In this document: positions 1 through 46,595 of the stretch, piece after piece | Layout: every line of letters begins with the position of its first letter | Numbering within the stretch: position 1 is the stretch's first letter | From: Opitutus sp. GAS368 | GTDB taxonomy: Bacteria; Verrucomicrobiota; Verrucomicrobiia; Opitutales; Opitutaceae | Assembly (NCBI GenBank): GCA_945874455.1 | Contig: CAMCHO010000014.1 | Coordinates: forward strand, 1-46,595 | Length of the DNA: 46,595 nt | Reading direction: 5' to 3' | Notes under the pieces: generated by a model | What the model was told of the DNA's origin: nothing | The model's input: the letters and a program-made list of their open reading frames with translations, nothing else | The model's database searches: none | Program-made: the position numbers and the translations under genes

Positions 1-216
1 CAGGTGCGGGTGATCGCGGCGAACTGAGACCTGCCAGATGCATCTGTAGGCGAGCAAGGAGGCTCTGGGAAACAGGTGGGGCCCCGGTAACATCCCAGGG
101 CAAGGGTGGACAACCGAGGCCACCATCGGCAGCCGAGAAATTACGGTGCCATTAAATTCGTCGATCCGCACTGCTGGCTGCGGGTAAGCGGAGGACGAGT
201 CGGTGCAATCGCCAGA

Positions 217-825
217 TCAGGGCAGCTCCTTTATCTGGATACGCCGATACTCCATCAGGCCGACATCGCCTTCGAGGCCGATCGGGCCGGTTGCTGGAAC
301 TTTCAGCGCAGCCTCCAGCACCTCGCCGTTGCAGGTGCAGTGCGCAACGCCATCCTTCACCGTGATTTCAATTTCGTTCCAGTCCTGTGCGCGGTATTTT
401 TTCAGCGTCTTGTATTTGTCTGGTCCGGCCACGGGGTAGTCGCGGCACTGGAGCTGGGGCTTGCGGATGAAGATACCGCTGTCGGCGCCGACCGCTGAGC
501 GAAACTCGAGGCGCAGCACAAAGTTCTTGGGGAATTCCTTTGTCGTCCATATCTTCTGTGCGAGCCGCGGGGTTTTGGGATGCACGATGAGGACGCCGTC
601 CTTCGCGGAGAACCGCCCGTCGGTCGCGGCGGGCTTACCATCGAAGGCGTCTGCAACTTTTTCGTCAGTTTTAGCGCCGTCCCGATAGCACCAGCCGGTA
701 AGATCTTTGCCGTTGAAGAGACTGACGAATCCAGAGGCGGGCTTAAAGGAGTCGGCACCGCGAACCGCGGTGATTGCGTTCATTGCGAGCGCAAGAAAGA
801 CCAGTGAGGAAGTGAGGCGTTTCAT
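217..825 (-). CDS. Secreted DUF1080 (3-keto-disaccharide hydrolase type) protein
   Basis: A 202-residue exported protein of the DUF1080 family, a concanavalin-like beta-sandwich often annotated as 3-keto-disaccharide hydrolase. An N-terminal signal peptide (Met-Lys-Arg, a hydrophobic stretch, then Ala-x-Arg-Gly-Ala near residue 23) is followed by the family hallmark FNGKDLTGW at residues 37-45. The C-terminal half carries SGIFIRKPQ and the ending GLMEYRRIQIKEL, typical of the second beta-sheet. The upstream in-frame start at 885 would put 20 polar residues before the signal peptide, so the ATG at 825 is preferred. The family probably acts on oxidised glycosides or binds sugars outside the cytoplasm; the substrate here is unknown. 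A second DUF1080 gene lies at 16040-16789. Confidence 0.85.
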   Translation of the reverse strand: MKRLTSSLVFLALAMNAITAVRGADSFKPASGFVSLFNGKDLTGWCYRDGAKTDEKVADAFDGKPAATDGRFSAKDGVLIVHPKTPRLAQKIWTTKEFPKNFVLRLEFRSAVGADSGIFIRKPQLQCRDYPVAGPDKYKTLKKYRAQDWNEIEITVKDGVAHCTCNGEVLEAALKVPATGPIGLEGDVGLMEYRRIQIKELP

Positions 826-1492
826 AGTGTAGAGTGGAAAAGTGGATTCAGTGGATGATTGCGCCCATCGTGACGATACTGCCACGTCGAGTCGCGGGAT
901 TGAGTGGATCGCAGGATTGCTCGGAAGCCGGATTTTCAGGGATGGGTTCCGGGAGATTTGAGCTGAAATGAAACGGGATTTCGGCGGGGATAATCCGACG
1001 AAAAATCCCGGCGGGACTAGGAGGATTTGTTTTTTTAGGGGAAGGGACCCGGGGAATCACTGACTCGGAGGCAGGTCGATCTTCGTGGGGCGGGACGGGT
1101 GGGGGGCGGGGTTAACGACGGAGACAGGATCAGAATCCCGTTGGCCCCCCTCGCTCAAGCCCGCATTTCCGAAGAGCCCGCGAATGCCTCATTCACACGT
1201 GGGCAGAGGGGCGCGAATTTATTTGGGTTCGCTCAACATGGAGAACAAAGGTCTGGTGCTTCCTGTTTTGCCACCGCTGTTTGGCCGATCCTGATCGTCG
1301 ATTACCGCTTTAGGCGCTGGCGCGGCGACGCACGTCGGTGTCCGGATTGTAAGCGGGTCGAATCGGTGAGTGGTCGCATAAAAAATGTGGTTAAGAGGGA
1401 AACGTGATGGGAGTCGGGGCTTGACAGGCTAGGGGGGCGACGGTGTTGTCCTCGGCTTTTCCAAGCAAGCAACGCTCCGTAAAACATCCGTC
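826..1492. other. Gene-poor interval before rpsP
   Basis: About 670 bases with no reading frame that looks like a real protein in any of the six frames. It separates the DUF1080 gene (leftward) from rpsP (rightward), so it should hold both promoters. The only specific element I can point to is the TTGACA-containing candidate promoter near 1421. ffh, often found near rpsP in other bacteria, is not here. Confidence 0.6.
1421..1449 (+). promoter_or_regulatory. Candidate sigma-70 promoter for rpsP
   Basis: An exact TTGACA (1421-1426) is followed after 17 bases by TGTTGT (1444-1449), a weak -10 box, about 45 bases before the rpsP ATG. The -35 match and spacing are good; the -10 is poor, so this is a candidate only. 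Confidence 0.4.
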
Positions 1493-1768
1493 ATGGCTCT
1501 CAAAATTCGTCTTACCAAGGTTGGTTCCGTGCATCAGCCGCTTTATCGCGTGGTTGTCGCCGAGGCCCGTTCGCGTCGCGATGGCGCCCCCGTTGAAAAC
1601 ATTGGTACGTACACACCCAAGACCAAGGGTAACCCGATCACTCTCAAGCTCGACCGCGTCGATTACTGGATCAGCAAAGGCGCTGTGCCGACTAACACGA
1701 TGCACGCGATGATTAAGAAGGCTCGCCGGACTGCCGCCGCCACCGCTCCTGAGGTAGTAGCCAGCTAA
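1493..1768 (+). CDS. rpsP: 30S ribosomal protein S16
   Basis: Ribosomal protein bS16, 91 residues, a primary binder of 16S rRNA in the small subunit body. The start MALKIRLTKVGSVHQPLYRV is diagnostic (canonical M-V-x-I-R-L-x-R-x-G-x-x-x-x-P-x-Y-R), and DRVDYWISKGAVPT in the second half is also conserved. Length is normal. It opens a translation-related cluster (rpsP, trmD, rplS), but rimM, which usually lies between rpsP and trmD, is missing. A strong hairpin terminator follows within 25 bases of the stop, so rpsP may be transcribed largely as a separate unit. Codons end mostly in C, unlike most other plus-strand genes here, as expected for a highly expressed gene. Confidence 0.97.
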   Translation: MALKIRLTKVGSVHQPLYRVVVAEARSRRDGAPVENIGTYTPKTKGNPITLKLDRVDYWISKGAVPTNTMHAMIKKARRTAAATAPEVVAS

Positions 1769-1790
1769 TCCGCTGCTTTTCCTTTTCATT

Positions 1791-1824
1791 AATCGCCCAG
1801 CCTTTGAGGCTTGGGCGATTTTTT
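1791..1824 (+). terminator. Rho-independent terminator after rpsP
   Basis: A hairpin with arms AATCGCCCA and TGGGCGATT (9 bp), an inner GCC/GGC extension and a short loop, followed directly by TTTTT. It lies 22 bases after the rpsP stop and before trmD. Confidence 0.85.
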
Positions 1825-1875
1825 GTTTAAGCGAATCGCTGCAACTAGGTTGCCTGCTTCGAGCCCCGCGCGCCT

Positions 1876-2550
1876 ATGCCGCTCACGATTGATGTCTTGA
1901 CGCTTTTTCCGCGGATGCTGGATGGGTTTTTGGTTGAAAGCATCCTCGGCAAGGGCATCGCGGCCGGTCATCTCGCGGTCAAAGTCCACGACGTGCGGGC
2001 ATGGTCGACGGACAAACATCGCCGAGCAGATGACCGGCCGTTTGGTGGTGGAGCGGGCATGGTCCTGACACCGGAGCCGGTGTTTGCCGCGATCGAGCAA
2101 TTGCAGACGCCGGGTTGCCGCCGGATTTATCTGACCCCGGACGGAACTCCGCTCTCGCCGGCGCTGGCCTGTGAGTTGTCTCAGCAGCAGCATCTTATTT
2201 TCCTTAGCGGCCACTACGAGGGGATCGACCAACGCATCCGGGATGCCGTGATTGATCAGGAGATCAGCGTTGGAGATTATGTGTTGACGAATGGCACGCT
2301 GGCGGCGGCCGTGGCGATCGATGCGCTGGCCCGTTTCATCCCCGGTGTGCTCGGTGAGGAAAAGTCATTGACGCACGAATCCTTCACCAACACGTTGCTC
2401 GACTTTCCTCAATACACGCGTCCCGCCGAGTTCCGGGGCATGTCCGTTCCAGACGTTCTTCTCTCTGGAAACCATGCCGAAATCGAAAAATGGCGGCACG
2501 CGCGACAAGTGGAAAAAACCCGTCAGGTCCGACCAGATTTACTCAAATAA
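1876..2550 (+). CDS. trmD: tRNA (guanine-37-N1)-methyltransferase
   Basis: TrmD, 224 residues, methylates N1 of G37 next to the anticodon in tRNAs reading CNN codons, preventing +1 frameshifting. The SPOUT trefoil-knot motifs are present: LSGHYEGIDQR, GDYVLTNG and the C-terminal VPDVLLSGNH. The N-terminal IDVLTLFPRMLDGFL matches the family start. Length is slightly under the usual 240-250 residues, with no missing motif. It lies between rpsP and rplS, and its stop is only 7 bases before the rplS start, so the two are probably co-transcribed. The upstream rpsP terminator implies either read-through or a separate trmD promoter. Confidence 0.96.
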   Translation: MPLTIDVLTLFPRMLDGFLVESILGKGIAAGHLAVKVHDVRAWSTDKHRRADDRPFGGGAGMVLTPEPVFAAIEQLQTPGCRRIYLTPDGTPLSPALACELSQQQHLIFLSGHYEGIDQRIRDAVIDQEISVGDYVLTNGTLAAAVAIDALARFIPGVLGEEKSLTHESFTNTLLDFPQYTRPAEFRGMSVPDVLLSGNHAEIEKWRHARQVEKTRQVRPDLLK

Positions 2551-2557
2551 CTCAGCC

Positions 2558-3013
2558 ATGAACCCGATCATTACCGCAATCACCGCTTCGCAGGTGAAAA
2601 AAGACATCACGCCGTTCAAAGTCGGCGACGGCGTGCGCGTGCACACGAAAGTCCGTGAGGGCGACAAAGAGCGCGTCCAGATTTACGCCGGCATCGTCAT
2701 CGCTCGGAAGGGGCACGGCATCCACGAGTCCTTCACGGTTCGTCGCATCAGCTATGGCGAAGGCGTCGAGCGGGTGTTCCCAGTCAACTCGCCGAACATC
2801 GATAAGGTCGAGGTCGAGCGTGAGTCCGAAGTGATGAAGGCCCGCCTTTACTACCTCCGCGGTCGCACCGGCAAGGCCGCTGTCGCCGTCAAGGTCAAGG
2901 ACCGCTCTGCCGAGATCCACGCCAAGAACATCGCCGAGAAGGCCGCGACTGCTGCTGCTGCTGTGGCGGCCACGACGGCTGCGGCGGCTGCTCCCGCTCC
3001 TGCGGCGAGCTAA
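2558..3013 (+). CDS. rplS: 50S ribosomal protein L19
   Basis: Ribosomal protein bL19, located at the 30S-50S interface. The core (residues about 1-120) has the family motifs FKVGDGVRVHTKVREG, RKGHGIHESFTVR and GVERVFPVNSP, and RLYYLRGRTGKAA. Length is 151 residues against about 115-120 in most bacteria. The extra 30 residues are an Ala-rich tail ending in Pro-Ala repeats, which looks like a lineage-specific disordered extension. The ATG at 2558 was chosen because the 28 residues encoded upstream in the same frame overlap the end of trmD and have no L19 similarity. A strong terminator follows. Confidence 0.96.
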   Translation: MNPIITAITASQVKKDITPFKVGDGVRVHTKVREGDKERVQIYAGIVIARKGHGIHESFTVRRISYGEGVERVFPVNSPNIDKVEVERESEVMKARLYYLRGRTGKAAVAVKVKDRSAEIHAKNIAEKAATAAAAVAATTAAAAAPAPAAS

Positions 3014-3037
3014 GTTTTTGGTTTATCAACCCTCTCG

Positions 3038-3068
3038 AAAGCGAGCCTCACCCGAGGCTCGCTTTTTT
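3038..3068 (+). terminator. Rho-independent terminator after rplS
   Basis: Perfect hairpin: GCGAGCCTC at 3041-3049 pairs with GAGGCTCGC at 3054-3062, extended by AAA/TTT, with a 4-base loop and a run of seven T. It begins 24 bases after the rplS stop. The rest of the gap to the convergent guaB end (3069-3293) shows only a short palindrome, CAAAAG-TGA-CTTTTG at 3115-3129. Confidence 0.9.
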
Positions 3069-3293
3069 TGTTTATGCCCGGGGCGACCGATACATAACGA
3101 TGCCGCCCTCACCACAAAAGTGACTTTTGCATGCCCGGCTAAAACGCTGATTTTCCTGAAGAAGCTGTTTCCGAGGAGCCCTCCTCACGTAGTGGGAATA
3201 GACCGACGGAAACCAGTGAGTGTCGCAAGGTGAGCTGAGCGGCGCGCCGGCGAGCGGGGGCCTACTGGGGGGGGCGGAGCGAAACGGCTCAGG

Positions 3294-4886
3294 TCAGGCG
3301 TTGTTGGTGCGCGTGGATACCTCAATCACATCGTGAGGGGTGGCTTCTTTTTGGCCGGCGGGGCTGACGCGGATATAACGGGCCTTGGTGCGGAGCTCGG
3401 ACAGCGTCGCCGCGCCGAGGTAGCCCATGCCGCTTTGCACCCCGCCGATGAGCGTGCCGAGCACGTCGTCGACCGAGCCGCTGACTTCCTTGAGAGCCTC
3501 AATACCCTCGGCGGCCACCTTGCGGGTCTGATCATGCTTGTCGTGACCGTAGCGTGCGGCGCTGCCCGCTTTCATGGCGGCGAGGCTGCCCATGCCCCGG
3601 TATTGTTTATAAATTTTTCCGCTGATTTCCATGATTTCGCCTGGCGCTTCCCGGCAGCCGGCGAGCAGGCCACCCAAAATGACGGCGTCGGACAGCGTCA
3701 GGGCTTTGACGATATCGCCGCTCTTGGTGATGCCGCCGTCGGCGATGAGTCGGACATTTTTTGCCTTCGCGGCGTGGCCGGCGACGTGGAGCGCGGTGAG
3801 TTGCGGGATACCCACGCCGGCGACGATGCGGGTGGTGCAGATGGAGCCGGGACCTTGGCCGATCTTGATGGCGGAGGCCCCGCAATCGGCGAGGAACGAA
3901 ACGCCGGCTGCACTGGTGACATTGCCTGCAATCAGCGTGAGCTCGGGGAACGCGTCGCGGACGAGCTTGACGACGTCGCCGACTCCGGCGGTATGTCCAT
4001 GAGCGGTGGATACGGCGATCGCATCGACCTGCTCGGCGACGAGATGGCTGACGTGTTCGAGGATTTTATCGCGGTCGAGCGAGCCGTCGGGCAGGCGGAG
4101 CGGCGAGAGCGCTGCTCCGACGACGAGCCGAAAATGGGCGTCGCGCGCAGGTTTGCGGCGAGACTTGGCTTCGGCGGTGATTTTTTCGACGTCCGAGCTG
4201 GTGACGAGACCGCGGAGGCGGCCGGCGCCATCGACGACCAGCATTTTGTTAATGCCGATGTGCCGCGTAAAAAAAGCGTCGGAAGATTTGATCGGATCCT
4301 TCGCGACGGAGCTCGCTTTTTCGGTGATGAGTTGGGCGCGGGGGGTCATCACAGCGGAGACCTGCTTGGTCTTGTAGCGGTCTTTCACGACGTTGCCGGA
4401 GAGGAGGCCGACGAGCATGCCGGCGGAGTCGACGACGGGGAACGTGGAGAACGAGAAACGTTTTTCTTCGATGAGCTTGAGGACATCGCCGATGAGTTGG
4501 TCCGGGGTGACGGTGATCGGATCTTGGATGAGGCCGTGGATGTGACGTTTGACGCGGGCGACTTCCTTCACCTGCTCGCGGGGCGGCATATTGTAGTGAA
4601 TGAGGCCGAGGCCGCCGTTGAGCGCCATGGCGATCGCCATGCGCGACTCGGTGACGGTGTCCATGTCTGACGAGATCACGGGAATCTGCAGCCGCAGCCC
4701 ATCGCTGATCGCGGTCGAGGTGTCGGCGTCCTTCGGCAGAATCTCCGAATACAACGTGGCGAGCGAAACGTCGTCGAACGTGAGCGCGGTGGGAAGATTG
4801 GCGCGGAAGAAGGCCGCGGCTGGGAGATAGAACTCCGCGTCAGCAGGCGAGGAGTGGGCGGTGGAGGACGGAGCAATCTTTGGCAT
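3294..4886 (-). CDS. guaB: Inosine-5'-monophosphate dehydrogenase
   Basis: IMP dehydrogenase, 530 residues, oxidises IMP to XMP with NAD+, the committed step to GMP. The TIM barrel starts with [18 protein letters not shown] (about residues 34-51). Two CBS domains, probably for nucleotide regulation, lie at about 120-240. The catalytic loop [15 protein letters not shown] contains Cys350. [15 protein letters not shown], the phosphate-binding segment, and [10 protein letters not shown], the flap, follow. The N-terminus carries about 30 extra residues. The gene is divergent from menC, with 91 bases between the two starts containing an exact inverted repeat that could be an operator. Confidence 0.97.
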
Positions 4887-4922
4887 AGATTGCCATTAAC
4901 GGAGTAGGTGCGGCGGGCCGGA

Positions 4923-4948
4923 GCGCAAACAGAAACTCTGGTTTGCGC
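4923..4948. promoter_or_regulatory. Inverted repeat between guaB and menC
   Basis: GCGCAAAC (4923-4930) and GTTTGCGC (4941-4948) form a perfect 8-bp inverted repeat separated by 10 bases, in the 91-base divergent control region. It could be a dimeric regulator site or an RNA hairpin in the menC leader. No matching regulator is encoded nearby. Confidence 0.45.
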
Positions 4949-4977
4949 GGGTGCCGGTGCATGTATGACGTATACGC

Positions 4978-5997
4978 ATGGGTTACCTTTTCCAATTTCG
5001 TCGCTATCATTTGCCGTTGCGGGCCCCGGTGCGCACGGCTCATGGGCGTTGGACCGAGCGCGAAGGGGTGTTGGTGCGATTGGAGACGGCGGAAGGCGCC
5101 GTGGCATTTGGGGAGGCGGCGGTGTTGCCCTGGTTTGGGACGGAGACTGCGGACGAGGCGGAGGCGGGGTGTCGGGCGGTCGGGGCAAAGGCGGGGGCTG
5201 ACCTGCTGGCGAGTTTACCGGGCAAGTTGAGTTGTGTGAGAAATGCGCTGGCGGCGGCGATGGGGGAGCTTGCAGCTGGGACGGCGGTCCGGGCGAAAGC
5301 GGTGCCTTACTTGGGTGTCGCGGCATTACTCCCGGCGGGGCGCGCGGCGCTCGACGCTTTGCAGGGCAAAGGAGACCTGGGCTTTCGGGTGTTCAAATGG
5401 AAAGTCGGCGTGGGTGACGTGGCGGACGAGCTCTCGCTGTTGGATGATCTCTGTGGCGGGCTGCCGACGGGCGGGACGCTACGGCTCGATGCGAACGGGG
5501 CGTGGGATCGTCGGCGGGCGGAACGCTGGCTCGAAAAGTGTGCCGAGCGCCCGGTGGAGTTTGTCGAGCAACCCGTCGCGCCCGAGGCGCGGGGCGCGGA
5601 TGATTTACTGCGGGGACTGGCGGAGGATTTTCCCACGCCGATCGCACTGGATGAATCCGTAGCTGGAGACGGTGATATTGAACGTTGGCTCGGGGCGGGC
5701 TGGCGCGGGGTGTTTGTGATCAAGCCCGCGCTACTCGGCCAGGTGGAGGCGACGATGGACCGGCTCGCGAAGGCGAACGCGTCGGTGGTGTTTTCATCGG
5801 CGCTGGAAACGGCGGTGGGGGCGAAGGCCGCGCTGCGGGTCGCGTTTGCCTGGCCGGGCGAGGCGCGCGCTCTGGGGTTTGGGGTATGGCCGCTGTTTGC
5901 AGACGCGAGATTTGATGGCCCCCAGGCGGCACCGTTGGTGCGTTGGGAAGATGTCGAGCGAATCAACCCGGAGGCTATATGGAACGTGCTGAATTGA
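4978..5997 (+). CDS. menC: o-Succinylbenzoate synthase
   Basis: Enolase-superfamily enzyme, 339 residues, that dehydrates SHCHC to o-succinylbenzoate in menaquinone synthesis. The MLE/OSBS-type catalytic set is complete: the Lys pair in FKWKVG (K140 and K142), metal ligands D171 (LDANGAW), E197 (FVEQP) and D225 (LDES), and K249 in VIKP on the far barrel strand. The N-terminal capping domain is residues 1-110. The last 19 bases overlap menE, the next enzyme of the pathway, so the two are co-translated. OSBS enzymes resemble N-acylamino acid racemases; the menE neighbour settles the assignment. Confidence 0.92.
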   Translation: MGYLFQFRRYHLPLRAPVRTAHGRWTEREGVLVRLETAEGAVAFGEAAVLPWFGTETADEAEAGCRAVGAKAGADLLASLPGKLSCVRNALAAAMGELAAGTAVRAKAVPYLGVAALLPAGRAALDALQGKGDLGFRVFKWKVGVGDVADELSLLDDLCGGLPTGGTLRLDANGAWDRRRAERWLEKCAERPVEFVEQPVAPEARGADDLLRGLAEDFPTPIALDESVAGDGDIERWLGAGWRGVFVIKPALLGQVEATMDRLAKANASVVFSSALETAVGAKAALRVAFAWPGEARALGFGVWPLFADARFDGPQAAPLVRWEDVERINPEAIWNVLN

Positions 5998-7145
5998 AAT
6001 CGCTGCTGCGCGCGACCGGCGTCGCCGAGGAATGCGGCGCATTTTTTTTCGTGCGTGATCCCCAGCGGGTCGAACGGCTGCCGGCGGAAGTCGGGTCAGC
6101 GAGTGCGCGCGAGGGCTACGGTTGGCTGGGACTGCCGACGGGAGGGACGAGCGGGCGGAGCCGCTTTGCTCGGCATGACGAGGTCACCTTGACGACGGCT
6201 GTAAGGGGATTTTGCGCACACTTTGGCTTCGAGCGGGTGAATGCAGTCGGGGTGCTGCCAGCCTACCATGTGAGCGGGCTGATGGCCCGCGTGCGATGTG
6301 CCGCGACGCAGGGCAGCTATGTCGCGTGGGAATGGAAACAATTGGAGCTGGGCAAAGTGCCCGTGCTCGACCGGCAGACCGGCGATTGGGTGCTCTCGCT
6401 GGTGCCGACCCAGTTGCATCGGTTGTTGGCTTGGCCGACGGCGGTGGCGTGGTTGCGGACGTTTCGGGTGATTTTTATCGGCGGCGGGCCGGTCTGGCCG
6501 GCGTTGGCCGAGGCGGCGGCGCAGGCAGAGCTTCCCCTGTCGTTGAGCTATGGTATGACCGAGACAGCGGCGATGGTCACGGCGCTGCGACCGGACGAAT
6601 TCTTGAGTGGGAATCGCAGCAGCGGGCAGGCGCTGCCGCACGCGAGGGTTTCGATCAACGTCGACGGGACGGTGAGCGTGGCGGGCGAGTCGGTCTTTCA
6701 CGGTTATTTTCCCGAATGGCTTCCCGCACGGGAATTCCAGACCGAAGATAATGGAAACATGGATGCACACGGTCATCTCCACCTCGCGGGGCGGCGGGAT
6801 GCGGTGATTATCACCGGTGGAAAAAAAGTGCAGCCGACGGAGGTCGAGGCAGCCTTGCGGGCCAGCGGAGAGTTTTCCGATGTGGCGGTATTGGGTGTGC
6901 CGGATGCCGAGTGGGGGCAGGTCGTAGTTGCGTGTTATCCGGAGGGTGGTCGGATGCCTGATTTCGCGCGGGCGGTGGTGGCGTTGGCAGGGGCGAATAA
7001 ACCCAAGCGCTTCGTCGCGATCCGTGACTGGCCGCGGAGTGCGCTTGGGAAGATTAATCGCGCGGCTCTGGCAATGGCGGTGGCGTCGTCGTTGGTGAGC
7101 GAAGAGCCGCGAGAAAAAGCTGACGGCGCAAAGCGATGTGTTTAA
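5979..7145 (+). CDS. menE: o-Succinylbenzoate-CoA ligase (short form)
   Basis: AMP-forming acyl-CoA synthetase, 388 residues, activating o-succinylbenzoate with CoA for menaquinone ring closure by MenB. Adenylation motifs are in order: the P-loop region LPTGGTSGRSRF (about 48-60), SYGMTETAAM, AGRRDAVIITGGKKVQPTEVE (hinge and C-domain start), and the C-terminal catalytic Lys in SALGKINRAAL. It is shorter than the usual 450-490 residues because the N-terminal segment before the P-loop is reduced. The ATG at 5979 was chosen because the 12 residues encoded upstream have no family similarity and this start overlaps menC by 19 bases. polX begins 9 bases after the stop. Confidence 0.88.
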   Translation: MERAELKSLLRATGVAEECGAFFFVRDPQRVERLPAEVGSASAREGYGWLGLPTGGTSGRSRFARHDEVTLTTAVRGFCAHFGFERVNAVGVLPAYHVSGLMARVRCAATQGSYVAWEWKQLELGKVPVLDRQTGDWVLSLVPTQLHRLLAWPTAVAWLRTFRVIFIGGGPVWPALAEAAAQAELPLSLSYGMTETAAMVTALRPDEFLSGNRSSGQALPHARVSINVDGTVSVAGESVFHGYFPEWLPAREFQTEDNGNMDAHGHLHLAGRRDAVIITGGKKVQPTEVEAALRASGEFSDVAVLGVPDAEWGQVVVACYPEGGRMPDFARAVVALAGANKPKRFVAIRDWPRSALGKINRAALAMAVASSLVSEEPREKADGAKRCV

Positions 7146-7154
7146 CGCTCATTT

Positions 7155-8915
7155 ATGACGAAAAACGAAATAGCCGATGTGCTGAGCGAGATCGGAGTGC
7201 TGCTGGAACTGAGTGGAGAAAATCCCTTCAAGATCCGCGCGTATCAGTCGGGCGCACGGGCGCTGGCGGCGATGGAGGAGGCGGAATTGGGGCGGTTGAT
7301 TACGGCGGGCGAACTCGCGACGATCAAGGGGTTCGGCGATGCGCTGGTGCAGAAAATCACCGAGCTGCATACGACGGGGCGGCTCGTGTTTTTCGAAAAA
7401 TTAAAGGCTTCGATCGAGCCGGGGCTCGCCGAGATGCTGCAGATCCCCGGGCTCGGGCCGAAGAAAATCCGGGCGCTGCATAGCAAGCTGGGGATCGCGA
7501 GCATCGCGGCGCTGGGGCAGGCGTGCGCCGAGGGGAAGGTCGCCGAGCTCGAGGGCTTCGGTGAGAAAACGCAGGAGAAAATCGTCGAGGGGATCCGGAA
7601 TCGCGAGGCCTATGGGCGCCGTCATCTTTGGTGGGACGCGGCGGAAATCGCCGGACCGATTGTCGCCGGGCTGCGCGCGTTACCACAGGTACGCCGGGCG
7701 GAGTCGGCGGGAAGTCTGCGGCGGGGAATGGAGACGGTCGGCGATCTGGATTTCATAGTGGCGGCGGACGACGTCGCGCCGGTCGTGGAGTGGTTTGTCG
7801 CGCAGCCGGGCGTGAAAGAGGTCACCGCTCAGGGTGAAACGAAGGCGAGCGTGCGGTTTGAGAGTGGTTTGCAGGCGGATCTGCGAATCGTGCCCGCGGG
7901 GCAATTCGTTTTTGCGCTGCATCATTTCACGGGGTCGAAGGACCATAATGTCCAGTTGCGGCAGCGCGCGCTCGCGGCTGGGCTTAGTCTCAGTGAATGG
8001 GGCCTCGTGCCTGCGGAAGGCGAGGGCACAGCGAAAGAAAAAGCGGAGCAGGGGAAAAGTCTCGTCGCGGGCAGCGAAAGGGAACTGTTCGCCGCTTTGA
8101 AATTGAGCTTCATCCCGCCGGAATTGCGGGAAGGGCTCGGTGAGATCGAGGCCGCGGAGGGAGACGAATTGCCGCGGCTCGTGGAGCTGGCCGACTTGCG
8201 CGGGGCGTTTCACAATCACACGACGGCCTCTGATGGACGCAACACGCTCGCCGAGATGACGGCCGCCGCAGAGGCGCTCGGCTGGGAGTATTTCGGGATC
8301 GCCGACCACTCGAAGGCGAGTTTTCAAGCGAAGGGACTCAGCGAAGAACGATTGCTCCAGCAGATCGGCGAAGTTCACGCATTGAACGCGTCGCAGCGCT
8401 TCACGACGCATGTGTTCACTGGGACGGAGTGCGACATTCTCACGGATGGACGTCTGGATTTCGACGACGAGCTGTTGGCAAAACTAGACTACGTGGTGGT
8501 GTCGGTGCACAACGCGTTTACGCAAGATGAAGCGACGATGACGGCGCGAATAATCCGGGCGATCGAGCATCCGTTGACTTCGATGTTGGGGCACCTGACC
8601 GGGCGGCTGTTGCTGCGGCGAGAGGGTTATCAGGTCGACGTGACGAAGGTCATCGACGCGGCGATCGCCAACAACGTGGTGATCGAACTGAATGCAAATC
8701 CGTGGCGGCTCGACCTCGACTGGCGGCATTGGCGCAAGGCGGCGGAGCGGGGACTGCTGACGTCGATCAATCCAGATGCCCACGAAACGGCCGGGCTTGA
8801 GGATGTGCGCGCAGGGGTGAATGTGGCGCGGAAAGGCTGGCTCACCCGCGAGCACGTCCTCAACACGCGTCCGCTGGCGGAGGTCAAAATGTGGCTGGCG
8901 GATCGGAGGCGGTAG
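7155..8915 (+). CDS. polX: Family X DNA polymerase with C-terminal PHP domain
   Basis: Bacterial PolX, 586 residues, a gap-filling polymerase in base-excision repair, usually with a PHP phosphoesterase/exonuclease domain. Helix-hairpin-helix repeats lie at about 50-70, 93-110 and 128-150 ([25 protein letters not shown]). The palm has GSLRR (186-190) and catalytic Asp197/Asp199 in [10 protein letters not shown], with the third Asp in QADLRIV (about D242). The PHP domain starts at [11 protein letters not shown] (351-361) and continues with [13 protein letters not shown] and NPDAHE, all metal-binding positions. Length is typical (about 570-580). It follows menE closely and may be co-transcribed, but the functions are unrelated. 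Confidence 0.95.
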
Positions 8916-8919
8916 GTCC

Positions 8920-9220
8920 GGGCCAGCTTCGTCTCAGTCTGTTCGGTAAGAATGGCCTGCTGCATCCGCTTCTTGGTGACGCGGGGATTCCGGATGACCG
9001 CAGTGTCTTCATGGGTTGGCTCGACCTCGATGAACACGCGCCGAAGTAGGGTCGTTTTTCCACAGCCGACTTTACGACCCAGCGTTTAAACCCCTGCTTT
9101 TACCCAAGCCCTCATCGAGGTGCTGGAGCGCCTCTTGATGGGGCGGACTGAGGTCAAGAAAACGAGGGGCGTCGGAAGATTGAACGGTATCTCCCGAAAC
9201 CCGTGAAAACGCTGATCCAC
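8920..9220 (-). pseudogene. Relic of an ExeA/MshM-type AAA ATPase
   Basis: Three frames read in order on the minus strand recreate the N-terminal part of a general-secretion-pathway-A-like ATPase. From a GTG at 9220: DQRFHGFREIPFNLPTP, matching the family start F-G-x-R-E-x-P-F-x-L-T-P. Then, after a shift near 9180: DAPRFLDLSPPHQEALQHL, matching D-P-R-F-L-x-L-S-P-x-H-x-E-A-L. Then, after another shift near 9090: VGCGKTTLLRR (Walker A) and NPRVTKKRMQQAILTE. It runs into the 3' end of polX with no Walker B, so only about 95 of several hundred residues remain. An IstB- or TniB-like transposition ATPase is a less likely origin. Confidence 0.8.
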
Positions 9221-9245
9221 GCGGACGGCGGAGGAGGTGCACGTG

Positions 9246-9302
9246 TTTCAAAACGCACCCCTATTTCGCGGGAATGTCGACGGGCGCGCATCCGTTTTGA
9301 AA
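9246..9302. promoter_or_regulatory. Long-range inverted repeat upstream of the FtsB-like gene
   Basis: TTTCAAAACG (9246-9255) and CGTTTTGAAA (9293-9302) are an exact 10-bp inverted repeat spaced 37 bases apart. The left arm is also inside a smaller hairpin, GGTGC (9236-9240) with GCACC (9255-9259), so two alternative folds are possible. It ends 32 bases before the ATG at 9335. It may be a leader structure or a pair of operator half-sites. Confidence 0.4.
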
Positions 9303-9334
9303 TCTCCTTTACTCGCGGTCGGTCGCTACCGTTG

Positions 9335-9631
9335 ATGGCGCAGCAACTCGTGAATCCGCGTCAAACCATAGCCAGCCTGTATATCGTCCTGTTTGTGGGG
9401 ATTGGCGTGGGTGCGACGGTGTTGTTCGCCGACGCGTGGGGAGAATACAAACAGTTGAAAGTGGTGGAGGCGGTTAGTCGGCAACGGCTCGCAATCGAGA
9501 TTGCGCGGCTCAAGGAGCAGGAAAAAATCCTCGAACGCCTGCGCACCGATCCCGAATTTGTCGAAAAAACCCTCCGGGCGCGATGGGGCTTCGTGAAAGC
9601 GGGTGAAGTCATTTATCGGTTTCCCGAATAG
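9335..9631 (+). CDS. FtsB/DivIC-like septum formation protein
   Basis: A 98-residue single-pass membrane protein of the FtsB/FtsL/DivIC type, which forms a coiled-coil bridge in the divisome with FtsQ/DivIB. A hydrophobic segment lies at about residues 11-32, followed by an Arg/Lys/Glu-rich coiled coil at about 36-70 (RLAIEIARLKEQEKILERL). The closing motif is DPEFVEKTLRARWGFVKAGEVIYRF, matching the family's A-R-x-x-x-G-x-V-x-x-G-E-x-x-Y-x-F. The ATG at 9335 was chosen because the preceding in-frame stretch from 9203 is Arg-rich and overlaps the inverted repeat. The UDP-sugar pyrophosphorylase gene starts 21 bases later. The symbol is left blank because FtsB and DivIC cannot be separated from sequence alone. 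Confidence 0.8.
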   Translation: MAQQLVNPRQTIASLYIVLFVGIGVGATVLFADAWGEYKQLKVVEAVSRQRLAIEIARLKEQEKILERLRTDPEFVEKTLRARWGFVKAGEVIYRFPE

Positions 9632-9652
9632 ACAGAAGACACCCGCTGCGGC

Positions 9653-11080
9653 ATGGCCCAACATCCCACCATCGAACGTTTTGAGCGCGCCGGTCAGGCG
9701 CACGTCTTCGCCTTTTTTGACCGGCTCTCGCCGGTTGAACAAGCCCAGCTCCTCGCGGATGCGGCGGAGGTGGACCTCGTCGAGGTGCGCCGACTCTACC
9801 GTTCGCTGGTTGCGCAGAGCGAGGGGCCGGTGGGCGTCAGTGTGGCGGGCCTAGCTCCCGCGCCCTATGAAAAGCGACCAGAGCACGGCGGCGATGCGGC
9901 GGCGTGGGCTCAGGCAAAAGCTGCGGGGGAGCGCGCGTTGCGCGGCGGGCGGGTCGCGGCGTTTACGGTAGCGGGAGGGCAAGGGACACGTCTCGGCTAC
10001 GACGGACCGAAGGGGACCTTTCCGGTTACCCCGCTCAGAAGGAAGCCGCTCTTCCAAGTGTTCGCGGAAAAAATTCGCGCGGCGGGCCTGCGTTACGGGC
10101 GACCGCTGCACTGGTTTATTATGACGAGTCACGCGAACCATGCGGCGACCGCGGCATTCTTCACGGACAACGCGTACTGGGGTCTCGATCCTGCGCGCGT
10201 GCATTTTTTCCGCCAAGGCCGGATGCCGGCGGTGAGTCTGGACGGAAAAATTATGCTCGAGACCAAGGGTTCGCTCGCTCTCTCGCCAGACGGTCACGGC
10301 GGTTCGTTGCGGGCCCTCGAACGCAGCGGGGCGCTTGATCTCATGAAGCGGGAAGGGATCGACACCCTCAGTTATTTTCAGGTCGATAATCCCCTCGTGC
10401 GGTGCATCGACCCGGCCTTGATCGGTTGGCACCTGCTCCGTGATTCGGAGATGACAAGCAAGATGGTGCCGAAAGCCTACGCCGAGGAAAAGGTCGGGCA
10501 TTTTTGTTCACAGAGCGGAAAAACGGTGGTCGTGGAGTATTCGGATTTGCCCATGGCGATGCAGCGCGAGACGGCCGCGAACGGCGAGCTCCGCTACATT
10601 GCGGGGAGCATTGCGATCCACGTGCTCGACCGGGAATTTGTGCGGCGGATGGCGGCGGGCGGGGCTGGCGCGACGCTGCCCTTTCACCGTGCCGACAAGA
10701 AGATTCCGACCATCGATGCCGCTGGTGCGGCGGTGAAGCCGGAGAAGGCGAATGGCGTGAAGTTTGAGATGTTTGTGTTCGACGCGCTGCCGTTTGCGAA
10801 AAATGCGGTGGTGATCGAGACGCTGCGCGCGGACGATTTTTCTCCCGTTAAAAACGGCGAGGGGCTCGATTCCCCGCAGACGTGCAGAGATGATCAGCTC
10901 CGACAATTTTCGCGTTGGTTGACAGCCAACGGGGCCACCGTCGCGACGGACGCCTCTGGCTGCCCCACTATCGCCCTCGAAGTCTCTCCCCTGTTTGGCT
11001 ACGATGAAGACTCGTTTGCCGATGCTTGGGGAAAACTTTCCACCAAGCCCGCCGTCGTTGACGGCCTCTACCTCGCCTGA
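9653..11080 (+). CDS. UDP-N-acetylglucosamine/UDP-sugar pyrophosphorylase (UDPGP type 1)
   Basis: A 475-residue nucleotidyltransferase of the eukaryote-like UDPGP family (UAP1/AGX type), making UDP-GlcNAc or UDP-hexose from UTP and the sugar 1-phosphate. The nucleotide-binding signature VAGGQGTRLGYDGPKGTFPV lies at about 107-125. WFIMTSHANHAATAAFF, FFRQGRMPAVSLDGKI, SPDGHGGSL and FQVDNPLVRCIDP (metal-binding Asp) follow, all in the order found in UAP1. KPEKANGVKFEMFVFDAL also fits UAP1. GlmU is the more common bacterial route, so this may replace its uridyltransferase half or use another sugar. The next gene is a phosphosugar mutase, an obvious upstream partner. Confidence 0.88.
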   Translation: MAQHPTIERFERAGQAHVFAFFDRLSPVEQAQLLADAAEVDLVEVRRLYRSLVAQSEGPVGVSVAGLAPAPYEKRPEHGGDAAAWAQAKAAGERALRGGRVAAFTVAGGQGTRLGYDGPKGTFPVTPLRRKPLFQVFAEKIRAAGLRYGRPLHWFIMTSHANHAATAAFFTDNAYWGLDPARVHFFRQGRMPAVSLDGKIMLETKGSLALSPDGHGGSLRALERSGALDLMKREGIDTLSYFQVDNPLVRCIDPALIGWHLLRDSEMTSKMVPKAYAEEKVGHFCSQSGKTVVVEYSDLPMAMQRETAANGELRYIAGSIAIHVLDREFVRRMAAGGAGATLPFHRADKKIPTIDAAGAAVKPEKANGVKFEMFVFDALPFAKNAVVIETLRADDFSPVKNGEGLDSPQTCRDDQLRQFSRWLTANGATVATDASGCPTIALEVSPLFGYDEDSFADAWGKLSTKPAVVDGLYLA

Positions 11081-11096
11081 GTTTTTTTCATCTCCC

Positions 11097-13046
11097 ATGA
11101 CGACCCTTGATCGAATTAACACCGCAGTGAAATCGGGCCCGCTGATGCCCGCTGCTGCGGAGAACCTCACGACCTTTCTCTCGGCGAAGCTCCCCGCGTG
11201 GGCGCTGGCGAGTATCGACGAACTCACGACGAAAGGGACGTGGAGCGAACTCAACGACCGGTTCTACCGCTACCTGGAGTTCGGCACGGGAGGGATGCGC
11301 GGCCGTACGATCGGAGTCATGCCGGCGGCGGCGGAAACCGGCGTCCCGAGTGCGACCGGTGCACCGGAACATGCCGCCATCGGCAGCAACATGCTCAACG
11401 ATTTCACCCTCATCCGGGCGGTGGTGGGGCTCTACCGTTACACGCGGAAGTATCAGGATTCCCGCGGAAATTCCGCGCGGGCGAAACTCGTGATAGCACA
11501 CGACGTGCGCCATTTTTCCCGGCACTTCTGCGAACTGGCCGCATCGACTTGGGCGCGACTGGGTGGCGAGGCCTTTATTTTCGACGGCCCCCGGCCGACG
11601 CCGCAGCTGAGTTTTGCGGTGCGCGCGCTGAAAGCCCAGGCCGGCATCGTGATCACCGCGAGCCACAATCCGCCGCATGACAATGGATTCAAAGCGTATT
11701 TCGATGACGGAGGACAAGTGGTGCCGCCGCACGACACAGGCATCGTGAGCGAGGTCAATGCGGTGCCGTTGGTCGAGTTGAGTTCCTTTTTGGAGAAGAA
11801 TCTCGTCGGCGTGACGACCTTGGGTCGGGACGCCGATGACGCGTATCTCGCGGTCGCGGCGGCGGCGGCGATTGATCCGAGCGTCTTTCGCTCGACCAAG
11901 CTCTCGGTGATTTTCACGAACATCCATGGCACCGGTGCCATCCACGCGGTGCCGCTCCTCATCCATGCGGGTTGCGACGTGACGCCCGTGCTGGAGCAGT
12001 TTGAGTTTGATGCGCAGTTTCCGACGGTAAAATCGCCCAATCCCGAGAACGCCGAGGCGCTGGCGCTCGCCGTGACTTTAGCGGATCGGCGGGGGGCCGA
12101 CCTCGTGGTCGCGACGGATCCCGATGCGGACCGCATGGGTGTCGCCGTGAGAAATCGCGCCGGGGCCATGGAACTGCTCACCGGGAACCAAATCGGTGCG
12201 CTGCTGACGGAATATCGGCTTACCAAATACAAAGCGCTTGGTTGGATTCCGCGTGAAGGCAGCCAACGTGTCGCGATCGTCACTACGTTTGTAACGACCC
12301 AACTGCAGGACGTCATTGGTCGGTCCCATGGGGTGAAGGTCGTCAAGACGTTGACGGGATTTAAGTGGATTGCCGCCAAGATCCGGCTTTATGAAGAGCA
12401 GCTCCGGACTGCGATGGGGCCGGGCTTTGACTACGACGGCACGCCGTTTGCGGAGCGGGCGAAACTGCTCCAGCAGCACAGCACATTTTACGCGTTTGGG
12501 GCTGAGGAGAGCTATGGCTATCTGCCGAACGACTCCCTGCGGGACAAGGATGGGAATTCCGCATGTCTGATGTTCGCCGAGGTCTGCGCGTGGGTGAAAT
12601 CGCGCGGGCTGACCGTGCCGGAATATCTCGATGAAGTTTTCCTAAAATACGGTTTCTACCTCGAGAGCGTGATCAACATCTACTACGAAGGCGCGAGTGG
12701 AAATGCGAAGATCAAGCGGATCATCGACAGTTATCGCGCGAATCCGCCCTCGTCGTTTGGCGACCTGTCGGTGACGCAATTTCAGGATTTCGGGCGTGAA
12801 AAAATCATCGATGCCGACGGTGAGACGATCCCGGCGCAGGACCTTTATGTGGTCACGCTGTCGAACGGTTATTCGTTTGCGGCGCGGGGAAGCGGCACCG
12901 AGCCGAAGATGAAGTTCTATCTCTTCGCCAACGAGACGGTGGCGCATGCGGACGAACTGCCGGCGGTGAAAGCGCGCGTGGGGACAGCGCTGGCTGGGCT
13001 GAACCAGCTCATCTCGGCGGACGCCCAGCGGCGCGCCGAAGGGTGA
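11097..13046 (+). CDS. Phosphoglucomutase/phosphomannomutase family protein
   Basis: Alpha-D-phosphohexomutase, 649 residues, interconverting hexose 6- and 1-phosphates. The phosphoserine loop is ITASHNPPHDNGFKAYF with Ser189. The metal loop is DPDADRMGVAV (D341, D343, D345). The sugar-binding loop is GAEESYGYLP, and the phosphate-binding loop RGSGTEPKMKFYL is near the C-terminus. FGTGGMRGRTIG near residue 62 is the usual N-terminal signature. The protein is about 50-80 residues longer than typical PGM2-like mutases, with extra sequence at residues 76-100. The ATG at 11097 is 16 bases after the stop of the pyrophosphorylase gene. The pair probably produces a UDP-sugar. The exact substrate cannot be read from sequence. 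Confidence 0.92.
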   Translation: MTTLDRINTAVKSGPLMPAAAENLTTFLSAKLPAWALASIDELTTKGTWSELNDRFYRYLEFGTGGMRGRTIGVMPAAAETGVPSATGAPEHAAIGSNMLNDFTLIRAVVGLYRYTRKYQDSRGNSARAKLVIAHDVRHFSRHFCELAASTWARLGGEAFIFDGPRPTPQLSFAVRALKAQAGIVITASHNPPHDNGFKAYFDDGGQVVPPHDTGIVSEVNAVPLVELSSFLEKNLVGVTTLGRDADDAYLAVAAAAAIDPSVFRSTKLSVIFTNIHGTGAIHAVPLLIHAGCDVTPVLEQFEFDAQFPTVKSPNPENAEALALAVTLADRRGADLVVATDPDADRMGVAVRNRAGAMELLTGNQIGALLTEYRLTKYKALGWIPREGSQRVAIVTTFVTTQLQDVIGRSHGVKVVKTLTGFKWIAAKIRLYEEQLRTAMGPGFDYDGTPFAERAKLLQQHSTFYAFGAEESYGYLPNDSLRDKDGNSACLMFAEVCAWVKSRGLTVPEYLDEVFLKYGFYLESVINIYYEGASGNAKIKRIIDSYRANPPSSFGDLSVTQFQDFGREKIIDADGETIPAQDLYVVTLSNGYSFAARGSGTEPKMKFYLFANETVAHADELPAVKARVGTALAGLNQLISADAQRRAEG

Positions 13047-13126
13047 GCGGGACGTTGGGCCGTGCTCGGAGGGTCTTCCGGTCAGTTCTTTCCGCGCCAC
13101 GCGCTTTCGGTGCGTCGTGCAGGGTG

Positions 13127-14263
13127 CTACTTCGAGGTTGGCGTCGAGCCGGTGATTTCGGCGAGGAGGCGGAAGAAACCGGCTTTGCGAGGGGAGCTGA
13201 TGCCCCAGTTGGCGGGGATACTCTGGTAGCCTTCGTCGAAGCCCTCGCCCTTCATGCGGAAATCAAAGTAGCCCCAGCCGCAGTATTCGCCGAGGGCGGC
13301 GGTGAAATTGTTCACGGGCACCTCGAAGTTGAAGTGGTCGTCTTCGTTGAAGAAAATCGGCTTGGTCGTGTAGCCGGCGACTTTGCGGGTGAGCTGCACC
13401 ATCTCGGCAATGCGTTTGGGATCGTTGACGCCGTTGCCGTGGAGGAGGAGGTAGTCCGAAGAGCGCACGACGTTTTCCTTCGGGACGGTGTTGCCGCCGT
13501 AAGAAGTGCTGACGAGGAGACGGCGGCCATCGGGGGATTTCATCGCCTTCACGCGCTCGATGAGTTCATGCACACGATCGGGCCGAAGGATGGCGTGATC
13601 GTAGCGGACGTTGCACTCGTTGTTTACCTCGATGAGCACATTGCGCCAGCCGTTTTCGAGGACCCAGCGGGTTGCGCCATCGACGGCACGGATGACAGCG
13701 GCTTCGTCGGTGAGGCGTTCGTCTTGGCCGAAATAGAAATAGCCGAGGACGACGACCATGCCGAGGTCGTCGGCGAAATCGATGACGCGCTTCATGCGCG
13801 CGGCGTAGTCGGGGAGGAGCGTGCCGTCGGCGCGGTAGGCGTTGTTAATCCAGGGCTGTTTCGAGGAGTAGCCTTCGGGGGAGCCGCCTTGGAAGTTGAT
13901 GCCGAAAGAGAGGAGGCCATGCGCGCGCCAGACGGGCATGGCGGCGAGGAACTCGCGGACGTTGCGCTCGGCGTCCCACTTGCCGGTGTCGGGGTACGTC
14001 CAGCGGGAAACGGTCTCGGGGTTGAGGTCGTCGAAGACGCCCTGGACCATCCGGGAGTTCATCATGAGGCCCTCGATTTTTTTCCCCTTCCAAGTCCGGC
14101 CCGCGTAGGTCGGCATCCCGTTGATAAAGAATTTATCGCCCTCGATGGTGACCGTCGTTTTCGCGGAGGGCGGAGTGGCTGCGGCTGCGAGGGTGAGCGG
14201 GCTCGCGAGAAGCGAACTGAGGAGGATGAGAAGAGCGAGTGGGCGTGGACGGAGGGCATTCAT
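13127..14263 (-). CDS. Secreted glycoside-hydrolase-like TIM-barrel protein
   Basis: A 378-residue exported protein with a signal peptide at residues 1-28 (a leucine-rich core ending LTLAAAA). The rest resembles clan GH-A (GH5-like) barrels: an N-terminal strand with FFINGMPTYAGRTWKG, VLIEVNNECN with a candidate acid/base Glu216 after Asn-Asn, and KPIFFNEDDHF with candidate nucleophile Glu307. The spacing and the two Asn residues before the first Glu support a glycosidase fold. Substrate is unknown. It sits 28 bases downstream of the DUF1537 kinase on the same strand. Similar proteins in planctomycetes and verrucomicrobia are often left as hypothetical. Confidence 0.7.
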   Translation of the reverse strand: MNALRPRPLALLILLSSLLASPLTLAAAATPPSAKTTVTIEGDKFFINGMPTYAGRTWKGKKIEGLMMNSRMVQGVFDDLNPETVSRWTYPDTGKWDAERNVREFLAAMPVWRAHGLLSFGINFQGGSPEGYSSKQPWINNAYRADGTLLPDYAARMKRVIDFADDLGMVVVLGYFYFGQDERLTDEAAVIRAVDGATRWVLENGWRNVLIEVNNECNVRYDHAILRPDRVHELIERVKAMKSPDGRRLLVSTSYGGNTVPKENVVRSSDYLLLHGNGVNDPKRIAEMVQLTRKVAGYTTKPIFFNEDDHFNFEVPVNNFTAALGEYCGWGYFDFRMKGEGFDEGYQSIPANWGISSPRKAGFFRLLAEITGSTPTSK

Positions 14264-14291
14264 AGGAGGGGTGATTTTATAAGATCATACT

Positions 14292-15701
14292 TTAGGAGCG
14301 ATGGAGACGAGCGATGAGCTCGGCGAGGGCGGTATCCGACCCGACATTACCAGGAAAGACGACGTAACCGAGGCCGGGGAATTTTGATTCGGGGCCGAGT
14401 TGCCAAACGGGGACGCCGGGCAGGGCTTGACCAAGGACGAGGGCGCGGCGGACGCCGAGGCCGAGCGTGGCCGTATCGCTGGAGGTGATGCCGCCTTTGG
14501 CGATCAGGTAGCGCGGTGCGATGGTGAGATTCCGGATGAGCAAGACCAAGGCTTCGGATACCCGGCGGCCGATGGCGAGGCTGGCGGCGGCGTCGGAAGA
14601 GGTGATGAGTTGCCGGCTGGTGTAGACGACGGTGTCGCGACCGGCGGCGAGGGCGGCGTTGGTTTGTGCGAGGGCGGCGGCGAGGGTGGGCGGGCGGCGG
14701 GTGTCATCGAGGAGCGCGGCCACGTCGAGTTCGATGGGCGTGACGGCGGACGTGGCGAGCAGCGCGGCGAGTTGGGCGCTGGTTTTGGGGACGTAGGAGC
14801 CGACGAGGGTGAGGCCGCCGTGGCTGGTGGGTGTGCTGTAGGCGGCGGGTGGGAGCAGGGCGTGTTGCGGGGATTGACCGATGCGGGCGGCGATAAATCC
14901 GGCGGCGGTGCGGTAGAGGAAACGCGAGCCGGTGGCCTCGGCGGCGAGCGTGGCGGCAGCGAAGACCTCAATGTCGCGGGGGGCAGCGGCGTTGACGATG
15001 CAGACGGAACCGCGCGGGAGGGCGCGGAGTTTTTCGGCGACGGCTTGCGGGCCGGCGGAACGCAGGAGATCGATGGAGAGGGTCGCGACGTCGTCGGCGC
15101 GGGTGCGACCGGCGGTTTTTTCTTCGACCCACGACGGGAGGTGGGAGTGTCGATAACCAAAGGCGGCGTCGCGGGCGAACGGCGTGTCGGCGGCGGGCAC
15201 GAGCCGATCACCCTCGGCGACGTAGTGGGTATCGTTGAGCGTGTAGCGACCGCCGGCTTCGAAGTAGGGGGTGAGCAACGTGGCGTCGAAGGGCCCGAGG
15301 ACGGAGGACAAGGTGTCGGTTTCGAGCGGATAATAGCCGCGCAGCGTGGAGTCGCTACGGCTGGCGATCACGAAGGGGCGGCCGGTGGCGCGCGAGGCGG
15401 AGCGAAGACGGGTGGCGAGTTCGAGGTGAAGCGCGTGGGAGGCCTCGGCGGTGAGGCTCCGGGAATTGGTGAGGACGTAGAAACACGCCGGTGCGGCGGC
15501 GAGTTCGGCGGTGAGCGTCGCGACATCCCACGTGGTGACGACGGCGATGGCGCGCACGGTCTGGGTGCCGGTGGGATCGTCGTCGAGGACGACGAGGGTT
15601 TGGCCCGACGCAGACGCGGCGACGGCGTTGGCGGGGAGAACGTCGTGCGGCCACGGAGGAAGGAGGGCGGCGAAGGCGGCGGATTTGGAGAGCGCGGGCA
15701 A
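14292..15701 (-). CDS. Four-carbon acid sugar kinase family protein (DUF1537)
   Basis: A 469-residue kinase of the DUF1537 family (OtnK/DtnK type), which phosphorylates C4 sugar acids such as erythronate, threonate or related ketoacids. The N-terminal substrate domain contains LDDDPTGTQTV (about 39-49) and VLTNSRSL. The C-terminal nucleotide domain carries AKGGITSSDTATLGLGV and GNVGSD, the characteristic glycine loops. Length is normal. The predicted start at 15701 is TTG; there is no in-frame ATG nearby, so the exact start is uncertain. The neighbours (an isopropylmalate-dehydrogenase-like relic, DUF1080, a VOC relic, a glycosidase-like protein) suggest a former sugar-acid catabolic cluster. 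Confidence 0.85.
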   Translation of the reverse strand: MPALSKSAAFAALLPPWPHDVLPANAVAASASGQTLVVLDDDPTGTQTVRAIAVVTTWDVATLTAELAAAPACFYVLTNSRSLTAEASHALHLELATRLRSASRATGRPFVIASRSDSTLRGYYPLETDTLSSVLGPFDATLLTPYFEAGGRYTLNDTHYVAEGDRLVPAADTPFARDAAFGYRHSHLPSWVEEKTAGRTRADDVATLSIDLLRSAGPQAVAEKLRALPRGSVCIVNAAAPRDIEVFAAATLAAEATGSRFLYRTAAGFIAARIGQSPQHALLPPAAYSTPTSHGGLTLVGSYVPKTSAQLAALLATSAVTPIELDVAALLDDTRRPPTLAAALAQTNAALAAGRDTVVYTSRQLITSSDAAASLAIGRRVSEALVLLIRNLTIAPRYLIAKGGITSSDTATLGLGVRRALVLGQALPGVPVWQLGPESKFPGLGYVVFPGNVGSDTALAELIARLHRS

Positions 15702-15809
15702 GGGAGTGAGTTGGGGTTGACTCAGAAATCGTGAACTCAGGTAGCGGGCATTGGGAATTTTAGATCCGTCGCGAAAGGAGCGGTTCAGCGGGACGGAATT
15801 TCTCAGTGT

Positions 15810-15948
15810 TTAGATCCCCGACTTCACGAGCCACGCTGGGAGCGGATGATCGGGCGTGAGGGGCTCGACGAGTGGGCGGTGAGTTTTTGAGCGCGTCCTC
15901 GGTGGAGGGAACCGCGATGGCGAAGTGATCGAGGCCTTGGTGGTGCAT
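15810..15948 (-). pseudogene. Relic of a VOC/glyoxalase (methylmalonyl-CoA-epimerase-like) gene
   Basis: From an ATG at 15948 the minus strand reads MHHQGLDHFAIAVPSTEDAL, a typical first strand and helix of a vicinal-oxygen-chelate domain with the metal His after Asp. One base out of frame, it continues LVEPLTPDHPLPAWLVKSG and stops at 15810-15812. That second piece matches the epimerase segment E-L-x-x-P-x-x-x-D-S-P-x-x-x-F-L-x-K-x-G. About 40 residues that normally separate the two pieces are missing and the C-terminal half of the domain is gone. This is a decayed gene with an internal deletion, lying between the kinase and DUF1080 genes. Confidence 0.75.
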
Positions 15949-16039
15949 GGGAGAAAGCGATCGATGGACGAAAGGCGGCCGCACGAGTGCCGCCGGTTGG
16001 TTGGGGCTTGGGCGGGGTTGGGAAGCCGCCGTTCTGGGA

Positions 16040-16789
16040 TTACGGTTTGGGGAGGACGGTCTGGGTGGGATCGGCGGGGAGCGCGGGGAGATCCATCGGC
16101 TGGGCGTAACGAGCGAGGTCGGTGGTGAGGATGCGAACATTTTTCCAGCGGATGAGATTTTTTTCCTGCGCGACGTCGCCCGTGGCGGGGAACGAGTGGA
16201 TTTTGAAGGCGATGGGACCGCGCGTGTATTTGCCGTCGAGCAAGTGCGCGGTCGGGATGCCGTTGACCCAGATTTTAATGACGCGGCCAATGGCTTCGAT
16301 GCGGAAGCGGGCCCATTCGTTAAACGTGTAGGCGGTGCGGCCACGGTCGTTGGCGGCGAGGGTTTGGAGCCAGAGCCAGTTTTTGCCGTAGTCGTCGAAG
16401 ATGCCGCCGGTCCATTGGCGAGTGGGCGAAGGGTCCACTTTCATCTGATAGCCGTGGAGCCGCACGCTCGCAGTGCTGGGTGTGTCGATACAGCGGATGA
16501 GAACACCGGTGTTGAAGCCGCCGGTCTGGTAGCAATCGACCTCGAGGATGAAGTCGCCGAATTTTTCCTCGGTGCAGAAAAATGTATGCTCGGGCGTGCC
16601 GCGGACCATGTGGCCGACGAGTTCGCCCTTTTCGACCACGGCGGACGCCTTGGAGGCGGGGCCGACGATTTTCCAGCCGGTGAGATCGCGGCCGTTGAAG
16701 AGTTCACGCCACGGAGGCGTCGAGTCCGCGCTGAGAGCGGAGATGGCAGTGGCGAAGAAGAGGACGAGGCTGCGGGCGAGGGATATCAT
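16040..16789 (-). CDS. Secreted DUF1080 (3-keto-disaccharide hydrolase type) protein
   Basis: A 249-residue exported DUF1080 protein. The signal peptide (residues 1-20, ending SALSA) leads directly into the hallmark ELFNGRDLTGWKIVG at about 29-43. EKFGDFILEVDCYQTGGFNTGVLIRC is the central beta-sheet, and GGIFDDYGKNW plus FRIEAIGRVIKIWVNG are typical later strands. It is clearly different in sequence from the copy at 217-825. It lies between the VOC relic and the truncated dehydrogenase relic on the same strand, 15 bases after the latter's stop. The likely role is binding or cleaving modified glycosides outside the cytoplasm; the substrate is not inferable. Confidence 0.85.
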   Translation of the reverse strand: MISLARSLVLFFATAISALSADSTPPWRELFNGRDLTGWKIVGPASKASAVVEKGELVGHMVRGTPEHTFFCTEEKFGDFILEVDCYQTGGFNTGVLIRCIDTPSTASVRLHGYQMKVDPSPTRQWTGGIFDDYGKNWLWLQTLAANDRGRTAYTFNEWARFRIEAIGRVIKIWVNGIPTAHLLDGKYTRGPIAFKIHSFPATGDVAQEKNLIRWKNVRILTTDLARYAQPMDLPALPADPTQTVLPKP

Positions 16790-16804
16790 GGGAAATCAGG
16801 AACG

Positions 16805-17242
16805 CTAGGTGAGGGCTTGGCAAATGAGAGGGCCCATCTGGGTAGTCGAGGTCTGGCCGCCGGGGTCGGCGGTGCGATGATCCGGAACGGCGAGGACGCG
16901 CGTGACGGCGTCGTTGATGGCGCGGACGCCGTTGAAAAGATCGATTTGGTCGTGGAGATCGATCTGGGGTGTCATCTCGATGCCGCGGGGCCACCGGACG
17001 GACGGCAGGTCCATTGCGCCGAGCAGAATGGCGTCGGCCTCCCCGATGCGTTCGAGGGTGGCGGGCGGGAGCGGGTCGCTGCTGCGGAGAAATACGCCGC
17101 CGCCGCCGGAGTGTTCGACGCGGTCGAAGCGGATGTCCGTGAGCTGGGTTTCGACGGCGCGGAGGACTTTGACGCTCTCGGCCACAACTTCGGGTCCGAC
17201 ACCGTCGCCACCGAGGATCGCGATTTTGAAAGGCGTGATCAT
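16805..17242 (-). pseudogene. Internally deleted isocitrate/isopropylmalate dehydrogenase-like gene
   Basis: The 145-residue frame begins exactly like a full-length enzyme: FKIAILGGDGVGPEVVAESV, the N-terminal NAD-binding signature, then DAILLGAMDLPSVRWPRG and a DLFNGVRAI segment at about residue 107. It then jumps without a frame change into the extreme C-terminus of the family: AVTRVLA, followed by RTADPGGQTSTTQMGPLICQ. About 200 residues are missing, including the Arg cluster, the catalytic Lys/Tyr and the Asp metal ligands, so the product cannot be active. The ATG at 17242 is well placed. The deletion junction lies near 16905-16912. The parent could have been a tartrate/isopropylmalate-type dehydrogenase working with the DUF1537 kinase. 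Confidence 0.85.
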
Positions 17243-17545
17243 ACGACGAAGACATAGCAGGTCGGCGTGGGATTGGGCAGAAGTTAATCCGCATCCAAGG
17301 ACTCGGCCAAAAATAAATCGGCAAATCGGCTGGGCCCTCAGGGCCTGAAATCGAGATTTACCGCTGGGGAGTGCTATCTGCACTCAGCGATCGACGGCAT
17401 AGCCATGGCTGAGTTGAGTGCAGAATGAACGGGGATCGTCAGGCAACGGGGGAAAATAAAAACTCAGTGATTTCACCGAGCAACGGAGAGGCACGGAGTT
17501 AAGCCTGTTAATCTGGGGAATCCTCTCTAGAACCAAAACCAACGT
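17243..17545. other. Intergenic region with inverted repeat and a 9-base-periodic motif
   Basis: No gene seen in 303 bases. It contains CTGCACTCA (17378-17386) and TGAGTGCAG (17415-17423), a perfect 9-bp inverted repeat. A second, nested pairing is possible between ACTCAGC and GCTGAGT. Further on, a 9-base-periodic CGGAG-type stretch occupies about 17474-17500. It lies between divergent genes and probably holds the promoter of the Gfo/Idh/MocA gene. Confidence 0.6.
17378..17423. promoter_or_regulatory. Nested inverted repeat upstream of the Gfo/Idh/MocA gene
   Basis: The outer arms CTGCACTCA/TGAGTGCAG are exact with a 28-base loop. Because ACTCAGC and GCTGAGT also pair, the left arm has two competing partners. 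It sits 123 bases before the start codon at 17546. It could act as an RNA switch-like hairpin or an operator. Confidence 0.4.
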
Positions 17546-18538
17546 ATGTTTTCCAAGCCCACGAAAAAAATCCGCTGCGGGGTCGTCGGTGTTGGCTCCT
17601 TAGGTCAGCACCACGCGCGGATCTACGCGGCTCTACCCGGTGCGGAGTTGGCCGGTATTTTTGAGACGAGTGACGCGCGTGCGGCGGAGATTTGCGCGAA
17701 GTTTAACTGCCGGAGGTTTGCCACGCTGGAGGAGTTGGGCGCGGCGTGCGATGCCGTGTCCGTGGTCGTGCCGACGGATAAGCACGAGCAAGTGGCGTTG
17801 CCGCTGTTGGCGCAGGGGTGTCATTTACTGATTGAGAAACCGATCTGCGCCTCGCTGGAAGAAGCGGAGCGGGTGGTGGCGGCGGCTCGGGCGAAAAACT
17901 GCATCGTGCAAGTCGGGCACATCGAGCACTTCAATCCGGTGATGAGTTTTTTGGAGAAAGAAATCGATGAGCCGCGCTACATCACGGCGGAGCGCTTGGC
18001 TCCGTATCAACCGCGGGGGACCGAAGTGGGCGTGGTGCTCGATCTGATGATCCACGATATTGGCATTGTGTTGGCGCTCGTGAAGTCGCCGATCGCCAAG
18101 ATCGACAGTGTCGGTGTGACGGTACTTTCGAAGAGCGAAGATATCGCGAATGCGCGGATCCAGTTTGAGAATGGTTGCGTCGCGAATCTCAGTGCGAGCC
18201 GGATGAGCACGAAGAAAGCGCGGGAGATCCGGATTTTTCAGGGCAACGCCTACCTCTCGCTCGATTTCATGAATCAGGCCGGGCACTTGGTGAAGAAAAA
18301 CGACATCATCGCCTACGGAGTGAAAATGAAACTCGGGTTGGTCAAGGCGGGCGACTTGAGCGCGATTCCGGTGAAGCAGATTCCGATTGAGAAAGGGGAG
18401 CCCCTGGCGCTCGAGCTGGCGCACTTCGTCGAGAGTGTGGGGGCGGCGAAGCAGCCGAAGGTGGGCGCGGCGCTGGGGACGAGCGCGCTGGAAGTGGCGA
18501 TCACGATCACGGAGCAGATTCGCGCGGGAGAAAAATGA
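17546..18538 (+). CDS. Gfo/Idh/MocA family oxidoreductase
   Basis: NAD(P)-dependent sugar dehydrogenase, 330 residues. The Rossmann signature CGVVGVGSLGQHHARIY spans 11-27 and the catalytic Lys is in IEKPIC (about 96-101). The C-terminal domain has VVLDLMIHDIGIVLAL (Asp166, His170), the usual substrate-binding signature, and beta-sheet segments such as NGCVANLSASR. It lies 46 bases upstream of lpxB on the same strand. In some bacteria (for example Acidithiobacillus ferrooxidans) a family member, GnnA, next to lpxA/lpxB oxidises UDP-GlcNAc at C3 for a diamino lipid A. That role is possible here, but no GnnB aminotransferase lies in the window. Confidence 0.87.
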   Translation: MFSKPTKKIRCGVVGVGSLGQHHARIYAALPGAELAGIFETSDARAAEICAKFNCRRFATLEELGAACDAVSVVVPTDKHEQVALPLLAQGCHLLIEKPICASLEEAERVVAAARAKNCIVQVGHIEHFNPVMSFLEKEIDEPRYITAERLAPYQPRGTEVGVVLDLMIHDIGIVLALVKSPIAKIDSVGVTVLSKSEDIANARIQFENGCVANLSASRMSTKKAREIRIFQGNAYLSLDFMNQAGHLVKKNDIIAYGVKMKLGLVKAGDLSAIPVKQIPIEKGEPLALELAHFVESVGAAKQPKVGAALGTSALEVAITITEQIRAGEK

Positions 18539-18552
18539 AACATATTTTGAAA

Positions 18553-18579
18553 CGCGGAGGGCGCGGAGGACGCGGAGCA
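18553..18579 (+). repeat. Three tandem 9-base CGCGGAGNN units before lpxB
   Basis: CGCGGAGGG, CGCGGAGGA and CGCGGAGCA follow each other without a gap. The GGAG of the last unit is 7 bases before the lpxB ATG, exactly where a ribosome binding site should be, so the repeat appears to supply the Shine-Dalgarno sequence. A looser 9-base-periodic version occurs at about 17474-17500. Confidence 0.75.
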
Positions 18580-18584
18580 AGCGA

Positions 18585-19742
18585 ATGAGCGGACTGCCGT
18601 TGCCGTTTCGATTACCGCCGCCGGTGGGCGGGCGCGTGGATGTGCTGATCGTTGCGGGCGAACACTCTGGTGATGAGCACGGGGCCCGGATGATTCGGGC
18701 GTTGCGCGCGAAGCAACCGGGGCTCGCGGTTGCGGCGCTCGGCGGGCCGGCATTGGCAGGCGCCGGGGCGCAGGTGCTGCACGATCTCACCTCGTCATCG
18801 GTGGTGGGGCTGGTGGAGGTGTTAAAAAATTATTCGTTTTTCCGGGCGTTGTTCGAAGAGACGCTGCGGTGGATCGCTGAGCACCGGCCGGGCGCGGTGT
18901 GTTTCGTGGACTATCCGGGGCTGAACCTCCGTTTGGCGGCGGCGCTGCGGGAGCGCGGACTGTCGGTGAAGGGCGGCGGAAAAATCAAAACGCTCTTCTA
19001 CATCTCACCGCAGATCTGGGCATGGAAGGCGGGGCGGCGTTTCGCGATGGCGCGTGACCTCGACGCGATGGCGGTGATTTTTCCGTTCGAGGTTAAGTGT
19101 TACGCGGATACCGCGTTGCCCGTGGAGTTTGTCGGGCATCCGTTCGTGGCGCCGGGGCACGCGGCACCGGTGAGCTATGATCCGGCGGGGCCGGTGCTGC
19201 TCTTGCCGGGGAGTCGGAAGCAGGCGGTCGGACGGATTTTTCCGGCGCTGCTGGCGGGGTTTGCGGAGTTTACGCGCGAGCGGCCGGGGGCGGAGGCGGT
19301 GGTGCTTTATCCGAGCGACGAAATCCTCGCGGTGCTGCGGGCGGCGAATCCGCCGCAGAATGTGCGGTGTCGAAGAATGGGCGGGGCGGTCGCGGCGTCG
19401 GCCGTGCTCACGTCGAGCGGGACGATGTCGATGCACTGTGCGCTCGCGGGCATCCCGGGCGCGATCGCCTATCGGGCGAACTGGCTGACTTATCTCTTGG
19501 GGAAAATGCTCGTGAAGATCGAGTATCTCGGCATCGCCAATCTTTTGTTGGAGGAGCCGATGTATCCCGAATTTATCCAAGGGGCCGCGCGAGCAGACGC
19601 GCTGGCGGCTCAGCTTCGCGCGTGCCTGCATGATCCGGCGCGAACGCAGCGGACGGCGGAGCAGGCCGGGCGGCTGCGGGAATTGTTGAACGTGCCGGCG
19701 AGTGGCACGGCGGCGGAATGGCTGGCGCGCATGATTCCGTGA
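18585..19742 (+). CDS. lpxB: Lipid-A-disaccharide synthase
   Basis: LpxB, 385 residues, a GT19 glycosyltransferase condensing UDP-2,3-diacylglucosamine with lipid X in lipid A synthesis at the inner membrane. Family motifs are VDVLIVAGEHSGDEHGARMI (about 17-36), FVDYPGLNLRLA, YISPQIWAWKAGR, FPFEVKCY with FVGHPFV, LLLPGSRKQAVGRIFPAL and TSSGTMSMHCALAGIPGAIAYR near the C-terminus. Length is normal (about 380). The ATG at 18585 is preferred because upstream in-frame residues are Arg-rich and antisense-like, and because the repeat-derived GGAG sits at the right distance. Its presence shows that the organism makes lipopolysaccharide. Confidence 0.95.
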   Translation: MSGLPLPFRLPPPVGGRVDVLIVAGEHSGDEHGARMIRALRAKQPGLAVAALGGPALAGAGAQVLHDLTSSSVVGLVEVLKNYSFFRALFEETLRWIAEHRPGAVCFVDYPGLNLRLAAALRERGLSVKGGGKIKTLFYISPQIWAWKAGRRFAMARDLDAMAVIFPFEVKCYADTALPVEFVGHPFVAPGHAAPVSYDPAGPVLLLPGSRKQAVGRIFPALLAGFAEFTRERPGAEAVVLYPSDEILAVLRAANPPQNVRCRRMGGAVAASAVLTSSGTMSMHCALAGIPGAIAYRANWLTYLLGKMLVKIEYLGIANLLLEEPMYPEFIQGAARADALAAQLRACLHDPARTQRTAEQAGRLRELLNVPASGTAAEWLARMIP

Positions 19743-19905
19743 GGCCGGGTCAACGGTGAGGGGGCACGGTGTTTCATGCTGATGTTCGTTCGTTGCGGCG
19801 GTGACGCGCCGGCATGACGACGGTGTGCGCATGAAGTGCAGCTGCCGGCGATGGGCGAAGGTAAGGCCGCCCAACAGAGCAACGCGCTAAGCCTGCCTCG
19901 GCGAA

Positions 19906-21006
19906 TCAGTCCGCACGTTGGTGCGTCGGGTGGGGCAGGGCAGGACCGGGATCCGCGGTGGGAGCCGGCGCCAAGGCGAGGACTTGCGCCTCGACCTGTT
20001 TCCAGAGGAGATCTGCTTTTTCGGCGACGATGGCGCGGGCCTTGACGAGTTCGGTGACGCGGGCGGCGCGGTTTTCCTCGGCGATCGTCGCGAGGTCGTC
20101 GAGATTGTAGAGGAAGACATTGTCGAGCTGCGCGACCGTCGGCTCGACATCGCGCGGGAGAGCCAGATCGATGAAGAACAACGGACGAGCAGGGCGCTTG
20201 CGAATGGCGGAGGCGGCAGCGGCGAGCGACACGACGGCCTCAGGCGCGGAGGTGGCGCACACGACGACATCGAATTCACTGAGCCGAGCGTTGGTTTGCT
20301 CAAATGGCATGGCGCTCCCGCTGAGAGCCGTCGCCAGCTCCATGGCGCGTTCAAATCTCCGGCTAGCCACGGTGAGGGCGGCCGCGCCGCGGCTTTGAAA
20401 CGCTTTGGCCGTTTTTTCGCCGATGTCGCCCGCGCCGATGAGGAGAATACGAGCCTCGGCGAGTTCGCCGAAAATGGTGAGCGCGAGGTCAACGGCGACA
20501 TTAGCGACGCTGACTTGGCCGGTCGTAATGGCGGTCGTGGAGCGGACGTGCTTGGCGGCTTGGAAGCCTTTTTGAAACAGACGATTCAGCACCGGTCCGG
20601 TGGAGCGTCGGGCTTGCGCCGTGGCGTAGGCGTCTTTGACCTGACCGAAAATCTCGGTTTCACCGATCATCTGAGAGTCGAGACCGGCTGCGACCTCGAG
20701 CAAGTGTTGGACGGCGTCGCGGCCGCTGAGGCTCAGGCGGATGGTGTCGAAGACGTCGGGATCGAAATTTTGGCGGGCGCAAAAGGTCGCCGAGACGCGG
20801 GCGGCGGTTTCCGGATGCGACGCTACGCCGTAAAACTCGATGCGGTTACACGTGCTGAGCATCGTGAACTCGTGGAGACCGGCGATGCCGGCGAGTTCCC
20901 CGCGGAGGGCTTCCGCCGCTTCGACGGCGAGGGAAAGTTTTTCCCTCACCTCCAGCGGGGCACGATGGTGGGTGGCCCCAATGACAAAAAATCCCGCAGT
21001 GTTCAT
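19906..21006 (-). CDS. hemA: Glutamyl-tRNA reductase
   Basis: HemA, 366 residues, reduces glutamyl-tRNA(Glu) to glutamate-1-semialdehyde, the first step of C5-pathway tetrapyrrole synthesis. The catalytic domain begins FFVIGATHHRAPLEVREKLS and has the nucleophile Cys53 in MLSTCNRIEFYG. GLDSQMIGETEIFGQVKDAY is the next signature, and the NADPH site GAGDIGEKTAKA is at about 191-202. The C-terminal dimerisation helix is short, so the protein is about 50 residues below the usual 415-430, and ends in a Pro/Ala-rich tail. The start overlaps the stop of the upstream HemX-like gene by 4 bp (ATGA), as in other hemX-hemA pairs. Confidence 0.95.
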   Translation of the reverse strand: MNTAGFFVIGATHHRAPLEVREKLSLAVEAAEALRGELAGIAGLHEFTMLSTCNRIEFYGVASHPETAARVSATFCARQNFDPDVFDTIRLSLSGRDAVQHLLEVAAGLDSQMIGETEIFGQVKDAYATAQARRSTGPVLNRLFQKGFQAAKHVRSTTAITTGQVSVANVAVDLALTIFGELAEARILLIGAGDIGEKTAKAFQSRGAAALTVASRRFERAMELATALSGSAMPFEQTNARLSEFDVVVCATSAPEAVVSLAAAASAIRKRPARPLFFIDLALPRDVEPTVAQLDNVFLYNLDDLATIAEENRAARVTELVKARAIVAEKADLLWKQVEAQVLALAPAPTADPGPALPHPTHQRAD

Positions 21007-21857
21007 GGCTGAGGCGCACCACTGAGCGGAGCGTGGGGCGCGGCGAGTGGGCGGCGGGAGTTAACCACCTCCAGAGAAAGCAGTGCCAGAGGGAAAATCA
21101 GGAGGCACGTCAGGGCGAAACGTCGCGCGAGGAGGCGCCCGCCAAGCCTGAGGCCAAGGGTGATCGCGTAGGCCGTCCACACGGCGACGGTGCAGAAAAT
21201 CTTCAAGGAGTTTGCGCTCGCAGTATCGCGGAGCCAATAGGCGGAGGCGACGGCGAGGGAGGTGGCGAGGATGGCCACACCCATGATGAGCAAGCGGACG
21301 CCGATATGATCAAGATCGATGATGGAAGGGAGGAACGACACCCAGCCGCCAAGGTGTTTCGATTTGAGCGAGTGGTTGCGCGCCAAAAACATGATGGAGG
21401 TGAGCGCGAGCAGCCCAAAGACTCCGTAGCTGAACACCGCGAGGGCGGCGTGCAGTTCGATCCAAGGATTGCCGCCGAAAATGTGCAGTCGCAGCGCCGG
21501 ATCCCACGCCGGAATGGCCAGCGACACGAGGGTGAGCGTGGCCGCGAGGCATGCCGTGAAGTAGCCGAGGAGGCTGGTGCGAAACGTGACGCCGATCACG
21601 AGGTAGAGCGTGATGGCGGACCACGCGGTGAACTGATAAATTTCTAAATTATTTCCGAGGGGGCAGCCTCCCACCGCCCGACCGCGCAGGCCGAGGCCGA
21701 CGAGCTGAAGTACGTAGCCAACGGCGATGAGGACATACATCGCTGCCCCCGACGGACGCCCGCCACGCAAAATTGAATACGTGCCCAATACGAACCCCGC
21801 CAAGTAGAAACCCGCAGCAGTCCACAACCACGCACGATCATTGAGTCCGGCAAACAT
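21003..21857 (-). CDS. HemX/CcsA-like cytochrome c assembly family membrane protein
   Basis: A 284-residue integral membrane protein with about eight hydrophobic segments, of the CcsA/CcmC/HemX superfamily. Segments such as LHAALAVFSYGVFGLLALTS, with a His near the start of a helix, and HIGVRLLIMGVAILATSLAV are typical of HemX/YpjD. The tryptophan-rich WWD haem-handling motif of true CcsA is not recognisable; the equivalent position reads SAYWLRDTASANSLK. The start at 21857 (MFAGLNDRAWLW) is preferred over 21893. It is upstream of and coupled to hemA, the Bacillus-like arrangement in which HemX affects HemA levels. Function as a haem or cytochrome c factor is inferred. Confidence 0.8.
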   Translation of the reverse strand: MFAGLNDRAWLWTAAGFYLAGFVLGTYSILRGGRPSGAAMYVLIAVGYVLQLVGLGLRGRAVGGCPLGNNLEIYQFTAWSAITLYLVIGVTFRTSLLGYFTACLAATLTLVSLAIPAWDPALRLHIFGGNPWIELHAALAVFSYGVFGLLALTSIMFLARNHSLKSKHLGGWVSFLPSIIDLDHIGVRLLIMGVAILATSLAVASAYWLRDTASANSLKIFCTVAVWTAYAITLGLRLGGRLLARRFALTCLLIFPLALLSLEVVNSRRPLAAPHAPLSGAPQP

Positions 21858-21994
21858 GGGGCGGGAAATTACAGTCGGTCGGGCGCGGAGCAAGACCGGT
21901 GAAGCGGCGGGGCGATATTGTGGGCCCTGCCTTGCGGCTTGCGCCGGGAGAGGGACGATCTTTCTTAATGCGCAGCAATACTCGCTATCTTCCC

Positions 21995-23863
21995 ATGAAA
22001 AACCTCGTCACTGGCACCGGAGCCACCCTCGTTGCGATCGCCCTTGCGGCGACCGCGTTTGCACAAAATCGCACGTTCTCAAATCAATATTCGTTCGGCG
22101 ACAGCCTGAGCGACAGCGGCAACCTATTTGCCGCGACGAGTGCTCTGGGTGCGCCGAGTCCGCCGCCGCCTTATTTTCAAGGAAGGTTTTCGAACGGCCG
22201 CGTGTTTACTGAGCTTTTGGGTAACTCGCTGGCGCTGACGGTGACGGCGCCTGCCAGTGTAAAGAGCAGTCTGAATTTTGCGTTTGGCGGAGCGACTGCC
22301 GGCGGGTCGAGCACCCTGCCTCCTGCGATGGCGATCCAGCTGGGACTTTTCCAAGCCCGAGCCATTGCGCCGGTAAAAACTGATTTGTTTACGGTGCTCT
22401 TCGGCGCGAACGACCTGATTCCGGTGCTCACGTCCCCGGCGACCGCGGCGAATCCGACTAACATTGACACGGCGGGGTTCAATGCCGCCGTCACCGTTGC
22501 GAACGGCGTGCAAACGCTGGTCGGCCTCGGGGCGAAGACTATCGTCATCGGCGGTCTGCCCAACCTCGGAGCGACCCCGCGCTCGGTGGGGGCAGGCAGT
22601 ACGGGTATGGCCTTCGGTCTGCGGGCGACTACGGCCTTTAATAATGAGCTGACGTCTCGGCTGCGAACCATTGCGAGCGGTGCGGCGGCAGCGGACGTGA
22701 ACCTCGTCTACCTCGATTTACAGGGTGCGCTGGACCGAATCATTCTCGACCACAAGGCGCTTGGTTACACCAACGTCACGTCCTTTGTCATTGCGCCCGC
22801 GGCGGCCGGCGGTGGCGGCGATCCGAATAATTACGTTTTCTTTGACGACATCCATCCGACGGCGAAGACCCATGCGCTGCTGGCGAATGCGATCATTGAA
22901 ACGCTCAATCCCGAGCCCGTGATCGGTTTTTCCGGGTCGCTGGGGAGTGCGGCGCTGGCGCTCAAGGCTCTGGAGTCGAGCGCGGTGGATACGCGTGTCG
23001 GGCAGCTCGCGTCGTCGACGCGCGCGACCGGGCGCGCCGATGCCTATGCATCGTTCCATTACGGGGATGGCGAGCGGGCAGCGGACGGCTGGCAGAAGAC
23101 ATTTGCTTATACCGCGCAGGTGGTGACGGCGGGTGCCGATATGAAGGTGAGCGACGGTTTTCTCGCGGGAGCGGCGCTCAACCGTGGCCGCCTCAACGCG
23201 AAGCTCAGCGCCGCCGGTGGTGATTTCTCGATGGAAGATCTCACGGGACGGGCCTACGGGGTTTGGCGGGGTGGACCGGTCACGTTAGCCTTCGATGCCG
23301 CGTATGGCACGCTCGACGTGAAAGGCATCCATCGCACCTCGCGATTGGCCGGCTTCCAGACCCATGGCAAAACCAGCGGCTCGCATTGGGGTGCCGGGAT
23401 GAAGGCAATGTGGAGCGTGGAAAACGCCGGATTCCGTTTGCGCCCGTGGGCTGGCTTGCGCACGGAGCGGGTGAAGGTGGCTGGCTACACGGAAAAAGAC
23501 GTGCCGATGGTCGCGTTGGATTTCGACGGACAAGAAGCGAGGAGTTCCGCCGGCAGCGTGGGCCTCGATGTTGGCACGGACACGAAGCTGGCGGCGCACG
23601 AGCTGCATTTTGATTTCCGCGCTGCCTGGCACGGGGAAATGACGGACAAGAACCGGAGCGTGTCGGGCAAGTTGACCAACAACTTTACCCGGACAACGAC
23701 GATCAATGTCGTGGACGGCGATGGTAGTGGCTGGGAACTGGGGGGAGCGGCGACCCTCTTTTTTGCGAAAAACTGGAGCGCTTCGCTGGGTTATGCCGGC
23801 GATATTCGCAGCGGCGAAAAACTCGCGAGCCGCGTCGCGCTGTCGTTGCAGACTGGATTCTGA
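21995..23863 (+). CDS. GDSL esterase/lipase with autotransporter beta-barrel
   Basis: A 622-residue EstA-like outer-membrane protein. The signal peptide (1-23, ending TAFAQ) precedes the SGNH/GDSL esterase domain: block I YSFGDSLSDSGN with nucleophile Ser37, FAFGGATAGG, VLFGANDLIPV and the catalytic Asp-x-x-His in FFDDIHPTAKTH (about 285). From about residue 350 the sequence alternates in beta-strand style (AYGVWRGGPVTLAFDAAYGT) and ends in aromatic SLQTGF, as a type V autotransporter barrel should. The ATG at 21995 is chosen because a typical signal peptide begins there. It probably hydrolyses acyl esters on the cell surface. There is no obvious partner gene. Confidence 0.9.
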   Translation: MKNLVTGTGATLVAIALAATAFAQNRTFSNQYSFGDSLSDSGNLFAATSALGAPSPPPPYFQGRFSNGRVFTELLGNSLALTVTAPASVKSSLNFAFGGATAGGSSTLPPAMAIQLGLFQARAIAPVKTDLFTVLFGANDLIPVLTSPATAANPTNIDTAGFNAAVTVANGVQTLVGLGAKTIVIGGLPNLGATPRSVGAGSTGMAFGLRATTAFNNELTSRLRTIASGAAAADVNLVYLDLQGALDRIILDHKALGYTNVTSFVIAPAAAGGGGDPNNYVFFDDIHPTAKTHALLANAIIETLNPEPVIGFSGSLGSAALALKALESSAVDTRVGQLASSTRATGRADAYASFHYGDGERAADGWQKTFAYTAQVVTAGADMKVSDGFLAGAALNRGRLNAKLSAAGGDFSMEDLTGRAYGVWRGGPVTLAFDAAYGTLDVKGIHRTSRLAGFQTHGKTSGSHWGAGMKAMWSVENAGFRLRPWAGLRTERVKVAGYTEKDVPMVALDFDGQEARSSAGSVGLDVGTDTKLAAHELHFDFRAAWHGEMTDKNRSVSGKLTNNFTRTTTINVVDGDGSGWELGGAATLFFAKNWSASLGYAGDIRSGEKLASRVALSLQTGF

Positions 23864-23889
23864 AGAGTGGAGGCGGCTGACCGGCGCCG

Positions 23890-24690
23890 CTACTTTCGCG
23901 CCGCCCAGAAGCGGCATTCGTCGGAGAATGCGTGAACCGCCTTGGCCTCTTTCGCAATCGTGCGCCGGAGGCCGTCGAACTCATGGGTCCAGCCAGTCGC
24001 GGCGAGATCGGCGAGAATTTCGGCGCGATCAGGCAAGTGCATGAACGTGCGGCCAACACCGGACTCGTCGAAGTAACGATCGCCGAACTCGAGCAAGCGC
24101 GGGTCCTGTTCGCCACGGGACCAGCGCAGTTTTTCAAGACGCCATTGGGCGCGTTCGACGGGCGACGCGTTGCGATCATGAGTGGTGAAGAGGATCGGGG
24201 CACCCGGCACGCAGACGCGGTGCAGCTCGCGAAGTGCCGCGAGCCGATTTTCCCGACCGGGAATTTGCATCAGACCATTGAAGAGAAAAAAGGCGCCGGA
24301 AAAAGTGTCACGGATTACGTGACACTCGTGCAGGCGCGTGGCGTCGGCATGGAGGAAGCGGACGGCATGCGGGCCCTTGTCGGCGCCGCGCTCGGCGGCG
24401 AGGCTGCGGGCTTGGTCGACGAGTTCATCGGCAAAATCAAAGGCGGTGAGCGCGCGATAGCCGAGGGTCCAGAGCGCGATGCTCACGCGGCCGGCGCCGC
24501 AGCCGGCCTCGAGGAGCGGGGCGGAGCGGTCGGGAAAGAAGCGCTCGATGAGTTTGCGCTCGGAAGCCCAGAGACCGAGCTCGTGCGCGGCGCGAGTGTA
24601 GTGGACGACCGCGACGAGGTCGTTGAAATCGGCGCGGACGGTCGCGGCGGTTATTTTTTCCAACGCAGGCGGTGGACGGTCAGGTTGCAA
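23890..24690 (-). CDS. Class I SAM-dependent methyltransferase
   Basis: A 266-residue Rossmann-fold methyltransferase. The SAM-binding motif I is LLEAGCGAGRVSIAL (about 59-73), with the acidic motif II residue in LTAFDFADELVDQAR and the motif IV/post-I region FSGAFFLFNGLMQIPG and LRELHRVCVPGAPILFTTHD. Substrate is unknown; small-molecule methyltransferases of the UbiE type look similar. The predicted start is TTG at 24690 and the gene overlaps the Uma2 gene stop by 11 bp, so the pair is probably co-translated. A shorter start a few codons later (TTG before EKITAATV) is possible. Confidence 0.8.
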   Translation of the reverse strand: MQPDRPPPALEKITAATVRADFNDLVAVVHYTRAAHELGLWASERKLIERFFPDRSAPLLEAGCGAGRVSIALWTLGYRALTAFDFADELVDQARSLAAERGADKGPHAVRFLHADATRLHECHVIRDTFSGAFFLFNGLMQIPGRENRLAALRELHRVCVPGAPILFTTHDRNASPVERAQWRLEKLRWSRGEQDPRLLEFGDRYFDESGVGRTFMHLPDRAEILADLAATGWTHEFDGLRRTIAKEAKAVHAFSDECRFWAARK

Positions 24691-25234
24691 ACAGGGCGGA
24701 GACCGCGATCGTCAAGCCCGGGAGCAGCACGCTGGCGAACGACTGGCCGGGGCGGTGGGTCGCGGCGGGGGTGGCGGGGTTTTCGGTCAGGCGGTAGAGC
24801 GCGACCGTGCGCTGGGCGGGATCGACGATCCACATCTCCTCTACGCCGGTGCGGGCGTAGACGGAGCGCTTGATGCCCAAGTCGTATTTCTCGGTGGTCT
24901 TCGAGAGGATTTCCACGACGAGGTCGGGGGCACCCTCGATGCCGTGTTCCTTGATGATGGCCGTGTTTTCGCTCCGGATGAAAAAGAGATCGGGTTGGTA
25001 GATGTTGATGTCCGAGAGATGGACGTCGAGCGGGGCGATGAACAGGCGGCCGAGGGGATGCGTCTGCAAGTATCCACCGAGGAGGAGGTACAGCTTGCCT
25101 GCGATGTCTTGGTGAAACGAGCCGGGGGACGGGGCCACGATGAGGTCTCCTTCGATGAGTTGGTAGTTCGGTGCGCCGAACGGAATCGTGGCATACTCGT
25201 GACGCGTGATCGGGCGGGCGTGGGTCGAGCGCAT
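24680..25234 (-). CDS. Uma2 family (DUF820) restriction-endonuclease-like protein
   Basis: A 184-residue PD-(D/E)XK-fold protein of the Uma2/DUF820 family, common in cyanobacteria and verrucomicrobia and of unknown biological role. Typical segments: YQLIEGDLIVAPSPGSFHQD, the Pro-Asp of YQPDLFFI, LVVEILSKTTEKYDLGIKRS (the E-x-x-S-x-x-T-x-x-x-D-x-x-x-K active-site core) and EEMWIVDPAQRTV. All putative metal and Lys residues are present, so it may be an active nuclease or a degenerate nuclease-like protein. The start at 25234 (MRSTHARPI) is preferred over 25306, whose extra 24 residues lack similarity. Confidence 0.85.
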   Translation of the reverse strand: MRSTHARPITRHEYATIPFGAPNYQLIEGDLIVAPSPGSFHQDIAGKLYLLLGGYLQTHPLGRLFIAPLDVHLSDINIYQPDLFFIRSENTAIIKEHGIEGAPDLVVEILSKTTEKYDLGIKRSVYARTGVEEMWIVDPAQRTVALYRLTENPATPAATHRPGQSFASVLLPGLTIAVSALFAT

Positions 25235-25265
25235 GGCGGATCGTTGCGGCGGCGGGCCGGAAACG

Positions 25266-26402
25266 TCAACGGCGGCGCCACGCGGCGATGAACATGCCGT
25301 TGGCATTGAGCTCGTGGGGCCAAATGAAGAGCTGAGAGCTGAGAGCGGAGGGCTGAGCGTTCGATCCGGTGGGAATTTGGAGCGGCAGCGAATCGAGTTC
25401 CGGGTGCGCGGCGCTGAAGGCTTCGGTGACGGCGGTGGTCTCGCTGCGGGTGAGCGTGCAGACGGAGTAGATGAGGCGACCGCCGGGCTTGAGGGCGACG
25501 ACGACGTTGTTCAGGAGTGCGAGCTGAGTGGCGGCGAGCTCGCGGACATCTTCTGGTGTGGTGGTCCAGCGGGCGTGCGGATTGCGTTGCCAAGTGCCGA
25601 CGCCGCTGCACGGGGCATCGAGGAGGATGCCATCGAATTTTGTTTTTGAGGGGAGACGCGAACCGCCGTCCCAATATTCGGTGCGGTAGTTGAACAGTTT
25701 CGCACGGGCGGCGCGGCGCTTGAGCGTGTCGATGCGGCGTTCGTTGCGATCCGTGGCCCAGACCACGCCCTTGTTCTTCATGAGGTCGGCGAGGTGCAGG
25801 GTTTTACCACCCTCACCGGCGCAGGCGTCCCACCACGTCTCACCGGGCACGGGGGCGGCGGCGACTCCGACGAGTTGGGAGGCGAGGTCTTGGATTTCAA
25901 ATTCACCGGTTTTGAATTGTTCGGTCTTGAACAGATCCTGGGTGCCCGTGAAGCGGAGGGCGTCGGGTGCGCGGTCACTCTGTTCGCAGGCGAACAGTGA
26001 TTTCGCGAGGGCGGCGCTTTGGCCGGGGCGGGCGCGGAGCCAGAGTGCGGGGTCGCGTTGCAGTTGACGAAGGTAGTCGTGGGGCAGGTCCATCTCGGCG
26101 GCGAGCCACGCGGGCACGGCGCGCACCGCGAGGGTCTCGGCTTTGACGGATTTCGCATCGGCGGTGAACCGCTCGTGCATAGCCACGGCGTGTTCGAGGC
26201 GACGTTGGGGCGGATCCCTCGGATCGAGCCAAGAGAACCAGCGGTAGTAGACGAAGACGGTGTGGCTGATCAGGCGCTTGGCGGGCGGCTGGAGATAGCG
26301 GTGCCCTTCGAAATAGAAACGGAGAGCGGTGTCGGCGCGCTGGTCGGCGGAGACCGCGGCAAGAATCTGCGCGGCGTGGTTGAGGATGGCTTCGTCAGGC
26401 AT
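25266..26402 (-). CDS. RsmB/NOP family RNA (cytosine-5) methyltransferase
   Basis: A 378-residue m5C methyltransferase acting on rRNA or tRNA. The SAM motif is WDACAGEGGKTLHLADL (191-207), motif IV LLDAPCSGVGTWQRNPHARW holds Cys265, and motif VI IYSVCTLTRSE holds the catalytic Cys315. The N-terminal 150 residues are helical and only loosely NusB-like, so the exact subfamily (RsmB or YebU type) is unclear. Near the C-terminus a short stretch rich in Ser, Ala and Gln (about 346-357) is encoded by a 7-base tandem repeat and looks inserted just before the conserved FIWPHELNANGMFIA. Translation is not interrupted. Confidence 0.85.
   Translation of the reverse strand: MPDEAILNHAAQILAAVSADQRADTALRFYFEGHRYLQPPAKRLISHTVFVYYRWFSWLDPRDPPQRRLEHAVAMHERFTADAKSVKAETLAVRAVPAWLAAEMDLPHDYLRQLQRDPALWLRARPGQSAALAKSLFACEQSDRAPDALRFTGTQDLFKTEQFKTGEFEIQDLASQLVGVAAAPVPGETWWDACAGEGGKTLHLADLMKNKGVVWATDRNERRIDTLKRRAARAKLFNYRTEYWDGGSRLPSKTKFDGILLDAPCSGVGTWQRNPHARWTTTPEDVRELAATQLALLNNVVVALKPGGRLIYSVCTLTRSETTAVTEAFSAAHPELDSLPLQIPTGSNAQPSALSSQLFIWPHELNANGMFIAAWRRR
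25330..25357 (+). repeat. Heptameric tandem repeat inside the RsmB-like gene
   Basis: Four consecutive 7-base units, AGCTGAG, AGCTGAG, AGCGGAG and GGCTGAG. On the coding (minus) strand they encode part of a Ser/Ala/Gln/Leu linker. Heptameric repeats like this usually occur between genes; here they lie in the coding sequence, 92 bases from the start of the window-left stop region. Confidence 0.8.
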
Positions 26403-26571
26403 GAAACGAACGTGATTACGCGGATGTCGAGGCGAAGGGCGATGCCAATTTCCGGTGGAGGGGATGGAGGCTGAATCGGCTTGCTCGGCTTTGCGCGCGT
26501 GGGCTACTGCTGTTGCGCAGGTCGAACCCTTTGTTCAGCCGAATCCCCAAACGCTCCATCCCGAGAACATC

Positions 26572-27546
26572 ATGATATCTGCCTTCACCCGCCGTGAATT
26601 TACAAAACTCGCCCTGACCGCGCTCCCTGCGGCCGGGATGTTTTCGGCCCTGAATCCCCTGCGGGCGGCCGCCGGCGGCGGCAAGCCGAACTCCCGGGTC
26701 GCCGGAGTGCACATCGGCCTGAATGTGCCCTATAGTTTTGGTGGGCGGACGATGGCTGGTGACGAAATTCTTAAGAATTGTCGCGAGCTCAACCTCAGTG
26801 CGGTCGAGTTGCGCGCGCAGCCGGTCGAGTTGTTTATGGGGATGCCGGCTATTATGGTGGCGGCCAAGACCGGCTCCCCGAAGGCGGGGGCGGCGGCCGA
26901 TGGGAACACGGCGAAGATCCGCGAGTGGCGGAAGTCGGTGACGATGGATCGCGTGAAAGATTTTCGCCGCATGTATGACGAAGGCGGCGTGAGCATTGAG
27001 ATTCTGAAGGTGGATGGGATCTTCGCGATGACCCCCGAGGAGCTCGATTACAGTTTCACGATGGCGAAGCTGCTCGGAGCGCGGGCGATCTCGACGGAGA
27101 TTTCCAAGGTTGATGCCGAGGTGCGACGGGTGGGCGAGTTTGCCGAGAAACACCAGTTGATGATCGCATTGCACGGTCACGCGAGCACGACGGGCGCACA
27201 GTATGAACATAGCTACACGCTCGGGAAATTCGTCGGCACGAATCTCGACATCGGTCACTACGTCGCCGGGGATAATGGCTCTCCGGTGGAGTTCATGAAG
27301 CGACACCACGCGCGGATTTCGCATGTCCACATCAAGGATCGGAAACTGGACAAGCAGACGAAAAACGGCCCGAACACGCCATTTGGCGAAGGCGACACGC
27401 CGATCAAAGAGGTGCTGCGCTTGATTCGCGATAACAAGTGGGCCATCCAGGCAACGATTGAGTTTGAATATAAGGTTCCGGAGACATCCACGCGGATGGG
27501 AGAGATTGCGCGGGCAGTGAAATATTGCCGCGACGCGCTGGCGTGA
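26572..27546 (+). CDS. Tat-exported sugar phosphate isomerase/epimerase-like TIM-barrel protein
   Basis: A 324-residue protein of the xylose-isomerase-like TIM-barrel superfamily. The N-terminus has a twin-arginine signal: FTRREFTKLALTALP (residues 5-19), then a hydrophobic stretch and an Ala-rich cleavage site near 34. The barrel follows with VHIGLNVPYSF, ELNLSAVELRAQP, MIALHGHAST, TNLDIGHYVAGD and ISHVHIKDR, in which Asp, His and Glu residues match the metal-binding pattern of the family; FGEGDTPIKEVLR and QATIEFEY close it. The product probably acts on sugars outside the cytoplasm. The ATG at 26572 is chosen because the Tat motif begins 6 residues later. A hairpin plus T8 run follows the stop. 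Confidence 0.85.
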   Translation: MISAFTRREFTKLALTALPAAGMFSALNPLRAAAGGGKPNSRVAGVHIGLNVPYSFGGRTMAGDEILKNCRELNLSAVELRAQPVELFMGMPAIMVAAKTGSPKAGAAADGNTAKIREWRKSVTMDRVKDFRRMYDEGGVSIEILKVDGIFAMTPEELDYSFTMAKLLGARAISTEISKVDAEVRRVGEFAEKHQLMIALHGHASTTGAQYEHSYTLGKFVGTNLDIGHYVAGDNGSPVEFMKRHHARISHVHIKDRKLDKQTKNGPNTPFGEGDTPIKEVLRLIRDNKWAIQATIEFEYKVPETSTRMGEIARAVKYCRDALA

Positions 27547-27563
27547 GGCGAGGTCATCGGTGC

Positions 27564-27597
27564 GGCCATCGGCGCAGAGCTGGTGGCCCTTTTTTTT
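27564..27597 (+). terminator. Probable terminator after the TIM-barrel gene
   Basis: GGCCA (27564-27568) pairs with TGGCC (27584-27588) around a weakly paired interior, followed by eight T (27590-27597). It lies 17 bases after the stop codon at 27546. The T run is convincing; the stem is modest. Confidence 0.5.
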
Positions 27598-27646
27598 GTG
27601 CCGCGCGAAGGCCGGCGAAGTCCCGCTTCCCACGCGGGAGTAAACT

Positions 27647-28348
27647 GTGCACGTTGGGAGCGTGAAAGCTTCCGATTTTTTTGCCCTGCCTCGATCGCTC
27701 ACGCTCTTCGCGGGGCATTTTTCCGCTGATGCACTGCCATGGGATTGGTTGAAACAGATTGGTGCGGCGTTGGCAGCGCAGAATTTGAGCGCGGCGGGGG
27801 CGGCGCCGGAGCGGCCGCCGGGGGTGCAGATTGAGGGCCCCGTCTTTATCCACCCGACGGTGAAGCTGCCGGCTTATGCGACGATTATCGGTCCGGCGTG
27901 GATTGGGGCGAACACGCAGATCCGGCCGGGGGCTTACATCCGGGGCAACGTGATTGTGGGCGAAGGGTGCGTCTTGGGTAATGCGTGTGAGTTTAAGAAC
28001 TGCCTCTTGATGGATCGGGTACAGGTGCCACACTTTAGCTACGTGGGTGATTCGATTCTTGGGAATGGCGCGCACTTTGGAGCGGGGGTGATCTGCTCGA
28101 ATTTGCGACTCGATCAGCAACCGATTGTGGTGCGGCTTTCGGAGGCAACGTATGAGACGGGTCTGAAAAAATTTGGCGCGATCGTGGGTGACAAGGCTGA
28201 GGTCGGCTGCAACGCGGTGCTGAACCCCGGTACGCTCCTCGGACCGCGCGCGTTGGTGATGCCAGCCATGGCGTTTTCGGGTTACCTGCCACCTGCCATG
28301 ATTGCTCATGTGCGGCCGACGATAAAACTGATCCCGCGCCGGGATTGA
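27647..28348 (+). CDS. Left-handed beta-helix (hexapeptide-repeat) protein, GlmU C-domain-like
   Basis: A 233-residue protein with an N-terminal helical lead (1-65) and then hexapeptide repeats of the left-handed beta-helix type: VFIHPTVKLPAYATIIGPAW, IGANTQIRPGAYIRGNVIVG and EGCVLGNACEFKNCLLMD. It most resembles the acetyltransferase half of GlmU-type or sugar-1-phosphate nucleotidyltransferase proteins. There is no nucleotidyltransferase domain. The start is GTG at 27647, 7 bases after a GGGAG; a second GTG at 27662 is possible. Its enzymatic role is unproven; it could be a sugar-nucleotide acyltransferase. trpS begins 39 bases after the stop. Confidence 0.75.
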   Translation: MHVGSVKASDFFALPRSLTLFAGHFSADALPWDWLKQIGAALAAQNLSAAGAAPERPPGVQIEGPVFIHPTVKLPAYATIIGPAWIGANTQIRPGAYIRGNVIVGEGCVLGNACEFKNCLLMDRVQVPHFSYVGDSILGNGAHFGAGVICSNLRLDQQPIVVRLSEATYETGLKKFGAIVGDKAEVGCNAVLNPGTLLGPRALVMPAMAFSGYLPPAMIAHVRPTIKLIPRRD

Positions 28349-28387
28349 CGCACGGCAAGTCCGTCGCCGAAGTGCAGGTTTCTTTCC

Positions 28388-29353
28388 ATGCGCACACTCA
28401 CCGGTATCACACCTTCGGGCACGCTCCACATCGGGAACTATTTTGGCGCAATGCGGCCGGCGATCGATGCGCAGGTGCGTGGCGATTGTTTCTATTTCAT
28501 CGCGGACTACCACTCGATGACGACGGTGACCGATGCGGCGGAGCGGCGGAAGAATACCCACGGCATCGCGCTCGACTGGCTCGCGTGCGGGCTCGATCCG
28601 CAGACGAGTGTTTTTTGGCGGCAAAGTGATGTGCCCGAGGTTTGCGAACTGATGTGGATGCTGGGCACGCTCGCGCCGATGGGGCTGATGGAGCGCGCGC
28701 ACAGCTACAAGGACAAGACGGCGAAGGGAATTTCGCCGAACTTTGGGTTATTTGCGTATCCGGTGCTGATGGCGGCGGATATTTTGCTCTATGACACGCA
28801 TCGCGTACCGGTGGGACGCGATCAGAAGCAGCACGTCGAAATGACGCGCGACATGGCGATCAAGTTCAATGAAGCTTACGGCGAAACGCTCGTCGTGCCG
28901 GAGTCGGAAATTCGCGACGAGGTGGCGGTGATCCCCGGGCTCGACGGGCAAAAAATGTCCAAGAGCTACGGCAACACGATCGAGATTTTTGGCGATGAGA
29001 AGGTGCTGCGGAAAAAAATCATGGGAATCGTGATGGATTCACGCACGCCGGCGGAGCATAAGCCGGACGCGGACAAGAATCTCGCGATCCAATTGTTGAA
29101 ATTTTTTGCCACGGCCGAGGTTGCGACGGACACCGAAAATCGGCTGCGCGCGGGCGGGCTGGGCTACGGCGATTTGAAGAAAATGCTGTTCGAGCACTAC
29201 TGGAATTATTTTGCGGCAGCGCGCGCCCGGCGCGCGGAGCTGGCGGCGAATCTCGACCACGTGGACGCGGTGCTGCGCGATGGTGCGCAGCGGGCTCGCG
29301 CGGTGGCTGAACAGGTCATTGGCCGGGCGCGCAAGGCGAGCGGGCTGAGGTGA
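28388..29353 (+). CDS. trpS: Tryptophanyl-tRNA synthetase
   Basis: TrpRS, 321 residues, a class I synthetase charging tRNA(Trp). The HIGH-like motif is in ITPSGTLHIGNYFGAMRP (7-24), the KMSKS motif is in GLDGQKMSKSYGNTI (about 188-202), and the mid-domain FGLFAYPVLMAADILLYD and VPVGRDQKQHVEMTRDMA are characteristic. Length is normal (320-335). It lies downstream of the beta-helix protein on the same strand, with its own start and no overlap. The stop is 243 bases before the convergent plsC end; that gap holds only a short unconvincing frame (29460-29585). Confidence 0.97.
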   Translation: MRTLTGITPSGTLHIGNYFGAMRPAIDAQVRGDCFYFIADYHSMTTVTDAAERRKNTHGIALDWLACGLDPQTSVFWRQSDVPEVCELMWMLGTLAPMGLMERAHSYKDKTAKGISPNFGLFAYPVLMAADILLYDTHRVPVGRDQKQHVEMTRDMAIKFNEAYGETLVVPESEIRDEVAVIPGLDGQKMSKSYGNTIEIFGDEKVLRKKIMGIVMDSRTPAEHKPDADKNLAIQLLKFFATAEVATDTENRLRAGGLGYGDLKKMLFEHYWNYFAAARARRAELAANLDHVDAVLRDGAQRARAVAEQVIGRARKASGLR

Positions 29354-29596
29354 GAACCTGCAACCCCCGCGGAGAGACGGCTGATTCGCAGTATGACATT
29401 CCCGGATACGGAGGCTTCGTGGGCGAGAGCCTGCGCGCGGGCGTCGCCAGTTTTTGAAGATGAGTAACTCCGAAGTCTACTCAGCGTGGTTGCGCTCCAT
29501 GCGACGGACGGCTTGCCCAAAGATGGCGCGGAAGCGTCGGTGGGTGGCGGACCGTGAGCAGGCTCGGCCACCTGCACAGCGCTGACGGGACGACCC

Positions 29597-30259
29597 TCAG
29601 ACGACCGTGACGGGCGGGGGCGCGAGCCGGGAGATCTCCGCCATGATGCGTTCGCTGGCGATCTGGTAACGCTCTTTGCCGGACTTGGAATCGTCGTAGG
29701 CGGCGGGGAGCATCGGACGACCGAAGACGATGGTCACGCGGGTGCCGAGGCGAGGGAATTTCACACCCTTGCCGAAGGCTTCGAACGAGCCGAAAATACG
29801 CGCGGGCACGACGGGGACTTGGGTGCGGCACGCGATGAGGCCGACGCCGGCTTTGGCGGCTTGGAGGGTGCCGTCTAGTGAACGCGTGCCCTCGGGAAAG
29901 AGGATGAGGCCCCGGTTTTCCTTGATGGCTTTCAGGACACGCTTGATGGCGCTTACGTCTTGGCCACCGTCGCGGTCGACGGGGATGGTGCCGACCGAGT
30001 CGAGCCACCACGAGGCGAAGCGGCTATTCCAAAGTGTCTTGCGGGCAAAGTACGCGATTTGGCGTGGGACCTGGCAACCGATGAAAGGCGGATCGAGAAA
30101 ACTGGTATGGTTGGCGGCGACGAGGAAACCGCCGGAAGTCGGCAGGTTTTCCACGCCGATGACGTCGCCACGGAAGAACACGGCGTGAAGCACGCCGAAG
30201 AGATAGTGGCAAACCCCGTAGATCGGCTGCATCTCCGCTTGAGGGAAAGGGCGGCTCAT
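29597..30259 (-). CDS. plsC: 1-acyl-sn-glycerol-3-phosphate acyltransferase
   Basis: PlsC/LPLAT acyltransferase, 220 residues, converting lysophosphatidic acid to phosphatidic acid at the inner membrane. The catalytic H-x-x-x-x-D is NHTSFLD (His51, Asp56). The glycerol-phosphate-binding E-G-T-R motif lies in LILFPEGTRSLDG (about 115-127), and VPVVPARIFGSFEAF is motif IV. Length is typical of short PlsC. The ATG start overlaps the cmk stop by 4 bp. It is the last gene of the tyrA-aroA-cmk-plsC run; cmk followed by a plsC-like gene is a widespread bacterial order, for example in Bacillus. Confidence 0.93.
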   Translation of the reverse strand: MSRPFPQAEMQPIYGVCHYLFGVLHAVFFRGDVIGVENLPTSGGFLVAANHTSFLDPPFIGCQVPRQIAYFARKTLWNSRFASWWLDSVGTIPVDRDGGQDVSAIKRVLKAIKENRGLILFPEGTRSLDGTLQAAKAGVGLIACRTQVPVVPARIFGSFEAFGKGVKFPRLGTRVTIVFGRPMLPAAYDDSKSGKERYQIASERIMAEISRLAPPPVTVV

Positions 30260-30936
30260 GCAGCAGCGAGTTTGGTGGCGATGGCCGCGGCCATCAGGGC
30301 GACGACTTGGGCGAGGCCGATGTGCGTGGTGTCAATCGAGGTCGCGCCGACAGGGCACGCTAGCGGGGCGGTTTTTCGGGAGGAGTCGAGGCGGTCGCGT
30401 TCTACGATGGAATCTTGCTGGCCCTCGTTGGCGCGGCGGCGAGCGCGTTCGACGGGATCGGCGTGCAGGAAGAAGCGGAAATCGGCGTCGGGGAAAATCA
30501 CAGAACCGATATCGCGGCCTTCCATGACGAGACCGCAGAAGCCGTGGGCGCGGGCGACTTCGGCCTGGCCGCGCTGGTAGGAGAGTAGCGCGGCGCGGAG
30601 TTCGGGGATCGCGGCGAAGTGGGAGACGGCGGCATTGACGGCCGACGTGCGAATCTCGGCCTCGGCGACGGGTTGGCCGGAGATTTCCATTTGGGCGGAG
30701 CGGCCGTTCAAAGCAGTGCCCAGTCGCAGGGTGGCCAAGGCCGTCTGCACGGTCGCAAGGTCGGTCGGCGCGGCGCCGGCGCGCAGTAAGCCGGCGGTGA
30801 GGGCCCGATAAAAAGAGCCGGTGTCGACGTGGAGGAAGTTGAAGCGCTCGCTGATCAGCCGCGACGAGGAGGATTTTCCCGAGGCGGCGCCGCCGTCGAT
30901 GGCAACGATGAGGAAGTGGGCGGGCAGGGCGTTCAC
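30256..30936 (-). CDS. cmk: Cytidylate kinase
   Basis: CMP/dCMP kinase, 226 residues, phosphorylating CMP and dCMP for nucleotide pools. The P-loop IDGGAASGKSSSSRLISERF spans about 13-32, and LHVDTGSFYRALTAGLLR follows. GLVMEGRDIGSVIFPDADFRFFLHA carries the conserved R-D-I-G-T/S core, and ERARRRANE is the lid Arg cluster. The start is GTG, in the GTGA overlap with the aroA stop. Length is normal. Confidence 0.95.
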   Translation of the reverse strand: MNALPAHFLIVAIDGGAASGKSSSSRLISERFNFLHVDTGSFYRALTAGLLRAGAAPTDLATVQTALATLRLGTALNGRSAQMEISGQPVAEAEIRTSAVNAAVSHFAAIPELRAALLSYQRGQAEVARAHGFCGLVMEGRDIGSVIFPDADFRFFLHADPVERARRRANEGQQDSIVERDRLDSSRKTAPLACPVGATSIDTTHIGLAQVVALMAAAIATKLAAA

Positions 30937-32309
30937 GGAGCGAGGGAGTTTTTCCGCAGTGTTTCCAGCAACTCAAAAAAGTGAGGAAATGTTTTGGCGC
31001 AGCAGGCGGGATTGCGGATCGAAAGCCAGGGGCGGCCATCGCCGTGGAGATCGTGGCAGCCGAGAATGGCGAAGCTCATGGCGAAGCGGTGGTCGCCGTA
31101 GGTCTCGATTTCAAGCGAAGTGGTGGCGGCGCGACGCCGGAGTTCGGCGAGGTTGGGCGTGATCGTGAGGCCGTCTTGGTCTTCGTGCTCGTGGACGTCT
31201 TGGCCAAGCTTGCGAAGTTCGGCGACCATACCAGCGACACGATCGGTCTCTTGTTTTCGCGAGTGAGCGATCCCGGTGATGGTGGTGGGGCCTGCGAGCA
31301 ACGGGGCGAGCGCGGCGAGCGTGAGAAAGGTGTCGGAGAATTCGGAGAAATTCTGAGTGACGCCCCGAAGGACAGAGCCGGGCTGAACCGTGATGTCGAC
31401 GTCACCGTTGAACGGAGCGACTTCGGCCCCGAGGCGCGTGAGGACGTTGAGGAATTGGGAATCGCCCTGGAGGCCGTGGGCGGGCGGGAGTAAGTTGGCG
31501 ATGTGGGTGGTCCCACCTGCGGCGAGTGGGAGGGCGGTAAAATAGCTCGAGGCGGTCGCATCGGGTTCGATGGCGTAGGTGGCGGGCGGGGCGTAGCGGC
31601 CCGCAGGAATCGCAAGGGTATCGCCGGTGCGCGTGAGTTTTTGCGCGAAACCGAACTGAGCCATTTGATTGATCGTCATCGCGACGAAGGGCCAGCGGAC
31701 ACCGCCCACGAGGGTGATTTCGATCGGTGCAGCGGCGTGGGGCGCGACCATGAGGAGGGCGGAGAGGAGTTGGCTGCTCTCGCTGGCGTCGATGGAGACG
31801 GGGCCACCGCAGAGGCCGCGGGCGTGGATCTCGATCGGGAAAAAACCCTCCACGCCCGTGCAGCGGATATCGGAGCCGAGGGTGCGGAGCGCGTCGATGA
31901 GGGGTTTCATCGGGCGCTTACGCATCTGGGGCACGCCATCGAGTCGATAGCTGCCGCCGGGCGCTGCAGCGCAGAGGGCGGTGAGGAAACGGGCGGCGGT
32001 GCCGGCGAGGCCGACGAAGAGGTCGATGGGTGCGGAGTGGGCGGGGAAACCGTTTGCCTGGTCGGAGACGTGGAGCGTATGCGCGGACTCCTCGGCGGTG
32101 ATGGTGACGCCGAGTTTCCGCAGGGCCGCGGCCATCAGATGCGTGTCTTCGCTAAAGAGCGCTCCCGTCAGCGTGACGGGCCGGTCGCAGAGGGCAGCGA
32201 GGAGGAGGGCGCGGTTGGTGAGGCTTTTCGAGCCCGGCAGAGTGACGGTGCCGCGGGCGGGCCGCGTGAAGGGCTGAATGGGTAGATGGTCGGGCAGGAC
32301 GGTCGTCAC
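30933..32309 (-). CDS. aroA: 3-phosphoshikimate 1-carboxyvinyltransferase (EPSP synthase)
   Basis: EPSP synthase, 458 residues, adds enolpyruvate from PEP to shikimate-3-phosphate. The start region has TVTLPGSKSLTNRALLLAAL with Lys28. GVPQMRKRPMKPLIDAL, DASESSQLLSALLM, EPDATASSYFTALP and SRKQETDRVAGMVAELRKLG follow, in family order, with TYGDHRFAMSFAILG near the end. The usual N-A-G-T motif reads GLAGTAARF, a conservative variant of the PEP loop. GTG at 32309 is chosen because it overlaps the tyrA stop (GTGA) and matches the family's N-terminus; longer in-frame starts run antisense-like into tyrA. It may be class II by its sequence style; this was not tested. Confidence 0.93.
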   Translation of the reverse strand: MTTVLPDHLPIQPFTRPARGTVTLPGSKSLTNRALLLAALCDRPVTLTGALFSEDTHLMAAALRKLGVTITAEESAHTLHVSDQANGFPAHSAPIDLFVGLAGTAARFLTALCAAAPGGSYRLDGVPQMRKRPMKPLIDALRTLGSDIRCTGVEGFFPIEIHARGLCGGPVSIDASESSQLLSALLMVAPHAAAPIEITLVGGVRWPFVAMTINQMAQFGFAQKLTRTGDTLAIPAGRYAPPATYAIEPDATASSYFTALPLAAGGTTHIANLLPPAHGLQGDSQFLNVLTRLGAEVAPFNGDVDITVQPGSVLRGVTQNFSEFSDTFLTLAALAPLLAGPTTITGIAHSRKQETDRVAGMVAELRKLGQDVHEHEDQDGLTITPNLAELRRRAATTSLEIETYGDHRFAMSFAILGCHDLHGDGRPWLSIRNPACCAKTFPHFFELLETLRKNSLAP

Positions 32310-33166
32310 GGCAGTGGGCGGAATTGGTCGCGGTAGGCTTTGCCGCGCGAAATACGGGCGGCGACTTCGAAGTAGTCGCGGTTGGCGAGAGCGGCGCGCA
32401 GGCCATGGAGTTCGTCTTCGAAGCCGCTGAGGGCGCGGAGAATCTCGTCGCGATTTTGCTCGAGGATCGCGCGCCAGATTTGTGGGTCGCTGCCGGCGAT
32501 GCGCGTCGTGTCGCGCAGGCCGCCGCCGGCGTGGTGGCGCCACGCGGGATTTTTTGTGGCGAGAAATCCGCAAAGACTGGACGCGATGACTTGAGGCAGG
32601 TGGCTGATGTGCGCGACGATTTCGTCGTGTTGGTCAGGCGCGACCGTCACGACCTCGGCGCCGAGTGCGTGCCAAAATTCGACGACGGTGGCGGTGGCTT
32701 GGGCGGCAGTATCCACGAGCGGAGTGACGAAACAGGTGCGGTGTTCGAACAGGGTTGCGGTGCCGTGTTCCCAGCCGGTTTTCTCGGAGCCGGCCATGGG
32801 GTGCGCGCCGACGAAGTGGGCGTGGGGTGCGAGGGAGGCGTGACCGAGGCGGGAGATTTCGTTTTTCACGCTGCCGACGTCGGTGACGAGCGTGCCGGGG
32901 GCCAGGTCTGGGGCGATTTGACGGGTGAGGGGGACGATCTGGTCCACGGGTGCGGCGATCACGACGAGACTGGCGTGGCGGACGGCATCGCCGGGGGTCT
33001 CCGCGACGGCGTCGCACCACGGTTGCGCGCGAAGTTTGAGCCGTGATTCCGGACGGCGGGTCCACAGCACGATGCGTTGCGCGACGTCGCGCTCGCGCGC
33101 GGCGCGGGCAACGGATCCCCCGAGAAGACCAGGGGCGAGAATCGTGAGCTGAGTGATGGCGGACAC
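32306..33166 (-). CDS. tyrA: Prephenate dehydrogenase
   Basis: TyrA, about 286 residues from a GTG start, oxidatively decarboxylates prephenate to hydroxyphenylpyruvate for tyrosine. The NAD signature is LAPGLLGGSVARAAR (a variant G-x-G-x-x-G, with Pro in place of the first Gly), and VDQIVPLTRQI and VTDVGSVKNEIS follow. The prephenate-site motif FVGAHPMAGSEKTGWEHG is clear. DQHDEIVAHISHLPQVIASSL is the second half. A TTG six codons upstream (33184) is also possible. It heads a run in which tyrA, aroA, cmk and plsC all overlap by 4 bp, linking aromatic synthesis to nucleotide and lipid genes. Confidence 0.9.
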   Translation of the reverse strand: MSAITQLTILAPGLLGGSVARAARERDVAQRIVLWTRRPESRLKLRAQPWCDAVAETPGDAVRHASLVVIAAPVDQIVPLTRQIAPDLAPGTLVTDVGSVKNEISRLGHASLAPHAHFVGAHPMAGSEKTGWEHGTATLFEHRTCFVTPLVDTAAQATATVVEFWHALGAEVVTVAPDQHDEIVAHISHLPQVIASSLCGFLATKNPAWRHHAGGGLRDTTRIAGSDPQIWRAILEQNRDEILRALSGFEDELHGLRAALANRDYFEVAARISRGKAYRDQFRPLP

Positions 33167-33285
33167 GTCTGGCAAAAAACGCAAAATCGCCGGACGGTGT
33201 CGAGCACTTCAAAGGGTGAACGCGTCCGGTGACTACCGATGGACAACGCGTTGCAATTTATCCGCACGAACCTTTGCTCGCGGGA

Positions 33286-35019
33286 ATGCCCTATAAACCG
33301 ACGTGGAAAGACCGCCTCGAAGACGCGGAGCCCTATCTGGGGCCGGCGATCGCGGGTGTGCTCGTATTCGCGCTGGTGGGCTGGTTGGGGTGGCACACGT
33401 TCGGCTCCGAAAAGTCGATGAAGCCACTCGCGGCGCCACCGAAGGAAGCCGTGGACCGACTAGCCGCCATGCGGCGCGTGGCGGGTGAAGCCGACGTGTT
33501 GGAGAAAAATTACCGGCGCGCGCTCGAGGCGGGTGTGCCGGCGGAAACGGCGACAGCGATGCTCAACCGGGCGATCGAAAAGCAGCGCGAGCTCATGCGG
33601 TTGGAGCCGACGGTGAGCACCGAACATGCGGCGAAGCTGGCGGTTTTGGAAGGAGAGCGGGGCTCGCAACGTTCGCGCGGGGCGCTCGCGCGGAGCGCGG
33701 TGTTGGAAAAAGAGGCGCTAGCGGCGCAGCAGGCAGGGCGAGGCGCCGAGGCGAGGGAGAACATGCAGGAGGCGCTGCGACTGCAACGGGAGGCTAACGC
33801 GAACGCGACGAAGGATGAGCTTAAGGATGTGGCGCGCGAGTCGCGACTCGCCCAGGAGGTCTCCGGGGCCGAGGCGGAGCCGTTGCGCGCGGCGGTGGCG
33901 ACGGCCCTGACGCTCGCGCGCTCCGCCATCGCGCAGGAGAAATGGGCGGACGCACAGAACGCCTATTCGGAGGCGAGAAAATCGCAGGCGGAGTTGAACC
34001 TGCGTTTCCCCGCGACGCGGTACGCGGATGTGGCGGCGCTCGACAGGATCGACGGCGAATTGGCGTCGCTGCGGGCGGCGGGACTCGCGTCGCTGGTGAA
34101 GGCGAGGGAGCGGGACGGCGACGCGGCTGCGAAGGCTGGGCGGGCCCAGGAAGCGGCGGCGTCTTACGCGGCCGCAGTGGCGGGGCAGCGGGAGATCAAC
34201 GCGAAATTTTCTAAGAGCCGCTTTACCTCGGAGGCGCGCGCCGAGGATCTGGACGTGCGGCGGCAGACGCTGTTGTCGACGCTGCTGCTAGGACGCGCGG
34301 CGATGATCGACCGGGAGCTGAGTGAGGCGCTGCGCCGTCGGCAGAATTCGGCGGCAGCGGAGAAACTAACTGTGGCGCTAAAGATAGTGGAGACGGTGGC
34401 GGCCGAGTATCCTCTGAGCCGCTCGTTGGATCCGGCCTTGCAGCGGAAGCTGGCCTATCTCGCGCTGAGAATCCGCGACTTGGATACGTTACAGGAGCAG
34501 GTTTTATCGCGGCTCGCTCCGCTACCGGGGACGCCGCGAATCCAGATGCTCACTACGGAAGTGGCGCAGGAGCTTTATGACCGGGTGATGAACGTGAATC
34601 CCAGCCGCCAGGCGGGGCGTGGGTTGCCGGTGGATTCGGTCAGCTGGCACGAGACTCAGGAATTTTGCGAACGCTTGTCGTGGGTGCTCGGACGGCGGGT
34701 GCGGTTGCCGTCGGAGGTGGAGTTTGCCCGGGTGTGGAGTGCGAGCGGGGCCGGCGCATGGTCGGCGGACAATAGCGGGGGACGCAGTCGGGAGACGGGA
34801 AAGTCACCGCCCGCACCGGCGGGGTATTACGACGTGGTGGGAAATCTCGCTGAGTGGCTGCAACCGGCGCTGCCGGTGGGGCCGACGGCGCCCGTGGCCG
34901 GAGGTAGTTATTTGGACTCGGCCGAAGCCTTGAAAATGCTGAAAGTCGGGGCCGTGGAAAAGAGCGACCGCGCCGGGCACATTGGATTTCGCGTGGTGAT
35001 TGAGCCCGCCGCGAATTGA
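33286..35019 (+). CDS. Membrane coiled-coil protein with degenerate SUMF1-like domain
   Basis: A 577-residue protein. A transmembrane segment lies at residues about 18-37 (AIAGVLVFALVGWLGW). Residues 45-420 are Arg/Glu/Ala-rich with helix-forming heptads, a long coiled-coil or helical-repeat region. Residues about 440-577 match the C-terminal part of the formylglycine-generating enzyme (SUMF1/FGE) fold: LPVDSVSWHETQEFCERLSW, RVRLPSEVEFARVW, YYDVVGNLAEWL, VAGGSYLDSAEAL and HIGFRVV. The segment that holds the two catalytic Cys in FGE has none, so it is unlikely to mature sulfatases. The ATG at 33286 is chosen for sense; a GTG at 33229 would add 19 residues. It is divergent from tyrA. Confidence 0.75.
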   Translation: MPYKPTWKDRLEDAEPYLGPAIAGVLVFALVGWLGWHTFGSEKSMKPLAAPPKEAVDRLAAMRRVAGEADVLEKNYRRALEAGVPAETATAMLNRAIEKQRELMRLEPTVSTEHAAKLAVLEGERGSQRSRGALARSAVLEKEALAAQQAGRGAEARENMQEALRLQREANANATKDELKDVARESRLAQEVSGAEAEPLRAAVATALTLARSAIAQEKWADAQNAYSEARKSQAELNLRFPATRYADVAALDRIDGELASLRAAGLASLVKARERDGDAAAKAGRAQEAAASYAAAVAGQREINAKFSKSRFTSEARAEDLDVRRQTLLSTLLLGRAAMIDRELSEALRRRQNSAAAEKLTVALKIVETVAAEYPLSRSLDPALQRKLAYLALRIRDLDTLQEQVLSRLAPLPGTPRIQMLTTEVAQELYDRVMNVNPSRQAGRGLPVDSVSWHETQEFCERLSWVLGRRVRLPSEVEFARVWSASGAGAWSADNSGGRSRETGKSPPAPAGYYDVVGNLAEWLQPALPVGPTAPVAGGSYLDSAEALKMLKVGAVEKSDRAGHIGFRVVIEPAAN

Positions 35020-35079
35020 ACCGGACGTGGTTTGGTGACCGCAGGGCGGATCACCCGGTGGTGGGCGGAACGTCGTTGG

Positions 35080-35508
35080 CTACGCACCGAGTGCGGCAAT
35101 GAGCGTAAATTCTTCGTGACTCAATGGGAGCACGGAGAGGCGGCTTTGCCGGAGGAGGGCGATATTGGCGAGGGCCGGCTCGGCTTTGATTTGGGCGAGC
35201 GTGACGGGGCGAGCGAGCGCACTGATGGCTTTGAGTTCGACGGCAACCCAACCGGGCTCCTCGGCGGTGGTGTCGGCAAACGCGGAGCGCGTAACCTCGG
35301 TGAGACCGACGACGGCTTTGGTGGTAACGCTCTCGTAGAAAAACACACGGTCACCGGGCTGCATCGTGTTCAGATGGATACGCGCTTGGTAGTTGCGGAC
35401 GCCGGTCCAAGCGGTGCGGCCATCGCGGACGAGGTCGATCCACGCGTAGGCTTCGGGTTCGGATTTTACGAGCCAGTGTTGAAGGAGGGTGTTTTTCTTT
35501 GGTTTCAT
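35080..35508 (-). CDS. EVE domain protein
   Basis: A 142-residue protein of the EVE (PUA/YTH-like) family. WLVKSEPEAYAWIDLVRDG is the N-terminal signature (12-30), WTGVRNYQARIHLNTMQPGD carries the aromatic-cage region, and RVFFYES plus VVGLTEVTRSAF complete it. EVE proteins recognise modified bases; bacterial members often sit near tRNA or DNA-modification functions, but here there is no such neighbour. Length is normal (about 140-155). The ATG at 35508 overlaps by 4 bp (ATGA) the end of an open minus-strand frame to its right, which may be a remnant of an upstream gene. Confidence 0.9.
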   Translation of the reverse strand: MKPKKNTLLQHWLVKSEPEAYAWIDLVRDGRTAWTGVRNYQARIHLNTMQPGDRVFFYESVTTKAVVGLTEVTRSAFADTTAEEPGWVAVELKAISALARPVTLAQIKAEPALANIALLRQSRLSVLPLSHEEFTLIAALGA

Positions 35509-36055
35509 AGTGCAGGAAAATGAGTGCCAGCGAAACGCGCTAAGCAAACGGGAGTCGTCGCCAGTCCAGCCGGCTTGATGGTACCGGCGGGCGGGCGCCA
35601 GCGCAAATCACCTAAAAAAAGTGCGAGATCTTCCGGGTTGCGAGCGAGAATGAGCCAAACGGAACGGGCGTTGCTGCGGGCGGCTGCGGCCGAGGAGATA
35701 ACGGGGGCGGTGGTAGCGCACCCGCCGAGGCGCGCGGTGCACCGGTGAGCTTAGGCGTAACCGGCGAGCAGCGGCGCTTGGTGAAAAACTATGGCGGTGT
35801 TCCAAGCTTAAGGTGAGCCCCGCGGCGAGGACGCGCGAGGCGCGCGAACATCGGCTGCACCAGAAAGGGCAGCGCTTTACTGAAAAAAGAGCGGCGGAAT
35901 CAAGCGTTACTATGAGGGGCCGCGTCGTGTTTGATGCTGGCGGCGGCACTCAGCAAGGCGGAGCGGGCGCCAATAGATTTCCAACGAGCGAAAGGATTCG
36001 TGCGGCTGGTAGTATTACGTTGTCATGCGCAGCCACCCTTGGTGCGCTGACGGAA
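35509..36055. other. Gap with an unidentified minus-strand protein-like frame
   Basis: The minus strand from 35750 to 35505 is open for 82 codons and reads like protein (for example VWLILARNPEDLALFLGDLR), ending in a TGA that overlaps the EVE ATG. It has no ATG, GTG or TTG near its beginning and is closed by an in-frame TAA at 35751-35753, so it could be the 3' end of a broken gene. I do not recognise the family. In the remaining 300 bases I see nothing convincing. Confidence 0.4.
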
Positions 36056-36172
36056 ATGGATGCAACCGAAGCTGAAAAAGCGAACGCCCGCCGGGTTCAA
36101 CGGCTGCTTTATTGCCTGATGGTCGTCATGATCGGGGCTCCCTTGATCGTCTACCTGTTACGTCATCTTTAA
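36056..36172 (+). CDS. Small hypothetical single-pass membrane protein
   Basis: A 38-residue frame starting MDATEAEKANARRVQRLLYC and continuing into one hydrophobic helix (about 18-35), ending LLRHL. The acidic N-terminus, basic juxtamembrane patch and single helix look like a real small membrane protein. No family recognised. It lies just left of the PIN/TRAM relic. It could also be a fossil of that gene's N-terminal membrane segment, though the frame is intact. There is no convincing ribosome binding site. Confidence 0.45.
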   Translation: MDATEAEKANARRVQRLLYCLMVVMIGAPLIVYLLRHL

Positions 36173-36203
36173 GCCGCGTGGCGTGTCGCACGACGTGGAT
36201 GAG

Positions 36204-36650
36204 TCGCTCGTTGTCGTGGACACGACTGTGCTGACCAATGGACGAATCGCGCGGGTGTGCGAGGCCGGGCTCCTGAGCAGCGTGCGGGCGATTCCCCGGC
36301 TAAGTCGGTGTTCCTTGCGCAATCGATCCGCGCGAAGCTGCTGACGACAGACTCCCCTCTCGCGAAGGAGGCGGAGTTGCCTGGAGTGATCTAGTCGAAC
36401 CTCAACCTGCGCGCGAAGTCGTTGCGCCAGGAATTGATGATCGGCGAGCGCGTTGAGCTTGATCTGGTGAAACCGGGCAAAGAGGAAGTGCCGCCCGGGG
36501 GATTTCTGGCGGATGGCGCGATCGTGTTCGTGAGCGGGGGGGCGCGCATACAACGGTCGGCGCGTCCAGGTGGAAACTATCCGCGTTACCGACTGCGGGC
36601 GGAAAAATTGGTGTTTACTTGCGTCGCGCGTTTTCCCAATACCAAACACT
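36204..36650 (+). pseudogene. Relic of a PIN/TRAM-domain (YacL-type) gene
   Basis: Three frames together reproduce a YacL-like PIN-TRAM protein. First, VVDTTVLTNGRIARVCEAGL (PIN start, usual V-x-D-T-S-x-x-x-D-G-R-I). Then, after a deletion of most of the PIN domain and a shift near 36300: AKLLTTDSPLAKEAELPGV, which ends in an in-frame TAG at 36392-36394. The frame continues SLRQELMIGERVELDLVKPG and GFLADGAIVFVSGG, matching the PIN end and the TRAM start. A last shift near 36550 gives GRRVQVETIRVTDCGRK, the TRAM end. At least three lesions mean it is dead. It ends just before tRNA-Ala. Confidence 0.85.
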
Positions 36651-36654
36651 CATG

Positions 36655-36730
36655 GGGCCGGTAGCTCAGTTGATAGAGCGCGTCGTTCGCAACGACGAGG
36701 TCAGCGGTTTGATCCCGCTCCGGTCCACCA
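36655..36730 (+). tRNA. tRNA-Ala (anticodon CGC)
   Basis: A complete 76-base cloverleaf. The acceptor stem GGGCCGG pairs with CCGGTCC and contains G3:U70, the alanine identity element. The D stem is GCTC/GAGC, the anticodon stem CGTCG/CGACG with loop TTCGCAA (anticodon CGC, reads GCG), a 5-base variable loop, and T stem AGCGG/CCGCT with loop TTTGATC. A73 and an encoded CCA end at 36730. GCG is a very common Ala codon in the neighbouring genes, fitting this isoacceptor. Confidence 0.97.
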
Positions 36731-36992
36731 CTTCGTCTCCTTTGACGTGCACGGCAGGACGGAGGAAGACGACCGCGGATTAGGAGATCATTTCGAGTAA
36801 ACGATGAGGCGCATGCTCTCACTTGCGTTAAACGACGTTTTTCAGCGGAGACGCTTGGTTGCTCCCACCTATTGACGCCACGTGTTACGACCGGGTAACT
36901 TCCCGAAAACCTTGCTGGTGCATTGGCCCGACATTTGCTAATCTGTACTTCAAATCTGGGTCAGTTCGATCTCTCATCATAACATCACTGGA

Positions 36993-37439
36993 ATGAAAAA
37001 GAATGCCTCCAAATCTGCCGCCAAGTCGCCCGCCCTGGCGACGAAGGTTGCTCCTGTTAGGGTGAACGTGGCCGTCGCGGCTCGTAAAGCTGTGCCGGCT
37101 CTCAAGCCCGCCAAGCCCGTGGCCAAGAAGAAGCCCGCCGCGCGCACCGCTGCACCGGCGGTCAAAGTCGTGGCGGCCAAGGCCGTCGTTGCGACGATCA
37201 CGGCACAGATCGACATCGGCTTCGGCAACGCGCTCTACGTGCGTGGCGAGGGTGCGGGGCTGAGCTGGGACCAAGGACTCCTGATGAACTGTGTGAGCAA
37301 CAGCGAATGGCAATGTGTGCTGGGCGAGTCCGCGCGACCCATCGTCTTCAAGTTTCTCGTCAACGACCTGAGCTGGAGTACGGGGGAAGATTTCTCCGTC
37401 ACGCCGGGCACGAACGTGACGCTCACGCCGACGTTCTAA
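36993..37439 (+). CDS. Histone-tail-like protein with carbohydrate-binding-like C-domain
   Basis: A 148-residue protein with two parts. Residues 1-65 are almost only Lys, Ala, Pro and Val (PAKPVAKKKPAARTAAPAVK), like a histone H1 C-terminal tail. Residues 67-148 form a predicted beta-sandwich: ATITAQIDIGFGNALYVRGE, GLSWDQG, WQCVLGE, IVFKFLVNDLSWSTGED and an ending TPTF, in the style of CBM20/CBM48-like starch-binding modules seen in verrucomicrobial proteins. There is no signal peptide. The fusion might bind nucleic acid through the tail and a glycan or nothing through the sandwich; the function is unknown. The stop codon overlaps a small hairpin with a T run. Confidence 0.75.
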   Translation: MKKNASKSAAKSPALATKVAPVRVNVAVAARKAVPALKPAKPVAKKKPAARTAAPAVKVVAAKAVVATITAQIDIGFGNALYVRGEGAGLSWDQGLLMNCVSNSEWQCVLGESARPIVFKFLVNDLSWSTGEDFSVTPGTNVTLTPTF

Positions 37440-37458
37440 GCGCCGGTGGTGCGCTTTT
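37438..37458 (+). terminator. Possible short terminator after the histone-tail protein
   Basis: AAGCGC (37438-37443) pairs with GCGCTT (37451-37456), 7-base loop, then TTTT. The stem starts inside the stop codon (TAA 37437-37439). Only six pairs, so tentative. Confidence 0.35.
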
Positions 37459-37722
37459 CTGTGGGCGACGGAGAGGCCCGCTGCATCGGTCCGTTTCCGA
37501 GATTTCATTCGCGGGAGGTGGTCCGACCGGATGGCTTGTGGCTAAGCGCGGTGGAGACTCCGCTCCGCCCATCGAGAACCGAAACGATGGTCATTTGGCT
37601 CCGGCGCCGGTGTGGAAATACACCAGTCAAATGGGGGACTACGCGGTTGTAGCCAGCGTGCTTTCACCGGGAAGATAGCGCTCGTCAGACTCTGATTTTT
37701 CCGTTCGATCCACCCCATCCCC

Positions 37723-39171
37723 ATGCATTTTATCCCTGGTGCCATTATCCTGCTGGGCGTCGCGCTCGTCTCCGTCGTGGGCGCGGAGGCTGGCCAGCCC
37801 AATGTTCTCATCATCGTCGCCGATGATCTCGGTTTTGCCGACGTCGGCTTCAATGGAGGCAAAGTCATCGCTACGCCGAATCTCGACCGCCTCGCTGCGA
37901 CCGGGGTAAACCTGACCGATTTTCGGGTGTGCCCCATGTGTTCGCCGACGCGCGCCGGACTCATCACTGGGCGCTGGCCGGCCCGCTTTGGACTCATGCG
38001 CGCGGTCGTTCCACCGTGGTCGCGTTATGGTCTGCCTGCGAGTGAGCACACCCTGCCGGAATTGCTCGGCGCTGCCGGCTATGGCGAACGCGTTATTATG
38101 GGCAAGTGGCACCTCGGCCACGCACAACGCGAGTTCCTCCCGTTGGCCAACGGTTTCACGCGCTTTTACGGTCACTACAACGGTGCGATCAGCTACGGCA
38201 CGCATGAGCGCGACGGGGAAGTCGACTGGCACGACAACGACCGCACTGTGCGCGAGACGGGTTACTCCACCGACCTGATCGGCAACGCCGCCGTCCGCTT
38301 CGTGCGCGAGGCTGCGGCCGGGCAGCCCTGGCTCCTCTACCTTCCCTTCAACGCCCCGCACGCGCCTTACGAGGCCAAAGAGGAGGATCTCCAGAAGTAC
38401 CCTCTGTTGACCGGCGATCGACGCACCTACGCTGCGATGGTCGACTCGATGGATCAAGCCATCGGCCGGATCCTCGTCGCCGTTGAAGCGCGTACTGATG
38501 CTGCCAATACGCTGGTACTCTTCTTCAGCGACAACGGCGGGATTCTCAACGTGGGCTCTAGCAACGGCCCGTATCGCGGCGCGAAGCTGACCGTCTACGA
38601 AGGCGGCACGCGCGTCTGCGCCGCGATGCGTTGGCCCGCCGGTGGCGTGAGTGGCGGCAAACGATTCGACCAACGCATCGGCTACATCGACGTTTTACCT
38701 ACCGTGCTCGCCGCCGCTGGCGCTGCCGCCGCGAAAGACGTCGACGGTCTCAATTTCCTTCCGGCCCTCCGCAGCGGCACGCCGTTGCCCGAACGGCCGT
38801 GGTTTACTTACATGCATCAAGGCGCCGACGCCCATGCCTCTGTGCATTTGCGTAACTGGAAGTTGGTCGCTCACGGGGATTTTTTCCCGGATCGCCCGGC
38901 GACCCAACCCGCACTCGAACTCTACGACCTCGCCACCGATCCCGCCGAAAAATCCGACCTCGCCGCGCAACAGCCCGAGCTCGTCGCGCGCCTGCATGCT
39001 GGGCTGCGCGAGTTCGGGACGTGGCAAAAATCCGGTGTCAGCGCCTACACCGAAGGCCGCATCGGATTTGTGCCTCCGAAAGATTGGATCGTGGGCGGCC
39101 CGCCCGCCGCTCCGGGCGACACCCCCGCGCCCAAGGCCGGAAAAAAGAAAAAATCCGCGTCCCCCAACTGA
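37723..39171 (+). CDS. Secreted arylsulfatase (S1 family), first of three
   Basis: A 482-residue formylglycine-dependent sulfatase. Signal peptide at residues 1-20 (PGAIILLGVALVSVVGAEAG). Asp34 and Asp35 in LIIVADDLGFADVGF bind Ca2+; the nucleophile motif VCPMCSPTRAGLITGRWPAR has Cys73-x-Pro-x-Arg77, the cysteine type that must be converted to formylglycine. GKWHLGH, FFSDNGG and GAKLTVYEGGTRV follow. Most like arylsulfatase B-type, desulfating sulfated glycans in the periplasm. The C-terminus is Lys-rich (GKKKKSASPN). It heads a three-gene cluster, 16 bases before the next sulfatase. Codons end mainly in C, unlike neighbouring plus-strand genes. Confidence 0.93.
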   Translation: MHFIPGAIILLGVALVSVVGAEAGQPNVLIIVADDLGFADVGFNGGKVIATPNLDRLAATGVNLTDFRVCPMCSPTRAGLITGRWPARFGLMRAVVPPWSRYGLPASEHTLPELLGAAGYGERVIMGKWHLGHAQREFLPLANGFTRFYGHYNGAISYGTHERDGEVDWHDNDRTVRETGYSTDLIGNAAVRFVREAAAGQPWLLYLPFNAPHAPYEAKEEDLQKYPLLTGDRRTYAAMVDSMDQAIGRILVAVEARTDAANTLVLFFSDNGGILNVGSSNGPYRGAKLTVYEGGTRVCAAMRWPAGGVSGGKRFDQRIGYIDVLPTVLAAAGAAAAKDVDGLNFLPALRSGTPLPERPWFTYMHQGADAHASVHLRNWKLVAHGDFFPDRPATQPALELYDLATDPAEKSDLAAQQPELVARLHAGLREFGTWQKSGVSAYTEGRIGFVPPKDWIVGGPPAAPGDTPAPKAGKKKKSASPN

Positions 39172-39187
39172 ATCCTTCCCTTCGCCC

Positions 39188-40639
39188 ATGCAGTCGCCCG
39201 TCCGGTTTCTCTCCGCGTTCTTCGCCGTCTGGTTACTCCTGAGCAGCACTCTCTGGGTTGCTGCCGCCGAGCCGGCTCCCGCGCGCCGTCCCAATTTCAT
39301 TATGATCCTCATCGACGACATGGGGTGGGGCGACTTTTCCTGTTTCGGCAACAAGGACGCGACGACGCCCCAGATTGATCGCCTCGCCGCCGAGGGCCTC
39401 CGCTTCGAGCAGTTCTACGTCGCCTCGCCGATCTGTTCGCCCTCGCGCGTCGGCCTCTCGACGGGTCAGTATCCACAACGCTGGCGCATCACGTCCTTCC
39501 TCAACAACCGAGCTGAGAACAGCGCACGCGGCATGGCCCAGTGGCTCGATCCGAAGGCACCGGTGCTCGCGCGCATGTTGCACGCCGCCGGCTACGCCAC
39601 GGGCCATTTCGGCAAGTGGCACATGGGCGGCCAGCGCGACGTCGACGATGCTCCGCCGATCACGGCCTATGGTTTCGACGCCTCGTTGACAAACTTCGAG
39701 GGCATGGGGCCCAAGCTCCTTCCGCTCACCCTCAAGCCCGGCGATGACAAGCCTGAGCGGATTTGGGCCGACGCCGAGCGGCTTGGTCAACCGGTGACCT
39801 GGATGCAACGTTCCCAGATCACGACCGGCTTTGCCGATGCCGCGCTCGCGTTCATCGACGCGTCCGCGCGCGACCAAAAACCGTTTTACGTGAATCTCTG
39901 GCCGGATGACGTGCACAGTCCATTTTGGCCGCCGGTGCAGCAGTGGCGCGACGGCAAGCGCGGTCTGTACCACTCCGTCCTCGAGTCGATGGATCGACAG
40001 CTCGGCAAACTCTTCGACCGGATCCGCTCTGATCCTGCGTTGCGCGATAACACGCTGATTCTCGTCTGCTCCGACAACGGGCCCGAAGTCGGCGCCGGTT
40101 CTGCGGGTGCGTTCCGGGGCACCAAAGGCATGCTCTATGAAGGTGGCGTCCGTTCGCCTCTCGTCGTCTGGGGTCCCGGTTTCACGAATACGCTAAAAGC
40201 TGGCACCGCCAACCGCGGGTCGCATTTTTCCACGATCGATGTGGCGCCGACGCTGCTGGCGATTGCCGGCGTCTCCGCTCCGGCCGGGACGACCTTCGAT
40301 GGTGTTTCCATGCGCGAAACGTTGCTCGGCCGATCCGAAGCTTCGCGCAGCCGACCGCTCTTTTTTCGTCGTCCCCCCGACCGCGCGGCTTTCGCCGGCG
40401 ACGAAAAACTCCCCGATCTCGCGGTGCGCGACGGTCGCTGGAAACTCCTCTGCACCTACGACGGTTCGGCCCCACAGCTCTACGACCTCGACGCCGATCC
40501 CGGGGAGAAGAGAAATCTCGCCGCGTCTCAACCCGCCGAGACCGCCCGCCTGGCCGCCGCTGTCGTCGCATGGCATCGCTCGCTCCCCGCCGACAACGGG
40601 GCGACCTACCGCCCCCGGGCGACGAAAAAGAAATCGTGA
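39188..40639 (+). CDS. Secreted arylsulfatase (S1 family), second of three
   Basis: A 483-residue sulfatase. Signal peptide at 1-28 (FFAVWLLLSSTLWVAAAEPA). Asp43 and Asp44 in MILIDDMGWGDFS are metal ligands; the maturation motif SPICSPSRVGLSTGQ has Cys83-x-Pro-x-Arg87. FGKWHMGGQ, NLWPDDVHSPFW, VCSDNGPEVGA and FRGTKGMLYEGGVRSPLVVW are canonical. The start at 39188 is preferred; the frame is open upstream but that part is antisense-like within the first sulfatase. The C-terminus again ends in a basic tail (RATKKKS). The substrate probably differs from that of the first enzyme, but cannot be read from sequence. Gap to the third gene: 71 bases. Confidence 0.93.
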   Translation: MQSPVRFLSAFFAVWLLLSSTLWVAAAEPAPARRPNFIMILIDDMGWGDFSCFGNKDATTPQIDRLAAEGLRFEQFYVASPICSPSRVGLSTGQYPQRWRITSFLNNRAENSARGMAQWLDPKAPVLARMLHAAGYATGHFGKWHMGGQRDVDDAPPITAYGFDASLTNFEGMGPKLLPLTLKPGDDKPERIWADAERLGQPVTWMQRSQITTGFADAALAFIDASARDQKPFYVNLWPDDVHSPFWPPVQQWRDGKRGLYHSVLESMDRQLGKLFDRIRSDPALRDNTLILVCSDNGPEVGAGSAGAFRGTKGMLYEGGVRSPLVVWGPGFTNTLKAGTANRGSHFSTIDVAPTLLAIAGVSAPAGTTFDGVSMRETLLGRSEASRSRPLFFRRPPDRAAFAGDEKLPDLAVRDGRWKLLCTYDGSAPQLYDLDADPGEKRNLAASQPAETARLAAAVVAWHRSLPADNGATYRPRATKKKS

Positions 40640-40710
40640 CCGCGGCGTTCCTCCCTCCGCCGTTTCCCGTTCCAACGACCTCTGTCGATCGCTCGCCCCA
40701 AGTTTTTTCT

Positions 40711-42150
40711 ATGCGCTTAGTTCTCCCTTGCTGGCTGGTTTCACCGCTCGCGTGGTGCGGTTTCTTTTTGTGCCTCGCGGCTAAAGCGCCGCTGAGCGCG
40801 GCGCCCGCGCCGCGCCCCGACATCGTCGTCTTCCTCTCCGACGATCACGCCCAACTCGACGCCACGCCCTACGGCGCGACCGACGTGCGCACGCCCCACA
40901 TGCAGCAACTTGCCGGCGACGGCCTGGTGTTCACGCACGCCTTTATCGCTTCGCCCGCTTGTGCGCCGAGCCGTTCCGCAATGCTGACCGGCCTGATGCC
41001 CGCCCGCAACGGGGCCGAGAATAACCACACCTACAAACGCGACGACATCACGTCGCTCCCAGAAAAACTCCGCGCCCTCGGTTACCAGACCGCCGCTTTC
41101 GGCAAGGTCGCTCACGGTGCCCATGACATCACGCGCCACGGGTTTGACGTCACCGCTCCGAGCCACGCCGCCGCCGTCGTTGGAAAATTCCTCGCCGAGC
41201 GCGATCGCTCCAAACCGCTCTGTCTCTTCGTCGGCACGCATGAGCCGCATGTGCCTTGGCCTGATCTCGACGGCTACGACCCGACGAAAATCAACCTACC
41301 GCCCGCGCACATGGACACGCCGGAGACCCGTGCTTTCCGGGCCCGTTATTATACGGATATCACCAAAGCCGATACCCAGCTCGGCGAACTACGCGCGCTG
41401 ACCCGCACTCATCTCGACGCGTCGCGCACGCTCTTCGTTTATACCAGTGACCACGGCGCGCAGTGGCCCTTCGGCAAGTGGAATCTCTACGATGCCGGCA
41501 TCCGCGTGCCGCTCCTCGTCGCGTGGCCGAGCGTGATTGCGCCCGGCTCACGCACGGCGGCAATGGTGCAGTGGATCGATCTGCTCCCGACCTTGATTGA
41601 GGCTGCTGAGGGGACTGTTCCGCCCGCTCTCGACGGCCGCTCTTTTCTCTCCGTGTTGCGCGGTCACGCAACCGCCCACCGCGAGACAATCTACACCACG
41701 CATAGTGGCGACGGACGCATGAACGTTTACCCGATTCGCTCCGTCCGCACCGCCGAGTGGAAACTCATTGTGAACCTGCACCCCGAGTTTGCCCACACGA
41801 CGCACATCGACAAAGCCCTCGCGCGCGATGGTGGCCGCTACTGGCTCTCGTGGTTTGAAAAGGCCCAGACCGATCCGGCCGCCGCGGCCATCGTTCGCCG
41901 CTATCACGAGCGTCCCGCTGTCGAGCTCTACGACTTGCGCGCCGATCCCTACGAGCAATGCAATCTCGCCGCGCTCCCGGCGCACGCTGCCCGTGTCAGC
42001 GAAATGCGCGCCCAGCTCACCGCATGGATGCAGCAACAGGGTGACCGTGAAACCGTTTTCAACGAACCCCGCCTGCTCGCTGATCCTGCCTCGACGCGTC
42101 CCGGTGCCAACTCCGGCACTGATCAGCCGCCGGGCAAAAATAAGAAATAA
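40711..42150 (+). CDS. Secreted sulfatase (S1 family, sulfamidase-like), third of three
   Basis: A 479-residue sulfatase with a signal peptide at 1-30 (two Cys in the core, ending APLSAAPA). Asp44 and Asp45 in VVFLSDDHAQLDAT are metal ligands and the nucleophile motif ASPACAPSRSAMLTGLMPAR has Cys84-x-Pro-x-Arg88. AFGKVAHG replaces the common GKWH; VYTSDHGAQWPFGKW and WIDLLPTLIEAA follow. The HAQLDAT-type start and short loops resemble heparan N-sulfatase/sulfamidase-like bacterial enzymes. The C-terminus ends in GKNKK. The upstream start at 40570 is rejected since it adds 47 residues before the signal peptide. Confidence 0.92.
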   Translation: MRLVLPCWLVSPLAWCGFFLCLAAKAPLSAAPAPRPDIVVFLSDDHAQLDATPYGATDVRTPHMQQLAGDGLVFTHAFIASPACAPSRSAMLTGLMPARNGAENNHTYKRDDITSLPEKLRALGYQTAAFGKVAHGAHDITRHGFDVTAPSHAAAVVGKFLAERDRSKPLCLFVGTHEPHVPWPDLDGYDPTKINLPPAHMDTPETRAFRARYYTDITKADTQLGELRALTRTHLDASRTLFVYTSDHGAQWPFGKWNLYDAGIRVPLLVAWPSVIAPGSRTAAMVQWIDLLPTLIEAAEGTVPPALDGRSFLSVLRGHATAHRETIYTTHSGDGRMNVYPIRSVRTAEWKLIVNLHPEFAHTTHIDKALARDGGRYWLSWFEKAQTDPAAAAIVRRYHERPAVELYDLRADPYEQCNLAALPAHAARVSEMRAQLTAWMQQQGDRETVFNEPRLLADPASTRPGANSGTDQPPGKNKK

Positions 42151-42510
42151 GACCACTCTGAATCCGCGCTGCCGCCGGGGTCGCGCGATTTTCTCCTGCG
42201 CTGCCTCGTCGAGATTCGCCGCGTCGAGCAGCTCGTAAAAACCGTCGCTCAATGTGGCGGTTGGGCAGAGCATCGCGGACCCGCGTTGCTGATAACAGGC
42301 CGGTACCGCCGCGTAGTCGCCGAACCGCAGGTGGGTTTTGCGGCCCGGGCCAAGGAGGGGACGGAGTGGCGCGACCGGGATCAGCGGGGTTTCCGCATTC
42401 GGAACGCGCGGATGGGCAAGTCTGGCTCAGGGGAGTGGATACGCGGTCGATCGGGAAGCGCTGGGTGTTTTCGCGGTTGCGCGGCCGATAAAACGCCCTC
42501 TCTTGGCAGC
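42151..42510. other. Gap with an unidentified minus-strand protein-like frame
   Basis: No plus-strand gene. On the minus strand an open frame from about 42480 to 42160 continues into the antisense of the third sulfatase and has protein-like wording, for example FGDYAAVPACYQQRGSAM, then FYELLDAANLDEAAQEKIA. It might be the remains of a gene whose 3' end was replaced when the sulfatase cluster arrived. Family not recognised, no good start, and chance cannot be excluded in GC-rich DNA. Confidence 0.35.
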
Positions 42511-43146
42511 GTGAATCTTTATGTGCTGCCCGCCGGGGCGATCCAAACCAATGCCTACTTACTGACCGCGCCGGAACGCGGCGAGGCCGTGCTCATCGAT
42601 GCGCCGGGGGAGGTCTGGGCGGATGTTGAACCGATTTTGAAAAAGGAGAAGTGCACGTTGACGGAGCTGTGGCTGACGCATGGGCACTGGGATCACACGC
42701 AGGGTGGGGCGGCCGTGGTGCGGGCGACCGGGGCCAAGGTGCGCGCGCATCGGGAGGATCGGAACTTGATCGAGACGCCGGAAATTATGGAGCGGTTTAT
42801 GGGTGAGAAGCTGGGGCTCGAGCCGGTGCCCGTGGACCACTGGGTCGTGCAGGGCGAGCGGCTGACGGCGCTCGGATGTGACGTCGAGGTGCGGCATGTG
42901 CCCGGACATTGTCCCGGCAACGTGTTGTTCTATTTCGCGGCGACGGGCTCGGTGTTCGTAGGCGACGCGTTGTTCAGTGGCAGTGTCGGTCGGTCGGATT
43001 TGCCGGGAGGAGATTTCGAGGTGCTGGCGCAATCCATTCGCGGTCAAATTTACACGTTGCCGGAAAAGACAGTCGTGTTTCCCGGACACGGACCTAAGAC
43101 GACGGTTGCCCATGAACGTGCTTCCAACCCCTATGTCCGCGGCTGA
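42511..43146 (+). CDS. Metallo-beta-lactamase-fold hydrolase (glyoxalase II-like)
   Basis: A 211-residue zinc hydrolase of the MBL fold. Begins LYVLPAGAIQTNAYLLTAPE; the metal signature THGHWDHTQGG (56-66) carries H-x-H-x-D-H, followed by VRHVPGHCPGNVLFYF, VFVGDALFSGSVGRSDLPGG and VVFPGHGPKTTVAHERASNP, which supply the other ligands. Length and motifs match short glyoxalase II-like thioesterases of the YcbL type. The start is GTG at 42511; in-frame codons extend to 42286 but that extension is Arg/Gly-rich without similarity. Its end overlaps ribD by 14 bp. Confidence 0.85.
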   Translation: MNLYVLPAGAIQTNAYLLTAPERGEAVLIDAPGEVWADVEPILKKEKCTLTELWLTHGHWDHTQGGAAVVRATGAKVRAHREDRNLIETPEIMERFMGEKLGLEPVPVDHWVVQGERLTALGCDVEVRHVPGHCPGNVLFYFAATGSVFVGDALFSGSVGRSDLPGGDFEVLAQSIRGQIYTLPEKTVVFPGHGPKTTVAHERASNPYVRG

Positions 43147-44293
43147 ACACGAAGTCTTGATGCGGCGTGCGCTCGGCCTGGCGCGCGGCGTGTGGGGGAC
43201 GACGCATCCGAATCCGATGGTCGGGGCGTTGATCGTCGAGGACGGACAGGTCGTGGCGGAAGGGGCGACGGCGCCGGATGGCGGGCCGCACGCGGAGCGT
43301 TTGGCTCTGCTGGCCCGCGGCAAACCGCCGCAGCCTGGAGCGACGCTCTATGTGACGATGGAGCCGTGCTCGACGCAGGGTCGCACCGGTGCGTGCACCG
43401 ATGCGATCATCGCGTCGGGAATCAAACGCGTGGTGATCGGAGCGACCGATCCGAATCCAGCGCATAACGGCAAGGGATGCGAGGTGCTGCGGGCGGCGGG
43501 GATTGAGGTGATCGCTGGAGTGCTCGCGGGCGAGTGCACGGATCTGAACCTCATTTTTAACCACTGGATCACCTCGGGTGGGCCGATGTTAGCTGCGAAG
43601 TCGGCGTCTACGTTGGATGGGAAAATTGCGAGCCGCACGGGTGATTCGCAGTGGATCACGAATGAGGCTTCGCGGGCGGATGTGCACCGCTGGCGTCGGC
43701 TCTTCCCCGGCATCGCCGTCGGGGCGCTGACGGTTTTGAAGGATAACCCACGGCTCACGGCGAGGCGGGCCGGGGAGGCGGAATGGTGTCCATGGCGCTT
43801 TGTATTCGACGGACTGTTGCGGACGGTCGTCGACAAAAGTCTCCCGGCGGTCTTCACGGATGAATTTCGCGAACGCACCATCGTGGTGACGACTCCGCAT
43901 GGCGGCTTGGGCTATGTGCGCAAACTGCGGGATATGGGCATCAAAGTGTGGTGTTTCGAATCCGCGACGCAGCGGGTCTCCTTCACCGATTTCCGGAAGA
44001 AGTGTGCGGAAGAACGGATCGCGGGGGTGTATTTCGAAGGCGGCGCGCAACTCCTCAGTGAATTAGTGCGGGCGCGGCAGCTGGATTACCTCTTTAATTA
44101 CCGAGCGCCGTTATTTTTTGCGGATGACAAGGCCAAGAGCGTTTTTGGCGGGCTGCGCCCGGAGCGGCTGGATCAGGGGGTGCGGTTGGTGGATGTGTGC
44201 CACGAGTCTTTTGGTGAGGATGCCTTGATGCGAGGGCGCGTGGTGTTTCCGGAGAAGATGTTGATCGATGAAAATTTTTTTGGCGTCCGGTAA
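43133..44293 (+). CDS. ribD: Bifunctional diaminohydroxyphosphoribosylaminopyrimidine deaminase / reductase
   Basis: RibD, 386 residues, carries out two successive steps of riboflavin synthesis. The deaminase domain (1-145) has the zinc site HAE (His53, Glu55) in GGPHAERLALL, Cys79 and Cys88 in MEPCSTQGRTGACTDAI. The reductase domain begins LAAKSASTLDGKIASRTGDS (about 163) with ITNEASRADVHRWR, and YFEGGAQLLSELVRARQLD near the end binds NADPH. Length is normal (about 360-390). The start at 43133 overlaps the hydrolase gene; an ATG seven codons upstream is also possible. The rdgB start overlaps its 3' end by 26 bp. Confidence 0.95.
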   Translation: MSAAEHEVLMRRALGLARGVWGTTHPNPMVGALIVEDGQVVAEGATAPDGGPHAERLALLARGKPPQPGATLYVTMEPCSTQGRTGACTDAIIASGIKRVVIGATDPNPAHNGKGCEVLRAAGIEVIAGVLAGECTDLNLIFNHWITSGGPMLAAKSASTLDGKIASRTGDSQWITNEASRADVHRWRRLFPGIAVGALTVLKDNPRLTARRAGEAEWCPWRFVFDGLLRTVVDKSLPAVFTDEFRERTIVVTTPHGGLGYVRKLRDMGIKVWCFESATQRVSFTDFRKKCAEERIAGVYFEGGAQLLSELVRARQLDYLFNYRAPLFFADDKAKSVFGGLRPERLDQGVRLVDVCHESFGEDALMRGRVVFPEKMLIDENFFGVR

Positions 44294-44870
44294 CGCGCAC
44301 AAGGCGGTCGAGCTGCAAGCGCTCGCGTTTGCGGAAAATTTGCCGATCGAGATGATCTCCGCGCGGGCAGTGGGCGGCATGCCGGACGTCGCCGAGGACA
44401 CCGGGACTTTTATCGGCAATGCGCGTAAGAAGGCACTCGCGTTACGGATCAAATTGCCGACGGACGCGTGGGTGCTCGCGGACGACAGCGGACTGTGTGT
44501 GGATGCCCTGGACGGTGGTCCCGGAGTGGAGTCGGCCTACTATGCTGGATCGCAGGGCGACGGTGCGGCCAATCTGGCGAAGTTGATTGCGATGATGAGG
44601 GGAGTGCCGGCCGAACGGCGCGGAGCGTCTTTTGTGTGCGTGCTTTTCATCGCCGGACCGGCTGGGGTTGAGCATATTTTCGAAGGAAAATGTCTCGGAA
44701 GGCTGAGCGAGGAGCCGCGAGGTGGGGCAGGCTTTGGCTATGATCCGCTCTTCATGCCGGAGGGGTACGCTGCGAGTTTCGCGGAGTTGGGTGACGCTGT
44801 GAAAAACGCGATCAGTCACCGGGCCCGAGCGTGGACGCAGTTGGCGGAGTGGATACGCCGTATGCGGTAA
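44268..44870 (+). CDS. rdgB: dITP/XTP pyrophosphatase (Ham1/RdgB)
   Basis: RdgB, 200 residues, hydrolyses non-canonical purine triphosphates (ITP, XTP, dITP) to monophosphates, keeping them out of DNA and RNA. Motifs: the start IFLASGNAHKAVELQALA (substrate Ser-x-Asn-x-x-K), ADDSGLCVDALDGGPGVESAYYAG with the acidic metal site, and GFGYDPLFMPEGY and FAELGDAVKNAISHRARAW near the C-terminus. Length is normal (195-205). Its start lies in the last 26 bases of ribD, so the two are probably translationally coupled. Confidence 0.95.
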   Translation: MKIFLASGNAHKAVELQALAFAENLPIEMISARAVGGMPDVAEDTGTFIGNARKKALALRIKLPTDAWVLADDSGLCVDALDGGPGVESAYYAGSQGDGAANLAKLIAMMRGVPAERRGASFVCVLFIAGPAGVEHIFEGKCLGRLSEEPRGGAGFGYDPLFMPEGYAASFAELGDAVKNAISHRARAWTQLAEWIRRMR

Positions 44871-44943
44871 GACGGATGGTGGTCAGGGCGGCGCGACGGC
44901 GAGGACGACGTGGAGGGCGTGCCAAAAAATGCTCGCCGGTGGA

Positions 44944-44969
44944 GGCAGGTGCTCGCGTCGGGACCTGCC
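44944..44969 (+). promoter_or_regulatory. Hairpin in the metG leader
   Basis: GGCAGGT (44944-44950) and ACCTGCC (44963-44969) form an exact 7-bp stem with a 12-base loop, 67 bases before the metG ATG. No T run follows, so it is not a terminator. It may be a leader structure; no known riboswitch or T-box core was recognised. Confidence 0.35.
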
Positions 44970-45036
44970 GAGGAGAGTGAGGTGCGTCAAAACTTTCGAC
45001 ATTGAGCGGTGGGCGCGATTGGCTGACGGAATTGAC

Positions 45037-46590
45037 ATGAAGTCCTTCTACATCACGACCGCCATCGACTATGTGAATGGTTCGCCGCACCTGGGCCACG
45101 CCTATGAAAAAGTCCTGACGGACACCATTGCGCGTTTCCGCCGGCAAATGGGGGACCGGGTGCATTTTTTGACTGGGGTCGACGAACACGGCCAAAAAGT
45201 GCAGGCGAGTGCCAAGAAGCAAGGGATGCCGCCCCAACAATTTTGCGACGAAGTGAGCGCGGAGTTTCGGGCGCTCTTGCCGAAGCTGAACATTTCGAAC
45301 GACGATTTTATTCGTACGACCGAAGAGCGGCACCAGCAAGTCGTGCGGGCGGTGCTCCAGCAACTCTTCGACAAGGGCGAAATCTATAAAGCGGAATACA
45401 CGGGTTTTTACTCGGCCCGGCAGGAGCAATTCTTGCAGGACAAGGACCGGTTGCCGGACGGCACGTGGCCGGAGCTCTTCGGTGAAGTGACCGAGATAGC
45501 GGAGTCGAACTACTTCTTTAAGCTGAAGCAGTATCAGGAGTGGCTCGTGGACTTTCTGGCGAAGAACGAGCATTTTATTTTCCCCCAATATCGGCAGAAG
45601 CAGGTGCAGGAATTTTTGAAGGAGCCGCTGAACGATCTGTGCATCTCGCGTCCGCGGGAGCGGTTGGAATGGGGGATTTCGCTGCCGTTCGACGACGGCT
45701 ACGTGACCTACGTGTGGTTTGATGCGCTGCTGAATTACTATTCAGCGGTGGTCGATCGGCCCGAGATTTGGGCGGAGGCGCACCATGTGATCGGTAAAGA
45801 TATTCTGGTGCCGCCGCATGCGGTCTATTGGCCGATCATGCTCAAGGCGGCGGGGATTTCTCTGCCGAAGGGAATCATCGCTCATGGTTGGTGGATGACG
45901 CGCGGATCGAAAATGTCGAAGAGCACGGGTAATGCACTCAATCCGCTCGACCTCGTGGCCGAGTTTGGGGCTGACGCCTTTCGGTATTTTCTCATTCGTG
46001 AAATGAACGTTGGGCAAGACAGCGACTTCACGCGGGAGCAGTTTTTGGTGCGCTACAACAGCGAACTTGCGAATAATTTAGGGAATCTTGTGAACCGCAC
46101 GCTGAACATGACCACGCGTTTTTCTGCAGGGGTCGTGCCGGCGGCGGAAGTCGAAGAAGCGCTCGAGAAGAGCCTGCGGGACCTCTGGACCCAGACTCGC
46201 GACGAGTTTATCCCGCAGTGCGAAGGCTATCAGTTTCACACGGCGCTCGAGCGGGCGATGGTGTTTCTGACCGAGACGAATGCCTACATTGAAAAGCGGG
46301 CGCCCTGGAAGCTCGGCAAGTCGACCGAAGCGAACGATCAGGCGCTGCTGCGTACGGTGCTGGCCACCATCGCAGAAGCCTTGCGGCTGGTGGTCGCCGC
46401 CGTGCAACACGTGATGCCATCCACGACGGAGAAAATCAACGCGGTGCTCGGCTACACGCCGGGTGCCGTGTGGCGTGACGAATTGAATTGGGGTGGCAAA
46501 CTTACGGGCGCCAAGGTCGCGGGTGCGTTGGTGCTGTTTCCGCGGCCGGCACCGCCGGAGAAGGCACCGGTAGCGGTGGCCAAGGCGTAG
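45037..46590 (+). CDS. metG: Methionyl-tRNA synthetase
   Basis: MetRS, 517 residues, charging elongator and initiator tRNA(Met). The HIGH-like motif is in ITTAIDYVNGSPHLGHAYEK (6-25), KMSKS is in RGSKMSKSTGNALNP, and FLTGVDEHGQKVQ, YVWFDALLNYYSAV and IGKDILVPPHAVYWP are family signatures. The connective peptide lacks the zinc-binding Cys residues (it reads SARQEQFLQDKDRLPDG), so this is a zinc-free MetRS. There is no C-terminal tRNA-binding (Arc1p/Tu-like) domain; the end is Ala/Pro-rich. ATG at 45037 is chosen because earlier in-frame residues are Arg-rich with no similarity. The gene is complete at the right window edge. Confidence 0.96.
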   Translation: MKSFYITTAIDYVNGSPHLGHAYEKVLTDTIARFRRQMGDRVHFLTGVDEHGQKVQASAKKQGMPPQQFCDEVSAEFRALLPKLNISNDDFIRTTEERHQQVVRAVLQQLFDKGEIYKAEYTGFYSARQEQFLQDKDRLPDGTWPELFGEVTEIAESNYFFKLKQYQEWLVDFLAKNEHFIFPQYRQKQVQEFLKEPLNDLCISRPRERLEWGISLPFDDGYVTYVWFDALLNYYSAVVDRPEIWAEAHHVIGKDILVPPHAVYWPIMLKAAGISLPKGIIAHGWWMTRGSKMSKSTGNALNPLDLVAEFGADAFRYFLIREMNVGQDSDFTREQFLVRYNSELANNLGNLVNRTLNMTTRFSAGVVPAAEVEEALEKSLRDLWTQTRDEFIPQCEGYQFHTALERAMVFLTETNAYIEKRAPWKLGKSTEANDQALLRTVLATIAEALRLVVAAVQHVMPSTTEKINAVLGYTPGAVWRDELNWGGKLTGAKVAGALVLFPRPAPPEKAPVAVAKA

Positions 46591-46595
46591 GGGCG

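Follow-up and report, generated by a model that had tools for sequence, protein, structure and literature searches.

A membrane-anchored helical-repeat protein of Opitutales with an FGE-like head that lacks the active-site cysteines

RESULTS

Locus and protein architecture

The gene studied here lies in a 46,595-nucleotide stretch of Opitutus sp. GAS368 DNA (the window, meaning the whole stretch that was analyzed), between a tyrA gene that diverges from it and an EVE-domain gene that converges on it (Table 1). It encodes 577 amino acids (aa) from an ATG common to close relatives; translation could also begin at an in-frame GTG farther upstream, at 33229. From the N terminus, the protein consists of a transmembrane helix, ~360 helical residues, and a C-terminal domain resembling the formylglycine-generating enzyme (FGE) or SUMF1. 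The initial annotation, made from the sequence alone, had read the product as an FGE-like domain on a membrane coiled-coil protein, and the observation is confirmed, with corrections. The FGE-like motifs are present in the 577-aa protein, which scores above the PF03781 cutoff, and a hydropathy peak at residues 18 to 36 agrees with the transmembrane helix. The ~380 residues called helical are indeed helical, but they are not plain helix, being organized as five regular 67-residue repeats. The coiled-coil label is less apt than TPR-like repeats, given the sequence periodicity and the comparison of the family profile to TPR proteins.

Table 1. Features of the gene, its product, and its immediate neighbors
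Feature	Position in window	Strand	Basis or remark
tyrA (prephenate dehydrogenase), divergent neighbor	32306..33184	-	Pfam; synteny; 19/27 relatives' loci
Anchored repeat/FGE-like protein, 577 aa	33286..35019	+	dN/dS 0.20-0.30 versus six relatives
Transmembrane helix, residues about 18-36	33337..33393	+	Kyte-Doolittle peak; model helix 7-39
Helical repeat 1, residues 86-152	33541..33741	+	67-residue period
Helical repeat 2, residues 153-219	33742..33942	+	67-residue period
Helical repeat 3, residues 220-286	33943..34143	+	67-residue period
Helical repeat 4, residues 287-353	34144..34344	+	67-residue period
Helical repeat 5, residues 354-410 (model: two short helices replace the second)	34345..34515	+	
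C-terminal FGE/SUMF1-like (C-type lectin) domain as modeled, residues 400-577	34483..35016	+	PF03781; model
D544 codon, place of first FGE active-site Cys	34915..34917	+	Alignment with own-genome FGE
L549 codon, place of second FGE active-site Cys	34930..34932	+	Alignment with own-genome FGE
EVE-domain gene, convergent neighbor	35080..35547	-	Pfam; synteny; 11/27 relatives' loci

Thirty sequences were gathered, and the alignment has 26 rows, comprising the window copy (L008) and 25 relatives. Left out were L014, which is cut by a contig end, L024 and L026, which carry an in-frame stop, and L027, an open copy with a shorter loop. The named relatives are metagenome-assembled genomes deposited as Opitutus sp., Opitutae bacterium, or Verrucomicrobia bacterium. 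The gene is under purifying selection, with dN/dS against six relatives of 0.20 to 0.36 in the repeats and 0.15 to 0.32 in the head. Two candidate readings were discarded: a decayed gene, on the overall dN/dS values, and an anti-phage defense protein, as the product matched none of the PADLOC-DB families at an E value of 0.1.

The helical arm

In the AlphaFold2 model, built from five close sequences, there are 21-residue helices at residues 86, 153, 220, 287, and 354, that is, with a period of 67, and repeats 1 to 4 have a second helix of 35 to 38 residues. The full-length model had a mean pLDDT of 68.5 and a pTM of 0.41, with the head mostly below a pLDDT of 50; across residues 81 to 380, ten-residue pLDDT means were between 77 and 94 in 28 of 30 blocks. 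Independently of the model, self-comparison of the 26-row profile over residues 81 to 405 peaked at offsets of 67 (0.29) and 134 (0.10), which lie 7.6 and 5.9 standard deviations (SD) from the background (mean, -0.60; SD, 0.12; offsets 20 to 159).

The family profile matched consensus TPR proteins in the PDB (8bu0 at 1.1e-7, with no single stretch passing alone, and 2fo7 at 3.6e-5), and Pfam TPR models applied to the single sequence stayed below their cutoffs (TPR_18 at an E value of 0.12). The repeat unit is about twice the length of a TPR (67 residues, not 34). A Foldseek search with the full-length model returned nothing at an E value of 0.001 or lower, the best matches (2.2e-3) being TPR and other helical proteins. 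In VIA-align, the arm matched designed helical repeats, BamD, and other structures with Z scores of 8 to 11, perhaps through a common arrangement alone. The BamD chains (Z of 8.5 to 9.5 over 127 to 138 residues) share TPR-like helical hairpins with the arm, whereas the 67-residue period and the 35- to 38-residue helix set it apart from BamD and TPR proteins. A replacement for BamD was also considered and rejected, as the genome has a separate YfiO/BamD match.

The FGE-like head

Residues 424 to 571 matched PF03781 with 40.3 bits (cutoff, 23.3; E value, 3.9e-10), covering profile positions 68 to 254 of 255 and leaving the first profile quarter unmatched. The C-domain profile, compared with PDB sequences, found TvpA best (1.2e-20), followed by 5aoh (1.4e-11), chains named PorK (1.5e-8), SUMF2 (1.3e-6), and human FGE (0.005).

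For the structure of the head (residues 400 to 577), we aligned the window sequence, those of four relatives, and 24 SUMF1-like domains encoded on viral contigs of IMG/VR, picked from 47 distinct ones; a scan of viral contigs with the family's own C-domain yielded one weak locus. The resulting model was confident (pLDDT, 89.7; pTM, 0.89), and the viral-contig rows may have pulled it toward the known fold, while the sequence evidence is independent of them. In VIA-align, the nearest structure was TvpA (Z of 22.4 over 174 residues, 2.2 Å), followed by CarF (21.4), PvdO (20.2), PorK (18.5 over 174 residues, 3.0 Å), CalU17 (18.4), the catalytic FGEs (16.7 to 17.6), and SUMF2 (16.7); PvdO, CarF, EgtB, and OvoA were among the fold matches with Z scores between 13.5 and 21.4. 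The four PorK entries scored 18.5, 18.2, 17.8, and 13.8, and with differences under 1 taken as ties, PorK and FGE are tied. Foldseek likewise ranked TvpA first, then PvdO and CarF, and put human FGE (1.3e-7) above PorK (6.5e-7). Structure prediction thus recovers an FGE fold, and the head is predicted to be a compact version of it, nearer TvpA, CarF, and PvdO than FGE itself. Because PorK is tied with FGE by one method and falls below it by the other, the fold by itself does not single out a docking use.

The initial annotation had reported that the domain lacks the catalytic cysteines, and this is borne out. The active-site cysteines of the genome's own FGE (L001) align with D544 and L549, its GGSYLCHASYC corresponding to GGSYLDSAEAL in the studied protein, whose sole cysteine is C461, in the motif EFC. 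None of the 26 intact copies has a cysteine between GGS and GFR; the first cysteine position is Asp in 21 and the second Leu in 18. L026, outside the alignment, also lacks a cysteine in that stretch, and the GGS-GFR pattern matched no stretch in L014, L024, or L027. With both active-site cysteines replaced, we rejected identification of the protein as a true FGE. The invariant residues of the head are E425, Q428, P439, S440, V449, F460, W466, L474, and P475, together with G513, G519, N520, E523, G539, G540, G567, and R569.

Absence of the cysteine pair from such SUMF1-like domains is not rare, and it is seen in the same genome in L002, L003, and L005. Contig C72 of this genome (L002, L003, and L004) encodes large proteins with SUMF1-like domains, two of them in one protein, that lack the FGE cysteine pair; the stretches beside these domains resemble Ig or fibronectin domains in appearance.

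Proximity to sulfatases

Three sulfatases lie nearby, as had been noted, the first starting 2.7 kb downstream, and all three carry C-x-P-x-R. The suggestion that the protein probably cannot mature them is supported: the active-site cysteines are missing from all 26 copies, and a true FGE is encoded elsewhere in the genome (G000:C43:17392-18240). The link to sulfatases that the location implied is not supported. The 5.07-Mb genome contains 130 stretches matching PF00884, and 2.7 kb on each side of these would amount to ~14% of the genome if all were isolated, so closeness to sulfatases is weak evidence. The three sulfatases had no match at an E value of 1e-3 in the loci of 27 relatives, 21 of which reach at least 5 kb downstream.

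Across the order, presence of the gene is uncoupled from that of sulfatases. At least eight genomes that carry the gene, all of them listed, have no PF00884 match at 1e-10 (G044, G045, G051, G071, G090, G118, G135, and G139), and six more follow by elimination from the listed positives (G142, G146, G160, G172, G185, and G213). Conversely, G193, G206, G210, and G238 are among the sulfatase-rich genomes without a full-length gene. As the genomes compared are 90 to 100% complete, any one absence may reflect a gap, which does not hold for the pattern. The proximity to sulfatases looks accidental.

Distribution and gene neighborhood

The 26-row profile matched 186 of 233 genomes of the order (each at least 90% complete) at 1e-10, with part of the matches covering the protein incompletely, at contig ends. 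Counted by hand, the full-length family occurs in 145 of them (best E value of 4.5e-56 or lower), a set clearly separated from 4.9e-36, the lowest E value listed for a match confined to the SUMF1 domain. These carriers comprise 30 of the 73 genomes of the window's own family and 115 of the 160 from other families. In a search of 286 genomes of the class, the matches listed outside the order covered the SUMF1 domain only (model positions about 407 to 582), and a repeat-only profile at 1e-5 matched 51 of 383 genomes of the phylum, all 51 in the order. By these searches, we regard the proteins as an orphan family sharply limited to one order. The gene is missing from many genomes of its own family, and its role is thus dispensable.

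Beyond tyrA, the loci of the 27 relatives contain aroA (16 loci), cmk (15), and plsC (13), and synteny on the tyrA side holds down to relatives with 24 to 32% identity. The families common to at least 4 of the 27 loci are tyrA, aroA/cmk, plsC, trpS, EVE, hexapeptide-repeat, and PIN-domain genes, as well as a small cluster, C8. We also looked for empty sites in 20 of the 88 genomes of the order without a full-length gene, 19 of which gave tyrA. EVE directly adjoins tyrA in 11 of these 19 loci, and in 18 of the 19 the 1.6 kb examined contains no remnant. With EVE beside tyrA and hardly any remnants, the gene is evidently gained and lost as one unit.

Two further loci deserve mention. Upstream of tyrA in G067, at the usual place, there is a strongly diverged N-terminal match (L167, 56.9 bits), and two genomes of the same genus, G095 and G106, have full-length matches. 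The copy on contig C22 of G029 (L024 and L066) looks decayed, with a split match and three stops inside it, which fits lineage-wise loss in the window's own family.

DISCUSSION

Resemblance to known FGE-fold proteins

PorK of the type 9 secretion system (T9SS) is the structural precedent that we consider closest in kind. As published, PorK is an FGE fold without catalytic cysteines that acts as a docking hub, binding PorN via variable regions of the former substrate groove, and it has large insertions within the fold (PMC12421860). The studied protein shares with PorK/GldK, components of the T9SS ring, the fold and the lack of catalytic cysteines; unlike them, it has a transmembrane anchor and an N-terminal TPR-like arm, and it scores 12.3 bits against the GldK model TIGR03525, whose cutoff is 350. 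PorK and GldK carry a lipoprotein signal with its cysteine; no such cysteine was found in the studied protein, where C461 is the only one.

TvpA of Treponema denticola (2y3c), the variable protein of a diversity-generating retroelement (DGR), is the nearest match of the head, and it differs in its N-terminal architecture and in that dN/dS gives no sign of hypervariation in the head studied here. SUMF2, or pFGE (1y4j), is an FGE paralogue without the full catalytic pair and a soluble secretory-pathway protein. It too resembles the head in profile and fold, whereas the studied gene shows no coupling to sulfatases. With true FGE, the head has the fold and core motifs in common and differs at the active-site stretch and in a PF03781 match that begins only at profile position 68. 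Among the titles listed in literature searches, none names an FGE-like or SUMF1 protein of Opitutales, which does not imply absence from print.

A candidate docking protein and the alternatives

Our preferred reading, which we advance tentatively, is that the protein, anchored in the membrane and probably periplasmic, serves for docking or binding and, like PorK, uses a repurposed FGE fold. A single-pass anchor holds the protein in the membrane, and the five 67-residue TPR-like repeats form a helical arm, as both periodicity and model show. This arm carries a compact head of FGE fold from which the copper-binding cysteines are missing, as shown by the sequence and by a confident model. With arm and head in the periplasm, the groove of the head, in FGE the site for the sulfatase peptide, would be where a protein or glycan partner docks, and the arm would bind a second partner or set a distance. 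The gene is gained or lost whole, is passed on chiefly within a single order of Verrucomicrobiota, and does not take part in sulfatase maturation.

The side of the membrane on which the arm and head lie is the point at which the nearest competitor departs from this. The same architecture might face the cytoplasm, the protein being a TPR adaptor tethered to the membrane with a head that docks proteins of the cytoplasm, which we consider unlikely. The hydrophobic anchor has only about 17 residues before the membrane helix, and flank charges are equivocal: counting Lys and Arg in the 15-residue flanks of 26 rows (without L014, L024, L026, and L034), an N-inside orientation was favored in 13. The window's own protein, with a net charge of -1 before the helix and +1 after it, goes against N-inside and so slightly favors a cytoplasmic C terminus; its single cysteine, which allows no disulfide pair, is compatible with either side, and there are FGE-fold proteins of the cytoplasm, namely, EgtB and OvoA. 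Against this, among nine copies from other families (L028 to L037 without L034), the N-side net charge is higher in seven and Lys plus Arg more numerous in five, and PorK is a periplasmic protein located at the outer membrane (PMC12421860). We infer that the arm and head are most likely periplasmic, the flank charges being equivocal.

The initial annotation had offered a sensor or a scaffold. The scaffold is favored, with PorK as its structural precedent, while the sensor is less likely, as Pfam found no signaling domain. As an extracytoplasmic sensor, the protein would bind a small ligand or glycan with its C-type-lectin-like head and signal through the membrane helix. TvpA, the nearest match of the head in both sequence and fold, is a variable protein with a presumed ligand-binding function, and a transmembrane anchor is present; the stretch before the helix is short, Pfam detects no output domain, and no regulator is found among the named gene families common to at least 4 of the 27 loci. 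All in all, we think a sensor rather improbable.

A more ambitious version of the docking idea, to which we give only a slim chance, would make this protein the founding member of an envelope machine peculiar to one order of Verrucomicrobiota. Membrane-anchored TPR-like arms would build a multimeric scaffold, with the repurposed FGE heads forming or holding an assembly in the periplasm, and the machine would have evolved independently of the PorK/GldK ring of Bacteroidota.

An enzyme of other chemistry, working with other residues of the FGE fold as PvdO, EgtB, or OvoA do, has a slimmer chance still. The fold matches to these proteins and to CarF, and the retention of D544 in most copies, are in its favor, but in our view the invariant residues of the head resemble a core common to the fold at large, and Pfam found no second catalytic domain.

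It is very improbable that the protein regulates or chaperones sulfatase maturation as SUMF2 does for SUMF1. The three C-x-P-x-R sulfatases nearby, the true FGE in the genome, and the higher score of SUMF2 than of SUMF1 with the C-domain profile would suit such a role, which is opposed by the loci where these sulfatases are unmatched, by carriers without PF00884, and by sulfatase-rich noncarriers. Least credible of all is a DGR target, whose sole recommendation is TvpA as nearest solved structure, since the dN/dS of the head exceeds that of the repeats in three of six comparisons and falls below it in the other three, hence not the consistent excess of a hypervariable domain, and the genome's only RVT_1 match is on contig C328, not on the window's C14.

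What deserves attention in this protein is how it is built and how sharply it is confined to one order. The family adds a well-bounded, order-specific case to the FGE folds turned from enzyme to binding or docking part, and we found no described family for the combination of a membrane anchor with a regular 67-residue TPR-like arm. It also illustrates that proximity to sulfatases, like a "sulfatase-modifying" label, can be misleading. Since it is one gene and is naturally missing from some related genomes at the genus level, it would allow direct deletion and partner tests in a culturable member.

Two further elements of the neighborhood were noted. At about 36177 to 36587 on the plus strand, the window contains what is left of a gene for a PIN-domain membrane protein (matches to PIN and, weakly, TRAM). 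It is broken up over two frames, is interrupted by at least one stop, and is about 60 to 64% identical to L046:6031-7041. Longer copies of this gene are found near the studied gene in 14 of the 27 relatives' loci; decayed as it is in the window, it is not a likely partner. A 148-aa open reading frame at 36993 to 37439 (plus strand), with a Lys/Ala-rich N-terminal half, has no Pfam match at an E value of 1; its C-terminal half resembles a starch-binding-like domain. In L046, L047, and L048, counterparts of this reading frame (64 to 78%) are found close to the studied gene.
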